DNA of 47,546 bases from assembly GCA_947258555.1 (NCBI GenBank), contig CAMYJF010000016.1, positions 1 to 47,546 on the forward strand, read 5' to 3'. Position 1 is the first letter of the stretch; each line of letters opens with the position of its first letter. The notes under the pieces were generated by a model. The model made no database searches, was not told the origin of the DNA, and was given only the letters and a program-made list of their open reading frames with translations. This document shows, piece after piece, positions 1 through 47,546 of this stretch. The stretch is from an uncultured Eudoraea sp. (lineage in GTDB: Bacteria > Bacteroidota > Bacteroidia > Flavobacteriales > Flavobacteriaceae). The position numbers were made by a program, and so were the translations under genes.

Positions 1-98
1 ACGACAGGCTTTCCTTGCGATCTTAGTAATTTTACTTTTTCATTGATCGCCAGGGTAGCCGAAGGTTTCAGCTCCTGAATATTGGGATTGATCTTCAT
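1..98 (-). CDS. Pyridoxal-phosphate aminotransferase (aspartate aminotransferase type), 5' end only
   Basis: Only the first 32 codons are inside the window; the gene runs off the left edge. The product begins MKINPNIQELKPSATLAI and goes on with NEKVKLLRSQGKPV. This is the N-terminal arm of class I/II fold-type-I aminotransferases of the aspartate aminotransferase group, where a LxPSATLAI..K...L...GK motif comes before the first beta strand. These enzymes move amino groups between amino acids and 2-oxo acids in the cytoplasm. The ATG at 96-98 is the only start codon before an in-frame TAG further upstream. The gene lies just after a terminator that closes the TonB receptor gene. The catalytic lysine is outside the window, so the substrate cannot be judged. 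Confidence 0.72.
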   Translation of the reverse strand, partial: MKINPNIQELKPSATLAINEKVKLLRSQGKPV

Positions 99-110
99 TA
101 GGTCATAACC

Positions 111-136
111 AAAAGAAGCCCCGTGAAAGGGGCTTC
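111..136 (-). terminator. Rho-independent terminator after the TonB receptor gene
   Basis: Read on the minus strand, GAAGCCCC and GGGGCTTC form an 8-bp perfect stem with a 6-base loop, followed by TTTT. It sits 20 bases after the receptor stop codon and before the aminotransferase start, so it separates the two transcripts. Confidence 0.8.
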
Positions 137-156
137 TATCAGTTGAAAATTACAAA

Positions 157-3009
157 TTATTTTAATTTAAACTGGAGTCGTGCAAATAAATGCCGTCCGT
201 TCGTTCCAAACTGAACAGAACGTCTTGAATACAAGAATCTACCGCTTGACTGGAAAGCCGGATCGCTAATATCAGGATACACATCCAGTATGTTATTAGC
301 TCCAATGGTCAAAGTAATATTCTCATCAATATTATGGCCAATAGTCAGATCTGTTATGATCTTGCCAGCGTATAGACGGTCTACAGTAGGATCTGTGTTG
401 TTTGTGGCTTCTTCAACTTCTCCGAAATAACTATTTCGTAAGTAGAAATTCCAGTTGTCATTCAGTACTAGGTTATGTGACAAATTCCCTTTTGTTCTAG
501 GAACAGCAGCTTCGAGATAGATCCTGCTCGTTTCATCAAAATAGGTATCTGTCAGACCGGCAGATGCTATAGCATCGGGCACAGCGACATTTTCAACTGA
601 TGTTTTAGCTAGTGTCAAAGCCAGCGTATTTGTGATCCTCAAATTGTCTGATATATTGCCACTGTGGTCAATAACAACATCTATCCCTTTGGTCTCTGTA
701 TCCACAGAGTTGGAGAAGAATGCTGCCTGACTCGCATTTGCTTGTGCGAACAAGGTGGCTAATTCAGGATTCCCGTTATCATTAAACTGTCCGGTCAGGA
801 TCACTCTGTCATCAATATTCACCAAATAACCATCTACAGTTATGCGCATATTGGCACTAGGGATTTGAGCTGTAAATCCTGCTGTAGCACCAAAAGAAGT
901 TTCCTCCTTTAAGCTAGGAATACCTAAGATCCTTGCTACACGCGAAGTGTTAGGAAATATCCCAACCTCATTAGGAATACCATCTACAAAAATGGTAGAG
1001 GTAGAATTGAAATGGATCTGGTGTAGTGATGGTGCACGGAATCCTGTTTGCAGGCCACCTCTTATATTCACATTTTCTGAGGCTTTTATCCGTGAGGCCA
1101 ATTTGAAATTGAAGGTACCGCCAAAATCCGAGAAGTTTTCATAGCGGATTGCTCCGCTGACTAAGAACATATCTGATAAATCTGCTTCCACGTCAAAATA
1201 GGCAGCTACTGAGTTACGAAAAACATCGATCTCGTTTTCCGGCTTGAATCCCGGGAATACCTGGATCCCACCGGGTCGGGTCCCGCCAAAGAAATCGGTT
1301 GGAACAACAGAAGTGGGATCAGTAGGATCATGTACATTCCCATCTTCATTATATTGTGCATACGAAGATTCTTCCCCGGCAACTATGGCATAGTTCTCAA
1401 TTCGATATTCTGCACCAAAAGCGATGTTGAGTCCCGCTAGTGCATCTTCAAAGAAGCGGGTCATATCAAAATTTGTCGTATTCTCACTATAATTGAATCC
1501 ACCGGCATCTGCCTCAAAAGGCGTACTATTAGCCATCGACGCGTTGTTGGAATTGGTAATTCTGTACAAGAAGGAGTTCCTGCCATACGTATTGCTCATA
1601 TCAACATTCCAATCGCCTAACAGCCCTTTTAAACCTAGCGTTGCGGACTGATCATTGATATTTGTGTTGATCTCAGGACGGAATCCATTAATATATGCAG
1701 GTGTATAAGCACGTGACTGATAGGGCAGGCGATAGAAACCGGCCGCATTACCATTCTTATAACCTAAACCAGCATTACCATAAAGCTCTAGATCTTCCCC
1801 TAAAGGGATACCAAGGTTCATAAAAAATTGCCCACCACGTAGTTCAGACTGACCTACGCGCATGTTATAATCACTGCGAACCTGCCCTCGGGCTGCTAAT
1901 TCTGATTCAGTGACATCGGCCCCCAGGATTCCCTGAAGATCTTCAAGTGTTTCACCACCTGTCAAGGATACACCTGCACCTCCGGCATAGGTAAAGATAT
2001 CGGTAAAGTCATCATCGAGCAATAAAGAAGTATCATATCCATCTGCCGAAGCAATACGTTCTATAGAGTTATATGCATTAAAGATCTGACCTTCCCATTC
2101 CAGCATACGATTGGTGTATCCTCTGAAATTAAAATTACCTGTGAAATTGATAAAGCCATTGTCTTCTCCAATAGGCAAACCATAATTCAGTCCGACATTG
2201 ATCTTTTCCCCATCCACTTTTTGCTCCGGGCTGCTTTCGCTGGTGAAATTTGCTCCATTTGTTACATCAACACTCAATTCTTCTGTTGAGTTCTTAAGAA
2301 TGATATTGATGACCCCAGCAATGGCGTCAGAACCATATTGGGCGGCGGCTCCATCACGGAGTATTTCAATACGTTTGATGGCATTAGCCGGGATAGCTGA
2401 AAGGTCTGTCCCTACACTGCCACGACCAAATGTACCGTTTACATTGATCAAAGAAGTTTTATGCCTTCTTTTACCATTGACTAGAACCAAAACCTGATCC
2501 GGACCTAAACCCCGCAGCGATGCAGGCGCAATGTGGTCTGTGCCATCCGAAATGGTCTGAGGATTCGAAACAAAAGAAGGGGCTGCATAATTTAAGATCT
2601 CCGTTACGGTGATCTGTGGTGTCGCTGAAGCGAGCTCGGTAACATCCAAAACATCAACCGGCACAGCTGTATCCGTTGCTGTTCTGTTTATATTACGAGA
2701 ACCAGTAACAATTACACTATCCAGTTCCAAACCGGATTGTAAGGTTACATCGACCGTATTTCCCGTAACTGTGACCCGACGGGTACTAAACCCGACATAG
2801 GAAAATATCAAGACATCGCCAATATTGGAATTGACAGTATACCTACCGTCAAAATCAGTAATAGCACCCCTGCTTGTTCCTTGAACTTGAATGGAGACGC
2901 CGGGTAGGGGGTCCCCATTTTCATCTATAACTGTTCCGGTAACCTCCTGTGCATAGGAAATAAATGATAGGAACAGTAAACCGATAAATAAAAGAGTAAA
3001 TTTTTTCAT
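157..3009 (-). CDS. TonB-dependent outer-membrane receptor with N-terminal carboxypeptidase-like domain
   Basis: The 950-residue product starts with a signal peptide (cleavage near SYA-QE, residue 21). A CarboxypepD_reg-like beta domain follows (about 22-107, GTVIDENGDPLPGVSIQVQG). A TonB plug comes next (about 110-240, with SLRGLGPDQVLVLVNGKRRH and RIEILRDGAAAQYGSDAIAG), and the rest is a long beta-barrel to the end. Such receptors import large or scarce ligands through the outer membrane using TonB-ExbBD energy. The N-terminal domain is of the SusC kind, but there is no SusD gene beside it, so a polysaccharide-locus role is not supported. The ligand is unknown. The barrel ends in LQFKLK. 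The gene is followed by its own terminator; the genes upstream (DUF2490 protein, beta-propeller protein) are on the same strand across a gap of about 145 bases. Confidence 0.93.
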   Translation of the reverse strand: MKKFTLLFIGLLFLSFISYAQEVTGTVIDENGDPLPGVSIQVQGTSRGAITDFDGRYTVNSNIGDVLIFSYVGFSTRRVTVTGNTVDVTLQSGLELDSVIVTGSRNINRTATDTAVPVDVLDVTELASATPQITVTEILNYAAPSFVSNPQTISDGTDHIAPASLRGLGPDQVLVLVNGKRRHKTSLINVNGTFGRGSVGTDLSAIPANAIKRIEILRDGAAAQYGSDAIAGVINIILKNSTEELSVDVTNGANFTSESSPEQKVDGEKINVGLNYGLPIGEDNGFINFTGNFNFRGYTNRMLEWEGQIFNAYNSIERIASADGYDTSLLLDDDFTDIFTYAGGAGVSLTGGETLEDLQGILGADVTESELAARGQVRSDYNMRVGQSELRGGQFFMNLGIPLGEDLELYGNAGLGYKNGNAAGFYRLPYQSRAYTPAYINGFRPEINTNINDQSATLGLKGLLGDWNVDMSNTYGRNSFLYRITNSNNASMANSTPFEADAGGFNYSENTTNFDMTRFFEDALAGLNIAFGAEYRIENYAIVAGEESSYAQYNEDGNVHDPTDPTSVVPTDFFGGTRPGGIQVFPGFKPENEIDVFRNSVAAYFDVEADLSDMFLVSGAIRYENFSDFGGTFNFKLASRIKASENVNIRGGLQTGFRAPSLHQIHFNSTSTIFVDGIPNEVGIFPNTSRVARILGIPSLKEETSFGATAGFTAQIPSANMRITVDGYLVNIDDRVILTGQFNDNGNPELATLFAQANASQAAFFSNSVDTETKGIDVVIDHSGNISDNLRITNTLALTLAKTSVENVAVPDAIASAGLTDTYFDETSRIYLEAAVPRTKGNLSHNLVLNDNWNFYLRNSYFGEVEEATNNTDPTVDRLYAGKIITDLTIGHNIDENITLTIGANNILDVYPDISDPAFQSSGRFLYSRRSVQFGTNGRHLFARLQFKLK

Positions 3010-3155
3010 ATGGTGTGATTTATTGATTTCGTGCTGAAATACTCCGGTGGGGTATATTAAATGTACTAAAATTACCGCAGTAAGTTAAAATTAAGGGAAT
3101 TAATATTTTATTATAAGGACATAAAGCATTGAAATACAATAATATACAGTTCGAA

Positions 3156-3872
3156 TTATGATTTTTTCCGCAGGTCAGGATTGAAGAATACTCCTACCTG
3201 AATACGGTCAAAATTGGCGGAGGGAAAGTGATTTTTGAGATAGCCGAACTGGATACTGCTATTGCTTGTTATATGCATACCAATCGCAGCATACAATCTA
3301 TTTTGACCAAAGACTGAATCCTGCAAGTTTAAGAAGATCTCGTCATAAAAATTCAGGAAGAATGTATCGGTTAAAGGCAATGTCATCTGCAGTCGGTATC
3401 GTGCCCTGTGTTGTGTATCCTTAAAATCATTACCCAGTGTGGCCAGTCCCTTATTATTCAGAAAACGCTGCTCGAAACGATATCGGTGTTCGAAGAGAAA
3501 TTCCCATACTTTGTTCTTAAGTATGAACTGCTGAAAGATCCGGTGTTCCAGGATCTCGTTACCCCCAAATAATATATTCCCCTGAGGCTCCTCCAAAAAA
3601 GTAGGATCCGTATCTATAAATCCATAACCCAGCGTGGCAATCGCATTCGGATTAATATGGTAGTTAGCCCCGGTACGCAGCAATAATTGGTTAAAATTAC
3701 CAGCGGTTTCATAGTAGCGGAACTGGGCTTCCGTATGAAGACTCCATTTCTCAGCGATTTTGTTGGTGCCAAAATACATATACCAAATTCCCCAATCATC
3801 CTCACCAGTTTCCTGGGCCGTAAGCCCAATCGAAAGGAACAAGGCGAATAGAAAGATAACGCGTCTCAACAT
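3156..3872 (-). CDS. DUF2490 family outer-membrane beta-barrel protein
   Basis: The 238-residue product has a short signal peptide (MLRRVIFLFALFLSIGLTAQ). The remainder is a series of amphipathic beta strands such as WSLHTEAQFRYYE and HRARYRLQMTLPL, ending in VGVFFNPDLRKKS. The pattern and the opening DDWGIWYMYFGTNKIAEKW match the DUF2490 family, small predicted outer-membrane barrels common in Bacteroidota whose function is not known. It begins 17 bases after the stop of the large beta-propeller gene, so the two are probably co-transcribed. The start is an ATG directly before the signal peptide. Confidence 0.82.
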   Translation of the reverse strand: MLRRVIFLFALFLSIGLTAQETGEDDWGIWYMYFGTNKIAEKWSLHTEAQFRYYETAGNFNQLLLRTGANYHINPNAIATLGYGFIDTDPTFLEEPQGNILFGGNEILEHRIFQQFILKNKVWEFLFEHRYRFEQRFLNNKGLATLGNDFKDTQHRARYRLQMTLPLTDTFFLNFYDEIFLNLQDSVFGQNRLYAAIGMHITSNSSIQFGYLKNHFPSANFDRIQVGVFFNPDLRKKS

Positions 3873-3889
3873 CTAAGAATATTTATTAC

Positions 3890-6800
3890 TTAATCCAAAG
3901 AAAAGGTTTTTGTTTCTTTAAAAGGAGAGGCATTTAATTTCTCTATTTCCTCCCGGTACGCATTCCAATCCTTTGTAAAAAAGGTATTGGTCTCTTCAAG
4001 GACAGCCTCAAGATCCTGTGATGCAAACCTGATCAATTGTCGCTCTGTATCCGTAATGCCCGTTTTACGTGTAAGTACATAACGCCTGGCGCCATTGATC
4101 CGCGTCATCACATTCATTTCAGGGTTACGGGTAATACCCTGGCGCTTATCTTCCTTGCCAATATAAATAGCGACAATAGAATCTATCTTCTTTGTTATGT
4201 CCTTAGACGCTGTAATGGCATCCTTGTATTTTTCCTTGTCGAGCTTCTTTAATTCACCCTGGTACTTGTTGGCAATATTCTTGCTTTCCACTAATTGTTT
4301 TACAGCATCGGCAGCTGTCTGCATGTAGGACTCAAGCTTTTTCCCTTCTGCATATACCTCATTAATTGCAGCAGCGGGCACATTCAATCTCGGATCCGAC
4401 TTTACCTCTACACGGGTCTCATCACTCAATTCTCCATATTCGATCTTGACCTTATACGTCCCGGGTTTAACACTAACCCCGCCCGGTTCTCGCTTGCGCT
4501 TTTGGATCTTACGTGAAGGCCGGTCTGCACCCTTTTCATTCATAAACCAATAGACCCGGTGAAAGCCTGCTTTCTCCGGAGTTTTGTATTTCAAAGTCCG
4601 AATTAATTGATCTCCGTTATAAACAGTGACCACCAGGGAGTCTTTAGTCTTTTTCTTTTTTTCCGCTGTTTCATTGGATGATGCTTCTTCCTTTTTACCA
4701 TTCTCTTTTTTCTTGGCTTTGTATCCCTCTTTGAGATAGTAGGTTAGCATCGCACCTCTTTTCTTGTTTTCTGCATTATAAAGGGCATCTCCGCCAAAAC
4801 GACTACCAGTGGGTTGTTGGTAGGCCGATTGATAGGCCACAGGCGGTTGAAAAATGGCAATGTCCTTTGAGAGAATAGCTGGATCCGAAGCTAGTGCGCG
4901 CAAAGGGCGGATATCATCTAACACCCATGCAGCCCTTCCAAAAGTTCCAATAACTAAATCATGTTCCCGGGAGTGCACTGCCAGATCTTTTGTAGAGACC
5001 GTTGGAAATCCTTCTGTCCATTTCTGCCACTTTTGCCCTGCATTGAAGGAGAGATATAAACCATCGTCAGTACCGAGGAATACTAAATTTTCATTTTCAG
5101 GATCCTCAACAATTGATAAGGTATAACTCTGCACATCATTCCCATCTACTATCCGCTGCCATGTCTTTCCATAGTCGCGTGTTCGATAGGCATAAGGAGT
5201 ATAATTAAAACGCCGGTAATCATTGGCGATAAGCAGTGCCTCACCCTTACGTTTGTTGGAAGCTTTGATCTGCGGGATCCAGCTGCCTTTGGGAAGGCCT
5301 TTAATATTCCCACTTACATCGGTCCAATTAGCACCGCCATTTTGGGTGATATGCACTCTTCCGTCATCAGTTCCTATCCAGAGCATGTCTTTCTCAAGAG
5401 GGGACGGCTCTACTACCAGGATCGTACAGTGATTCTCTGCTCCGGTAGCATCCATGGTGAGTCCGCCACTCTCACTTTGTTTTTGTTTCTCAGGGTCATT
5501 AGTCGTAAGGTCCGGGGATATAACATCCCATGTTAAGCCCTTATCTGTGCTTTTATGCACGAACTGACTCCCGAAGTAGACAGTATTATTATCAAAGGGG
5601 TCTTGTCCTATCCCTGCATTCCAGTTAAATCGGAGTCGGGTTGAATCATTAGGGGGCGTTGGTCGAACGCCAAAATTATTCCCGGTTTTCCAGTCGTATC
5701 GCAAAACATTCCCTTGCTGGCTCATAGAGTAGCCATAACGGGAATCATCCGGATCCGGGATTACGTCAAACCCATCTCCAAAAGATATCTCCTGCCAATA
5801 GCTATTTCGGATACCCTGTGAGCGCCACACATATGCGGGACCCCTCCAGGAACCATTGTCCTGCATTCCCCCATATACATTATAGGGATATTCATTATCT
5901 ACACTGATATGATAAAATTGCGCCACGGGAAGATTGCCGATAAACCGCCATGTCTTTCCACCATCTTTTGTGATATTCAATCCTCCGTCATTACCATCTA
6001 ACATGAATTGACCATTTTCAGGATGTATCCACCAGGCGTGGTGATCCGGGTGAACCCCATTGCTAACATTATAAGCAGGCATAAGCTGTTTGAAATTCCT
6101 GCCTCCGTCTTCAGAGACATTGACATACGTAAATATGGAATATACCCGATTCTCGTTTTCCGGATCTACATAGATCTCTGAGTAGTAGAAAGGCCGATTT
6201 CCGATATCATCCTTATCATTGACTTTCTTCCACTTGACTCCACCGTCAACAGATTTATATAGTCCGTTCTTTTTGGCTTCTACCAGGGCATAGATCACGT
6301 TGGGTTTGTTCCTTGCTATGGCAATTCCTATTCTTCCCAGATCTCCTTTTGGAAAACCATCTTCAGCTTTTACTTTCTTCCAGCTTTTCCCTCCGTCATG
6401 CGTGATGTGTAAGCCACTGCCCGGACCTCCTGAATTAAAAAACCAGGGATCCCGTTTATGCTCCCACATAGCTGCAATAAGTTTATTGGGATTAGTTGGG
6501 TCCATAATTAAGTCTGCAATGCCTGTTTTATTATTGGCAAAGAGGATCTTTTCCCAGCTGGCACCTCCATCGGTTGTTTTAAAAACGCCGCGTTCGGGAT
6601 GCTCACCCCAGGGTGAACCAATTGCTCCCACGTAAACGGTATTAGGATCCGTAGGATCTATGATGATCCTATGTATATGCCTGGTATTTGCAAGGCCCAT
6701 GGCCTTCCAATTCTTTCCACCATCGAGAGATCTGTAGACACCAAATCCACCGTTTAAACTATTTCGGGGATTCCCTTCGCCCGTGCCTAGCCAGATCACA

Positions 6801-7093
6801 GAAGGATTGGATTGCTGGATAGCAACGGCGCCAATTGAGGCCGTTAATTCCTTATCAAAAATTGGAGCCCACTTAATACCGCCGGAAGTAGATTTCCAGA
6901 GTCCGCCAGAAGCTGTACCTACATACATGACATCGGGATTGTTAAGAACTACATCAATAGCAGTAACCCGACCGCTCATGCCACCCGGACCGATATTTCT
7001 GGGCTTCATATCCTGGACGAGGTCCATTGAAAATTCTTGAGAAAAAACAGGTAGGGATGCGAGAAGCATCCATAGGTAGATGGCCTTTTTCAT
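3890..7093 (-). CDS. Secreted VPS10/BNR beta-propeller protein (glycosyl-hydrolase-like)
   Basis: The 1067-residue product has a signal peptide (MKKAIYLWMLLASLPVFSQ). Many sortilin/BNR-type repeats follow, each with an Asp-box-like S.DGG..W or T.DGG..W core (SLDGGKNWKAMG, TTDGGASWEKI, THDGGKSWKKV, SVDGGVKWKKV, TQNGGANWTDV). They form one or two seven- or ten-bladed propellers over about residues 30-740. A Lys/Glu-rich linker (about 785-818) leads to a beta-rich domain and a helical tail. Databases usually call this family 'glycosyl hydrolase' or 'VPS10 domain protein', but I see no sialidase catalytic set and its enzyme role is unproven. An upstream in-frame GTG at 7108 exists; the ATG at 7093 is preferred because it directly precedes the signal peptide. 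Confidence 0.85.
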   Translation of the reverse strand: MKKAIYLWMLLASLPVFSQEFSMDLVQDMKPRNIGPGGMSGRVTAIDVVLNNPDVMYVGTASGGLWKSTSGGIKWAPIFDKELTASIGAVAIQQSNPSVIWLGTGEGNPRNSLNGGFGVYRSLDGGKNWKAMGLANTRHIHRIIIDPTDPNTVYVGAIGSPWGEHPERGVFKTTDGGASWEKILFANNKTGIADLIMDPTNPNKLIAAMWEHKRDPWFFNSGGPGSGLHITHDGGKSWKKVKAEDGFPKGDLGRIGIAIARNKPNVIYALVEAKKNGLYKSVDGGVKWKKVNDKDDIGNRPFYYSEIYVDPENENRVYSIFTYVNVSEDGGRNFKQLMPAYNVSNGVHPDHHAWWIHPENGQFMLDGNDGGLNITKDGGKTWRFIGNLPVAQFYHISVDNEYPYNVYGGMQDNGSWRGPAYVWRSQGIRNSYWQEISFGDGFDVIPDPDDSRYGYSMSQQGNVLRYDWKTGNNFGVRPTPPNDSTRLRFNWNAGIGQDPFDNNTVYFGSQFVHKSTDKGLTWDVISPDLTTNDPEKQKQSESGGLTMDATGAENHCTILVVEPSPLEKDMLWIGTDDGRVHITQNGGANWTDVSGNIKGLPKGSWIPQIKASNKRKGEALLIANDYRRFNYTPYAYRTRDYGKTWQRIVDGNDVQSYTLSIVEDPENENLVFLGTDDGLYLSFNAGQKWQKWTEGFPTVSTKDLAVHSREHDLVIGTFGRAAWVLDDIRPLRALASDPAILSKDIAIFQPPVAYQSAYQQPTGSRFGGDALYNAENKKRGAMLTYYLKEGYKAKKKENGKKEEASSNETAEKKKKTKDSLVVTVYNGDQLIRTLKYKTPEKAGFHRVYWFMNEKGADRPSRKIQKRKREPGGVSVKPGTYKVKIEYGELSDETRVEVKSDPRLNVPAAAINEVYAEGKKLESYMQTAADAVKQLVESKNIANKYQGELKKLDKEKYKDAITASKDITKKIDSIVAIYIGKEDKRQGITRNPEMNVMTRINGARRYVLTRKTGITDTERQLIRFASQDLEAVLEETNTFFTKDWNAYREEIEKLNASPFKETKTFSLD

Positions 7094-7153
7094 TAGAGTT
7101 GTATTCACTTATTAGTCGGCTAAAGGTAAATAAAACTTCGGGAAAAGAAAGCC

Positions 7154-7189
7154 ATAAAAAAACACTGCCCGGGGGGTATCCGGGCAGTG
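7154..7189 (-). terminator. Strong terminator ending the M28-to-Asp-run-protein gene run
   Basis: On the minus strand CACTGCCCGG and CCGGGCAGTG form a 10-bp GC-rich stem with a 7-base loop, followed by a run of seven T. It lies about 28 bases after the stop of the gene at 7217. Confidence 0.9.
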
Positions 7190-7216
7190 CTACAAGATGA
7201 AATAACTGGTTACTAT

Positions 7217-7897
7217 TTAATCGTTATGGTAACCATATCGTTTCTGACGCTTTCTTCGCTTTTTATAATAATGATCATCATCGTCATCATCATCAAAGAA
7301 ATTATCGCGGTGATCATAATACCAGTCGTTCTGTCTGTCCCAGCCATTACGCCTGTGATCGAAATGAGACATCGTACATCCGTTGATGCCACATATTCCA
7401 CAGAAATGTGGCTTGACATTTCCTTCTGCATAGATCAACTTACCTCGTTTGTTAAACCATAAGCGCATACCACCAACTCGTCGGAGCTGATCAAAACGCC
7501 CGTAATGCATGGTAATTGAACCTACGCGTTTTACACGACCGTAGTAATCGTAATTGATCGAGGTGAAACCGATCTTAATGATCTGGCCATAACGGTTTCT
7601 CCAGATCCGCTTACCGCGGAAATAATCATAGTTGGAACGAAACGGGAATCCATAACCGGCATTCATCCGGTAATTATTCGCGCGTCTATAGCCTCTACGA
7701 CCATATTTAACATCTAAAGTACCATCCGAGTACACCTGGAAGGTAACACCTCGCTCTATAAACGTAATGGGCTGTGCCTTACGATAGCGAATCGTTAACC
7801 CGTTTTTGGTGATGTCTGACGGAGATACAAGCTCAGCAGCACTCACTGTGCCTAAGCTTACTAATACTCCTAAGAGTAAGAGAGTAATTTTTCTCAT
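7217..7897 (-). CDS. Secreted protein of unknown function with Cys motif and Asp7/basic tail
   Basis: The 226-residue product has a signal peptide (MRKITLLLLGVLVSLGTVSAAE). A middle part is rich in Tyr, Arg and Gly and forms short beta-like repeats (RYGQIIKIGFTSINYDYYGR, RVKRVGSITMHYGR). A cysteine cluster CGICGINGC follows. The tail is strongly charged: seven Asp in a row, then HYYKKRRKRQKR. I do not recognise a named family. The clustered Cys, His and Asp would suit metal binding, but that is inference. The gene starts 23 bases after the amidohydrolase stop, and a strong terminator follows, so it is the last gene of that run. A TTG at 7906 is in frame, but the ATG at 7897 gives a normal signal peptide. 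Confidence 0.75.
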   Translation of the reverse strand: MRKITLLLLGVLVSLGTVSAAELVSPSDITKNGLTIRYRKAQPITFIERGVTFQVYSDGTLDVKYGRRGYRRANNYRMNAGYGFPFRSNYDYFRGKRIWRNRYGQIIKIGFTSINYDYYGRVKRVGSITMHYGRFDQLRRVGGMRLWFNKRGKLIYAEGNVKPHFCGICGINGCTMSHFDHRRNGWDRQNDWYYDHRDNFFDDDDDDDHYYKKRRKRQKRYGYHND

Positions 7898-7920
7898 GAT
7901 TTCCAATTTTTGGGTTATGC

Positions 7921-9279
7921 CTACTCTTTAGCTTTTCGGCTAACGCTATGCAGGGTAAAGACCAAGCACCATGCCAAAAAGACACCAGATACCTTTTTGA
8001 GGTTATTTAAATCATCGAGGGGATTTCCATCCAGGAGGATAAGATCAGCTTCAAGACCTTCTTTTACTTGTCCGAAAACTAATTCCATACCGAAATACCT
8101 GGCCGGATTCACCGTGCCTGTTTTCAGAATTTCCTTGGGAGTTAGACCGGCACGAAGCATGCCTTCCATTTCATGATGGATAGAGAAACCGGGCACATTA
8201 AAAAGTTGTGGCGCATCTGACCCCAGGATAATACCATGCCCATGATCGTGTAAGGATTTTAAAAGATCTCTGCGGATCTTAATAAAGCGCTCCCATTTGG
8301 CAGCGTCGAATCCGCTTTCATCACCGGTGCTTTGTAATTTTCTACTTTTCCATTGAGCGAGTGTAGACACCGGCATATATTGCATTTCTGGCTGGGAGAG
8401 CATTTCTTCGGCAGTGGTAGGGGCAAACCAACGCTCAAAAAGGCTCTGGGTAGGTACGATCCATACCTGTTTTTCTTTGCTCAGAGATACCAATTCCTCA
8501 ATAAGTGCAGGATCTGTTTCATCCGTAAAGTTATAGCCGAAAAAACCGTTTGTATTAGGATCCAACCCCTTGTCAGCAGGTACCAGACCTTCCAGGTAGC
8601 CATCAATATGATCAATAGATGCAAATTCACTATTCAGGGCATGGCGAATGCCGACATCTACGGGTACATGACCGGCAAAAGCAATGCCTTTTTCATTGGC
8701 TGTCGCAACCAGAGTATCAAAAATGTCCTTCTTGATCCCCGGGTGAATTTTGAGAAAGTCATACCCGGCCATTGCGTAGTCTGTAACCTTTGATCGCGCT
8801 TCTTCTGCTGTGGGAACAGAATTTCCATTGAGTGACGGACTCGAAGTAAAGATCCGGGGTCCTAATACGTTACCATCGGCTACTTCTTGCCGCAATTCTA
8901 AATGCATGGGGTGGCCCAGCATTCCCCTGATAGTCGTAATTCCATTAGAGAGATATAGAAATAAGGTTTCTTCCAGACGTTCCCTGGTAGTATTAGGCGA
9001 AGGAATATGGGCATGCATTTCGGCAAGGCCGGGGATCAGATATTTACCCGATCCATCTATTACGTTTCCAAACCTTTCAGGATCAGCAACTTGATCGTTA
9101 ATAGAAAGAATGCGACCCGAGTCGATCACGACTTGCTGATCTTCCAAAATCGTCCCATTTGATACATCAACAATGTTGACATCAGAAATTAAAAAAGAAG
9201 TTGGACTAGGAGGTTGTGAATTGGATTTGCACCCTAAAAAGAATAGGACAATCACGATACTTAGACTGAGTTTTTTCAT
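7921..9279 (-). CDS. Amidohydrolase-family lipoprotein (imidazolonepropionase-like)
   Basis: The 452-residue product has a lipoprotein signal peptide with lipobox LFFLGC (Cys about 17), so it should be anchored in the envelope. The metal-dependent amidohydrolase barrel is complete: HxH in AEMHAHIP near residue 90, Lys in YDFLKIHPG, His in FAGHVP, His in SIDHIDG, and the catalytic Asp in LGSDAPQ. A composite beta-sandwich follows at the C-terminus (DLILLDGNPLDDL). Relatives cleave cyclic amides or dipeptides; the substrate here is not predictable. The gene follows the YdeI-like gene: its ATG at 9279 almost touches that gene's TAG (9282-9284). An in-frame GTG at 9282 would add one residue and overlap by one base. 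Confidence 0.88.
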   Translation of the reverse strand: MKKLSLSIVIVLFFLGCKSNSQPPSPTSFLISDVNIVDVSNGTILEDQQVVIDSGRILSINDQVADPERFGNVIDGSGKYLIPGLAEMHAHIPSPNTTRERLEETLFLYLSNGITTIRGMLGHPMHLELRQEVADGNVLGPRIFTSSPSLNGNSVPTAEEARSKVTDYAMAGYDFLKIHPGIKKDIFDTLVATANEKGIAFAGHVPVDVGIRHALNSEFASIDHIDGYLEGLVPADKGLDPNTNGFFGYNFTDETDPALIEELVSLSKEKQVWIVPTQSLFERWFAPTTAEEMLSQPEMQYMPVSTLAQWKSRKLQSTGDESGFDAAKWERFIKIRRDLLKSLHDHGHGIILGSDAPQLFNVPGFSIHHEMEGMLRAGLTPKEILKTGTVNPARYFGMELVFGQVKEGLEADLILLDGNPLDDLNNLKKVSGVFLAWCLVFTLHSVSRKAKE

Positions 9280-9281
9280 CA

Positions 9282-9851
9282 CTATATTCTTGATTTTTTG
9301 TTGGCTTTACATAGCCTTATTATCTCTTTAATTCGCTTATCTCTTGTATCCTGACGTTTGGCATCATTCAACCAGTGCAGATAGGATTTTTTATAGGTCC
9401 AGCTGAAATTGGCATAATTTTCAAAGGCCCTTGGGGATTTGTCAAATGCCTTTTGCAGATCTTTAGGTACGACTCCTTTCTCTACATCATCATAGGCAGT
9501 CCAGGTCCCACTCTCCTTTGCAATTTGTATTGATCTGAATCCGCTTTCATGCATGAGTCCCTTGGTAGTTAAGTCCACTATATATGACTTATTCAGGGCG
9601 CTCCATTTACTTTTCGGGTTACGGGGACAAAAATATTGCCTGCGTTTTCCATCCCCAAGGCTTTTGACGGTACTGTCTATCCACCCATAGCACAAGGCAA
9701 CTTTTACGGCTTCTTCCCATCGCATACTGCGCTGAGGATGACTTACTTTATAGAATATCAAATTTACGCCCTTAGAAGTGGCGTGATTGTCATGAAGCCA
9801 GGAGCGCCAAAGATCATGATCCTCAAAATACAATTCAGGTCTTTTGTCCAT
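9282..9851 (-). CDS. YdeI/OmpD-associated family protein
   Basis: The 189-residue cytoplasmic protein has the features of the YdeI/OmpD-associated family. These are an N-terminal block with WRSWLHDNHATSKGVNLIFYK, the conserved ALCYGWIDSTVKSL and FCPRNPKSKWSALN, and a C-terminal block with KSYLHWLNDAKRQDTRDKRI plus a basic tail. Members are small proteins linked in some bacteria to resistance to antimicrobial peptides or bacteriocins; the biochemistry is unclear. The gene starts 54 bases after the M1 peptidase stop and runs directly into the amidohydrolase gene, so it sits in the middle of a likely operon. The start ATG is unambiguous. Confidence 0.85.
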   Translation of the reverse strand: MDKRPELYFEDHDLWRSWLHDNHATSKGVNLIFYKVSHPQRSMRWEEAVKVALCYGWIDSTVKSLGDGKRRQYFCPRNPKSKWSALNKSYIVDLTTKGLMHESGFRSIQIAKESGTWTAYDDVEKGVVPKDLQKAFDKSPRAFENYANFSWTYKKSYLHWLNDAKRQDTRDKRIKEIIRLCKANKKSRI

Positions 9852-9905
9852 AGAGCAATGTTCTATGTTTGGAGGAACCAGAGTTTGCCAGTCTCTAAAT
9901 CAATA

Positions 9906-11525
9906 TTAGTTCAGCTCGGTGATTTTAATATAGAAATTAGGATCGAACTCCAGGCTTTCTCCCAAGGGGAATTTTTCAGTTTTGAATTCTCTTGCCGGAA
10001 ATAGCCAATGGGGTTTCCCATCGACAAAAACCCGAACCGGCATGTCAAAATCTTCAACGATCTCAGTATAGCGATAAGTTAAGCTGTCTTCCCCGACCTT
10101 TATTTCCAGGGTAGGGATCATTGTACTGCGTAAATACTGATTAAAAAATGCGGTCAGATCTATATTTGTTTTCAGGCTGATGTAATCTTCAATTTGCTTG
10201 CTGGTCACAGTTTGATGATAGAAATCTTTATTCAGCCCTCTTAGAACAGATCGAAAAAGTTCATCATCTTCCAGCAATTGTCGAAGTGTATGGAGCATAT
10301 TAGCGCCCTTGCGATACATATCCCTTGAGCCTGATTTATTAACGTCATATGGCCCAATAAGCGGCCGATCGTTCTGGATACTACTCCGAACTCCCTGTAC
10401 ATATTCATTGCCGGCTTTAGTCCCAAAATGATAGTCCAGATACAAAATCTCTGAATACATAGTAAAGCCTTCATGTACCCACATATCTGCAATGTCTTTG
10501 TAAGTGATGTTGTTGGCAAACCATTCGTGGCCTGCTTCATGAATGATAATATAATCAAAGAGCATACCCCATCCTGTACCGGAAAGGTCACGGCCCATAT
10601 ACCCATTCTCATACTTATTGCCATAGGTAATAGAACTTTGGTGTTCCATGCCCAAATAAGGGACTTCAACGATCTTAAAACTGTCCTCGTAAAAAGGGTA
10701 GGGCCCAAACCAATGCTCAAAAGCACGCATCATCATCGAGGTTTGAGAAAATTGCGCCTTGGCCTTCTCCTCATTTTCTCTTAGCACATAGTACTGGATA
10801 TCCAGCGGACCGTTCTCGCCTTCATAAGTTTCTCCAAAATTCACATAATCTCCTATGTTGACATTTACCCCATAATTATTAATTGGGTTATTTACCTGCC
10901 AGTAATAGGTTTTGGTCGGTCCATTGTCTTCTACTTTTGTAAGTCGCCCATTCCCCACACCTATGAGGTCTGCCGGACAGGTAATGCGCATGTTCATCCG
11001 TTCTACTTCGTCATACATATGGTCCTTATTGGGCCACCAAACACTGGCACCCAGGCCCTGGCAGGAAGTAGCCACAAAATGCTTCCCATTGCTGTCTTTT
11101 TTCCAGGAGAAGCCACCATCCCAGGGCGCGCGTTTCGCTTCCTGCGGATTTCCGGAGTAATGTATTTTAACCTGCTCCTTAGCTCCTTTCTTTTGTTTCT
11201 TTTTCAGCTTGATAAAATGGGCGTTCCCTTCAGACGAGAATTTGAGTTCCTGGCCATCCTGCTCCACACTTTCTATCACTAATGGCGACTGCAGATCTAT
11301 CTGCAGCAATTGATTCGGGGAAAGGACGGTATAACCAACGGTAGTGCTGCCTGATATGAATTTCCGGTCCGGATCAACCTTTATATCGAGATTGTAATAG
11401 GTAAGGTCCCACCATTCCCGTTCAGGAGTAATACTGCCTCTTAAACTATCTTGACGGGTAAAATCCTGCCCATTTATAAACGAGGTGCAGAGTATTGAAA
11501 GAACTACCCAATAATGTATTTTCAT
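9906..11525 (-). CDS. M1-family zinc metallopeptidase, secreted
   Basis: The 539-residue product has a signal peptide (MKIHYWVVLSILCTSFINGQ). It has an N-terminal beta-saddle domain (about 30-220) and the catalytic domain of gluzincin aminopeptidases. The zinc site is intact: HEAGH at residues 329-333 followed after 18 residues by Glu352 (MWVHEGF). The exopeptidase motif appears as LGMEHQSS instead of GAMEN. It lacks the long C-terminal helical domain of PepN, so it is the short M1 form, about 540 residues. A role in trimming extracellular peptides is likely. The ATG at 11525 directly precedes the signal peptide; the open frame extends to 11585, inside the previous gene. The M28 gene stops four bases upstream, so the two peptidases are coupled. 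Confidence 0.92.
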   Translation of the reverse strand: MKIHYWVVLSILCTSFINGQDFTRQDSLRGSITPEREWWDLTYYNLDIKVDPDRKFISGSTTVGYTVLSPNQLLQIDLQSPLVIESVEQDGQELKFSSEGNAHFIKLKKKQKKGAKEQVKIHYSGNPQEAKRAPWDGGFSWKKDSNGKHFVATSCQGLGASVWWPNKDHMYDEVERMNMRITCPADLIGVGNGRLTKVEDNGPTKTYYWQVNNPINNYGVNVNIGDYVNFGETYEGENGPLDIQYYVLRENEEKAKAQFSQTSMMMRAFEHWFGPYPFYEDSFKIVEVPYLGMEHQSSITYGNKYENGYMGRDLSGTGWGMLFDYIIIHEAGHEWFANNITYKDIADMWVHEGFTMYSEILYLDYHFGTKAGNEYVQGVRSSIQNDRPLIGPYDVNKSGSRDMYRKGANMLHTLRQLLEDDELFRSVLRGLNKDFYHQTVTSKQIEDYISLKTNIDLTAFFNQYLRSTMIPTLEIKVGEDSLTYRYTEIVEDFDMPVRVFVDGKPHWLFPAREFKTEKFPLGESLEFDPNFYIKITELN

Positions 11526-11529
11526 AGGT

Positions 11530-12864
11530 TTAATTTCTAAAGATCCCTGAAGGAAAGACAACCGGACTTTCATGTCCGTCAGCACTCACACTGGCTATCC
11601 CAAAAAAGTAATTATCAATAACGATGCCGTCCAGGGTATAGGCATCTACATCGCCTACCCATTTACTATTGTCCCAGGTGGGTGAAGTAGTATCACGCCA
11701 ATAGATCTTGTAGCCTACAGCACCTTCGGCTTTATTCCACCTGAATTTCGCTGAAGGCTCTACGATCCCACCTATTTCCACCTCAGTAGGAGCTGGGGGA
11801 GCGGATGCAAGGGATGCGAGGTTGATAGCATTCACAGCGGTTAACTTGGCCGCATAGTCAAAATTCACATGCTCGAGTACATCCCCATAGGCAATGCCGT
11901 CTTCCTCTCGGATATCCTGATGTTGTTGGGTGTAGTTCTCATGTGATTCCATTATTCGTATTCCAGCAAAGCCGGCATCGTTAAAAGGCCTGTGATGACC
12001 ACCGCGTCCAAAACGATCCAATCTGTAGATCAGCATTGGATTCATGTCCGGCATATATTTTTTGGTGTTTTTATGTACATATCGGGCCAATTGTCGCGAT
12101 ATCCCATCTACTTCCCCGCCATAGAACCGCCTTCTATTTCTTTGACGTTCTGTTTCCGTAGGCGGAACGGGTTCAGAAAAGATCCTGAAATCCCTGTTGC
12201 TAACAACCCCGTCTACTCCTGTAATATTCCCGATCATATCATTATTGAGAATTCCAATGATCTCCCAGCCTTGCTCTTTCGCATAAGCAGCAAGACCTTT
12301 TCCACCAAACAGCCCTTGTTCTTCGCCGGAGAGACCGACATAGATAATGCTATTCTCAAATTGGTATTTAGATAATACCCGTGCCGCTTCGATAGCGCCA
12401 GCCATTCCACTGGCATTGTCATTTGCCCCTGGAGAATCTGAAGTATAATCCGTAGGATCGCTCACCCTCGAGTCTATGTCGCCACTCATGATTATATAGC
12501 GGTTGGGAAATTTAGTTCCTCGTTGGATAGCCACAACATTAGCCACCCATACATCTTTGACGATACGATTATTAGCCCCTTTTTCCACGAGATCTTTCTG
12601 AAAGAATACCTCGAGGCAATTCCCGCACTCTGAAGATATCTTGTCATATTCCGATTTGATCCATCGGCGGGCAGCGCCAATTCCCCGGGTAGAGGAAACT
12701 GTATCGCTCAAGGTATGTCGCGTACCGAAATTAGCCAGGGCAGTAATATCCGCTTCGAGACGCTCTGAAGAAACGGCATCGATGATATCGTACATTTTGG
12801 GATCATCCTGTGCTTGAGTGATCAGGAAGGAAAATAGGACAAGCAAGCAGCACTTTAATTTCAT
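11530..12864 (-). CDS. M28-family peptidase with C-terminal Fn3-like domain, secreted
   Basis: The 444-residue product has a signal peptide (MKLKCCLLVLFSFLITQAQ), an M28 (aminopeptidase Y/S type) domain at about 95-350, and a fibronectin-III-like domain in the last 90 residues. Visible M28 elements are SPGANDNASG (bridging Asp149), GLSGEEQG (Glu181-Glu182), NNDMIG, and a late His in RGGHHRPF. The first metal-ligand motif, normally H-x-D-S, reads D-I-D-S (129-132), so a His appears replaced by Asp. The enzyme may use an altered metal site or be impaired. It is the first gene of a run that continues with the M1 peptidase four bases later. That pairing suggests joint peptide degradation outside the inner membrane. 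Confidence 0.9.
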   Translation of the reverse strand: MKLKCCLLVLFSFLITQAQDDPKMYDIIDAVSSERLEADITALANFGTRHTLSDTVSSTRGIGAARRWIKSEYDKISSECGNCLEVFFQKDLVEKGANNRIVKDVWVANVVAIQRGTKFPNRYIIMSGDIDSRVSDPTDYTSDSPGANDNASGMAGAIEAARVLSKYQFENSIIYVGLSGEEQGLFGGKGLAAYAKEQGWEIIGILNNDMIGNITGVDGVVSNRDFRIFSEPVPPTETERQRNRRRFYGGEVDGISRQLARYVHKNTKKYMPDMNPMLIYRLDRFGRGGHHRPFNDAGFAGIRIMESHENYTQQHQDIREEDGIAYGDVLEHVNFDYAAKLTAVNAINLASLASAPPAPTEVEIGGIVEPSAKFRWNKAEGAVGYKIYWRDTTSPTWDNSKWVGDVDAYTLDGIVIDNYFFGIASVSADGHESPVVFPSGIFRN

Positions 12865-12944
12865 TCTAGTGTTTTTAAAATTGATTTTATATCAAGTAGT
12901 TGAATATATTCCCTCAAGATAAACAATTAGGACTGTCCTAAAAA

Positions 12945-12976
12945 CAAAAAAGTCGCCCGGGGGAGCGACTTTTTAT
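12945..12976 (-). terminator. Terminator after the beta-oxidation operon
   Basis: On the minus strand AAGTCGC and GCGACTT pair around a GC-rich loop (TCCCCCGG), followed by a T-run. It is about 20 bases after the stop of the acyl-CoA dehydrogenase gene, which ends the operon. Confidence 0.85.
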
Positions 12977-12996
12977 TCAGACCAGTAGGCATTCTA

Positions 12997-14811
12997 CTAG
13001 CCGTCGAACGTATAACCGTTATCAGCGGCCACTTTATCCGCAATTTGGGTTCGTAATGCCGCCACATTGGGCTGGTTAGTATATTTAGTAAATCGCTTTA
13101 ATCCCATTAACAACATGCGTTGTTCATCTCCTTCGGCAAAAGAAACTATTGCTTCCTTCCCTTTGCTTTGAATAATATCAACAGCATTGTACAAATAATA
13201 TTTAGCCATTGCGATCTGAGCAGCCTGTGCCTCTTCTCCAAAACGCTTGGCATTCTTCTCAGTTCGTAAGATGGTCGACTCAGCCATATACACCTCGATC
13301 AGGATATCAGATACAGCCAAAAGCACTTGCTGGTGCTTTTCCAATTCAGCACCGTACTTCTGAACTCCGGCTCCTGCGATCATCAGGAATACTTTTTTAA
13401 GTCGGGCCACAAGGTCTTTTTCTTCTGCCAAAAGCGCTGAGAAATCCGGGGTGTCCATAGAAGGGATCCCCATCAATTCCTCACCTACCTTTGTTGCAGG
13501 ACCCAGCAAGTCTACATGTCCACGCATGGCTTTTTTCACAAGCATACCCACTGAGAGCATTCGGTTGATCTCGTTGGTCCCCTCATAGATACGGGCTATC
13601 CTGGCATCACGCCAGGCTTTTTCCATGGGTGCATCGGCGCTAAAGCCCATGCCGCCAAAGATCTGGATCCCTTCATCTGAGGTTTGCTGAACATCTTCGG
13701 ACACAGCTACTTTGAGCAAGGAACATTCGATGGCATATTCTTCTACACCCTTGAGTTCTGCTTCCTGGTGGGAATTTCCTTCGGCCAGTCTGATGGCTAT
13801 CCGATCCTCAATATTTTTTGCAGCGCGATAGCATGCAGATTCACCGGCATAAACGTTCGTGGACATTTGTGCGATCTTCGCTTTTATGGCGCCAAAATTT
13901 ATGATCGGTGTCTTAAATTGAACACGTTCATTGGCATACTTCGTCCCTTCACCAATGATCCGTCTTTGAGCTTCCAAACAGGCAGCAGCTAATTTAATAC
14001 GCCCAATGTTCAAGGCATTCATAGCTATCTTAAAGCCCATTCCGCGTTCAGACAACATATTTTCCACAGGCACTTTGGTTTCATTGAAGAAAACCTGTCG
14101 TGTAGAAGAGGAGTGGATTCCTAATTTCTTTTCTTCTTCCCCCATACTGATCCCATTTTCAGGGTCATTCTCTACGATGAAGCCTGTTATGTTCTTATCA
14201 TCTTCGATACGGGCAAAGACGATGAACAGGTTACAGAAACCGGCGTTGGAGATCCACATTTTTTGGCCGGTAATATTGTAGTGCTTACTATCTTTTGAGA
14301 GCACAGCTTTGGTCTTTCCCGAATTTGCATCGGATCCAGCTCCGGGCTCCGTTAGGCAGTAAGCCCCGAACCACTCCCCGGTTGCCAGTTTGGGTACATA
14401 TTTCTTTTTCTGCTCTTCTGTGCCATAAAGGGTGATAGGCATAGTACCGATCCCGGTATGTGCTCCAAAAGCTGTGGAAAACGATCCCGTAGCTCCTGAA
14501 ATATAATCACATACTAACATGGAGGATACAAATCCCATACCCATACCGCCGTATTCTGCTGGAACGGCAATACTTAAAAAGCCCATTTCACCAGCAGTGC
14601 GCATGCATTGCTCGGTATAGGCGTAATCCTTTTGCTCAAATTTTTCCCACTGACCCCAAAGATCCCGATCGACAAACTCATTGGTGCTGTCGCGCATCAT
14701 CTTTTGTTCTTCGGTAAGATCTTCGAGGGTGAATACATCTTCACAAGCGGTTTCTTTTACTACAAATTGTCCGCCTCTGGTAAGGTCCTTGTTTGCTATT
14801 TCTGTACTCAT
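12997..14811 (-). CDS. Acyl-CoA dehydrogenase (long form, about 600 residues)
   Basis: The 604-residue FAD enzyme carries out the first oxidation of beta-oxidation (acyl-CoA to trans-2-enoyl-CoA). The usual signatures are present: AYCLTEPGAGSDANS, GQKMWISNAGF, the CoA/FAD loop RVQFKTPIINFGAIKAKIA, and QIFGGMGFSADAPMEKAWRDARIARIYEGTNEI with the catalytic Glu region. An extra helical C-terminal domain (about 430-604) makes it resemble the VLCAD/ACAD9 type, suggesting long-chain substrates (inference). The chosen start MSTEIANKD is the ATG at 14811; the frame is open to 14841 without a better codon. It is the last gene of the marR-fadB-fadA cluster, separated from fadA by a small four-helix-bundle gene, and is closed by a terminator. 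Confidence 0.93.
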   Translation of the reverse strand: MSTEIANKDLTRGGQFVVKETACEDVFTLEDLTEEQKMMRDSTNEFVDRDLWGQWEKFEQKDYAYTEQCMRTAGEMGFLSIAVPAEYGGMGMGFVSSMLVCDYISGATGSFSTAFGAHTGIGTMPITLYGTEEQKKKYVPKLATGEWFGAYCLTEPGAGSDANSGKTKAVLSKDSKHYNITGQKMWISNAGFCNLFIVFARIEDDKNITGFIVENDPENGISMGEEEKKLGIHSSSTRQVFFNETKVPVENMLSERGMGFKIAMNALNIGRIKLAAACLEAQRRIIGEGTKYANERVQFKTPIINFGAIKAKIAQMSTNVYAGESACYRAAKNIEDRIAIRLAEGNSHQEAELKGVEEYAIECSLLKVAVSEDVQQTSDEGIQIFGGMGFSADAPMEKAWRDARIARIYEGTNEINRMLSVGMLVKKAMRGHVDLLGPATKVGEELMGIPSMDTPDFSALLAEEKDLVARLKKVFLMIAGAGVQKYGAELEKHQQVLLAVSDILIEVYMAESTILRTEKNAKRFGEEAQAAQIAMAKYYLYNAVDIIQSKGKEAIVSFAEGDEQRMLLMGLKRFTKYTNQPNVAALRTQIADKVAADNGYTFDG

Positions 14812-14855
14812 GGTTATTAAGAGTTTAGAAGAAAGATTCAAGAGTCAAGAATGGA

Positions 14856-15215
14856 CTACTTTGGCTGTAATCGCTTCTGAAATCCTGATATCATCTTTTG
14901 TAATTGCTTAATTTTATTTTCTAGTTTATCAAATGTTTCTCTATCGAAATATGCTTGTTGATAAGCAATAATTAATTGTGTTTCCCACTCAAAAGCGGAA
15001 CCCAGGCTATCCTGAATAAACCTATTAATGTGTTTATCAGAATTCTTACTCGTTCCTTCGGCAATATTCGAAGGAATTGACACTGCAGAACGAGTCATTT
15101 GGTTAGCAAGAGCATATCTTTCATAATCCGGGAAATTTATCGACAAGGCATATGTTTCTCGAACCAATTCCATGGCTTCTTGCCAAATTTTTAGATTCTT
15201 GAAATTATGTTTCAT
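14856..15215 (-). CDS. Four-helix-bundle protein of the 23S rRNA intervening-sequence (S23) family
   Basis: The 119-residue protein starts MKHNFKNLKIWQEAMELVRE and contains ALANQMTRSAVSIPSNIAEG followed by two further amphipathic helices ending in IKQLQKMISGFQKRL. This is the classic S23/IVP pattern. Family members form a four-helix bundle, often a homopentamer. They are encoded within 23S rRNA intervening sequences in some bacteria and as scattered solitary genes in Bacteroidota; their role is unclear. Here the gene sits between fadA and the acyl-CoA dehydrogenase gene, where no functional link is expected. Both flanks contain related AAGAGTCAAGAA-like sequence, hinting at a mobile cassette. 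A TTG at 15218 is in frame; the ATG at 15215 is preferred. Confidence 0.88.
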   Translation of the reverse strand: MKHNFKNLKIWQEAMELVRETYALSINFPDYERYALANQMTRSAVSIPSNIAEGTSKNSDKHINRFIQDSLGSAFEWETQLIIAYQQAYFDRETFDKLENKIKQLQKMISGFQKRLQPK

Positions 15216-15248
15216 CAAATCTCTCTTCTTGCTTCCTGACTCTAAATT

Positions 15249-16442
15249 CTAGTTCAAAAATTCATAGATGCCTGCAGCTCCTTGACCGGTCCCTACGCAC
15301 ATGGTTACCATGCCATATTTACCTTTCATATCGCGCTTGCGCATCTCGTCAAAGAGCTGAACGGAAAGTTTGGCACCTGTACAGCCGAGTGGGTGTCCAA
15401 GCGCAATGGCGCCTCCATTCACATTAACGATATCCTGGTTGAGATCCAATTCTCGGATCACTGCCAGGGATTGGGAAGCAAAAGCTTCATTTAGTTCTAT
15501 CAGTTCTATGTCATTTTGTTTTAATCCTGCTTGCTTCAGGGCTTTTGGAATGGCTTTTACGGGGCCAATCCCCATGATCCGCGGTTCTACCCCAGCGGCT
15601 GCATAATTGACCAGCCTGGCGATGGGCTCCAGTTTAAGTTCTTTTACCATTTCCTCACTCATGACAAGTACAAAAGCCGCACCGTCACTCATCTGGGAAG
15701 AGTTCCCTGCAGTAACGCTGCCCCCGGCAGCAAAAACAGGTCTTAACTTTGCCAATACTTCTTTAGATGTATCTGCCCTGGGACCTTCATCTTTGGCTAC
15801 CGTATAGGTAGTAGATTCTTTCTTCCCCTCTTTATTTAAGAACGTATGATCAACCTCAATTGGTACAATTTGCTCCTTAAATTTGTCTTCTTTTTGTGCC
15901 TTAAGTGCCTTCATGTGAGAATTATAGGCAAATTCATCCTGGTCTTCACGCGATACCTTGAATTGCTCGGCCACAGCCTCCGCAGTAAGCCCCATTCCCC
16001 AGTAATAATCTTCATTACCTTCCTTGGCAACTTCATAATCCGGGGTGGGTTTATAGCCTCCCATTGGGATATAACTCATACTTTCAGCTCCGCCTGCAAT
16101 GATGCAATCGGCCATACCGGCCTGGATCTTAGCGGCAGCTATTGCAATTGTTTCTATACCTGCAGCGCAATACCGGTTTACGGTAACTCCCGGTACGTCT
16201 TCTATTTTTAGTCCCATCAATGATATAAGACGGGCCATATTTAAACCTTGTTCTGCCTCTGGCATAGCATTTCCTACGATCACGTCATCGATTCTCGTCT
16301 TGTCGAGTTGAGGTACTTCATTCATCATGTACTCAATGGTCTCTGCCGCCAACTCATCAGATCGCTTGAAACGGAATAGCCCCCTGGGTGCCTTGCCCAC
16401 GGCGGTCCTATACGCTTTTACTATATATGCAGTCTTGTTCAT
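15249..16442 (-). CDS. fadA: Acetyl-CoA C-acyltransferase (3-ketoacyl-CoA thiolase)
   Basis: The 397-residue thiolase catalyses the last step of beta-oxidation, splitting 3-ketoacyl-CoA into acetyl-CoA and a shortened acyl-CoA. The nucleophilic cysteine is Cys92 in [13 protein letters not shown]. The C-terminal motifs [16 protein letters not shown] and [14 protein letters not shown] supply the His and second Cys. [14 protein letters not shown] and [11 protein letters not shown] are also typical. Length is normal for the degradative family. Its ATG begins two bases after the stop of the FadB-like gene, so they are translated together, as expected for subunits of a trifunctional-type complex. 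The four-helix-bundle gene follows 33 bases later. Confidence 0.95.
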
Positions 16443-16444
16443 GA

Positions 16445-18850
16445 TTAATTTCTTAAGGGTTTACCAGTTTTAAGCATATGTTGTATACGTTCGAGTGTCT
16501 TTTTTTCCGAACAAAGGGAAAGGAAGGCTTCACGTTCCAGATCCAGTAAGTAACGCTCACTGACATAAGAAGCTTCAGATAAGTCGCCCCCAGCCATTAC
16601 ATAGGCCAGTTTGTTAGCGATCTTTTTATCATGTTCAGAAATATAATGCCCGGCTTCCATTGAGTCCGTGCCCACCAGGAACATACCTAGTGCCTGTTTA
16701 CCAAGAACCTTAACATCTTTGCGTTGGATAGGTTGGGTATATCCGGACTCCGCCATTAATTTAGCATAGGCCTTTGCCGTAGCTATCTGCCTGTCTTTAT
16801 TCACGACTACTATGTCTTTTCCTTTTTGGAGGATTCCGGTATCATAGGCCTCATATGCAGAAGTAGCCACTTTGGCCATCCCGATCGTCAGAAAATATTC
16901 CTGTAGTACATTGAGCTCCACGTCATTCTTGTGGAAAGTATCTGAGGCTCTTAATGTCATTTCTTTGGATCCACCTCCCCCGGGTATCACACCGACGCCA
17001 AATTCTACAAGGCCGATATACGTTTCAGCCGCAGCAACAACTTTGTCTGCATGAAGGGATAATTCACAACCTCCACCCAGGCACATACCATGAGGTGCCA
17101 CGACAGTGGGAATAGAGGAATAACGCAATCGCATTACGGTATCCTGGAACATTTTTACCGCCATATTGAGCTCGTCATATTCCTGTTCAACGGCCATCAT
17201 AAAGATCATCCCAATATTTGCACCTACAGAGAAATTTGCTGCTTGGTTACCGATCACCAGGCCTTGAAAATCTTTTTCGGCAAGGTCTATCGCCTTATTG
17301 AGTCCGGCTAATACATCGCCACCAATCGTGTTCATTTTGGATTGGAATTCTAAATTTAGAATACCATCGCCCAGATCTTCTACAACGACACCGCTGTTTT
17401 TAAATACCTCATTGGACTTCCGGATATTGTCCAGGATAATAAAGGCATCCTGACCCGGTTTCTTTTCCATGGCTTTTTTGCCGATGTCATAATAGTAGGT
17501 CGCTCCGTCCTTAACTGAGTAGAACGAACTAACACCACTTTCCTTCATCTCCTTAACCCATGGTGCAGCAGACTGGTCTTCGGCCTCGATCAGTTCCAAA
17601 CCTTTGTCAAGACCTATGGCATCCCATATTTGAAAAGGCCCGTGTTCCCAGCCAAAACCGGCCTTCATGGCATCATCGATCTTATAGACATCATCTGAGA
17701 TCTCAGGGATACGATGGGTCACATAAGCGAATAACTGCCCAAAGCTTTTCCGGTAAAATTCTCCTGCCTTGTCCTTGCCACCCACCAATACAGGAAAGCG
17801 ATCAATGACTTTGTCTATGGTTTTGGTGAGTTCCAACGTACCAAAGGAAGCGCGCTTCCTGGCGCGATAGTCCAAGGAATCCAAATCGAGAGTGAGGATC
17901 TCACTTTTCCCGCCATCCCCTTTTACTTTCTTATAAAATCCTTGTCCGGTCTTACTGCCCAGCCATTTATTATCAACCATGGTCTGGATGAAATCCGGTA
18001 ATTTGAAGAGATCATGCCTTTCATCCTCTTTACAATTCTCATGGATCCCGTTGGCCACATGAACCAGGGTATCCAGGCCTACTACATCGACGGTCCTGAA
18101 AGTCGCAGATTTAGGCCTGCCGATCACAGGGCCCGTGAGTTTGTCCACTTCTTCGGCCGTCATTCCCATTTCTTTCACGGCGTGAAACAGGCTCATAATG
18201 CTGAATATTCCGATGCGGTTTCCAATAAAGGCTGGCGTATCCTTGGCGATCACTGAGGTTTTACCGAGGAATTTCTCACCATACCCATTGAGGAAATTCA
18301 GAACTTCCGGATTTGTTTTTGGGCCCGGAATGATCTCAAAAAGTTTTAGATATCGCGCAGGGTTGAAGAAGTGCGTACCGCAAAAATGGGCCTGAAAATC
18401 TTCGGACCTACCCTCACTCATAAACTGAATAGGGATCCCCGATGTGTTTGAAGTGATCAGGGTTCCCGGTTTCCTGTATTTTTCAAGAGTCTCGAATACT
18501 TGTTTCTTAATATCGAGCCGTTCCACTACTACTTCAATGATCCAGTCGACATCGGCTACTTTGGCGATATCATCTTCCAGGTTACCTGTGGTGATCCTGT
18601 TTGCAAATTTTTTGTGGTAAATAGGGGAGGGTTTGGATTTCAAAGCCGAAGCCAGGAAATCGTTAACCATTCGATTACGAACGGCCGGATGCTCGAGCGT
18701 TAACCCCTTAGCTTTTTCTTTGTCATTAAGTTCACGTGGGACAATGTCCAACAGAAGTACTTCCACTCCAATGTTGGCAAAGTGGCAGGCGATTCCGCTC
18801 CCCATGATCCCGGAACCGATTACCGCTACCTTTTTAATGTGTTTGTTCAT
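16445..18850 (-). CDS. 3-hydroxyacyl-CoA dehydrogenase / enoyl-CoA hydratase bifunctional protein
   Basis: The 801-residue protein joins two steps of beta-oxidation. The N-terminal NAD-binding domain starts VAVIGSGIMGSGIACHFANIG. It is followed by the hydroxyacyl-CoA dehydrogenase core, with HFFNPARYLKLFEIIPG and KDTPAFIGNRIG, up to about residue 460. The C-terminal part (about 500-700) is a crotonase fold with GLVIGNQAANFSVGAN and HGMCLGGGCELSLHADKV. The domain order is the reverse of E. coli FadB (hydratase first) and like the FadN group of about 800 residues. It is encoded three bases after marR and two bases before fadA, within the MarR-controlled operon. Confidence 0.94.
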   Translation of the reverse strand: MNKHIKKVAVIGSGIMGSGIACHFANIGVEVLLLDIVPRELNDKEKAKGLTLEHPAVRNRMVNDFLASALKSKPSPIYHKKFANRITTGNLEDDIAKVADVDWIIEVVVERLDIKKQVFETLEKYRKPGTLITSNTSGIPIQFMSEGRSEDFQAHFCGTHFFNPARYLKLFEIIPGPKTNPEVLNFLNGYGEKFLGKTSVIAKDTPAFIGNRIGIFSIMSLFHAVKEMGMTAEEVDKLTGPVIGRPKSATFRTVDVVGLDTLVHVANGIHENCKEDERHDLFKLPDFIQTMVDNKWLGSKTGQGFYKKVKGDGGKSEILTLDLDSLDYRARKRASFGTLELTKTIDKVIDRFPVLVGGKDKAGEFYRKSFGQLFAYVTHRIPEISDDVYKIDDAMKAGFGWEHGPFQIWDAIGLDKGLELIEAEDQSAAPWVKEMKESGVSSFYSVKDGATYYYDIGKKAMEKKPGQDAFIILDNIRKSNEVFKNSGVVVEDLGDGILNLEFQSKMNTIGGDVLAGLNKAIDLAEKDFQGLVIGNQAANFSVGANIGMIFMMAVEQEYDELNMAVKMFQDTVMRLRYSSIPTVVAPHGMCLGGGCELSLHADKVVAAAETYIGLVEFGVGVIPGGGGSKEMTLRASDTFHKNDVELNVLQEYFLTIGMAKVATSAYEAYDTGILQKGKDIVVVNKDRQIATAKAYAKLMAESGYTQPIQRKDVKVLGKQALGMFLVGTDSMEAGHYISEHDKKIANKLAYVMAGGDLSEASYVSERYLLDLEREAFLSLCSEKKTLERIQHMLKTGKPLRN

Positions 18851-18853
18851 TTC

Positions 18854-19312
18854 TTAGGCTGATTTGTGGATCTTTTTTTTCTCAAATATCTTTTTATCGA
18901 TCGCGATCTCATGAATGGTTTCCATCGCTTTGAAAAACGCGTTTAAATCCTGTTTAGAAAGCTGCTCCCTAACAGATTCGTTAAAACTTAGCACGCGTAC
19001 CTTTGAGCGCTCTCGATTTTCAAGGCCAAATTCGGTGAGATGGATCAGGACACCACGCCCATCTTTAGGATTGGGTTTCCGTTCGATCAATCCTTTTTCT
19101 TCCATGCTTTTCAGGATCCTTGATAAGCTGGTAGCTTCCATTCCCATTTTGGGGCCCAGGGCTGTAGAAGGTGTACCTGATTTGGGATCAATACTTAAAA
19201 GGGTAAAGCCAACGGCCATTGTGGAGTCATATTTCTTAGCTTCTTCATTATACATCCGGGCGACAGCTTGCCAGGTGGCACGAAGCATATAGTCTACAGT
19301 AATTTCTTTCAT
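18854..19312 (-). CDS. MarR-family transcriptional regulator of the beta-oxidation operon
   Basis: The 152-residue winged-helix protein has a helical dimerisation N-terminus (TVDYMLRATWQAVARMYNEEA). The recognition region is GMEATSLSRILKSMEEKGLIERK (about 55-78) and the beta-wing NPKDGRGVLIHLTEFG (about 80-96). MarR proteins bind palindromes as dimers and release them on binding a small ligand, often an aromatic acid or acyl-CoA. The gene is first in the operon with fadB- and fadA-like genes. A perfect 30-bp palindrome lies just upstream, overlapping the promoter, so auto-repression and control of fatty-acid degradation is the natural reading (inference). The ligand may be an acyl-CoA, but nothing in the sequence proves it. 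Confidence 0.9.
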   Translation of the reverse strand: MKEITVDYMLRATWQAVARMYNEEAKKYDSTMAVGFTLLSIDPKSGTPSTALGPKMGMEATSLSRILKSMEEKGLIERKPNPKDGRGVLIHLTEFGLENRERSKVRVLSFNESVREQLSKQDLNAFFKAMETIHEIAIDKKIFEKKKIHKSA

Positions 19313-19331
19313 TGGTTGTTAATAAGGCTAA

Positions 19332-19339
19332 CAAATATA
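19332..19339 (-). promoter_or_regulatory. -7 box of the marR operon promoter (TATATTTG)
   Basis: On the minus strand TATATTTG matches the Bacteroidota -7 consensus TAnnTTTG exactly. It lies 20 bases upstream of the marR ATG, giving a short leader. The expected -33 region falls inside the adjacent palindrome. Confidence 0.65.
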
Positions 19340-19341
19340 CA

Positions 19342-19371
19342 AAAATATACTATGCATGCATAGTATATTTT
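19342..19371. promoter_or_regulatory. Perfect 30-bp palindrome, predicted MarR operator
   Basis: The half-site AAAATATACTATGCA is followed by its exact reverse complement with no spacer, centred between 19356 and 19357. It occupies the region between the -33 and -7 promoter elements of the marR operon, where a bound dimer would block RNA polymerase. Because it is followed on the minus strand by TTTTTG it could also fold as a weak terminator for the acyl-CoA ligase gene upstream. Confidence 0.75.
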
Positions 19372-19424
19372 AAGAAAATCGATAAGTTACGATAAGTAAT
19401 ATTAGCTGTAGTAGATCTTTCGGA

Positions 19425-21194
19425 TCAGTGCCCGTAAATATCGTTATAGAGGGCCATGTACCTGTCTTTAATGATCTTACGGCGCAATTTCATAGTAGGT
19501 GTCATATGTCCTTCATCTATTGTCCAGACATCAGGCGTCAGGCGGAACTGCTTTACTCTTTCCCATTTTGCAAAACTCTCATTGGCACTATCCACTTCCT
19601 CTTGAAATTTTTTGAGGATCCGATCATTTAGGATGATATCGGAGTTTTCACCGTAGGATATTTTGTTCGCTTCGGCCCAATCATAGAGGTATTCAAAATT
19701 GGGCTGGATCAGGGCAGCCGGCATTTTTTCGCCTTCACCTACCACCATGATCTGTTCTATAAATGGGGAGTGCTTAATACGGTTCTCCAATAATTGGGGA
19801 GCCACATATTTACCCCCGGAGGTTTTGAACATCTCTTTTTTGCGATCGGTAATTTTCAAAAATCCATCGGTATCGAACTCACCAATATCCCCGGTGTGGA
19901 AATATCCATCTTTAATTACCTCCGCAGTTTTCTCGGGGTCTTTGTAATAGCCCATCATAACATTAGGTCCCTTGCATAAGATCTCACCATCGCTGGCGAT
20001 CTTTACTTCAACGCCCTCTATGACCTTACCCACAGTGCCAATTCGCAAGCCATGATCGCGTGTATCGTTCACGGAAATGACCGGGGACGTTTCGGTTAGG
20101 CCATATCCTTCCAGTACCGGGATCCCTGCTGCGGCGAATATGCGTGCTAAACGCGGTTGCAGGGCTGCACTACCAGATACCATGGTTTCCAGTTTTCCAC
20201 CAAGTCCTTCCTGCCATTTACTGAAAATAAGCTTCCGGGCTAAGCCTAATTTCTTCTCATATAACCAGCCATTTGCGCCATAGGGTTCAAATTTGAGTCC
20301 GAGGTTTACAGCCCAGAAAAATAATTTGCGTTTGATGCCTGTAAGATCATCGCCTTTTGCTATTATCTTGTCATATACCTTTTCCAAAAGCCTAGGCACG
20401 ACAGTCATTACGTTGGGTTTAATCTCCTTTAGGTTCTCACTGATCTTGTCAATTGCCTCGGCGTAGTAGACCTCGATCCCGCAATACATGTATAGATACA
20501 GGATCATGCGCTCAAAGATGTGACAGACCGGAAGAAAGCTTAGAGCAGAACTGCCGTGTTCAAAAGGCACCCGAATTTGACTTGCCAATACATTGGAAAC
20601 AATGTTATTATGAGAAAGCATAACCCCTTTTGGCCTTCCTGTTGTTCCGGAAGTATAGATCAATGTAGCCAGATCTCCAGGTTTTACAGCATCCTTGCGG
20701 GCTTCTACCTCTGATTGATTGGAAGGATCAGCCCCTATTTTCTTTACTTCAGTCCAATTAGCACAGCCCGGGATATTATCAAAAGAATACACACCAACCA
20801 AGCTTGGCACCTGATCTTTAATGGCATTGATCTTGGCAAGTACTTCTTCGCAAGAGACAAAGACATACTTAGATTCCGAATGGTTCAGTACATAGGCATA
20901 ATCTTCTTCAGAGATGGTAGGATAGATCGGTACATTCTGAGCACCAACTTGCAAAACCCCAATGTCCATTATGCTCCACTCTGTACGATTAGTCATAGAG
21001 ATCAAAGCGATCTTGTCATTGGCTTGTACCCCGAGACGGAGCAAACCTCGACTCACGGCATTGGCCTGATCCAAAAACTCCTGCGAAGAGGTCGATACCC
21101 AATTACCTTCACTTTTAGTTGTAAAAGCTTTCGAAAGATTGAATGTTTTTTGGGTGTAGTAGGGGAATTCAAATATTCGGCTGATCTGCTCCAT
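19425..21194 (-). CDS. Long-chain acyl-CoA synthetase (AMP-forming)
   Basis: The 589-residue adenylate-forming enzyme activates fatty acids to acyl-CoA. The P-loop-like motif LIYTSGTTGRPKG spans residues 178-190. Later motifs are GYGLTETSPVISVN, KGPNVMMGYYKDPEKT, the adenylate-binding YFHTGDIGEFDTDGFLKITDRKKE, and the C-terminal flexible domain with the conserved lysine region near MTPTMKLRRKII. This matches long-chain fatty acid-CoA ligases of the FadD15/FAA type. It lies directly upstream of the marR operon on the same strand. It provides the substrate for that pathway, though it is outside the palindrome-controlled unit. Upstream lies purL, 61 bases away. Confidence 0.93.
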   Translation of the reverse strand: MEQISRIFEFPYYTQKTFNLSKAFTTKSEGNWVSTSSQEFLDQANAVSRGLLRLGVQANDKIALISMTNRTEWSIMDIGVLQVGAQNVPIYPTISEEDYAYVLNHSESKYVFVSCEEVLAKINAIKDQVPSLVGVYSFDNIPGCANWTEVKKIGADPSNQSEVEARKDAVKPGDLATLIYTSGTTGRPKGVMLSHNNIVSNVLASQIRVPFEHGSSALSFLPVCHIFERMILYLYMYCGIEVYYAEAIDKISENLKEIKPNVMTVVPRLLEKVYDKIIAKGDDLTGIKRKLFFWAVNLGLKFEPYGANGWLYEKKLGLARKLIFSKWQEGLGGKLETMVSGSAALQPRLARIFAAAGIPVLEGYGLTETSPVISVNDTRDHGLRIGTVGKVIEGVEVKIASDGEILCKGPNVMMGYYKDPEKTAEVIKDGYFHTGDIGEFDTDGFLKITDRKKEMFKTSGGKYVAPQLLENRIKHSPFIEQIMVVGEGEKMPAALIQPNFEYLYDWAEANKISYGENSDIILNDRILKKFQEEVDSANESFAKWERVKQFRLTPDVWTIDEGHMTPTMKLRRKIIKDRYMALYNDIYGH

Positions 21195-21255
21195 TATGTG
21201 CGTGGGTTATTCCATGCAAAATAGGAAAACGCAGGCGGAATATAAAATGGGCTAA

Positions 21256-24200
21256 TTAGTTATGCGATTCGATCCACTCTCGCGCATTGACAAATGCCTT
21301 GATCCAGGGCGAGATCTCATCCTGTCTGTCTTTAGGGTAATGGGCCCAATTCCATGGAAATATAGAGCGTTCAAAATGGGGCATGGTCACCAAATGCCTT
21401 CCTGTACTATCACAGAGCATGGCCGTGTTATAATCACTTCCGTTCGGATTAGACGGGTAATCACCATAGCCATATGTGGCCACTATATCGTAGGCAGCTT
21501 CTTTCATAGGCAAGTTGAACTTCCCTTCTCCGTGTGATATCCAAATCCCCAAGCGGGCACCTTCCATATTAGAAAGCATGACCGAATTGTTCTTTTGAAT
21601 CACAACTGATGTAAAATTACTTTCGTGCTTATGGGAATCATTATGTAACAACTTTCCATGAGTTTCGTGCTCCGGATTGATCAGATCAAGCTCCATGAAT
21701 AATTGACAACCATTACAAATGCCCACCGAAAGGGTGTCTTCTCGAGAAAAGAAGTTTTTAAGAGCTTTTCTGGCTTTTTCGTTGTATTTAAATGCACCTG
21801 CCCATCCCTTGGCAGATCCCAGCACATCGGAATTGGAAAATCCTCCCACAGCGCCGATAAAACGAACGCCTTCCAGCGTTTCTCTGCCGGAGATCAGATC
21901 TGTCATATGGACATCCCGAACGTTAAAGCCAGCCAGGTACATGGCATGTGCCATTTCCCGTTCGGAATTACTCCCTTTTTCTCTTAAAATAGCTGCCTGA
22001 GGTCTTTTGTCTTCTGCTGGTTTTTGGGGAAGCTGACCCTGAAAATTTGTCGGGAAGCTATACGTGAGTGGCTGGACTTTATAATTCGCAAACCGCTCGC
22101 TTGCCAGGTTATTTGCAGTTTGTTTCTGATCCAGCAACCATGAGGTTCTATACCAGGTTTCCCGCATTTCATCGACGTCTATATCGAGAATGGTTTCATT
22201 ATTCTTGATAACGAGTCGGGCCTCTGACCGGACCTGACCTATAGGATATGCCCGAACGCCGACTTCTTCTAATTCCCTGGCTACGTTATGGTCTTTGGCC
22301 TGAAATACGATCCCGGCATTTTCTGAGAAGAGGGATTTGACACTGTCGTTTGTAGCAAAGGCCGAAATATCTAATGTTGCTCCCATATCCAGATCAGCGA
22401 AGCACATTTCTAAAAGTGTAGTTATGAGTCCGCCCGATCCCACATCATGCCCTGCCAGAATACGTTCTTCATGAATCAGCTGCTGCATTGTGTCGAAGGC
22501 ATTTTTAAAATATGCCGGATCTTTAATACCCGGAGCTTCCGCGCCCACGGCATTTCGCGACTGCGAAAAAGAGGAGCCTCCCAATTTCAGCGCGTCCTGA
22601 GACATGTTTATATAGTAAATAAGTCCGCCTTCTTTTTGGAATACAGGCTCAACTACCTTAGATATGGCATGGCAATTCCCGGCAGCGGATATGATCACGG
22701 TGCCTGGGGAAATGACTTGCTCCCCATTGTATTTCTGCTTCATAGAGAGCGAATCCTTACCGGTTGGCACATTAACCCCTAAGGCAATGGCAAAATCCGA
22801 TACGGCTTTTACGGCTTCGTAAAGGCGCGCATCCTCACCCTCATTCCTGCAAGGCCACATCCAGTTTGCTGAGAGGGAAACGGATTTGAGTCCGTCTTTA
22901 AGGGGTGCCCAGATTATATTAGTAAGGGCTTCGGCTATGCTGTTCTGACTCCCGGCTATCGGGTCGATCAACCCGGAAATAGGGGAGTGGCCAATTGAAG
23001 TAGCGATGCCTTCGGCACCTTTAAAATCCAAGGCCATAACACCGCAATTGTTTAAAGGCAGTTGCAGCGGACCTGCGCATTGTTGTTTGGCAACGAGTCC
23101 ACCTACGCAGCGATCTACCTTATTTGTAAGCCAGTCTTTGCAGGCCACAGCCTCCAACTGCAAGACATCTTTCAGATAGGTCGAGAAATGGTCCTGAAGG
23201 TAATCCGGATCCACGTAGACACGCTCTAATGCGGTATCGGCCATAATAGTTTTAGGAGAACTGCCGAACATATCCGCTAGATCCAGGTCCATGGGCTTAC
23301 TATCTTTTTTGGGCGAATAAAATGAGAAATGGTCATCGCCTGTGACTTCTCCCACTTCATACATCGGGGCCCGTTCACGTTCAGCGATCGTCCTGAGCAG
23401 ATCGATATCCTTTCCGGCAATAACCAGTCCCATTCTTTCCTGGGATTCATTCCCGATCAATTCTTTAGCCGAAAGTGTAGGATCGCCAACAGGTAGCGCA
23501 TCCATATTTATGGCTCCGCCGGTTTCCTCTACCAATTCTGAAAGGCAATTCAAGTGTCCACCTGCTCCATGATCGTGAATAGAGACAATAGGATTGGTAT
23601 CTGCCTCTACAAAAGCCCGAATGGCATTTGCTGCGCGTTTCTGCATTTCAGGATTGGATCGCTGGACGGCATTTAGTTCGATGGATGTACTGAATTCGCC
23701 TGTATCGGCGCTGGACACAGCGGCACCACCCATTCCAATTCGATAATTATCCCCTCCCAGTATGACGATTTTATCTCCTTTTTCAGGGGTATCTTTCTTT
23801 GCCTGTGCGGCTTTTCCAAAACCAATACCTCCAGCCATCATAATGACCTTGTCGTAGGCCAACTTGCGTTCATGCTCCTGGTGTTCAAAAGTGAGTACAG
23901 ATCCGGCGATCAGCGGTTGGCCAAATTTATTCCCAAAGTCGGACGCCCCGTTCGATGCTTTTATGAGAATATCCATCGGGGTTTGGTAAAGCCAGGGCCT
24001 TGCCTCCACGGCCTGCTCCCAGGCTCTGTTTTCATCCAGTCGGGAATAAGCAGTCATGTACACTGCAGTCCCGGCAAGGGGCAGGGATCCTTTCCCACCT
24101 GCCAGTCTGTCGCGAATTTCTCCTCCAGATCCTGTAGCGGCTCCGTTGAAGGGTTCGACAGTCGTTGGGAAATTATGCGTTTCTGCCTTGAGGGAGATAA

Positions 24201-24921
24201 TTGTGTCTACCGTTGTTTCCTGATAGGTATCCGGTTTATTCGCCGATCGGGGTGCGAACTGCGTAACCTTGGGGCCTTCAATAAAGGCCACGTTATCCTT
24301 ATATGCAGAGACAATACTATTGGGGTGTGTCTTTGAGGTTTTCTTGATCAGGGAAAAGAGGGAATCTGGTTTTTCTTCCCCGTCGATGATAAAAGTGCCG
24401 TTAAATATTTTGTGCCTGCAATGTTCCGAATTCACCTGGCTAAAACCGAACACTTCAGAATCGGTAAGAGCGCGTCCTAAACGCGTAGACAGTTCCTCTA
24501 AATACGCTACTTCTTCCCGACTCAGTGCAAGGCCCTCTTCTTTGTTATAGGTGGCGATGTCTTCAATATCCCGGATAGGTTCCGGATCTATATCGATGGT
24601 AAATAATGCCTGGTCCAGTGCGTTGTATTTCTGTGAGAGCATCGGGTCAAATTCCCTGAAATCTTCTGTTACAGCGTGGTATTCTTCTATTCGTGAAATT
24701 CCCTTAACGCCCATGTTCTGGGTGATCTCGGTGGCATTGGTACTCCATGGCGTGATCATCGCAGCCCTGGGGCCAACAAAAAAAGCGTCTACAGACGCCT
24801 CCTCTATTTTGGGTTGCTCACCAAACAGCCAGCTTAATTTGGCCACATCATCCGAAGGGACATGATCCGGTCCTTCAACGGCATATACCAGGGATTTCGG
24901 GTCACCAAAAAAATGGATCAT
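21256..24921 (-). CDS. purL: Phosphoribosylformylglycinamidine synthase
   Basis: The 1221-residue large-type PurL (FGAM synthase) performs the ATP- and glutamine-dependent fourth step of purine synthesis. It has an N-terminal PurS-like part, two AIRS-related halves (GFSQVNSEHCRHKIFNG, SLKAETHNFPTTVEPFNGAATGSGGEIRD; VPTGKDSLSMKQKY) and a C-terminal class I glutaminase. The glutaminase nucleophile is in VGICNGCQLFMEL and the His/Glu pair is near MPHFERSIFPWNW. The open frame begins with a GTG at 24945, but family members start MIHFFG, which fits the ATG at 24921. The GTG overlaps a -7 promoter box, which also argues for the later start. No other pur genes are nearby. Confidence 0.96.
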   Translation of the reverse strand: MIHFFGDPKSLVYAVEGPDHVPSDDVAKLSWLFGEQPKIEEASVDAFFVGPRAAMITPWSTNATEITQNMGVKGISRIEEYHAVTEDFREFDPMLSQKYNALDQALFTIDIDPEPIRDIEDIATYNKEEGLALSREEVAYLEELSTRLGRALTDSEVFGFSQVNSEHCRHKIFNGTFIIDGEEKPDSLFSLIKKTSKTHPNSIVSAYKDNVAFIEGPKVTQFAPRSANKPDTYQETTVDTIISLKAETHNFPTTVEPFNGAATGSGGEIRDRLAGGKGSLPLAGTAVYMTAYSRLDENRAWEQAVEARPWLYQTPMDILIKASNGASDFGNKFGQPLIAGSVLTFEHQEHERKLAYDKVIMMAGGIGFGKAAQAKKDTPEKGDKIVILGGDNYRIGMGGAAVSSADTGEFSTSIELNAVQRSNPEMQKRAANAIRAFVEADTNPIVSIHDHGAGGHLNCLSELVEETGGAINMDALPVGDPTLSAKELIGNESQERMGLVIAGKDIDLLRTIAERERAPMYEVGEVTGDDHFSFYSPKKDSKPMDLDLADMFGSSPKTIMADTALERVYVDPDYLQDHFSTYLKDVLQLEAVACKDWLTNKVDRCVGGLVAKQQCAGPLQLPLNNCGVMALDFKGAEGIATSIGHSPISGLIDPIAGSQNSIAEALTNIIWAPLKDGLKSVSLSANWMWPCRNEGEDARLYEAVKAVSDFAIALGVNVPTGKDSLSMKQKYNGEQVISPGTVIISAAGNCHAISKVVEPVFQKEGGLIYYINMSQDALKLGGSSFSQSRNAVGAEAPGIKDPAYFKNAFDTMQQLIHEERILAGHDVGSGGLITTLLEMCFADLDMGATLDISAFATNDSVKSLFSENAGIVFQAKDHNVARELEEVGVRAYPIGQVRSEARLVIKNNETILDIDVDEMRETWYRTSWLLDQKQTANNLASERFANYKVQPLTYSFPTNFQGQLPQKPAEDKRPQAAILREKGSNSEREMAHAMYLAGFNVRDVHMTDLISGRETLEGVRFIGAVGGFSNSDVLGSAKGWAGAFKYNEKARKALKNFFSREDTLSVGICNGCQLFMELDLINPEHETHGKLLHNDSHKHESNFTSVVIQKNNSVMLSNMEGARLGIWISHGEGKFNLPMKEAAYDIVATYGYGDYPSNPNGSDYNTAMLCDSTGRHLVTMPHFERSIFPWNWAHYPKDRQDEISPWIKAFVNAREWIESHN

Positions 24922-24944
24922 GGGCTGTGGTGAATTAGAAGCCA

Positions 24945-24952
24945 CAAATTTA
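24945..24952 (-). promoter_or_regulatory. Possible -7 promoter box of purL (TAAATTTG)
   Basis: TAAATTTG on the minus strand matches TAnnTTTG. It would place the transcript start about 15-20 bases before the ATG at 24921. I see no TTG at the expected -33 distance, so support is partial. Confidence 0.4.
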
Positions 24953-25011
24953 CACCAATAAATAAAGAAATGGTAGTGAGTATATTGTCAGTTATCAAAG
25001 AGGGATGTTGA

Positions 25012-25095
25012 TTACTTTCTTTGCAATTGTGTCACATAAAACCCATCAAATTCGGTAACGTTGGATGAATTGAAGAAAATGGTATTTATAAATAG
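25012..25095 (-). pseudogene. Remnant of the 3' end of an rsmB-like gene
   Basis: On the minus strand this piece reads NSSNVTEFDGFYVTQLQRK and then a stop. The intact RsmB at 28497 ends WPSVTGFDGFYVATLHSQ. At DNA level 25021-25065 and 28506-28550 match at 33 of 45 positions, in the same orientation, with a 15-base identical core CACATAAAACCCATC. Only about 27 codons are open (an in-frame TAA lies at 25096-25098), so this is a tail without the rest of the gene. It marks an old recombination at the 3' end of rsmB that brought in, or was displaced by, the S41 protease gene between the two copies. Confidence 0.72.
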
Positions 25096-25175
25096 TTATC
25101 CCAATTTCTTCCTATCTTTAAATTCTTCCTCCGCATTATAAATTCATACGTTAAAAACATAAAACACCTATTAAA

Positions 25176-28100
25176 ATGAAAAATGGTTATTCATTAGTCT
25201 GCCTTACCTTGTCGTTTCTATTTGGCATATTCTTTCTTCAGGGTCAAAGTACAAATGACACAAGGCTTTTGCAATCTCCCGCAATAAGCGAAACACATAT
25301 CGCTTTCATCTATGCTGATGATTTATGGATTGCTGATCGGGATGGTTCCAATCCAAAACGGCTGACTATAGACGAAGGTATTGAATCCCGTCCAGTCTTT
25401 TCCCCTGACGGTTCCAACATTGCTTTTAGCGCACAATACGATGGTAATACCGATGCATTTGTCATTCCTGCAACGGGAGGTGTCCCTAAAAGACTTACAT
25501 GGCATCCTTCCTGGGATAACGTGGAAGATTTCACGCCTGATGGAGAGCATATTCTTTTTATTTCCCGGCGTAGCAACCATACCACTCGCCATGCACGGCT
25601 ATATAAAGTGGGTATAAATGGCGGGCAACCAGAAGAATTTTCGATCCCTACGGTATGGCGTGCGAAAATATCGCCGGATGGCAAGTACATTGCCTATAAT
25701 CCCATTTATGAAGTTTTTAATCAATGGAAGAACTACCGTGGTGGCACACAAGCACGAATTTGGATTTTGGATACGGAGACCAATGATGTTGTTGAAATTC
25801 CAAAACCGGCTACTGGTGGAAATGATGCACATCCAAACTGGGTTGGTGATACCGTTTATTTCCGCAGTGACCGGAATGGGGAATTCAACCTGTATTCATT
25901 CGATATGAATAGCAAAGCCGTGTCTCAACATACACAATTTGGTGATTTTCCTATTTCCAGTCTAACTGCCAATGGGAATGCGCTCATTTTTGAGCAAGGT
26001 GGTTACCTACATATTTATAATCCCAGTGCGGGCAACAGCCAGAAATTAACGGTTGGTATTGCAACGGATCTGTTGGAATTGCGCCCTAGATTTGTTTCTG
26101 GCTCTAAATATATAAGAAGTGCCGGTATTTCGCCATCCGGTGCACGGGCAGTCATAGATTTTAGAGGCGAAATTGTCACAGTACCTGCTGAAAAAGGCGA
26201 TGTAGTAAATCTTACCCAAACTCCTGGAGTACATGAGCAAGCACCACAATGGTCACCCGATGGTAAAAACATCGCATATTTTTCAGATGAAAGTGGCGAA
26301 TATGCCATGCACATCAAAAAAGTTTCCGATAGAGGCGTCCGTAAACTGCCGCTGAACGGTAATGGTTTCTATTCCAATATTCATTGGTCACCGGATAGTA
26401 AAAAGCTGTGCTTTGTAGACAATGGTCGAACCCTTTATGTAATGGACAGTGCCAGCGGCGCTGTGTCCAAGATCGCTACTGATGCCTTATATTTTCCTGG
26501 CCCCTATCGCGATTTGTTCGGCTCCTGGTCTCACGATTCAAAGTGGGTGGCTTATACCGTGATTACAGACACAAATTTTGAACAGGCCTTTGTTTATTCT
26601 ATAGATCAAAAACGTAATTACGAACTATCCGATGGCTTATCTAGCGTATCAGAACCCCGTTTTGATCCCAATGGCAAATATATCTACATGCTGGCGTCTA
26701 CCGATGCGGGTCCAGTTATGAATTGGTTCGACCAATCCAACCAGGATATGGAAATGACCAATGCCATTTACCTTGTGACATTGCAAAAAGACCTGGTTTC
26801 TCCCTTGGCAAAGGAGAACGATGAAGAAAAAGGAGAAGAAAGTGAAAAGGATGGAGATGACATTAATAAAAAAGACAAAGACAAAGGAAATACCCAGAAA
26901 GTGAATATCGTCATTGATTGGCAGGACATTCATAACCGAATTCTTTCTTTACCAATTTCGCCAGGAATGTATTCTAATTTATGGACTGCAGAGGAGGGAA
27001 CTATATACTATCTGGCACGTACACCTCATAGCGGATTTAATGATGCCCAATCCGTGATGAAGTTTACGTTCGAAGACAGGAAAGCGGAAGAGGTGATGAA
27101 AGCCAATGATTTCGAGATTTCTGCAGACAGCAAAAAGATGTTTTTCAGAAATGGTAGTAATTGGGGCATAACAGACGTGGGTAAAAAACCAGAAAATGGG
27201 AACCTCGATGTTGGAGCTATCAAAGTTAAGATCGATCCTCGGAAAGAATGGAGGAACATTTTTGAAGAGGCATGGCGTGTGAATCGCGATTATTTTTATG
27301 ATCCGAATATGCATGGTCTTGATTGGCAAGCTATTAAGTCGAAGTACGAGGGATTTCTTGACGATGTGGTGTGCAGTTCGGACTTATATACAATGATGAG
27401 GCATATGTTTAGTGAAGTGGCCGTCGGGCACCATCGGTTCTTTGGGCCAATGGATCGGTTAAATACCCCGGATCGTGTAAATGTGGGATTGTTGGGTGCG
27501 GATTATTCCATTGAAAATGGCCGATACCGCATTGCTAAGATATATGGCGGACTCAACTGGACACCTGATCTCCGGTCTCCGCTTACCGAACCTGGTGTAA
27601 ACGCCAGTACAGGAGATTATATTTTGGAGGTTGATGGTAGGTCTGTTACTAGCGATGAGAATTTTTTCAGCTTTTTTGAGAACCGAGCAGACAAGATAGT
27701 AAACCTGAAAATCGGCCCCAATGCAGATGGATCCAATTCAAAAATTGTAAAAGTGGTTCCAATTGGTAATGAAATGGCCCTGAGGAACCGGGATTGGGTA
27801 GAAGGAAATATTAAAAAGGTTGATGAAGCCACGGATGGCCAAGTGGCATATGTCTATGTTCCGAATACAGCCGGTGCAGGACACACCTATTTTAAAAGGT
27901 ATTTTTTTCCACAGGTACATAAGAAGGCCATCATCATAGATGAAAGGCATAATGGTGGTGGGCAGTTGGCCGATTACTATATAGATATCTTAAAAAAACC
28001 ATACCAATCCAGCTGGAACTTTAGGTACGGTAAGGACCTGAAAGCGCCCAGCGGGTCTATTCAAGGGCCGAAAGTCATGTTGATTGATGAAACAGCGGGT

Positions 28101-28448
28101 TCCGGAGGTGATTACCTGCCATGGATGTTCCGAAAGTTCGGCTTAGGAACGTTGATTGGTAAGACCACCTGGGGCGGATTGGTCGGAGTATTGGGCTATC
28201 CCCAATTCATTGATGGTCGTGGTGTTACTGCTCCTAATGTAGCTTTTTATGATTCTACTGGGTTTACCATAGAAAACCAGGGCATTGATCCTGATATTGA
28301 AATTGAGCAATGGCCTAAGGAAGTTATGGCCGGTAAGGACCCACAATTGGAAAAGGCGATTGAGGTGATATTGCAACAACTAAACGATTATAACGAGAAC
28401 CTGCCTCCCAGACCAGAATATCCGATTCGGGTGCGTAAAATGGAGTAG
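25176..28448 (+). CDS. Tricorn-like S41 peptidase with TolB/WD40 beta-propellers, secreted
   Basis: The 1090-residue product has a signal peptide (MKNGYSLVCLTLSFLFGIFFLQGQS). Two TolB-like propellers follow (about 30-560; repeats such as SPDGSNIAFSAQYDGNTDAF and WSPDGKNIAYFSDESGEYAM). Then come an acidic/Lys-rich linker (about 545-575), a helical part with VGHHRF (His752-His753), a PDZ-like domain (about 770-860) and the S41 core. Catalytic motifs are ETAGSGGDYLP (Ser976, Asp979) and IENQGIDPD (Glu1033). This is the architecture of the archaeal Tricorn protease, here exported. It is the only plus-strand gene in a long minus-strand block and is bracketed by the rsmB tail remnant and the rsmB end, so it looks acquired. 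It converges with rsmB. Confidence 0.93.
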   Translation: MKNGYSLVCLTLSFLFGIFFLQGQSTNDTRLLQSPAISETHIAFIYADDLWIADRDGSNPKRLTIDEGIESRPVFSPDGSNIAFSAQYDGNTDAFVIPATGGVPKRLTWHPSWDNVEDFTPDGEHILFISRRSNHTTRHARLYKVGINGGQPEEFSIPTVWRAKISPDGKYIAYNPIYEVFNQWKNYRGGTQARIWILDTETNDVVEIPKPATGGNDAHPNWVGDTVYFRSDRNGEFNLYSFDMNSKAVSQHTQFGDFPISSLTANGNALIFEQGGYLHIYNPSAGNSQKLTVGIATDLLELRPRFVSGSKYIRSAGISPSGARAVIDFRGEIVTVPAEKGDVVNLTQTPGVHEQAPQWSPDGKNIAYFSDESGEYAMHIKKVSDRGVRKLPLNGNGFYSNIHWSPDSKKLCFVDNGRTLYVMDSASGAVSKIATDALYFPGPYRDLFGSWSHDSKWVAYTVITDTNFEQAFVYSIDQKRNYELSDGLSSVSEPRFDPNGKYIYMLASTDAGPVMNWFDQSNQDMEMTNAIYLVTLQKDLVSPLAKENDEEKGEESEKDGDDINKKDKDKGNTQKVNIVIDWQDIHNRILSLPISPGMYSNLWTAEEGTIYYLARTPHSGFNDAQSVMKFTFEDRKAEEVMKANDFEISADSKKMFFRNGSNWGITDVGKKPENGNLDVGAIKVKIDPRKEWRNIFEEAWRVNRDYFYDPNMHGLDWQAIKSKYEGFLDDVVCSSDLYTMMRHMFSEVAVGHHRFFGPMDRLNTPDRVNVGLLGADYSIENGRYRIAKIYGGLNWTPDLRSPLTEPGVNASTGDYILEVDGRSVTSDENFFSFFENRADKIVNLKIGPNADGSNSKIVKVVPIGNEMALRNRDWVEGNIKKVDEATDGQVAYVYVPNTAGAGHTYFKRYFFPQVHKKAIIIDERHNGGGQLADYYIDILKKPYQSSWNFRYGKDLKAPSGSIQGPKVMLIDETAGSGGDYLPWMFRKFGLGTLIGKTTWGGLVGVLGYPQFIDGRGVTAPNVAFYDSTGFTIENQGIDPDIEIEQWPKEVMAGKDPQLEKAIEVILQQLNDYNENLPPRPEYPIRVRKME

Positions 28449-28496
28449 GTGTATCAATTGTGAGTCTATCTAGTATTTTGCCCGGTATTTTGAAAC

Positions 28497-29699
28497 TTAT
28501 TGACTGTGCAAAGTTGCCACATAAAACCCATCGAAACCCGTGACGCTGGGCCAAAGGGTATATTCTTCTACTAATTCAAAATCGGCTCCTGCTTCACTGC
28601 TTAAAAATTCACGGAGCTGTTTGCCGTTCTCGGAGGGAAGGATAGAACAAGTAGCATATACTAAGGAACCTCCTGCCTTGACCAAAGGGGCATAGGACTG
28701 CATGATCTCCTGCTGTAGTTCCCTGTAACGTTGGATCTTTTTCTTGCTTAGCTTCCATTTAGCATCCGGATTGCGTCTTAAAATCCCAAGACCGGAACAA
28801 GGGGCGTCAATAAGCACTTTATCTGCCTTGCCATAATATTCAGATAGGTCTGTATTCTTATCTGCCAGCAAGGTTCGTATCCCTTCAATCCGACTCCGCT
28901 TTGCGCGCTTTTCCAGTTCATACATCTTCTTGGGATAGATGTCTATGGCCAGGATCTCTCCCCGATCTTTTAACAAGGCTGCCAAATGCAGGGATTTTCC
29001 GCCTGCACCTGCACAGGCATCGACAATGAAATCGCCTTCCTGTGGGTCGACCATAGGTGCAACCATCTGCGAATTAGCATCCTGGATCTCAAAGTGGCCA
29101 ATTTTAAAGGCTTTCAGGTGTTGTACTGCTCTTCGCTTTTTCAATCGCAAGGCATCCGGAAATCCGTGGATCTTCTCAGTTTCCACCCCTTCTTCCTGCA
29201 ACCATTGCTGTAGTCGCTCCGGATGGGTGAGCAGGGTATTCACCCTAAGGATGACATCGGCTTCCTTGTTTAATACGTGAAGCTCTTTTTCCCATCGCTC
29301 TTCTCCGAGTTCTTCCACACCCAATTCATCAAGCCAGTCAGGGATGGACTCCTTTATTGTTCGTGGTGTCACATTGAGAAGTGCTTTCTGAACCTGCTCC
29401 GAATCTAATTCCTCAACTTCTGCCCAATCAGGCAAGGGATAGCCTTGTTCTGCAGCCCAGATCCAAAATAAGGTTGTATGATCCGTTCCCCCGGCCAGGT
29501 CGGCAGCAACTGCTTCATACTTTCGCTTATATCGAACGATATCGTAAATAGACCCGGCCACTAAGCGACGGTCGCGCGAGCCCCAGCGTTTCTGACTCTT
29601 CAATAGTCGCTGGACGGCATCATCCGCCTTGGCCCCACGTTTAAAGATCTTGTCTAAAGTGATTTTAATGGCATTTATCTGATTTTGATGAAATCGCAT
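28497..29699 (-). CDS. rsmB: 16S rRNA (cytosine-C5)-methyltransferase, RsmB/NSUN family
   Basis: The 400-residue enzyme would methylate a cytosine in 16S rRNA (C967 for E. coli RsmB). An N-terminal NusB-like/helical part (MRFHQNQINAIKITLDKIF) precedes the SAM-dependent Rossmann domain. That domain contains DACAGAGGKSLHLAALL, AIDIYPKKMYELEKRA, VLIDAPCSGLGILRRNPD (motif IV Cys) and LVYATCSILPSENGKQ (catalytic Cys motif VI). It ends TGFDGFYVATLHSQ. The ATG at 29699 matches the family start; the frame is open to 29741. The gene converges with the S41 protease gene. A degenerate second copy of its last codons lies about 3.4 kb away on the other side of that gene. Confidence 0.9.
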   Translation of the reverse strand: MRFHQNQINAIKITLDKIFKRGAKADDAVQRLLKSQKRWGSRDRRLVAGSIYDIVRYKRKYEAVAADLAGGTDHTTLFWIWAAEQGYPLPDWAEVEELDSEQVQKALLNVTPRTIKESIPDWLDELGVEELGEERWEKELHVLNKEADVILRVNTLLTHPERLQQWLQEEGVETEKIHGFPDALRLKKRRAVQHLKAFKIGHFEIQDANSQMVAPMVDPQEGDFIVDACAGAGGKSLHLAALLKDRGEILAIDIYPKKMYELEKRAKRSRIEGIRTLLADKNTDLSEYYGKADKVLIDAPCSGLGILRRNPDAKWKLSKKKIQRYRELQQEIMQSYAPLVKAGGSLVYATCSILPSENGKQLREFLSSEAGADFELVEEYTLWPSVTGFDGFYVATLHSQ

Positions 29700-29779
29700 A
29701 TAGAGAAATATAAACCCGGGATTACGTTTTATCGATACCATCCAAAGTACCGAGCTAAGATCTAAATAGATGTTAGCCT

Positions 29780-29947
29780 ATGAATATTTTCAGATTACTT
29801 TTTTTGTTCTTCTTGATTCTTGGTATCAGTTGTTCTCCCGAAGATATCGTTATCAGCGGGGAAAGTACGAATTCCAATACACCCGGCAGCGAATGCGATA
29901 CTTTTAGTATCCTATTAGAGCCTTTCTACAGTTTCCTGAAAAAATAA
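29780..29947 (+). CDS. Small lipoprotein of 55 residues, unknown function
   Basis: An ATG at 29780 opens a 55-codon frame. It gives MNIFRLLFLFFLILGISC, a clear lipoprotein signal with lipobox LGIS-C (Cys18). After it come SPEDIVISGESTNSNTPGSE and CDTFSILLEPFYSFLKK. The frame is followed directly by a strong terminator that starts at its stop codon. The signal peptide, lipobox and terminator placement argue that it is a real gene although it is short. No family is recognised. It is divergent from rsmB, and the space between is about 80 bases. Confidence 0.68.
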   Translation: MNIFRLLFLFFLILGISCSPEDIVISGESTNSNTPGSECDTFSILLEPFYSFLKK

Positions 29948-29970
29948 AAGGGAGGTTTTCACCTCCCTTT
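29947..29970. terminator. Bidirectional terminator between converging genes
   Basis: AAAGGGAGGT and ACCTCCCTTT form a perfect 10-bp stem with loop TTTC. Plus-strand reading ends in TTT; minus-strand reading continues TTTTATTTTTT. It serves the lipoprotein gene and the DUF6515 gene, which converge here. Confidence 0.88.
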
Positions 29971-29995
29971 CGTACAAACGCTCCAAATCATCTCT

Positions 29996-30343
29996 CTACA
30001 CTATGACTACTTTAAAGCCACTTCTTCTTTTCTTGTAATACACACCCCTGTATTTATAGTATCGCTTTCCTCGTACATATACGATCTTGTGTCCGCGTGG
30101 AAGTACATTGATACGTAATCCTACCGGAGCCGAGCATACCACATATTTTCTTCCAAAAGGCTTATACCAAACGCCGGCAGCAAATCTGTATTTAACACCG
30201 TGGAACTTATAGATCTTAGGTTTATGGACTGTGGTTACCACAGTTCCACGTTTTGGGTAGACTTTTACAACCCGTTGCGCTTCTGCGCTATTAAAGGCGC
30301 CTATCATAAGGGCCATCACTAAAAGTATTTTCAAGGTTTTCAT
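29996..30343 (-). CDS. Secreted DUF6515-type protein
   Basis: The 115-residue product has a signal peptide (MKTLKILLVMALMIGAFNSAEA) and a small Tyr/Lys/Arg-rich mature part with KIYKFHGVKYRFAAGVWYKP, VVCSAPVGLRINVLPRGHKI and the repeated YVRGKRYYKYRGVYYKK. This matches the DUF6515 pattern (YYxxxGVYY repeats around a PPVG..V..LP block). It is a short exported beta protein of unknown function in Bacteroidota. Its promoter region carries the same TTAAACCAT-N14-GTCTTA motif found before the nearby sigma-factor and anti-sigma genes, so it is probably a member of that ECF regulon. The start is an ATG next to the signal peptide. Confidence 0.82.
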   Translation of the reverse strand: MKTLKILLVMALMIGAFNSAEAQRVVKVYPKRGTVVTTVHKPKIYKFHGVKYRFAAGVWYKPFGRKYVVCSAPVGLRINVLPRGHKIVYVRGKRYYKYRGVYYKKRRSGFKVVIV

Positions 30344-30370
30344 AGCAATTTTTTTAAATGATTATACTTC

Positions 30371-30399
30371 TAAGACTGTAGGTTTAAACTATGGTTTAA
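30371..30399 (-). promoter_or_regulatory. Predicted ECF-sigma promoter of the DUF6515 gene
   Basis: TTAAACCAT, 14 bases, then GTCTTA, on the minus strand. The sequence and the spacing equal those at 32002-32030. The AAACC to GTC distance is 16 bases, the usual gap between -35 and -10 elements of ECF sigma promoters. The gene starts 28 bases downstream. Confidence 0.68.
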
Positions 30400-30400
30400 T

Positions 30401-30426
30401 AAAAAAGGAAGCCGTTTGGCTTCCTT
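30401..30426 (-). terminator. Terminator after the sigma / anti-sigma / Spy-like operon
   Basis: On the minus strand AAGGAAGCC and GGCTTCCTT pair with a four-base loop and are followed by TTTT. It is 24 bases after the stop of the gene at 30451 and directly before the DUF6515 promoter. Confidence 0.88.
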
Positions 30427-30450
30427 ATAGGTTTTTCATCGAAAACTGCT

Positions 30451-30900
30451 TCATCCGCCTTTTCGTCGTTTTTGGATCTCTTTCAGCAATCTCTTTTTGA
30501 AATCTTCTTCGGCCCGGATCAACTTAAAACTTTTCTTTGCACCGAGCACTTCGCTCATACGTTCCATATAGGCAATATGCAGCCGGTGTTTTTCGGCTTC
30601 CAGATCTAGTAATTTATCAAGCAGTCTCGAAGCTTCACCTTCTGTGAGGTATTCGAAATCCTGCAATTTGCTAAGTATATCAACGCGTTCTTTGCGTTTG
30701 ATCGCTTCAATGTTTCCTTCATGTTCATTGTAAAGGGGCCAGAATACTTGTGCTTCTTCACTGGTCAAATTCAAACGTTCGGTGATAAAGGCCACTTTAA
30801 GCGATTTAATTCGCTCACGGCCCGGTCTGTTTTGCGAAAAAGCAAACGTACCCACCAGCATGAACAGTACCAATACCCCAATTTTGACTCTATTCTTCAT
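30451..30900 (-). CDS. Periplasmic Spy/CpxP-like protein linked to the ECF sigma factor
   Basis: The 149-residue product has a signal peptide (MKNRVKIGVLVLFMLVGTFAFSQ). An all-helical, highly charged mature part follows (RIKSLKVAFITERLNLTSEEAQVFWPLYNEHE, LLDKLLDLEAEKHRLHIAYMERMSEVLG, basic tail KRLLKEIQKRRKGG). LNLTSEEAQxFWP is the signature of the Bacteroidota proteins named 'sensor of ECF-type sigma factor', distant relatives of Spy/CpxP stress sensors. Its start overlaps the end of the anti-sigma gene (two adjacent ATG codons, 30903 and 30900), so it is translationally coupled to it. It likely acts as the periplasmic arm of the system (inference). A terminator follows. Confidence 0.8.
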   Translation of the reverse strand: MKNRVKIGVLVLFMLVGTFAFSQNRPGRERIKSLKVAFITERLNLTSEEAQVFWPLYNEHEGNIEAIKRKERVDILSKLQDFEYLTEGEASRLLDKLLDLEAEKHRLHIAYMERMSEVLGAKKSFKLIRAEEDFKKRLLKEIQKRRKGG

Positions 30901-31405
30901 CATACTCCAAGTTTAATTCATCTAAATCATCTATGGTATCATCGAGATACTCCATTATATTTTCATCTTCGACATTCAATTCTATTATGGCATCTTCCTC
31001 CAAAACATCTTCAGGAATAAATTCTGCCAATTCATAGGAACTCAATCCTAATTCATCCTCATCTAAATAAGCCTCTATATCTGCACTCGCCAGAGTGTCA
31101 AAGCTAGCCTCCTCTGTTCCTTTCCACGGGATCAGGACGACAAGCAGGAAAATTGCAGCAATGGAAGCTGCTGCCACCCAGTATTGTTTATAGGAACGCA
31201 TTTGCACCACTTTGGTCTCCTTGGGTTCCATGCGTGACTTCAACTTTTCATTGAAAGACTCAAGATACCCTTCCGGCATGCTGAATCCTTCATTTTCAGG
31301 AACGGCCTGGGATTCCTCCCCAACCTTGTCCAGGATCCGGTCTGTGAGGGAATCAAAATACCCTTCCGGTGTTTTAAAGCCTTTATGTTTCTTCCAATCT
31401 TTCAT
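30890..31405 (-). CDS. Single-pass membrane protein, predicted anti-sigma factor
   Basis: The 171-residue protein has a cytoplasmic N-terminus, one transmembrane helix (about 75-94, YWVAAASIAAIFLLVVLIPW), and a very acidic periplasmic C-terminus rich in Asp and Glu. The N-terminal part contains an internal repeat, GFKTPEGYFDSL (9-20) and GFSMPEGYLESF (40-51). These look like short linear motifs able to contact the sigma factor. There is no zinc-binding HxxxCxxC motif. Its place directly after the ECF sigma gene and its topology support an anti-sigma role, by inference only. It has its own copy of the ECF promoter motif, overlapping the sigma stop codon. Confidence 0.75.
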   Translation of the reverse strand: MKDWKKHKGFKTPEGYFDSLTDRILDKVGEESQAVPENEGFSMPEGYLESFNEKLKSRMEPKETKVVQMRSYKQYWVAAASIAAIFLLVVLIPWKGTEEASFDTLASADIEAYLDEDELGLSSYELAEFIPEDVLEEDAIIELNVEDENIMEYLDDTIDDLDELNLEYDEE

Positions 31406-31414
31406 GTCCTAGGT

Positions 31415-31443
31415 ATAGACGTCTTTTTTGTCTAATGGTTTAA
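31415..31443 (-). promoter_or_regulatory. Predicted ECF-sigma promoter before the anti-sigma gene
   Basis: TTAAACCAT, 14 bases, GTCTAT on the minus strand. The TAA of TTAAACC is also the stop codon of the sigma gene. The anti-sigma ATG lies about 10 bases further on. The sequence is close to 32002-32030 over about 33 bases. Confidence 0.62.
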
Positions 31444-31982
31444 TTTTCTTTCAAATAGCTTTCAATCTTTTTGACTGCATGGTGGTAGGAAGCTTTGAGT
31501 CCGCCTACCGAGGTTTCCAGAATTTCTGAAATTTCTTCATATTTCAGTTCTTCAAAGTATTTCATATTGAAGACCAGTTTCTGTTTTTCAGGCAATTTAG
31601 CAATGGCTTGTTGTAGCTTGTATTGGATCTCATCGCCTTCAAAATATACATCTGCCTGTAAATTGTTTGCCATTCGCTCCTGCAAGGCCTCTGAATTTAC
31701 GCCTAACTTTTTTGATTTCTGTTTTATAAAGGTGAGGGATTCATTCGTTGCAATACGGTACATCCAGGAATATAATTTGCTGTCGCCCTTGAACCCGTCA
31801 ATACTTCTAAATACCTTAATGAACGTATTTTGCAAGACATCGTCTGCATCGTCATGATCCAGTACGATCCTACGGATATGCCAGTACAATCGCTCCTTAT
31901 AGGTGTTGATCAACATCTCGAACGCCTTTGACTGGGTATCTTTTTGCTTTAGTTGCTTAACTAACGTTTCTTCGGCTATCAA
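31440..31982 (-). CDS. RNA polymerase sigma factor, ECF family
   Basis: The 180-residue sigma factor has region 2 at about 22-92 (YKERLYWHIRRIVLDHDDADDVLQNTFIKVFRSI, then LYSWMYRIATNESLTFIKQ) and region 4 at about 122-175 (AIAKLPEKQKLVFNMKYFEELKYEEISEILETSVGGLKASYHHAVKKI). Region 3 is absent, as in all ECF members. The frame starts with TTG at 31982, matching the usual MIAEETL family start; no ATG is available. It is the first of three coupled genes with the anti-sigma and Spy-like genes. The ECF-type promoter motif at 32002-32030 suggests it activates itself. Confidence 0.92.
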   Translation of the reverse strand: MIAEETLVKQLKQKDTQSKAFEMLINTYKERLYWHIRRIVLDHDDADDVLQNTFIKVFRSIDGFKGDSKLYSWMYRIATNESLTFIKQKSKKLGVNSEALQERMANNLQADVYFEGDEIQYKLQQAIAKLPEKQKLVFNMKYFEELKYEEISEILETSVGGLKASYHHAVKKIESYLKEN

Positions 31983-32001
31983 AGTCAGTTTGTTATAGGG
32001 G

Positions 32002-32030
32002 TAAGACCTCTCTTTTTTCCAATGGTTTAA
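32002..32030 (-). promoter_or_regulatory. Predicted autoregulated ECF-sigma promoter of the sigma gene
   Basis: TTAAACCAT, 14 bases, GTCTTA on the minus strand, ending 19 bases before the TTG start at 31982. The AAACC / GTC pair at 16-base spacing resembles ECF promoters (for example GGAAC..GTC). Two further copies lie at 31415 and 30371. Confidence 0.68.
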
Positions 32031-32057
32031 TTCCTTTCAACCTTTATAACGCTCGTT

Positions 32058-33881
32058 TTAGCCAATAGTTTGCATCTCGACTAACTTTTTATAGGTGCCT
32101 TTTTTCTCCATTAGGGCCAAATGATTGCCTTCTTCCACTATTTTTCCTTTCTGCAATACAAGGATATGGTCGGCATTCTGGATAGTAGATAATCTATGGG
32201 CGATAACCACCGAAGTGCGGTTTTTCATTAAATTTTCGAGAGCCATCTGTACAAGTCGCTCACTTTCTGTATCCAGGGCCGAAGTAGCCTCGTCCAGGAT
32301 AAGGATGGCCGGATCTTTAAGTACTGCCCGTGCAATGGCCAATCGCTGTTTCTGCCCTCCGCTAAGTTTATTACCCCCATCACCGATGTTGGTGTCATAG
32401 CCTTCAGGCAGCTCTGAAATAAATTCATGGGCGTTCGCCACCTTAGCGGCTTCGATGATCGCTTCCCGAGAGGCTCCTTCCTTGCCCAGGCCAATGTTCC
32501 AGGCCACGGTATCGTTAAAGAGGATAGAATCCTGTGTGACCATTCCTATGAGATTTCGGAGGGATCTTTTCGATATTTTTTTGACATTGATATCGTCAAT
32601 GAACAGGGTTCCTTCATTCACATCGTAAAAGCGTGTAAGTAAGTTAGCCAGCGTACTCTTGCCACTTCCGGACTGACCTACGAGAGCGACAGTTTTGCCT
32701 TTGTACAACTCAAAGTTAAAATCGGTCAGTACCCATTGATCTTCATATTTAAAGGAAATAGCATTGAAGTTGATATTATTGTCGAAACTCGTTTTTTCGA
32801 TCGCGTTCTCCATGTCTTTGATCGGATTGGGTGTTTCCAGGATCTCCAGCACCCTTTCTGCGGCGGCATTGCCCTTTTTAACGCCATAAGAAGCCTTGCT
32901 AATGGCCTTTGCTGGTGTTAAGATATTATAGGCAAGCCCCATATAGGCGATGAAAGAAGAAGGATCCAGTACTTTATCGATCAATACCATTCTGCCCCCG
33001 TACCACAAAAGCACTCCTATCACTAAGATCCCGAGAAATTCCCCTAAGGGAGATGCCAGGTTCTGCCTGTTCAACAGGCTATTGGAAAATTTGAAGAACC
33101 TGTCTGTGGAGCGTTGAAAGTGTTTTGAAAACCGACTTTCACTGGTAAAGGCTTTGATGATGCGGAGCCCGGTAAGTGTTTCTTCGGTGATGGAAAGAAA
33201 TTCTCCCTGTTCTTTCTGAACGCGAGCCGATTTCTTTTTTAGCGATTTCCCAACACGTGATATGATGAATCCTGCGATTGGGATAAAAATGAATACGAAG
33301 AGCGTCAGCTTGGCACTGATAAAGAACATGATCGCTATGGTGAACAAAATTGTCAAGGGTTCCCGGATCAGAAGTTCCAGGATGGAGAGGAAGCTATGTT
33401 GGATCTCCAGTACATCTGAGGTGATCCGGGCGATCACATCCCCTTTTCTTTTTTCGGTGAAATAGGAAACTGGCAGATCTGTGATCTTGTCATACATGGC
33501 ATTTCTAAGATCCTTCAATACCCCATTACGCAGGAAGGTGATAAAATACATCGCCAGATAATTGAAGACATTCTTTAACAGAAACAGCAATAAGACCAAT
33601 CCGATAACCAGGACCAGGCCTTTCATCTGATCATCGCCCGAAAACTGGGTAACTTGATAATTTATGTAGTCCTGAAGATAATCCTTTGCCTGCCCCATCC
33701 CTGTATAAATGGGTAGTACCGCCACTTTCTTGGATTGATCAAAGAGTACATCAAGCATGGGTATCAAGGCGGCAAAAGATAGTGCGCTAAACAGGGCATA
33801 AAGAATATTGAAAAAGATATTCAGAAAACCATATTTGCGATAAGGGATCGCAAAGCGCAATATTTTCTTGAAATATTCCAT
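32058..33881 (-). CDS. ABC exporter, MsbA-like (fused permease and ATPase)
   Basis: The 607-residue half-transporter has a type IV transmembrane domain with about six helices (15-320) and a C-terminal ATPase. Walker A is GQSGSGKST (about 402-410), the Q-loop is VTQDSILFND, the signature is LSGGQKQR, Walker B is ILILDEATSALD, and the switch His is in VIAHRLST. Overall it resembles MsbA-type lipid or drug flippases. It works as a homodimer in the inner membrane. The substrate is unknown, though MsbA-like enzymes near sugar-phosphate and glycosyltransferase genes often act in lipid or glycan export. Its ATG overlaps the stop of the phosphohexomutase gene by one base (TAATG), so the two are co-translated. 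Confidence 0.92.
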   Translation of the reverse strand: MEYFKKILRFAIPYRKYGFLNIFFNILYALFSALSFAALIPMLDVLFDQSKKVAVLPIYTGMGQAKDYLQDYINYQVTQFSGDDQMKGLVLVIGLVLLLFLLKNVFNYLAMYFITFLRNGVLKDLRNAMYDKITDLPVSYFTEKRKGDVIARITSDVLEIQHSFLSILELLIREPLTILFTIAIMFFISAKLTLFVFIFIPIAGFIISRVGKSLKKKSARVQKEQGEFLSITEETLTGLRIIKAFTSESRFSKHFQRSTDRFFKFSNSLLNRQNLASPLGEFLGILVIGVLLWYGGRMVLIDKVLDPSSFIAYMGLAYNILTPAKAISKASYGVKKGNAAAERVLEILETPNPIKDMENAIEKTSFDNNINFNAISFKYEDQWVLTDFNFELYKGKTVALVGQSGSGKSTLANLLTRFYDVNEGTLFIDDINVKKISKRSLRNLIGMVTQDSILFNDTVAWNIGLGKEGASREAIIEAAKVANAHEFISELPEGYDTNIGDGGNKLSGGQKQRLAIARAVLKDPAILILDEATSALDTESERLVQMALENLMKNRTSVVIAHRLSTIQNADHILVLQKGKIVEEGNHLALMEKKGTYKKLVEMQTIG

Positions 33882-35602
33882 TAACCGAGCTTGAGTTCTT
33901 CCGTGATCCTCTCCAGCTTGTTTTCAAGCGATGCACGGACAGTCTTGTAATCTGTTGCAGCTGGCAAAGAGGCATTGACACTCATATAGAATTTTATTTT
34001 AGGTTCTGTACCGCTAGGTCTTGCAGCAATGCGTGTCCCGTCCTCTGTTGTATAGATCAGGACATTAGATTTGGGAATATCGATCTGTGCAGAAGCGCCT
34101 GTCCTGGGATCAGTTGAGGTGCCAGCATTGTAATCGTCTATTTTTATAACCTGAGATCCATCAATAGATTTAAGGGGGTTTTCTTTAAAATCGATCATCA
34201 TTTGCCGGATCTCTTCGGCTCCCTGAATCCCTTTTTTTGTAAGGGAAACAAGTTTCTCTTGGTAGCAGCCATACTTCACAAAGGCATCGAGCAGTGCCTG
34301 ATAAAAAGAACTGCCAGCCGCTTTTTTCTCAGCAGCGATCTCACATGCTAATAAGGTAGAGGTGACGGCATCCTTGTCCCTTACAAAATCACCTACCATA
34401 AATCCAAAGCTCTCTTCCCCGCCGCCTACAAAATAGGAGTCCGGAAAATCTTTGATCATTTTTGCGATCCATTTAAATCCGGTAAGGGCTTCTTTATATT
34501 CAACGCCAAATGTAGCTGCCAATTGGCGCATCATAGGTGTTGAAACGATCGTACTTGCGATAAATTCATTTCCGGTAAAACCTTTATCCCTGCGCTTCTC
34601 GAGCAAGTATTCCGTCATCAGGATCATGGTTTGATTGCCGTTCAGCAATTGTAGTTCCCCTTCTGTATTACGAACTGCAATACCCAGTCTGTCACTGTCC
34701 GGATCCGTACCTACTACCATATCGGCACCTAATTCCTCAGCTTTTTTCATTGCTATTTCAAGGGCCTCCGGCTCCTCTGGGTTAGGGGACTTAACCGTTG
34801 GAAAATTCCCGTCTGGTTCTGCCTGTTCGGCTATGACGGTTACTTTTGAGTAACCTGCCCGTTTTAATACTTCAGGAATCGCAGTAATGGATGTGCCGTG
34901 CAAGGAGGTAAATACGATATGAAGGTCGTCCTTACCAGGGGCGTTAAAATCCCCATTGCTAACAGATGCAGAAATAAAGGCTTCATCGACTTCTGCATCA
35001 ATTTTTTGGATAAGCTCTGGTCGGGTGCTGAACTTAACATCTTCAAAATTCAAGGCATTGATCTCGGTGATTATCTCCTCATCTTGCGGTGGTACGATCT
35101 GTCCGCCATCGGTCCAGTATACTTTATATCCGTTGTATTCAGGCGGATTGTGGGAGGCCGTCAGCACAATACCAACATGGCAATTGAGGTGCCGTACGGC
35201 AAAACTGAGTTCGGGAGTTGTTCTTAATTCTGAGAACAGATAGACCTGGATGTCATTAGCGGAAAATACTTCGGCCACGGTTTGTGCCAGAGATTGGCTG
35301 TTGTGTCGGCAATCATAGGCGATAACAACTTTTAACTGGGTTTCCGGATATGATCTTTTCAGGTAATTACTGAGTCCCTGAGAATTCTTGCCCAGGGTAT
35401 ATTTATTGATCCGGTTTGTTCCAACACCCATAACTCCACGCATTCCACCGGTACCAAACTCGAGGCTTTTGTAGAAACGATCTTTTAAGTCTTCAGGGTC
35501 ATTTTCGATCAGCTGTGCTACTTCATTTCTGACCGATTCATCAAAAACAGGGCTTAACCAGTTTTGTGCTTCTTTTTGTATTTGGGCTGCGAGTTCAGAC
35601 AT
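33881..35602 (-). CDS. Phospho-sugar mutase (phosphoglucomutase/phosphomannomutase family)
   Basis: The 573-residue alpha-D-phosphohexomutase interconverts hexose-1-phosphate and hexose-6-phosphate. The phosphoserine loop is LTASHNPPEYNGYK (Ser150). The Mg loop is GTDPDSDRLGIAV, the sugar-specificity loop is GGGEESFGFMVGDFVRDKDA, and the phosphate-binding loop is RPSGTEPKIKFYMSV. The GEES variant of the sugar loop fits the PgcA-type glucose/mannose enzymes of about 570 residues. It supplies activated sugars for cell-surface glycans. It precedes the ABC exporter gene (one-base overlap) and follows the glycosyltransferase gene by 13 bases, so the three form a small envelope-glycan operon. Confidence 0.92.
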   Translation of the reverse strand: MSELAAQIQKEAQNWLSPVFDESVRNEVAQLIENDPEDLKDRFYKSLEFGTGGMRGVMGVGTNRINKYTLGKNSQGLSNYLKRSYPETQLKVVIAYDCRHNSQSLAQTVAEVFSANDIQVYLFSELRTTPELSFAVRHLNCHVGIVLTASHNPPEYNGYKVYWTDGGQIVPPQDEEIITEINALNFEDVKFSTRPELIQKIDAEVDEAFISASVSNGDFNAPGKDDLHIVFTSLHGTSITAIPEVLKRAGYSKVTVIAEQAEPDGNFPTVKSPNPEEPEALEIAMKKAEELGADMVVGTDPDSDRLGIAVRNTEGELQLLNGNQTMILMTEYLLEKRRDKGFTGNEFIASTIVSTPMMRQLAATFGVEYKEALTGFKWIAKMIKDFPDSYFVGGGEESFGFMVGDFVRDKDAVTSTLLACEIAAEKKAAGSSFYQALLDAFVKYGCYQEKLVSLTKKGIQGAEEIRQMMIDFKENPLKSIDGSQVIKIDDYNAGTSTDPRTGASAQIDIPKSNVLIYTTEDGTRIAARPSGTEPKIKFYMSVNASLPAATDYKTVRASLENKLERITEELKLG

Positions 35603-35615
35603 TAAGCGAGTTCTT

Positions 35616-36599
35616 TTAGGATGTGATTTTAGGGACTTCTTTAGACAGATGAATTTCTTCCATCACAGTATATCTAGTTTTGCTTTTACGCGTTCTGATG
35701 AGGAGTTCGCCAATAAAACCGGCCAGGAATAATTGTGTCCCTATGATCATGGTAGCTAAGGCAACAAAAAATTGAGGCCGTTCCGTCAGGAGTCGACCTG
35801 TAGGATTAATAAACACTTTGTCGATCCCTAAATACACCGTCAAACCAAAGCCAATGATAAACATAAGTACTCCCCACGCCCCAAATAGATGCATGGGTCG
35901 TTTCCCAAATTTGGAAACGAACCAGATCGTGATCAGGTCAAGGAAGCCTTTAATAAAGCGATCTGCGCCAAATTTTGTCTTTCCATATTTTCGTGCCTGG
36001 TGCTGAACGATTTTCTCACCAATTTTGTGAAATCCGGCGTTTTTGGCCAGCACAGGAATATAGCGGTGCATTTCCCCGGAAACTTCGATGGATTTGATCA
36101 CTTGTTTTCGGAAGGCTTTCAAGCCACAATTGAAATCATGCAGTTTTACACCGGAGGTTTTACGTGCCGCCCAGTTAAATAATTTAGATGGGATATTCTT
36201 CATTAGGACCGAATCGAAGCGTTTCTTCTTCCAACCGGAAACCAGGTCGTAGTTTTCTTCGCGTACGAGTCGATATAATTCAGGGATCTCTTCCGGATTA
36301 TCCTGAAGATCGGCATCCATAGTGATCACCACATCCCCATTAGCGGCTTTAAACCCGGCGTGCAGGGCCTGGGATTTGCCGAAATTCTTATTAAAACGGA
36401 TTGCCTTTACGTTCGGATTTACTTCGGCTAGTCGCTGGATTGACTTCCAGGACCCGTCGGTACTACCGTCGTCTATAAAGAGGATCTCATAAGAAAAATG
36501 ATTGGATTGCATTACTTCTACAATCCAATCATGTAATTCTTTAATAGATTCTTCCTCGTTGAGTAAAGGAATTACGATGGAAAGATTCATAGCGTTCAT
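35616..36599 (-). CDS. Family-2 glycosyltransferase, membrane-bound (DPM1/GtrB-like)
   Basis: The 327-residue enzyme has a GT-A domain (VIPLLNEEESIKELHDW, FIDDGSTDGSW, the DxD-type TMDADLQDNPEEI, SGWKKKRFDS). Two C-terminal transmembrane helices follow (LFGAWGVLMFIIGFGLTVYL and FFVALATMIIGTQLFLAGFI). It is like bactoprenol glucosyl- or mannosyltransferases that load a sugar on undecaprenyl phosphate. The frame is open back to a TTG at 36614. The ATG at 36599 is used here, but the ATG at 36590 (MNLSIVIPL) matches the family start equally well. A TACTTTTG box at 36612-36619 would give a very short leader. It follows the DUF4199 gene by about 30 bases. Confidence 0.88.
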   Translation of the reverse strand: MNAMNLSIVIPLLNEEESIKELHDWIVEVMQSNHFSYEILFIDDGSTDGSWKSIQRLAEVNPNVKAIRFNKNFGKSQALHAGFKAANGDVVITMDADLQDNPEEIPELYRLVREENYDLVSGWKKKRFDSVLMKNIPSKLFNWAARKTSGVKLHDFNCGLKAFRKQVIKSIEVSGEMHRYIPVLAKNAGFHKIGEKIVQHQARKYGKTKFGADRFIKGFLDLITIWFVSKFGKRPMHLFGAWGVLMFIIGFGLTVYLGIDKVFINPTGRLLTERPQFFVALATMIIGTQLFLAGFIGELLIRTRKSKTRYTVMEEIHLSKEVPKITS

Positions 36600-36629
36600 C
36601 GGCTGTCCCTTCAAAAGTACAACAAGTTC

Positions 36630-37151
36630 TTAATAATCAGGCTTTGCTTTTTTAAGGATCAGTCCGTCAATTAATCCAATGACCAATCCGATAATGACAC
36701 TGAATATAAGGACTACAGGAATTGTGAAGACCCAAAACATATTGATCGTACCGTCGTATTGTTGCTGGATCTGTGCTGATGACATGCGTCCATCTTCAAT
36801 AGATGCCGCCTTAGCTGCCTCTGCAGTCTTAACTATAAATTCCGGATCCAGCACATTGGCAAGGAAAAAAATATAGATCAAAGAGATGATCGCGGATATC
36901 AGCGCAATTCCAGCGCCTAGCTTGACTGCCTGTCCAAGTTTTAAAAATCCGCCATTGGCTTTTCTAAAAGCCCAGATCCCCCATGTGATGACAGCGGCCG
37001 TTATGACCAAATTGATTATTGTGTTAGATGCGTCTCTGGATGTATGGGCATCCATGGTGTAAAGCATTATCCCGAAAATAACACCGATCACACCAAGTAT
37101 AAGGCCGTAATTCAGTGAAAATTTTCCGATTTTAGGTTGGGTTTCTTCCAT
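36630..37151 (-). CDS. DUF4199 membrane protein
   Basis: The 173-residue protein has four transmembrane helices (GLILGVIGVIFGIMLYTM; NLVITAAVITWGIWAF; LGAGIALISAIISLIYIFFL; WVFTIPVVLIFSVIIGLVIG). A short loop between helices three and four contains DPEFIVKTAEAAKAA and SSAQIQQQYDGT. This is the DUF4199 pattern, common in Bacteroidota and of unknown function. It is the first of a same-strand run with the glycosyltransferase, phosphohexomutase and ABC exporter genes, so a role in envelope assembly is possible (inference). The gene is divergent from rpmE2. Confidence 0.88.
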   Translation of the reverse strand: MEETQPKIGKFSLNYGLILGVIGVIFGIMLYTMDAHTSRDASNTIINLVITAAVITWGIWAFRKANGGFLKLGQAVKLGAGIALISAIISLIYIFFLANVLDPEFIVKTAEAAKAASIEDGRMSSAQIQQQYDGTINMFWVFTIPVVLIFSVIIGLVIGLIDGLILKKAKPDY

Positions 37152-37250
37152 TACATATAGTTTTTGTGATTCCTTAAGTTAGTTGAACATAAAATTCAAT
37201 TGTTACAATTAAAGGTAATAAATTTAGATCATTCAACAGCAGTCGTACTA

Positions 37251-37281
37251 TTGCAAATAGGATTAAAAATACCTACATTTG
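37251..37281 (+). promoter_or_regulatory. Promoter of rpmE2 (TTG-N20-TACATTTG)
   Basis: TTG at 37251 and TACATTTG at 37274-37281 with a 20-base spacer match the Bacteroidota housekeeping promoter. Transcription would start about 25-30 bases before the ATG at 37317. Confidence 0.75.
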
Positions 37282-37316
37282 CAGCCTGAAAATTTCATTT
37301 GCTAAAGCGCAGCACC

Positions 37317-37625
37317 ATGAGAAAAGGCATACATCCTGAAAATTATCGTTTAGTGGCATTTAAAGATATGTCAAACGACGATGTTTTTATCACAAAAAGC
37401 ACCGCCGATACCAAAGAGACAATTACGGTAGACGGTACAGAATATCCTTTGATTAAACTGGAGATCTCCAGAACTTCACATCCGTTTTACACTGGTAAAG
37501 CCAAATTGGTAGATACGGCAGGTAGGATCGACAAGTTTAAGAACAAGTACAAGAAATTTGAGAAAAAGAAAACAGCGCCTGCTCCTGAAGCAGCGCCTGT
37601 TAAAGCTAGCTCAGAAGAAGAATAG
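37317..37625 (+). CDS. rpmE2: Ribosomal protein L31, type B
   Basis: The 102-residue protein starts [19 protein letters not shown] and contains [22 protein letters not shown]. It lacks the zinc-binding cysteines, so it is the zinc-free B type. The usual core is about 83 residues; here an Ala/Pro/Glu/Lys-rich tail ([18 protein letters not shown]) extends it, which is common in Flavobacteriia. The ATG at 37317 fits the family; the frame is open to 37299. It has its own promoter and a terminator right after the stop, so it is monocistronic. Confidence 0.95.
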
Positions 37626-37641
37626 ATCGACATAACTCTAT

Positions 37642-37673
37642 AAAAAACGCCTCCAGTATCGGGGGCGTTTTTT
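37642..37673 (+). terminator. Terminator after rpmE2
   Basis: AAAAAACGCCTCC and GGGGGCGTTTTTT pair with one G-T wobble around loop AGTATC. The T-run continues. It is about 17 bases after the rpmE2 stop codon. Because of the A-run at its left it might also work in the other direction. Confidence 0.88.
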
Positions 37674-37693
37674 ATTTTTGTTAAAACCTTTAG

Positions 37694-38875
37694 ATGAACT
37701 ACATCCTTTCAGACGCTTCGCATCGTAATGCCTTCCTGCCTTTCACCTTTACCAGGCCTGTATGTGAGATCCGTATTGGCATAGATACTATTCGTGAAAA
37801 ATGGGCGTCTATGCTTGGGGCTAGCTGCAGTGCTTTGACGGAGGATTATCTTCAGGAGAAATTCCCCTTGGAGACGGAAGCAGATAATGTAGTCATAAAT
37901 GCCTCTTTCCTCCCGGATGCCGATCTGGTAAAAGCCGTTCAGGAATTAGGTGTAGGAGAATTGTTGATGGGTCAAGAAGAGTGGATCGCCTATAGGACTA
38001 CCCAGGTATCAAAAGAGGTATCACAGGATGATTTTGTGATCATTGATTTTAAGGAAGCCGTTATACAAATACGGAATACCTGGGATATTTTCAGCTTAAA
38101 TGGCCAGGTTCTGGAAGCCGATTTTGAACGTATTACGGCCGGAAGGCATAGTGCACCTATTTCCCCCACGAACTCTCTGATCAAGGAAGACCGGATCTTT
38201 TTGGAAGATGGGGCAAAGGTGGAACACAGCATCCTGAACGCCAAGAACGGACCTATTTATATTGGCAAGGATGCCGAGATTATGGAAGGTTGTATGATCC
38301 GCGGTGGTTTTGCCATGGGGCCGAATAGTATTATGAAAATGGGCGCTAAGATCTATGGGCCAACCAGTGTAGGGCCTTCTTGCAAGATAGGCGGCGAATT
38401 GAACAATGTAGTCATGTTTGGGTATTCCAGCAAGTCGCACGATGGATTCCTTGGAAACGCAGTTCTTGGAGAGTGGTGTAACATGGGTGCAGACACTAAC
38501 AATTCCAATCTGAAGAACAATTATGCGATGGTGAAGCTTTGGAGTTATGAGACCCAGCGATTCGAGCCTACCGGGCTTCAATTCTGTGGTTTGATGATGG
38601 GCGATCATAGCAAGACAGCCATAAATACAGTGATCAATACAGGTACAGTGATCGGTGTGAGCGTTAATCTGTACTCGGCAGGATTCCCCAGGAACTTTAT
38701 TCCCAGTTACAGTTGGGGGGGCGCTAATGGTTTTACTACGTACAGGACGAATAAGGCCTTCGCAACTGCAGTGGCCGCGATGGAAAGGAGAGGCGTGGAG
38801 TTTAATGAAGTAGAAGAGCGTATGCTGAACCATGTCTTTGAACTCACTGCGGAATACAGGAACTACACGAACTAA
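37694..38875 (+). CDS. GlmU-like sugar-nucleotidyltransferase/acetyltransferase family protein
   Basis: The 393-residue protein has an unusual N-terminal domain (MNYILSDASHRNAFLPFTFTRP, VCEIRIGIDTIREKW) and a C-terminal left-handed beta-helix of hexapeptide repeats (about 170-360; PIYIGKDAEIMEGCMIRGGF, GAKIYGPTSVGPSCKIGGEL, NNVVMFGYSSKSHDGFLGNA). This is the Bacteroidota 'GlmU family' that is predicted to replace GlmU in making UDP-N-acetylglucosamine. Its N-terminal half lacks the classic LAAGxGTRM motif. Whether it has both activities cannot be told here. It lies between rpmE2 and mtaB on the plus strand. Confidence 0.83.
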   Translation: MNYILSDASHRNAFLPFTFTRPVCEIRIGIDTIREKWASMLGASCSALTEDYLQEKFPLETEADNVVINASFLPDADLVKAVQELGVGELLMGQEEWIAYRTTQVSKEVSQDDFVIIDFKEAVIQIRNTWDIFSLNGQVLEADFERITAGRHSAPISPTNSLIKEDRIFLEDGAKVEHSILNAKNGPIYIGKDAEIMEGCMIRGGFAMGPNSIMKMGAKIYGPTSVGPSCKIGGELNNVVMFGYSSKSHDGFLGNAVLGEWCNMGADTNNSNLKNNYAMVKLWSYETQRFEPTGLQFCGLMMGDHSKTAINTVINTGTVIGVSVNLYSAGFPRNFIPSYSWGGANGFTTYRTNKAFATAVAAMERRGVEFNEVEERMLNHVFELTAEYRNYTN

Positions 38876-38913
38876 ATTCCTGTTGCATAACCCATCATTA
38901 TTGGGATTCTCCT

Positions 38914-38921
38914 TATATTTG
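38914..38921 (+). promoter_or_regulatory. Possible -7 box before mtaB (TATATTTG)
   Basis: TATATTTG lies 21 bases before the mtaB ATG and fits TAnnTTTG exactly. No TTG stands at the usual -33 distance, so support is partial. Confidence 0.42.
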
Positions 38922-38942
38922 CTGCCTCATTAAATTGTCTAC

Positions 38943-40268
38943 ATGCGTCCTAAAGTCGCCTTTCATACCCTGGGTTGTAAGCTGAATTTTTCAGAGACAT
39001 CCACTATTGCCCGAAATTTTGAGGGGGAAGGTTTTGATCGGACCGACTTCGATCATAAGGCCGATGTATACGTGATCAACACTTGTTCTGTTACAGAAAA
39101 CGCGGATAAACGATTTGCGTACCAGGTGCGTCAGGCACAGAAGCATAACCCGGAGGCATTTATTGTAGCTATTGGTTGTTATGCTCAATTGAAACCTGGA
39201 GAACTGGCTGCAGTTGATGGGGTGGACCTTGTATTAGGGGCCACAGAGAAGTTCAAGATCACAGATTACTTGAACGATCTTACCAAAAATGAAATGGGGG
39301 AGGTGCATTCCTGTGATATTTCAGAAGCTAATTTTTATGTGAGTAGTTATGCCATAGGCGATCGCACGCGTGCTTTCCTGAAAGTGCAGGACGGATGCGA
39401 TTATAAGTGTAGTTTTTGCACCATCCCACTTGCCAGGGGGATCTCGCGAAGCGATACAGTAGAAAATATACTGGTACAGGCAAAAGAGATTGCGTCAAAA
39501 GGTATTAAGGAGATCGTTTTGACAGGCGTAAATATCGGGGATTATGGGAAAGGTGAATTCGGTAATAAAAAACATGAAAATACTTTTCTGGAACTAATTC
39601 AGGCGCTGGATACCATCGATGGGATACACCGCATTCGCATTTCTTCTATAGAACCCAATTTGCTTAAAGATCCCATAATAGAGTTCGTTGCTTCCAGCAA
39701 CACCTTTGTACCTCACTTCCATATACCCTTGCAAAGCGGCAGTAATACCCTTCTAAAGTCCATGAAGCGACGGTATGTAAGGGGAACCTATACAGATCGT
39801 GTAACACGTATCAAACAACTCATGCCACACGCATGTATCGGCGTAGATGTGATTGTGGGATTTCCTGGAGAGACTGAGAAATTATTTCTCGAGACTTATG
39901 AATACCTGAACCAATTAGACATTTCCTACCTCCATGTGTTCACTTATTCTGAGCGGGACAACACGCTAGCGGCTTCCATGCCAGGTGCAGTGCCCAAGGA
40001 TATCCGAGCAAAACGCAGTAAGATGCTACGTGTACTTTCGGCAAAAAAAAGAAGGGCATTTTATGAATCGCAACTTAACTCTGAGCAACAAGTGTTATAT
40101 GAAGGTGAGAACAAAGGGGGATACATTCAAGGCTTCACAGAGAATTATATCAGGATTAAGACGCCATGGGACCCCGATTTGGTAAACTCATTTGCGAAGA
40201 TTGAGTTAGACAGGATAGACGAGGATGGTCTCGTCAGGTTTAAGGAAGTCGCCACCAGCGTTACATAA
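38943..40268 (+). CDS. mtaB: tRNA t6A37 methylthiotransferase MtaB
   Basis: The 441-residue radical-SAM enzyme turns t6A37 of tRNA into ms2t6A. The N-terminal UPF0004 domain holds three cluster Cys (Cys12 in HTLGCKLNFSET, Cys48 in NTCSVTENADKR, Cys79 in IGCYAQ). The radical-SAM motif CxxxCxxC is Cys152, Cys156, Cys159 (GCDYKCSFCTIPLARG), followed by EIVLTGVNIGDYG and HIPLQSGSNTLLKSMKRRY. A TRAM-like C-terminus is shortened. GCKLN and CSVTENADK separate MtaB from MiaB and RimO. It converges with the small acetyltransferase-like gene and shares a terminator with it. Confidence 0.94.
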   Translation: MRPKVAFHTLGCKLNFSETSTIARNFEGEGFDRTDFDHKADVYVINTCSVTENADKRFAYQVRQAQKHNPEAFIVAIGCYAQLKPGELAAVDGVDLVLGATEKFKITDYLNDLTKNEMGEVHSCDISEANFYVSSYAIGDRTRAFLKVQDGCDYKCSFCTIPLARGISRSDTVENILVQAKEIASKGIKEIVLTGVNIGDYGKGEFGNKKHENTFLELIQALDTIDGIHRIRISSIEPNLLKDPIIEFVASSNTFVPHFHIPLQSGSNTLLKSMKRRYVRGTYTDRVTRIKQLMPHACIGVDVIVGFPGETEKLFLETYEYLNQLDISYLHVFTYSERDNTLAASMPGAVPKDIRAKRSKMLRVLSAKKRRAFYESQLNSEQQVLYEGENKGGYIQGFTENYIRIKTPWDPDLVNSFAKIELDRIDEDGLVRFKEVATSVT

Positions 40269-40290
40269 AAAAACCCGGCGCGAGCCGGGT
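40266..40290. terminator. Terminator between mtaB and the acetyltransferase-like gene
   Basis: ACCCGGC and GCCGGGT form a 7-bp GC-rich stem with loop GCGA. On the minus strand it is followed by seven T, ideal for the gene at 40329; on the plus strand by AGTATATTTTT, weaker but usable for mtaB. Confidence 0.85.
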
Positions 40291-40328
40291 AGTATATTTT
40301 TCAAATAAAAATTCCGATGGTTGTCGAC

Positions 40329-40622
40329 TTAGATTCGAATACCTACCGGAAGCATTTCTTTATACTGTCTGTTTTTTCTTAGGAAGCCAGCGATCTGCGG
40401 ACTCGTTGGTACTACGCGAAGATTTTCGCCCTGAATATGATGCAGGACTGATTTGATGAAATCTTCTTTAAAACCCTCCTGGGAAATTTCTTCCGGAATA
40501 ACCAATTTAGTTAGAAATACTTTGCGTTCCTGGGAGGAGTATTCAATTTTGGCTAAATGGCCATCGAATCTAGTTTCAAACTGCCGCAGGAAACTATTAT
40601 CTTTTATAGTTAGCTCATTCAT
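40329..40622 (-). CDS. Small GNAT-like protein (YjdJ/Acetyltransf_CG type), degenerate CoA loop
   Basis: The 97-residue protein resembles the short GCN5-related N-acetyltransferase family of YjdJ type. RFDGHLAKIEYSSQERKVFLTKLVIPEE corresponds to the first sheet, and NLRVVPTSPQIAGFLRKNRQYKEML matches the conserved VVPxxPxVAxxIxxHPEY end. The acetyl-CoA loop normally RGxGxA reads ISQEGFKED, so binding may be changed or lost. The target is unknown. It is divergent from the alpha/beta hydrolase gene, with an inverted repeat in the space between. Confidence 0.72.
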   Translation of the reverse strand: MNELTIKDNSFLRQFETRFDGHLAKIEYSSQERKVFLTKLVIPEEISQEGFKEDFIKSVLHHIQGENLRVVPTSPQIAGFLRKNRQYKEMLPVGIRI

Positions 40623-40656
40623 ATAGTTTGATTTTAAAGTAGTTTTTAGACAAAAA

Positions 40657-40682
40657 AATTACGATTAGTTGGCATCGTAATT
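40657..40682. repeat. Inverted repeat in a divergent intergenic region
   Basis: AATTACGAT and ATCGTAATT are exact 9-base arms around an 8-base centre (TAGTTGGC). It lies 35 bases upstream of the acetyltransferase-like gene and 117 bases upstream of the hydrolase gene. On the minus strand a T-run follows, so it could be a weak transcript-ending hairpin in the leader. As a symmetric site between divergent genes it may instead be an operator. Confidence 0.5.
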
Positions 40683-40798
40683 CCACAGATTGCAATCAAA
40701 CGGTAAACCTAGTAGGAGGAACTATTTTCTTTACAACAAGATTACAAAGGTATGTAAAAAAATGCTAATTTCCTAGAGTTTAACACAGGCAACAAGCT

Positions 40799-41461
40799 AT
40801 GGAAGACCCTTTAATTCCTGTTTATTTCATGCCGGGAATGGCCGCCAGTTCGAACATATTCGAGCATATTAACTTGCCTGAATCCAGGTTCGAAATGGTG
40901 CATTTGGATTGGTTTAGTCCAACTAAAGGTATGAGTCTGGCGGACTATGCTAAGGAGATGATCGGCAAAATAGGTCATCAGAACCCAGTTTTGGTCGGGG
41001 TCTCTTTTGGCGGCGTATTGGTCCAGGAGATGGCGAGGCAGATACCGACCCGTAAAGTGATCATCATTTCGAGTGTGAAACAAAAGAAAGAAATGCCCAG
41101 AAGACTCATTTTTGCCAAGTATACCAAAGTGCATAAATTATTACCGACCGGGATCGTCAATAATATAGAACTATTAGCCAAGTACGCATTCGGGGAAACT
41201 GTGACCAAACGCCTGGATCTGTATGAACGCTATCTGAGTATTCGGGATAAAGCTTACCTGGATTGGGCTATTGACCAAATGGTGCGATGGAACCAGCAGG
41301 AATACGAAACCGGAATTGTCCATATTCACGGCGATAAAGACGCTGTTTTTCCCTTTCAATATATTAATGACTGTATTCCCGTCAAAAACGGTACTCATAC
41401 CATGATCATACATAGATATAAATGGTTCAATGAGCACCTTCCTACAATTATTTTGGAATAA
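40799..41461 (+). CDS. Alpha/beta hydrolase
   Basis: The 220-residue cytoplasmic protein has the alpha/beta-hydrolase triad: Ser69 in the nucleophile elbow GVSFGG, Asp181 in HGDKDAVFP, and His200 in NGTHTMI. The oxyanion loop is near FMPGMAASSNIFE. There is no signal peptide and the lid is short. The substrate is unknown. It begins at an ATG at 40799 with about 175 bases to the divergent gene, and is followed on the same strand after 44 bases by the lytic transglycosylase gene. Confidence 0.85.
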   Translation: MEDPLIPVYFMPGMAASSNIFEHINLPESRFEMVHLDWFSPTKGMSLADYAKEMIGKIGHQNPVLVGVSFGGVLVQEMARQIPTRKVIIISSVKQKKEMPRRLIFAKYTKVHKLLPTGIVNNIELLAKYAFGETVTKRLDLYERYLSIRDKAYLDWAIDQMVRWNQQEYETGIVHIHGDKDAVFPFQYINDCIPVKNGTHTMIIHRYKWFNEHLPTIILE

Positions 41462-41505
41462 TGGAGTTCTATTTAATACCTTAGCTTAAACTAAATTAAC
41501 TAAAA

Positions 41506-42465
41506 ATGAGAGTGTTAAAGAACGCCTTGATGGTATTGGGTATGCTATTCCTTATAAGTACACTTATCTTAGCTGTACAGAGAGGAGATGCTTTGGAAGC
41601 CAGTATTAAGTCGGCCCAATCTACCGTAAATGACGAGAAGAATGTGGCCCAGGAGTACAAGATCTCTGCTATTGACATTCCTGGGGATCTGAATTTTGCT
41701 GGGGAAACTGTCCCACAGGAAGATCCGGAGATCATGGAACGAATAGATAGGGAATTCCTGGTAAACACCTATTGGCAATCCAATGCACTTCTGTTGATGA
41801 AGCGCTCTCATAAGTACTTTCCGGTGATAGAACCCATCTTGGCCAAATACGGTATTCCAGATGATTTTAAATACCTGGCTGTTGCTGAGAGCGGACTGCA
41901 AAATGTGGTGTCGCATAAAGGGGCAACGGGTTTCTGGCAGATAATGCGGGCTACAGGCAAAGAATACGGCTTGGAAGTAAACAGCAATGTAGACGAGCGC
42001 TACAATATGGAAAAAGCTACGGAAGTAGCGTGTAAGTATTTGCGCAAATACAAGGAGAAGTTTGGAAACTGGACACTTGCTGCCGCAGCGTATAATGCAG
42101 GGCCGGGCAGTATCAATAAATATTTAAGGATCCAGAAACAAGAAGACTATTACGACCTTTTATTAGGAGAAGAAACAGGGCGTTATATTTTTAGGATCCT
42201 GGCCATTAAAGAGATCCTTTCTAATCCGGATAAATACGGCTTTATTGTAGAAAATGACGATCTCTATGATCCTATCCCAACTTTTAATGTAGAGGTAGAT
42301 GAGCCCGTCGTAAATTTTGCCGATTTTGCCGCACAATACGGGATCAACTATAAGATCTTAAAGAGACACAATCCCTGGCTAAGGGAACCGCATTTAAACA
42401 ACAATTCCCGAAAGAAGTATACAATCGCGATTCCGGTAAAAGGATATTATCCGATGGGAGAATAG
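41506..42465 (+). CDS. Membrane-bound lytic transglycosylase (SLT domain, MltD-like)
   Basis: The 319-residue protein has an N-terminal signal/anchor (LKNALMVLGMLFLISTLILAV) and an SLT domain (about 110-220). The catalytic Glu128 is in LAVAESGLQN, followed by KGATGFWQIM, NVDERYNMEKATEVACKYL and AAAAYNAGPGSINKYL. A divergent LysM-like C-terminus follows (about 265-315, FAAQYGINYKILKRHNPWL). It cleaves peptidoglycan between MurNAc and GlcNAc with 1,6-anhydro products. Its stop is one base from that of the convergent TPR-like gene. Confidence 0.92.
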   Translation: MRVLKNALMVLGMLFLISTLILAVQRGDALEASIKSAQSTVNDEKNVAQEYKISAIDIPGDLNFAGETVPQEDPEIMERIDREFLVNTYWQSNALLLMKRSHKYFPVIEPILAKYGIPDDFKYLAVAESGLQNVVSHKGATGFWQIMRATGKEYGLEVNSNVDERYNMEKATEVACKYLRKYKEKFGNWTLAAAAYNAGPGSINKYLRIQKQEDYYDLLLGEETGRYIFRILAIKEILSNPDKYGFIVENDDLYDPIPTFNVEVDEPVVNFADFAAQYGINYKILKRHNPWLREPHLNNNSRKKYTIAIPVKGYYPMGE

Positions 42466-42466
42466 T

Positions 42467-42982
42467 TCAGATTCGCTTCAACTGTTGTTGAAGCATTTTG
42501 ATCTGCTCGGTTAACATATTGTTCTTATCCAATTTTTTTGCTTCCGAAAGTAAGGTGGTTGCCTCACGCTTCCTTCTTTTTTGCATGGCGATACCCGCCA
42601 GGCTAAGTTTAGCCATAGCCACATCATAATCCATGTTCAAGCCTAGCTTTAAAGCTTTCTTGAAATACTTTTCAGCCTGGGTCAGATTCTTTTGGGAATA
42701 GATTATTCCATGAAGATAATTGTAATACCCCTGTTGTTTACCCGTTAGAGCAGCCTCCGGGTTCTTAATTTTATTAAGCCAGCGTTCCGTGCCGTCCAGA
42801 TCTTGTTTTCGCATCCGCAAAAAGGAAAGGAGAATGATCTCATTTCTAAAGTAGAGGAAAATGAAAATGAAGGACAGGAAGCACAAGAAAATGCCATTGC
42901 CAATGAATCCTTCAATAAACTGGTAGACGGCATAACCTATGGCAGCTGCAGCCAGGATGAGTTTGATATTTTTATTGAACAT
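42467..42982 (-). CDS. Membrane protein with TPR-like cytoplasmic domain
   Basis: The 171-residue protein has two N-terminal transmembrane helices (IKLILAAAAIGYAVYQFI and NGIFLCFLSFIFIFLYF). A helical part with TPR-type repeats follows (GYYNYLHGIIYSQKNLTQAEKYFKKALKLG, AKLSLAGIAMQKRRKREATTLLSEAKKL). Such small proteins are usual in Flavobacteriia and have no known role; TPR repeats suggest protein binding. It follows the DUF6263 gene by only five bases, so the pair is likely one operon. Confidence 0.78.
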   Translation of the reverse strand: MFNKNIKLILAAAAIGYAVYQFIEGFIGNGIFLCFLSFIFIFLYFRNEIILLSFLRMRKQDLDGTERWLNKIKNPEAALTGKQQGYYNYLHGIIYSQKNLTQAEKYFKKALKLGLNMDYDVAMAKLSLAGIAMQKRRKREATTLLSEAKKLDKNNMLTEQIKMLQQQLKRI

Positions 42983-42987
42983 ATTTT

Positions 42988-43869
42988 TTATTGGATTAGC
43001 TGGTAGGACAAGCGCATTTCAATTTTAGTAGGTATTTCCTGGTCCCCTAGTTGTTTGACAATTGAGAACCCCTTGTATTCCCCATTAATTTCCATTTTCC
43101 GAAACAAACCGGTCATCGGGTCTACTATGATCATAGAATTCTGACTTCCGCTTAATTCCATAGTGGTTTGATCGTCTTTAATTGAAAGTACCGTTTCTGC
43201 GCTCCCATTGATCTCTGATGCTACTTCAGACATCGCAGAAAGCGTCCAGGTATTTTTAGAAGCAAGCTTCCCATCAAAATGTGTAGTCCAGGTATCTCCT
43301 ATATCCACAGCCTGGCTTGGATAAAAGAAGGTCATCTGTTCATAACTTTTAGATAAGGCTTCTGAGCCAAAATCTTTGCTCAGGCTTGCACTTAGCAGAT
43401 CTCTTGTGAAATCGTCTTCAAATCCGGCCGCATTTACCATGTTTTCGATCAATTGATCCCCTCCATTCACCTCATGGATCTTTCCTGTTGCAGTCATCTT
43501 GATGGTAACCTTCTGACCGATTAAGCTTTGAAAGATCTTGCTTTGTATATCATTTTCCTTGGGAATACTGGTATCTACATTCATCAATTCCCCGTACAGA
43601 TCTGAACTCATGAACATTTTCAGATCTTTGAATTCCACATCTATCAGGTATAAAGTATCTTCTTTACCAGTAATAGTGAACTCCATGATGGACTTGATAT
43701 CATTGGTGATCACCTGTGTTCCTGTCTCTAATTCCTGGGTGATATCTTGCAGTGCGTGTTGTTCAATTTTAAAGGAACTACCAGACTCCAGCCTATAGCC
43801 CAGGGTATTTTGACCAGTTACGGTAAAGCAAATCAGAAGTAAAATACTTGTTAATAGTCCGTTTTTCAT
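42988..43869 (-). CDS. Secreted DUF6263-type protein
   Basis: The 293-residue product has a signal peptide (MKNGLLTSILLLICFTVTGQ) and a beta-rich mature domain. It includes YRLESGSSFKIEQHALQDI, a block LIGQKVTIKMTATGKIHEVNG, SQAVDIGDTWTTHF, and a final VDPMTGLFRKMEINGE. This fits the DUF6263 family of exported lipocalin-like proteins, function unknown. The open frame extends to 43899, but that codon falls in the promoter -7 box, so the ATG at 43869 before the signal peptide is right. The promoter is back-to-back with that of rpmH. Confidence 0.8.
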   Translation of the reverse strand: MKNGLLTSILLLICFTVTGQNTLGYRLESGSSFKIEQHALQDITQELETGTQVITNDIKSIMEFTITGKEDTLYLIDVEFKDLKMFMSSDLYGELMNVDTSIPKENDIQSKIFQSLIGQKVTIKMTATGKIHEVNGGDQLIENMVNAAGFEDDFTRDLLSASLSKDFGSEALSKSYEQMTFFYPSQAVDIGDTWTTHFDGKLASKNTWTLSAMSEVASEINGSAETVLSIKDDQTTMELSGSQNSMIIVDPMTGLFRKMEINGEYKGFSIVKQLGDQEIPTKIEMRLSYQLIQ

Positions 43870-43898
43870 CGGTGGGGTAAGGGTTCGGATTACGGGCA

Positions 43899-43932
43899 CA
43901 AAAGTAATAAATTATCACCAAAAAATTCCAAA
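43899..43932 (-). promoter_or_regulatory. Promoter of the DUF6263 gene
   Basis: On the minus strand TTTG at 43929-43932 and TACTTTTG at 43899-43906, separated by about 22 bases, fit the Bacteroidota promoter form. The ATG is 30 bases downstream. Confidence 0.55.
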
Positions 43933-43938
43933 GTGCCA

Positions 43939-43969
43939 TTTGGGAAAGTAAAAACTCTTCGTATATTTG
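43939..43969 (+). promoter_or_regulatory. Promoter of rpmH (TTTG-N19-TATATTTG)
   Basis: TTTG at 43939-43942 and TATATTTG at 43962-43969 with a 19-base spacer match the consensus closely. Transcription would begin near 43976, about 57 bases before the rpmH ATG. Confidence 0.78.
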
Positions 43970-43980
43970 CCCCCGGATTT

Positions 43981-44018
43981 TTGCACAAGCTCCTGATCCA
44001 AATTTCAGTACTGTGCAA
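43981..44018 (+). promoter_or_regulatory. Hairpin in the rpmH leader
   Basis: TTGCACA and TGTGCAA are exact 7-base arms 24 bases apart, inside the predicted 5' leader of the L34 mRNA and starting close to its 5' end. It may affect mRNA stability or translation. No known ribosomal-protein leader motif is recognised. Confidence 0.4.
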
Positions 44019-44032
44019 TAAGATATACAGAT

Positions 44033-44191
44033 ATGAAAAGGACCTTTCAACCTTCAAAACGCAAGCGGCGAAACAAACATGGCTTCAGGGAGCGTATGGC
44101 GTCAGCTAACGGACGTAAAGTTTTGGCCCGCAGAAGAGCGAAAGGGCGTAAGAAAGTAAGTGTATCCTCTGAGCCGAGACACAAAAAATAA
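44033..44191 (+). CDS. rpmH: Ribosomal protein L34
   Basis: A 52-codon frame encodes [20 protein letters not shown], then [20 protein letters not shown] and a tail [13 protein letters not shown]. The [22 protein letters not shown]..xGRxVLxxRRxKGRxxL pattern is diagnostic for bacterial L34, an essential part of the large ribosomal subunit. The family normally has 44-52 residues. It has a strong promoter upstream and a terminator after it, so it is a single-gene unit. It is not next to dnaA or rnpA here, as is usual in Bacteroidota. Confidence 0.96.
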
Positions 44192-44213
44192 TGACCGTAT
44201 TATTTATAATAGG

Positions 44214-44251
44214 AAAAGGTGTTACTTTTTAGATGTAACACCTTTTTTTTT
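44214..44251 (+). terminator. Terminator after rpmH
   Basis: AAAAGGTGTTAC and GTAACACCTTTT form a perfect 12-bp stem with a 9-base loop, followed by further T. It separates rpmH from carB. Confidence 0.92.
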
Positions 44252-44300
44252 ATCCGGTCTTCAAGCTAAGTGATTTGAAAACTACATATACCCCGCTGGC

Positions 44301-47153
44301 ATGCCTAAATTAGAACGCATTAATTCCGTGCTGATCATTGGATCAGGCCCTATCATCATTGGACAAGCTTGTGAATTTGACTATTCCGGTTCACAGGCGC
44401 TCAGATCGCTCAGAGAAGATGGTGTAGAAACCATACTGATCAATAGCAATCCGGCTACGATCATGACAGACCCGTCTATGGCGGATCATGTGTATTTGTG
44501 GCCGTTGAATACAAAATCGATCGTTGAGATCCTTAAAAAACACCCTCAAATAGATGCCGTTCTCCCTACGATGGGCGGACAAACGGCACTGAATCTTTGT
44601 ATTGAAGCCGATGAGAAAGGGATCTGGAAGGATTTTGATGTGGAGATCATTGGTGTGGATATAGATGCTATTAATATCACAGAAGACAGGGAACAATTCA
44701 GGGCTTTAATGCAAAAGATCGGGGTAGGGGTGCCGCCACAGGAAAGCGCTACCAGTTTTCTGGAAGGGAAAGAGATCGCCCAGGAATTTGGTTTCCCCTT
44801 GGTGATCAGAGCTTCGTACACCTTGGGAGGTGCAGGGGCTTCTATAGTATACAAGCAGGAAAATTTTGATGAATTACTGAGTCGCGGACTGGAAGTTTCA
44901 CCTATCCATGAAGTGATGATAGACAAAGCCCTGATCGGCTGGAAGGAATATGAGCTCGAACTTTTAAGAGACAAGAATGACAATGTTGTCATCATCTGTA
45001 CTATCGAGAATATGGATCCCATGGGAATCCATACGGGAGATTCCATTACGGTTGCCCCGGCAATGACACTTTCCGATACCACATTCCAGCGCATGCGGGA
45101 CATGGCCATTAAAATGATGCGTAGTATCGGGGATTTTGCAGGAGGTTGTAATGTGCAATTTGCTGTGAGTCCGGATGACAATGAGGACATTATCGCAATT
45201 GAGATCAACCCCAGGGTTTCACGTTCTTCTGCCTTGGCTTCCAAAGCTACGGGCTACCCGATCGCAAAGATCGCGACTAAATTGGCCATGGGATATTCGC
45301 TGGATGAGCTTGAAAATCAGATCACAAAATCTACATCTGCTTATTTTGAGCCGACGCTTGATTATGTCATAGTAAAGATCCCAAGGTGGAATTTTGACAA
45401 ATTTGAAGGTTCAGACAGAACGCTCGGATTGCAGATGAAATCGGTTGGTGAAGTTATGGGCATTGGACGTTCTTTTCAGGAGGCATTACATAAAGCCACT
45501 CAGTCCCTGGAGATCAAAAGAAACGGCCTGGGTGCCGATGGCAAAGGATATAAGGACTACGATCTTATTCTGGATAAACTGACACATGCGAGTTGGGACA
45601 GGGTGTTTGTGATCTACGATGCGATCCAGTTGGGTATACCGTTGAGTCGAATCCATGAGATCACCAAGATAGATATGTGGTTTTTGAAGCAGTTTGAAGA
45701 ATTACATTTTTTGGAAATGGAGATCTCGAAATATGCTGTGGAAACCTTGCCAAAATCCCTGTTGCTGGAAGCTAAACAAAAAGGATTCGCAGACCGACAG
45801 ATCGCCCATATGCTGGAGTGCTATGAAAGTGAGGTTCATAAAAAACGTGTTTCCCTTGATATTAACAGGGTGTATAAATTAGTAGATACCTGTGCTGCGG
45901 AGTTCAGAGCGGAAACGCCGTATTACTATTCCACCTTTGAAGAGGAAATAGAAACACCAGATGGCAAGCGCTTTGTAGCCAATGACAGTGTCGTTACGGA
46001 TAAGAAAAAGATCGTGGTTTTAGGCTCTGGCCCTAACCGTATAGGGCAGGGGATAGAGTTTGATTACTGCTGTGTTCATGGTGTTCTGGCAGCTGCTGAG
46101 TGCGGATATGAGACCATCATGATCAATTGCAATCCTGAGACAGTGTCCACGGATTTTGACACAGCCCATAAATTGTATTTCGAACCGGTATTCTGGGAGC
46201 ATATCTACGATATCATCAGGCATGAAAATCCCGAAGGAGTGATCGTACAGCTTGGGGGGCAAACCGCACTCAAACTTGCAGAAAAACTAGATAAATACGG
46301 GATTAAGATCATGGGAACTAGTTTTAAGGCATTGGACCTGGCCGAAGACCGTGGCAGCTTTTCCACCTTACTTCAGGAAAATGATATCCCTTATCCCGAC
46401 TTTGGTGTGGCTACAACAGCCGATGAGGCTTTAGCATTGGCAGATGAATTAAACTTCCCGTTATTAGTGCGACCTTCCTATGTTCTTGGTGGGCAAGGCA
46501 TGAAGATCGTTATCAATAAGGAGGAATTAGAAGAGCATGTAGTGGATCTTTTGCGAAAGATCCCGAATAACAAATTGTTATTAGACCATTACCTGGATGG
46601 CGCCATTGAGGCTGAAGCCGATGCGATCTGCGATGGGGAGGACATCTATATTATTGGCATCATGGAGCACATAGAACCTTGTGGGATACATTCTGGCGAC
46701 TCCAATGCGACCTTACCTCCGTTTAACCTGGGGGAATTTGTCATGCAGCAGATCAAAGACCACACTAGAAAAATTGCGTTAGCATTAAACACAGTGGGTC
46801 TGATAAACATACAGTTCGCTATTAAAGATGATAAGGTGTATATCATTGAAGCAAACCCAAGAGCTTCCAGAACGGTACCCTTCATTTCAAAGGCTTATGG
46901 GGAACCGTATGTGAATTATGCTACCAAGATCATGTTGGGGGAGAAAACCCTAAAAGATTTTGAATTCAATCCTAAATTGGAAGGGTTTGCCATCAAGCAA
47001 CCTGTATTTTCATTCAATAAGTTCCCAAATGTGAATAAAAACCTGGGGCCTGAAATGAAAAGTACGGGAGAGAGTATCCTATTTATCGATAGCCTGAAGG
47101 ACGACGAGTTCTACGATCTGTATTCCCGTCGCAAGATGTATCTGAGTAAGTAA
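44301..47153 (+). CDS. carB: Carbamoyl-phosphate synthase, large subunit (short form)
   Basis: The 950-residue protein makes carbamoyl phosphate from bicarbonate, ATP and glutamine-derived ammonia for pyrimidines and arginine. Two homologous ATP-grasp halves are seen. The first starts VLIIGSGPIIIGQACEFDYSG, with RASYTLGGAGASIV and EINPRVSRSSALASKATGYP. The second starts VVLGSGPNRIGQGIEFDYCC, with RPSYVLGGQGMKIV and EANPRASRTVPFISKAYGEP. The protein ends soon after LGPEMKSTGESILF. E. coli CarB has about 1073 residues, the last 140 being the MGS allosteric domain. That domain is absent here, so UMP/ornithine control must be absent or different. No carA gene is adjacent. Confidence 0.95.
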   Translation: MPKLERINSVLIIGSGPIIIGQACEFDYSGSQALRSLREDGVETILINSNPATIMTDPSMADHVYLWPLNTKSIVEILKKHPQIDAVLPTMGGQTALNLCIEADEKGIWKDFDVEIIGVDIDAINITEDREQFRALMQKIGVGVPPQESATSFLEGKEIAQEFGFPLVIRASYTLGGAGASIVYKQENFDELLSRGLEVSPIHEVMIDKALIGWKEYELELLRDKNDNVVIICTIENMDPMGIHTGDSITVAPAMTLSDTTFQRMRDMAIKMMRSIGDFAGGCNVQFAVSPDDNEDIIAIEINPRVSRSSALASKATGYPIAKIATKLAMGYSLDELENQITKSTSAYFEPTLDYVIVKIPRWNFDKFEGSDRTLGLQMKSVGEVMGIGRSFQEALHKATQSLEIKRNGLGADGKGYKDYDLILDKLTHASWDRVFVIYDAIQLGIPLSRIHEITKIDMWFLKQFEELHFLEMEISKYAVETLPKSLLLEAKQKGFADRQIAHMLECYESEVHKKRVSLDINRVYKLVDTCAAEFRAETPYYYSTFEEEIETPDGKRFVANDSVVTDKKKIVVLGSGPNRIGQGIEFDYCCVHGVLAAAECGYETIMINCNPETVSTDFDTAHKLYFEPVFWEHIYDIIRHENPEGVIVQLGGQTALKLAEKLDKYGIKIMGTSFKALDLAEDRGSFSTLLQENDIPYPDFGVATTADEALALADELNFPLLVRPSYVLGGQGMKIVINKEELEEHVVDLLRKIPNNKLLLDHYLDGAIEAEADAICDGEDIYIIGIMEHIEPCGIHSGDSNATLPPFNLGEFVMQQIKDHTRKIALALNTVGLINIQFAIKDDKVYIIEANPRASRTVPFISKAYGEPYVNYATKIMLGEKTLKDFEFNPKLEGFAIKQPVFSFNKFPNVNKNLGPEMKSTGESILFIDSLKDDEFYDLYSRRKMYLSK

Positions 47154-47156
47154 GTT

Positions 47157-47546
47157 TTATTCCGGGGATAGTTTTAATTCTGCACGGACATTGACTTCCT
47201 TTGCCACCTTTTTGAAGAGGACCCTGGGAACTTTGATCTTATGATCTTCAGTGCGGACGACATAGTCTATCGAACAAATAATATATTTTCCATTTTTCTT
47301 TAACCGAATGGTATCTTCCAAAGGCCGAGTAACACCGTGCATAGTTAACTCACCAGAGAGGGGAAAGGCCTGTCCTTCATTGTTTATATTTTCTAATGCA
47401 AAGCTGGAAATTTTGCCACTAAAAATAGCTTTTGGATAACGCTCTGATTCCATGTAATTCTCATTGAAATGCTCCTGCATCAATTTCTTTCGAAATTTAA
47501 AATCCTTGATCAAAAGTACCACTGCTATTTCACCAGTTTGAAGATC
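47157..47546 (-). CDS. YceI-family lipid-binding protein, 3' part only
   Basis: The gene enters from the right edge, so the signal peptide and first strands are missing. The visible 129 codons start DLQTGEIAVVLLIKDFKF and hold KLMQEHFNENYMESERYPKAIFSGKI-type YceI sequence. GELTMHGVTRPLEDTIRL follows, and the end is VNVRAELKLSPE. YceI proteins are small lipocalin-like periplasmic proteins that bind isoprenoid or fatty molecules. It converges with carB, with only three bases between stops and no visible terminator there. Confidence 0.88.
   Translation of the reverse strand, partial: DLQTGEIAVVLLIKDFKFRKKLMQEHFNENYMESERYPKAIFSGKISSFALENINNEGQAFPLSGELTMHGVTRPLEDTIRLKKNGKYIICSIDYVVRTEDHKIKVPRVLFKKVAKEVNVRAELKLSPE

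What the first reader, a model, noticed from the sequence alone, without database searches (positions are those of the whole stretch)
30371..32030. Three equally spaced copies of an ECF-type promoter motif define a predicted regulon
Seen: TTAAACCAT-N14-GTCTTA at 32002-32030 (before the sigma gene), TTAAACCAT-N14-GTCTAT at 31415-31443 (before the anti-sigma gene) and TTAAACCAT-N14-GTCTTA at 30371-30399 (before the DUF6515 gene), all on the minus strand, each ending about 10-28 bases before a start codon. Known: ECF sigma factors recognise an AAC-containing -35 and a GTC-type -10 element about 16 bases apart, often at their own promoter. Inferred: the sigma factor activates itself, its anti-sigma gene separately, and the DUF6515 gene.
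Basis: partly seen in the sequence, partly recalled or inferred. Interest (0 to 1): 0.75.

Follow-up and report, generated by a model that had tools for sequence, protein, structure and literature searches.

The report
Flavobacterial envelope-stress sigma factor regulon
Three identical switch sites mark a stress-response control unit, a sigma factor with its likely membrane-anchored brake, that recurs across most sampled genera of a large bacterial family and probably turns on genes that protect the cell envelope.

Summary
The three sites are real, exact and unique: TTAAACCAT-N14-GTCT occurs three times in the 2.73-Mb genome, all here; the backwards control has none. They belong to a conserved, autoregulated ECF unit: sigma gene, single-pass membrane protein (putative anti-sigma), Spy/CnrX-like periplasmic protein. 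With one mismatch allowed, TTAAACC-N16-GTC precedes the sigma gene in 30 of 30 loci examined, the anti-sigma gene in 23 of 30, an adjacent DUF6515 gene in 14 of 14 and the Spy-like gene in 0 of 30; the control hits 1 of 104 windows. In 199 family genomes the refined motif gives 410 hits against 17 control hits, in 150 of 173 genomes with the sigma gene and 3 of 26 without. Among 76 ORFs behind sites other than those of the sigma and anti-sigma genes, 60 pass a crude signal-peptide rule and 58 fall in eight recurring families, such as Spy-like, DUF6515 and DUF1800. The putative anti-sigma matches no Pfam or NCBIfam family; its cytoplasmic part is built of 1 to 7 PxxYF repeats. Not shown: binding, transcript starts, signal. 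Closest studied system: CirY/CirZ/spy of Phocaeicola vulgatus.

The parts
32002..32030 (-). ECF-type promoter of the sigma gene (TTAAACCAT-N14-GTCTTA)
   Evidence: at the orthologous place in 30 of 30 loci with at most one mismatch, N16 between TTAAACC and GTC in 30 of 30
31440..31982 (-). ECF sigma factor gene (TTG start; regions 2 and 4)
   Evidence: Pfam Sigma70_r2 4.9e-14, Sigma70_r4_2 3.9e-15; orthologue in 173 of 199 family genomes at E<=1e-40; start codon TTG in 28 of 30
31415..31443 (-). second, internal ECF-type promoter, before the anti-sigma gene, overlapping the sigma stop codon
   Evidence: at the orthologous place in 23 of 30 loci, median 8 nt from the ATG in those 23
30890..31405 (-). 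putative anti-sigma factor: two cytoplasmic PxxYF repeats (about residues 9-28 and 40-58), one membrane helix (about 76-94), acidic outer tail
   Evidence: no Pfam or NCBIfam family up to E=1; repeats; N-in single-pass pattern in 30 of 30 orthologues by a hydropathy and charge rule; sigma gene directly upstream in 30 of 30 loci of the first set and 30 of 30 of the second; four genomes are in both sets
30451..30903 (-). secreted CnrX/Spy-like helical protein, overlapping the anti-sigma gene (likely sensor or co-chaperone); no site of its own
   Evidence: Pfam Metal_resist only at E=0.061, below cut-off; model pLDDT 73.9; Foldseek's top seven matches are STV and CnrX but with E 0.07-0.8, best VIA match NccX Z 7.5; 0 of 30 with a site
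30405..30426 (-). terminator-like hairpin between the sigma operon and the DUF6515 unit
   Evidence: fold -14.3 kcal/mol, z -4.46
30371..30399 (-). ECF-type promoter of the DUF6515 gene
   Evidence: 14 of 14 adjacent DUF6515 orthologues have a site with at most one mismatch
29996..30343 (-). secreted, strongly basic DUF6515 protein, predicted regulon member
   Evidence: Pfam DUF6515 1.4e-16; other DUF6515-like genes away from the operon also follow the motif

Best explanation
The sites are promoters read by RNA polymerase carrying the sigma factor encoded at 31440-31982. At rest the sigma factor is held at the inner membrane by the protein encoded next to it (30890-31405), whose cytoplasmic PxxYF repeats bind it; the Spy/CnrX-like periplasmic protein (30451-30903) senses or buffers envelope damage and controls that brake. 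On envelope stress the sigma factor is freed and transcribes (1) its own operon, (2) the anti-sigma and sensor genes again from the internal promoter, so that the brake is made in excess and the response shuts off, and (3) further genes for exported proteins: Spy-like chaperones, DUF6515 proteins, a lipoprotein. Shown by sequence: sites, spacing, conservation, gene order, predicted topology, repeats, co-occurrence of motif and sigma gene, the kind of genes behind the motif. Inferred: that this sigma factor reads the motif, that the membrane protein is its anti-sigma, the inducing signal, and the feedback role of the second promoter.
For: Three exact genome-unique sites. With up to one mismatch: sigma 30/30, anti-sigma 23/30, adjacent DUF6515 14/14, Spy-like 0/30, backwards control 1/104 windows. 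Spacing N16 in 30/30 sigma upstream regions, any other spacing from 10 to 23 in 0 or 1. 410 hits against 17 backwards-control hits in 199 genomes; 150 of 173 genomes with the sigma gene have a site, 3 of 26 without (sigma presence). Of 76 ORFs behind sites other than those of the sigma and anti-sigma genes, 58 fall in eight recurring families and 60 pass a crude signal-peptide rule; under one rule for both sides, 39 of 49 ATG ORFs of 150 aa or more against 10 of 23 background ORFs (p 0.003). Own genome: of 29 hits of the looser pattern 5 are non-coding with an ATG ORF within 120 nt (two of these 5 are the DUF6515 and anti-sigma sites themselves), control 0 of the 30 examined of 40. The sites before a lipoprotein, a Spy-like gene and a third small exported protein are kept in the sister species G106. 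Repeat protein directly behind a sigma gene and followed by a P0003-like gene in 30 of 30 loci, 9 of them outside the family. Single-pass N-in pattern 30/30.
Against: No transcript starts, binding or mutant data. The genome probably holds other ECF sigma genes (22 first-look candidates, not examined), which could share the motif. Three genomes without a detected sigma orthologue still have sites (G016, G058, G158; 80-91% complete), and 23 of 173 with it have no exact hit of the strict pattern. The anti-sigma site is missing in 7 of 30 loci at one mismatch. In the second set 7 of 30 sigma genes and 2 of 30 anti-sigma genes have no site even with [AG]TC, and in several loci of another family the -10 reads ATC. 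14 of 91 sites examined lie in open frames of 300 nt or more and may be chance. The L040 site fails the non-coding rule and has a mismatch; the lipoprotein site is identical in the sister species, spacer included, and so says less. The anti-sigma model is of low confidence (pLDDT 47.6). CnrX/Spy matches are to a common helical fold, with Foldseek E 0.07 or worse and unrelated proteins at similar Z.
Confidence: 0.85

Rival explanations
1. The sites are ECF promoters, but shared by several ECF sigma factors of the cell, so the 'regulon' is a mixture and this sigma factor is only one reader.
For: The F. psychrophilum study counts seven ECF sigma factors and suggests overlapping regulons (PMC9723704, passages read). 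Three genomes without a detected sigma gene have sites.
Against: The motif sits at this sigma gene in 30 of 30 loci, and 23 of 26 genomes without it lack the motif, including two rated 100% complete, of 3.5 and 4.4 Mb (G076, G143). The ECF motif SM6 of F. psychrophilum has a CGT box and other targets.
Confidence: 0.15
2. The protein at 30890-31405 is not an anti-sigma factor but an accessory or target membrane protein, and the Spy-like protein or another factor restrains the sigma factor.
For: No similarity to a known anti-sigma domain found in Pfam, NCBIfam or PDB sequences; low-confidence model.
Against: Linked to the sigma gene in every one of 56 genomes examined in two sets of 30 (four shared), 9 of them outside the family; N-in single-pass pattern; in P. 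vulgatus the gene in the same position (cirZ) behaves as the anti-sigma of its sigma factor (PMC13114119, passages read), although homology of CirZ was not tested.
Confidence: 0.12
3. The three sites are a repeated element or transcription-factor operator, not promoters.
For: The three -35 nonamers are identical, as in a repeat.
Against: Two short blocks at a fixed N16 distance are conserved while the spacer beyond a T-rich start is free; the operon sites lie on the coding strand, 2 to 31 nt before the start codon in 64 of 67; the 'AAC ... GTC' layout is that recalled for ECF promoters; sigma-70-type boxes are near shuffled expectation here, 8 against 5.8 +/- 2.6.
Confidence: 0.03

Closest known systems
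CirY/CirZ/spy of Phocaeicola vulgatus (PMC13114119, 2026; passages read)
   Same: ECF sigma, anti-sigma and spy in one operon in Bacteroidota; cirY, spy and two downstream genes rise most when the anti-sigma gene is deleted
   Different: No promoter motif in the passages read; the regulon described there is mainly the locus and two downstream genes; whether CirZ carries PxxYF repeats could not be tested (sequence not at hand)
CnrH/CnrY/CnrX of Cupriavidus metallidurans
   Same: Sigma factor, membrane anti-sigma, periplasmic CnrX sensor (layout partly recalled); CnrY binds its sigma factor by two helices (PMC7406223, passages read); the P0003 model has CnrX and NccX among its best matches
   Different: Metal sensing not indicated here; no CnrY among the PDB profile matches of P0002; repeat number varies from 1 to 7
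SM6 ECF motif of Flavobacterium psychrophilum (PMC9723704, abstract and passages read)
   Same: ECF-type promoter class in Flavobacteriaceae, including an ECF/anti-sigma pair among its genes
   Different: CGT box in the -10 region and type IX secretion genes; the TTAAACC motif and this regulon are not mentioned in the passages read (its supplement was not readable)
RpoE/RseA and Cpx-Spy envelope responses of Escherichia coli (recalled; Spy control also)
   Same: Envelope stress logic; Spy-type chaperones among targets; autoregulated sigma with membrane anti-sigma
   Different: Different anti-sigma domain and promoter sequence; Spy there is under two-component control

Membership tests
ECF sigma factor with autoregulated promoter | Sigma-70 regions 2 and 4, no region 3 | tested here: met
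   Pfam Sigma70_r2 and Sigma70_r4_2 above cut-off, no region 3 match; TIGR02937 sigma70-ECF 103.1 bits, cut-off 42.9
ECF sigma factor with autoregulated promoter | Motif with fixed -35/-10 spacing at its own gene, conserved in orthologues | tested here: met
   30 of 30 loci, N16 in 30 of 30; in a second, wider set 23 of 30
ECF sigma factor with autoregulated promoter | Transcription from these sites depends on this sigma factor | not testable with these tools
   needs transcript mapping and a deletion
Class I anti-sigma of the zinc type | Hx3Cx2C signature (definition as in PMC7406223) or a library match to such a domain | tested here: not met
   no Pfam or NCBIfam match; none of 30 aligned N-terminal parts holds a cysteine
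Class I anti-sigma without zinc (RseA-like) | Four-helix ASDI domain | tested here: inconclusive
   no library match, but the model is too poor to judge the fold
CnrY-type (class II) anti-sigma | Short cytoplasmic part with two helices binding sigma4 and sigma2, then a membrane helix | tested here: inconclusive
   one membrane helix in 30 of 30; helices at 16-32 and 47-59 only in a model of pLDDT 47.6; no sequence match; members of genus g127 have one repeat, others up to seven
CnrX/Spy/CpxP periplasmic superfamily (P0003) | Secreted helical hook fold with LTxxQ-like motifs (recalled) | tested here: inconclusive
   all-helical model pLDDT 73.9; top seven Foldseek matches STV and CnrX, prob 0.89-1.00 but E 0.07-0.8; NccX Z 7.5 beside unrelated proteins at Z 7; Pfam below cut-off; PDB profile search without a relative
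CirY/CirZ/spy system | Gene order sigma, membrane regulator, Spy-like protein in Bacteroidota | tested here: met
   30 of 30 and 30 of 30 loci of two sets sharing four genomes; the identity of the second and third gene is inferred
CirY/CirZ/spy system | Homology of the anti-sigma factors | not tested

The most novel reading that the evidence does not exclude
The PxxYF repeat is a new anti-sigma domain of Bacteroidia, made of a short helix-forming unit repeated one to seven times, that restrains a conserved envelope-stress sigma factor; it would fill part of the reported gap in which only 6% of Bacteroidetes ECF sigma factors have a class I anti-sigma neighbour (PMC7406223), and repeat number would set how tightly the sigma factor is held.
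Probability: 0.5. Interest if true: 0.75.

Novelty: new variant of a known kind. Interest (0 to 1): 0.6.

Why it matters
If true, most sampled genera of this family share one envelope-stress sigma factor whose promoter code can be read straight from the DNA, so that targets can be listed in any of their genomes. It gives roles to test for DUF6515, DUF1800, GLPGLI (Pfam Porph_ging) and an unnamed lipoprotein family, and offers a candidate for the missing anti-sigma factors of Bacteroidota.

Tried and rejected
Equal spacing of the copies along the DNA: rejected (587 and 1044 bases). Sigma-70-type promoters as an alternative: 8 found, 5.8 +/- 2.6 expected. Chance: rejected by shuffles and backwards controls. 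Known anti-sigma family for P0002: no Pfam, NCBIfam or convincing PDB match. PDB profile search of the P0003 family: two chance-like matches only. AlphaFold model of P0002: too poor to use. Hits L064 and L096 lie in long open frames without a downstream ORF and L145 has no downstream ORF; they are among the 91 sites examined but have no target; L093 duplicates L063. Of the 29 own-genome hits of the looser pattern, 13 were looked at one by one: L035, L041, L048, L050, L053, L054, L055 and L060 overlap ORFs and were dropped, L038 has no ORF close downstream; L039 precedes a 56-residue membrane ORF, and none of the G106 sites I looked at has a counterpart. Papers: ten searches showed no paper on this motif or regulon, but one search matched 1,311 papers of which 20 were listed and none opened, so absence from print is not established. 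PMC12596196 (Bacteroides thetaiotaomicron regulons; passages read) has no 'AAAC' or 'Spy' in its main text. The main ECF classification paper (NAR 2021) is not held, so an entry for this group there cannot be excluded.
Full report
OBSERVATION. The genes, all on the minus strand, are an ECF sigma factor (31440-31982, TTG start), a protein without any Pfam or NCBIfam family (30890-31405), a secreted helical protein (30451-30903) and a DUF6515 protein (29996-30343). A terminator-like hairpin at 30405-30426 separates DUF6515 from the operon. The copies are not equally spaced along the DNA (587 and 1044 bases).

CONSERVATION AT THE LOCUS. P0002 has a relative in 161 of 199 family genomes at E<=1e-5. 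DNA was held for the best 30, the window's genome included. In all 30, sigma, P0002 and P0003 relatives lie in this order; 14 also have the DUF6515 gene within the stretch held. Trying every spacing from 10 to 23 (-35 with up to one mismatch, exact GTC), 16 is found in 30 of 30 sigma upstream regions, 22 of 30 for P0002 and 12 of 14 for DUF6515, all other spacings in 0 or 1. The consensus of 67 operon sites is aTTAAACC(T/A)TT-N13-GTC(A/T)(A/T)A.

GENOME SCALE. The refined pattern TTAAACCWTT-N13-GTCWWA was searched in 199 family genomes. Summed, it gives 410 hits against 17 for the backwards pattern; 153 of 199 genomes have a hit and 16 a control hit. A sigma orthologue at E<=1e-40 is present in 173 of 199. 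Of these 150 have a site; of the 26 without it 3 have a site, all in assemblies 80-91% complete.

REGULON. I examined 90 loci behind: 30 returned with the search and 60 picked by hand from the listed sites away from the operon, not all of those listed, and the listing itself was cut. They hold 91 sites (14 of them in open frames of 300 nt or more) and 87 distinct downstream ORFs; 11 are the operon's own sigma or P0002 genes. Of the other 76, 58 fall in eight families, clustered by BLAST: Spy-like 16, DUF1800 10, DUF6515 9 (one of them, in G150, lies beside the operon), an unnamed Cys-lipoprotein family 9, beta-lactamase-family lipoproteins 5, GLPGLI 4, EF-hand 3, CarboxypepD-type 2; 18 are single. 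Names come from Pfam scans of one representative each (LTXXQ, DUF1800, DUF6515, Beta-lactamase, Porph_ging, EF-hand; no family for the lipoproteins); 'GLPGLI' and 'CarboxypepD' are mine. By a crude rule 60 of 76 have a signal peptide; with one rule for both sides, 39 of 49 ATG ORFs of 150 aa or more against 10 of 23 other such ORFs in the same loci (p 0.003). In the window's own genome the looser pattern gives 29 hits, the backwards pattern 40; 5 of the 29 are non-coding with an ATG ORF within 120 nt (the DUF6515 and anti-sigma sites among them; the sigma gene, with its TTG start, is not counted), none of the 30 control hits with DNA held are. The sister species G106 keeps the sites before the lipoprotein (96.8% identical protein; site identical, spacer included), the Spy-like gene (78%; LTXXQ below Pfam's cut-off; changed spacer but kept boxes, with TTAAACT) and the small exported protein of L040 (76%; first base of the motif differs).

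THE PUTATIVE BRAKE. P0002 relatives all have one membrane helix with a positive-inside signal (N-terminus in the cytoplasm) and a tail of net charge -18 to -30 outside (30 of 30). The N-terminal part is two copies of a unit FKxPxxYFxxF...L; P13, Y16 and P44 are invariant. A profile of it hits 54 of 247 genomes of the phylum: 27 of the family, 24 of other families of the class, 3 of the rest of the phylum. In the 30 loci with DNA, 9 of them outside the family, a sigma gene lies 11-65 nt upstream and a P0003-like gene downstream on the same strand in 30 of 30; four of these genomes were in the first set, so 56 genomes were seen in all. The other 18 outside-family genomes with a profile match were not examined for neighbours. 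The number of PxxY[FL] units is 1 in the eight members of genus g127, usually 2, and up to 7. Sites in this set, allowing [AG]TC: sigma 23 of 30, P0002 28 of 30. P0003's model (pLDDT 73.9) matches STV and CnrX first, with Spy and ZraP lower, and NccX, CnrX, ZraP and CpxP in the second look; unrelated helical proteins score similarly there, so this is a lead rather than proof.

HOW IT MOST LIKELY WORKS. The layout is that of CnrH/CnrY/CnrX: sigma factor, membrane anti-sigma, periplasmic sensor. Sequence supports each part's place and topology; binding and signal are inferred. Two details suggest tuned stoichiometry: the sigma gene starts with TTG in 28 of 30, while the anti-sigma gene has a second promoter whose -10 ends a median 8 nt before the ATG (23 sites), so its mRNA should be nearly leaderless. 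A transcript from the internal promoter adds brake and sensor but no sigma factor, a built-in off switch.

AGAINST WHAT IS KNOWN. The closest studied operon is CirY/CirZ/spy of P. vulgatus, where deleting cirZ raises cirY and spy (PMC13114119, passages read). Only 6% of Bacteroidetes ECFs neighbour a class I anti-sigma (PMC7406223, passages read). The F. psychrophilum start-site study reports among its six motifs one ascribed to ECF factors, SM6, with a CGT box and type IX secretion genes, and says that further ECF-controlled starts may remain to be found (PMC9723704, abstract and passages read). None of the papers opened mentions the TTAAACC motif, the repeat or this regulon in the passages I saw; the ten searches and their limits are in Tried and rejected. 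So the kind is known (autoregulated ECF/anti-sigma/sensor), while the promoter code, the repeat-built brake and the regulon appear undescribed in what I could read.

Noticed in passing
window 31980-31982 and L004-L033: The sigma gene's start codon is TTG in 28 of 30 orthologues, mostly with no in-frame ATG nearby; a conserved weak start.
   Followed up: partly
window 31405-31420: The -10 box of the internal promoter ends a median 8 nt before the anti-sigma ATG (23 sites): probably a nearly leaderless mRNA.
   Followed up: partly
G000:C3:40982 (L034), G000:C9:62284 (L046), G000:C2:54171 (L040): Further predicted targets in this genome, outside the window: a Cys-lipoprotein, a Spy-like protein and a small exported protein in front of an ORF that looks like a CarboxypepD_reg/TonB-linked outer-membrane protein; sites kept in sister species G106.
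   Followed up: yes
L163, L165, L166, L168, L169, L172: In another family of the class the -10 before the anti-sigma gene reads ATC rather than GTC and the repeat number is 3 to 7; a chance to look for matching changes in sigma region 2.
   Followed up: no
window 29996-30343: DUF6515 proteins are strongly basic (net charge after residue 22 +19 to +26 in 14 of 14), while the anti-sigma's outer tail is strongly acidic (-18 to -31).
   Followed up: no
G117:C18:65406-65948: One otherwise well conserved sigma orthologue is listed with an in-frame TAG in the matched stretch.
   Followed up: no
L111, L138 and eight other loci: Ten ORFs clustering with a DUF1800 protein, each in a different genome, follow the motif, which suggests an envelope-stress role for this uncharacterised family.
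   Followed up: no
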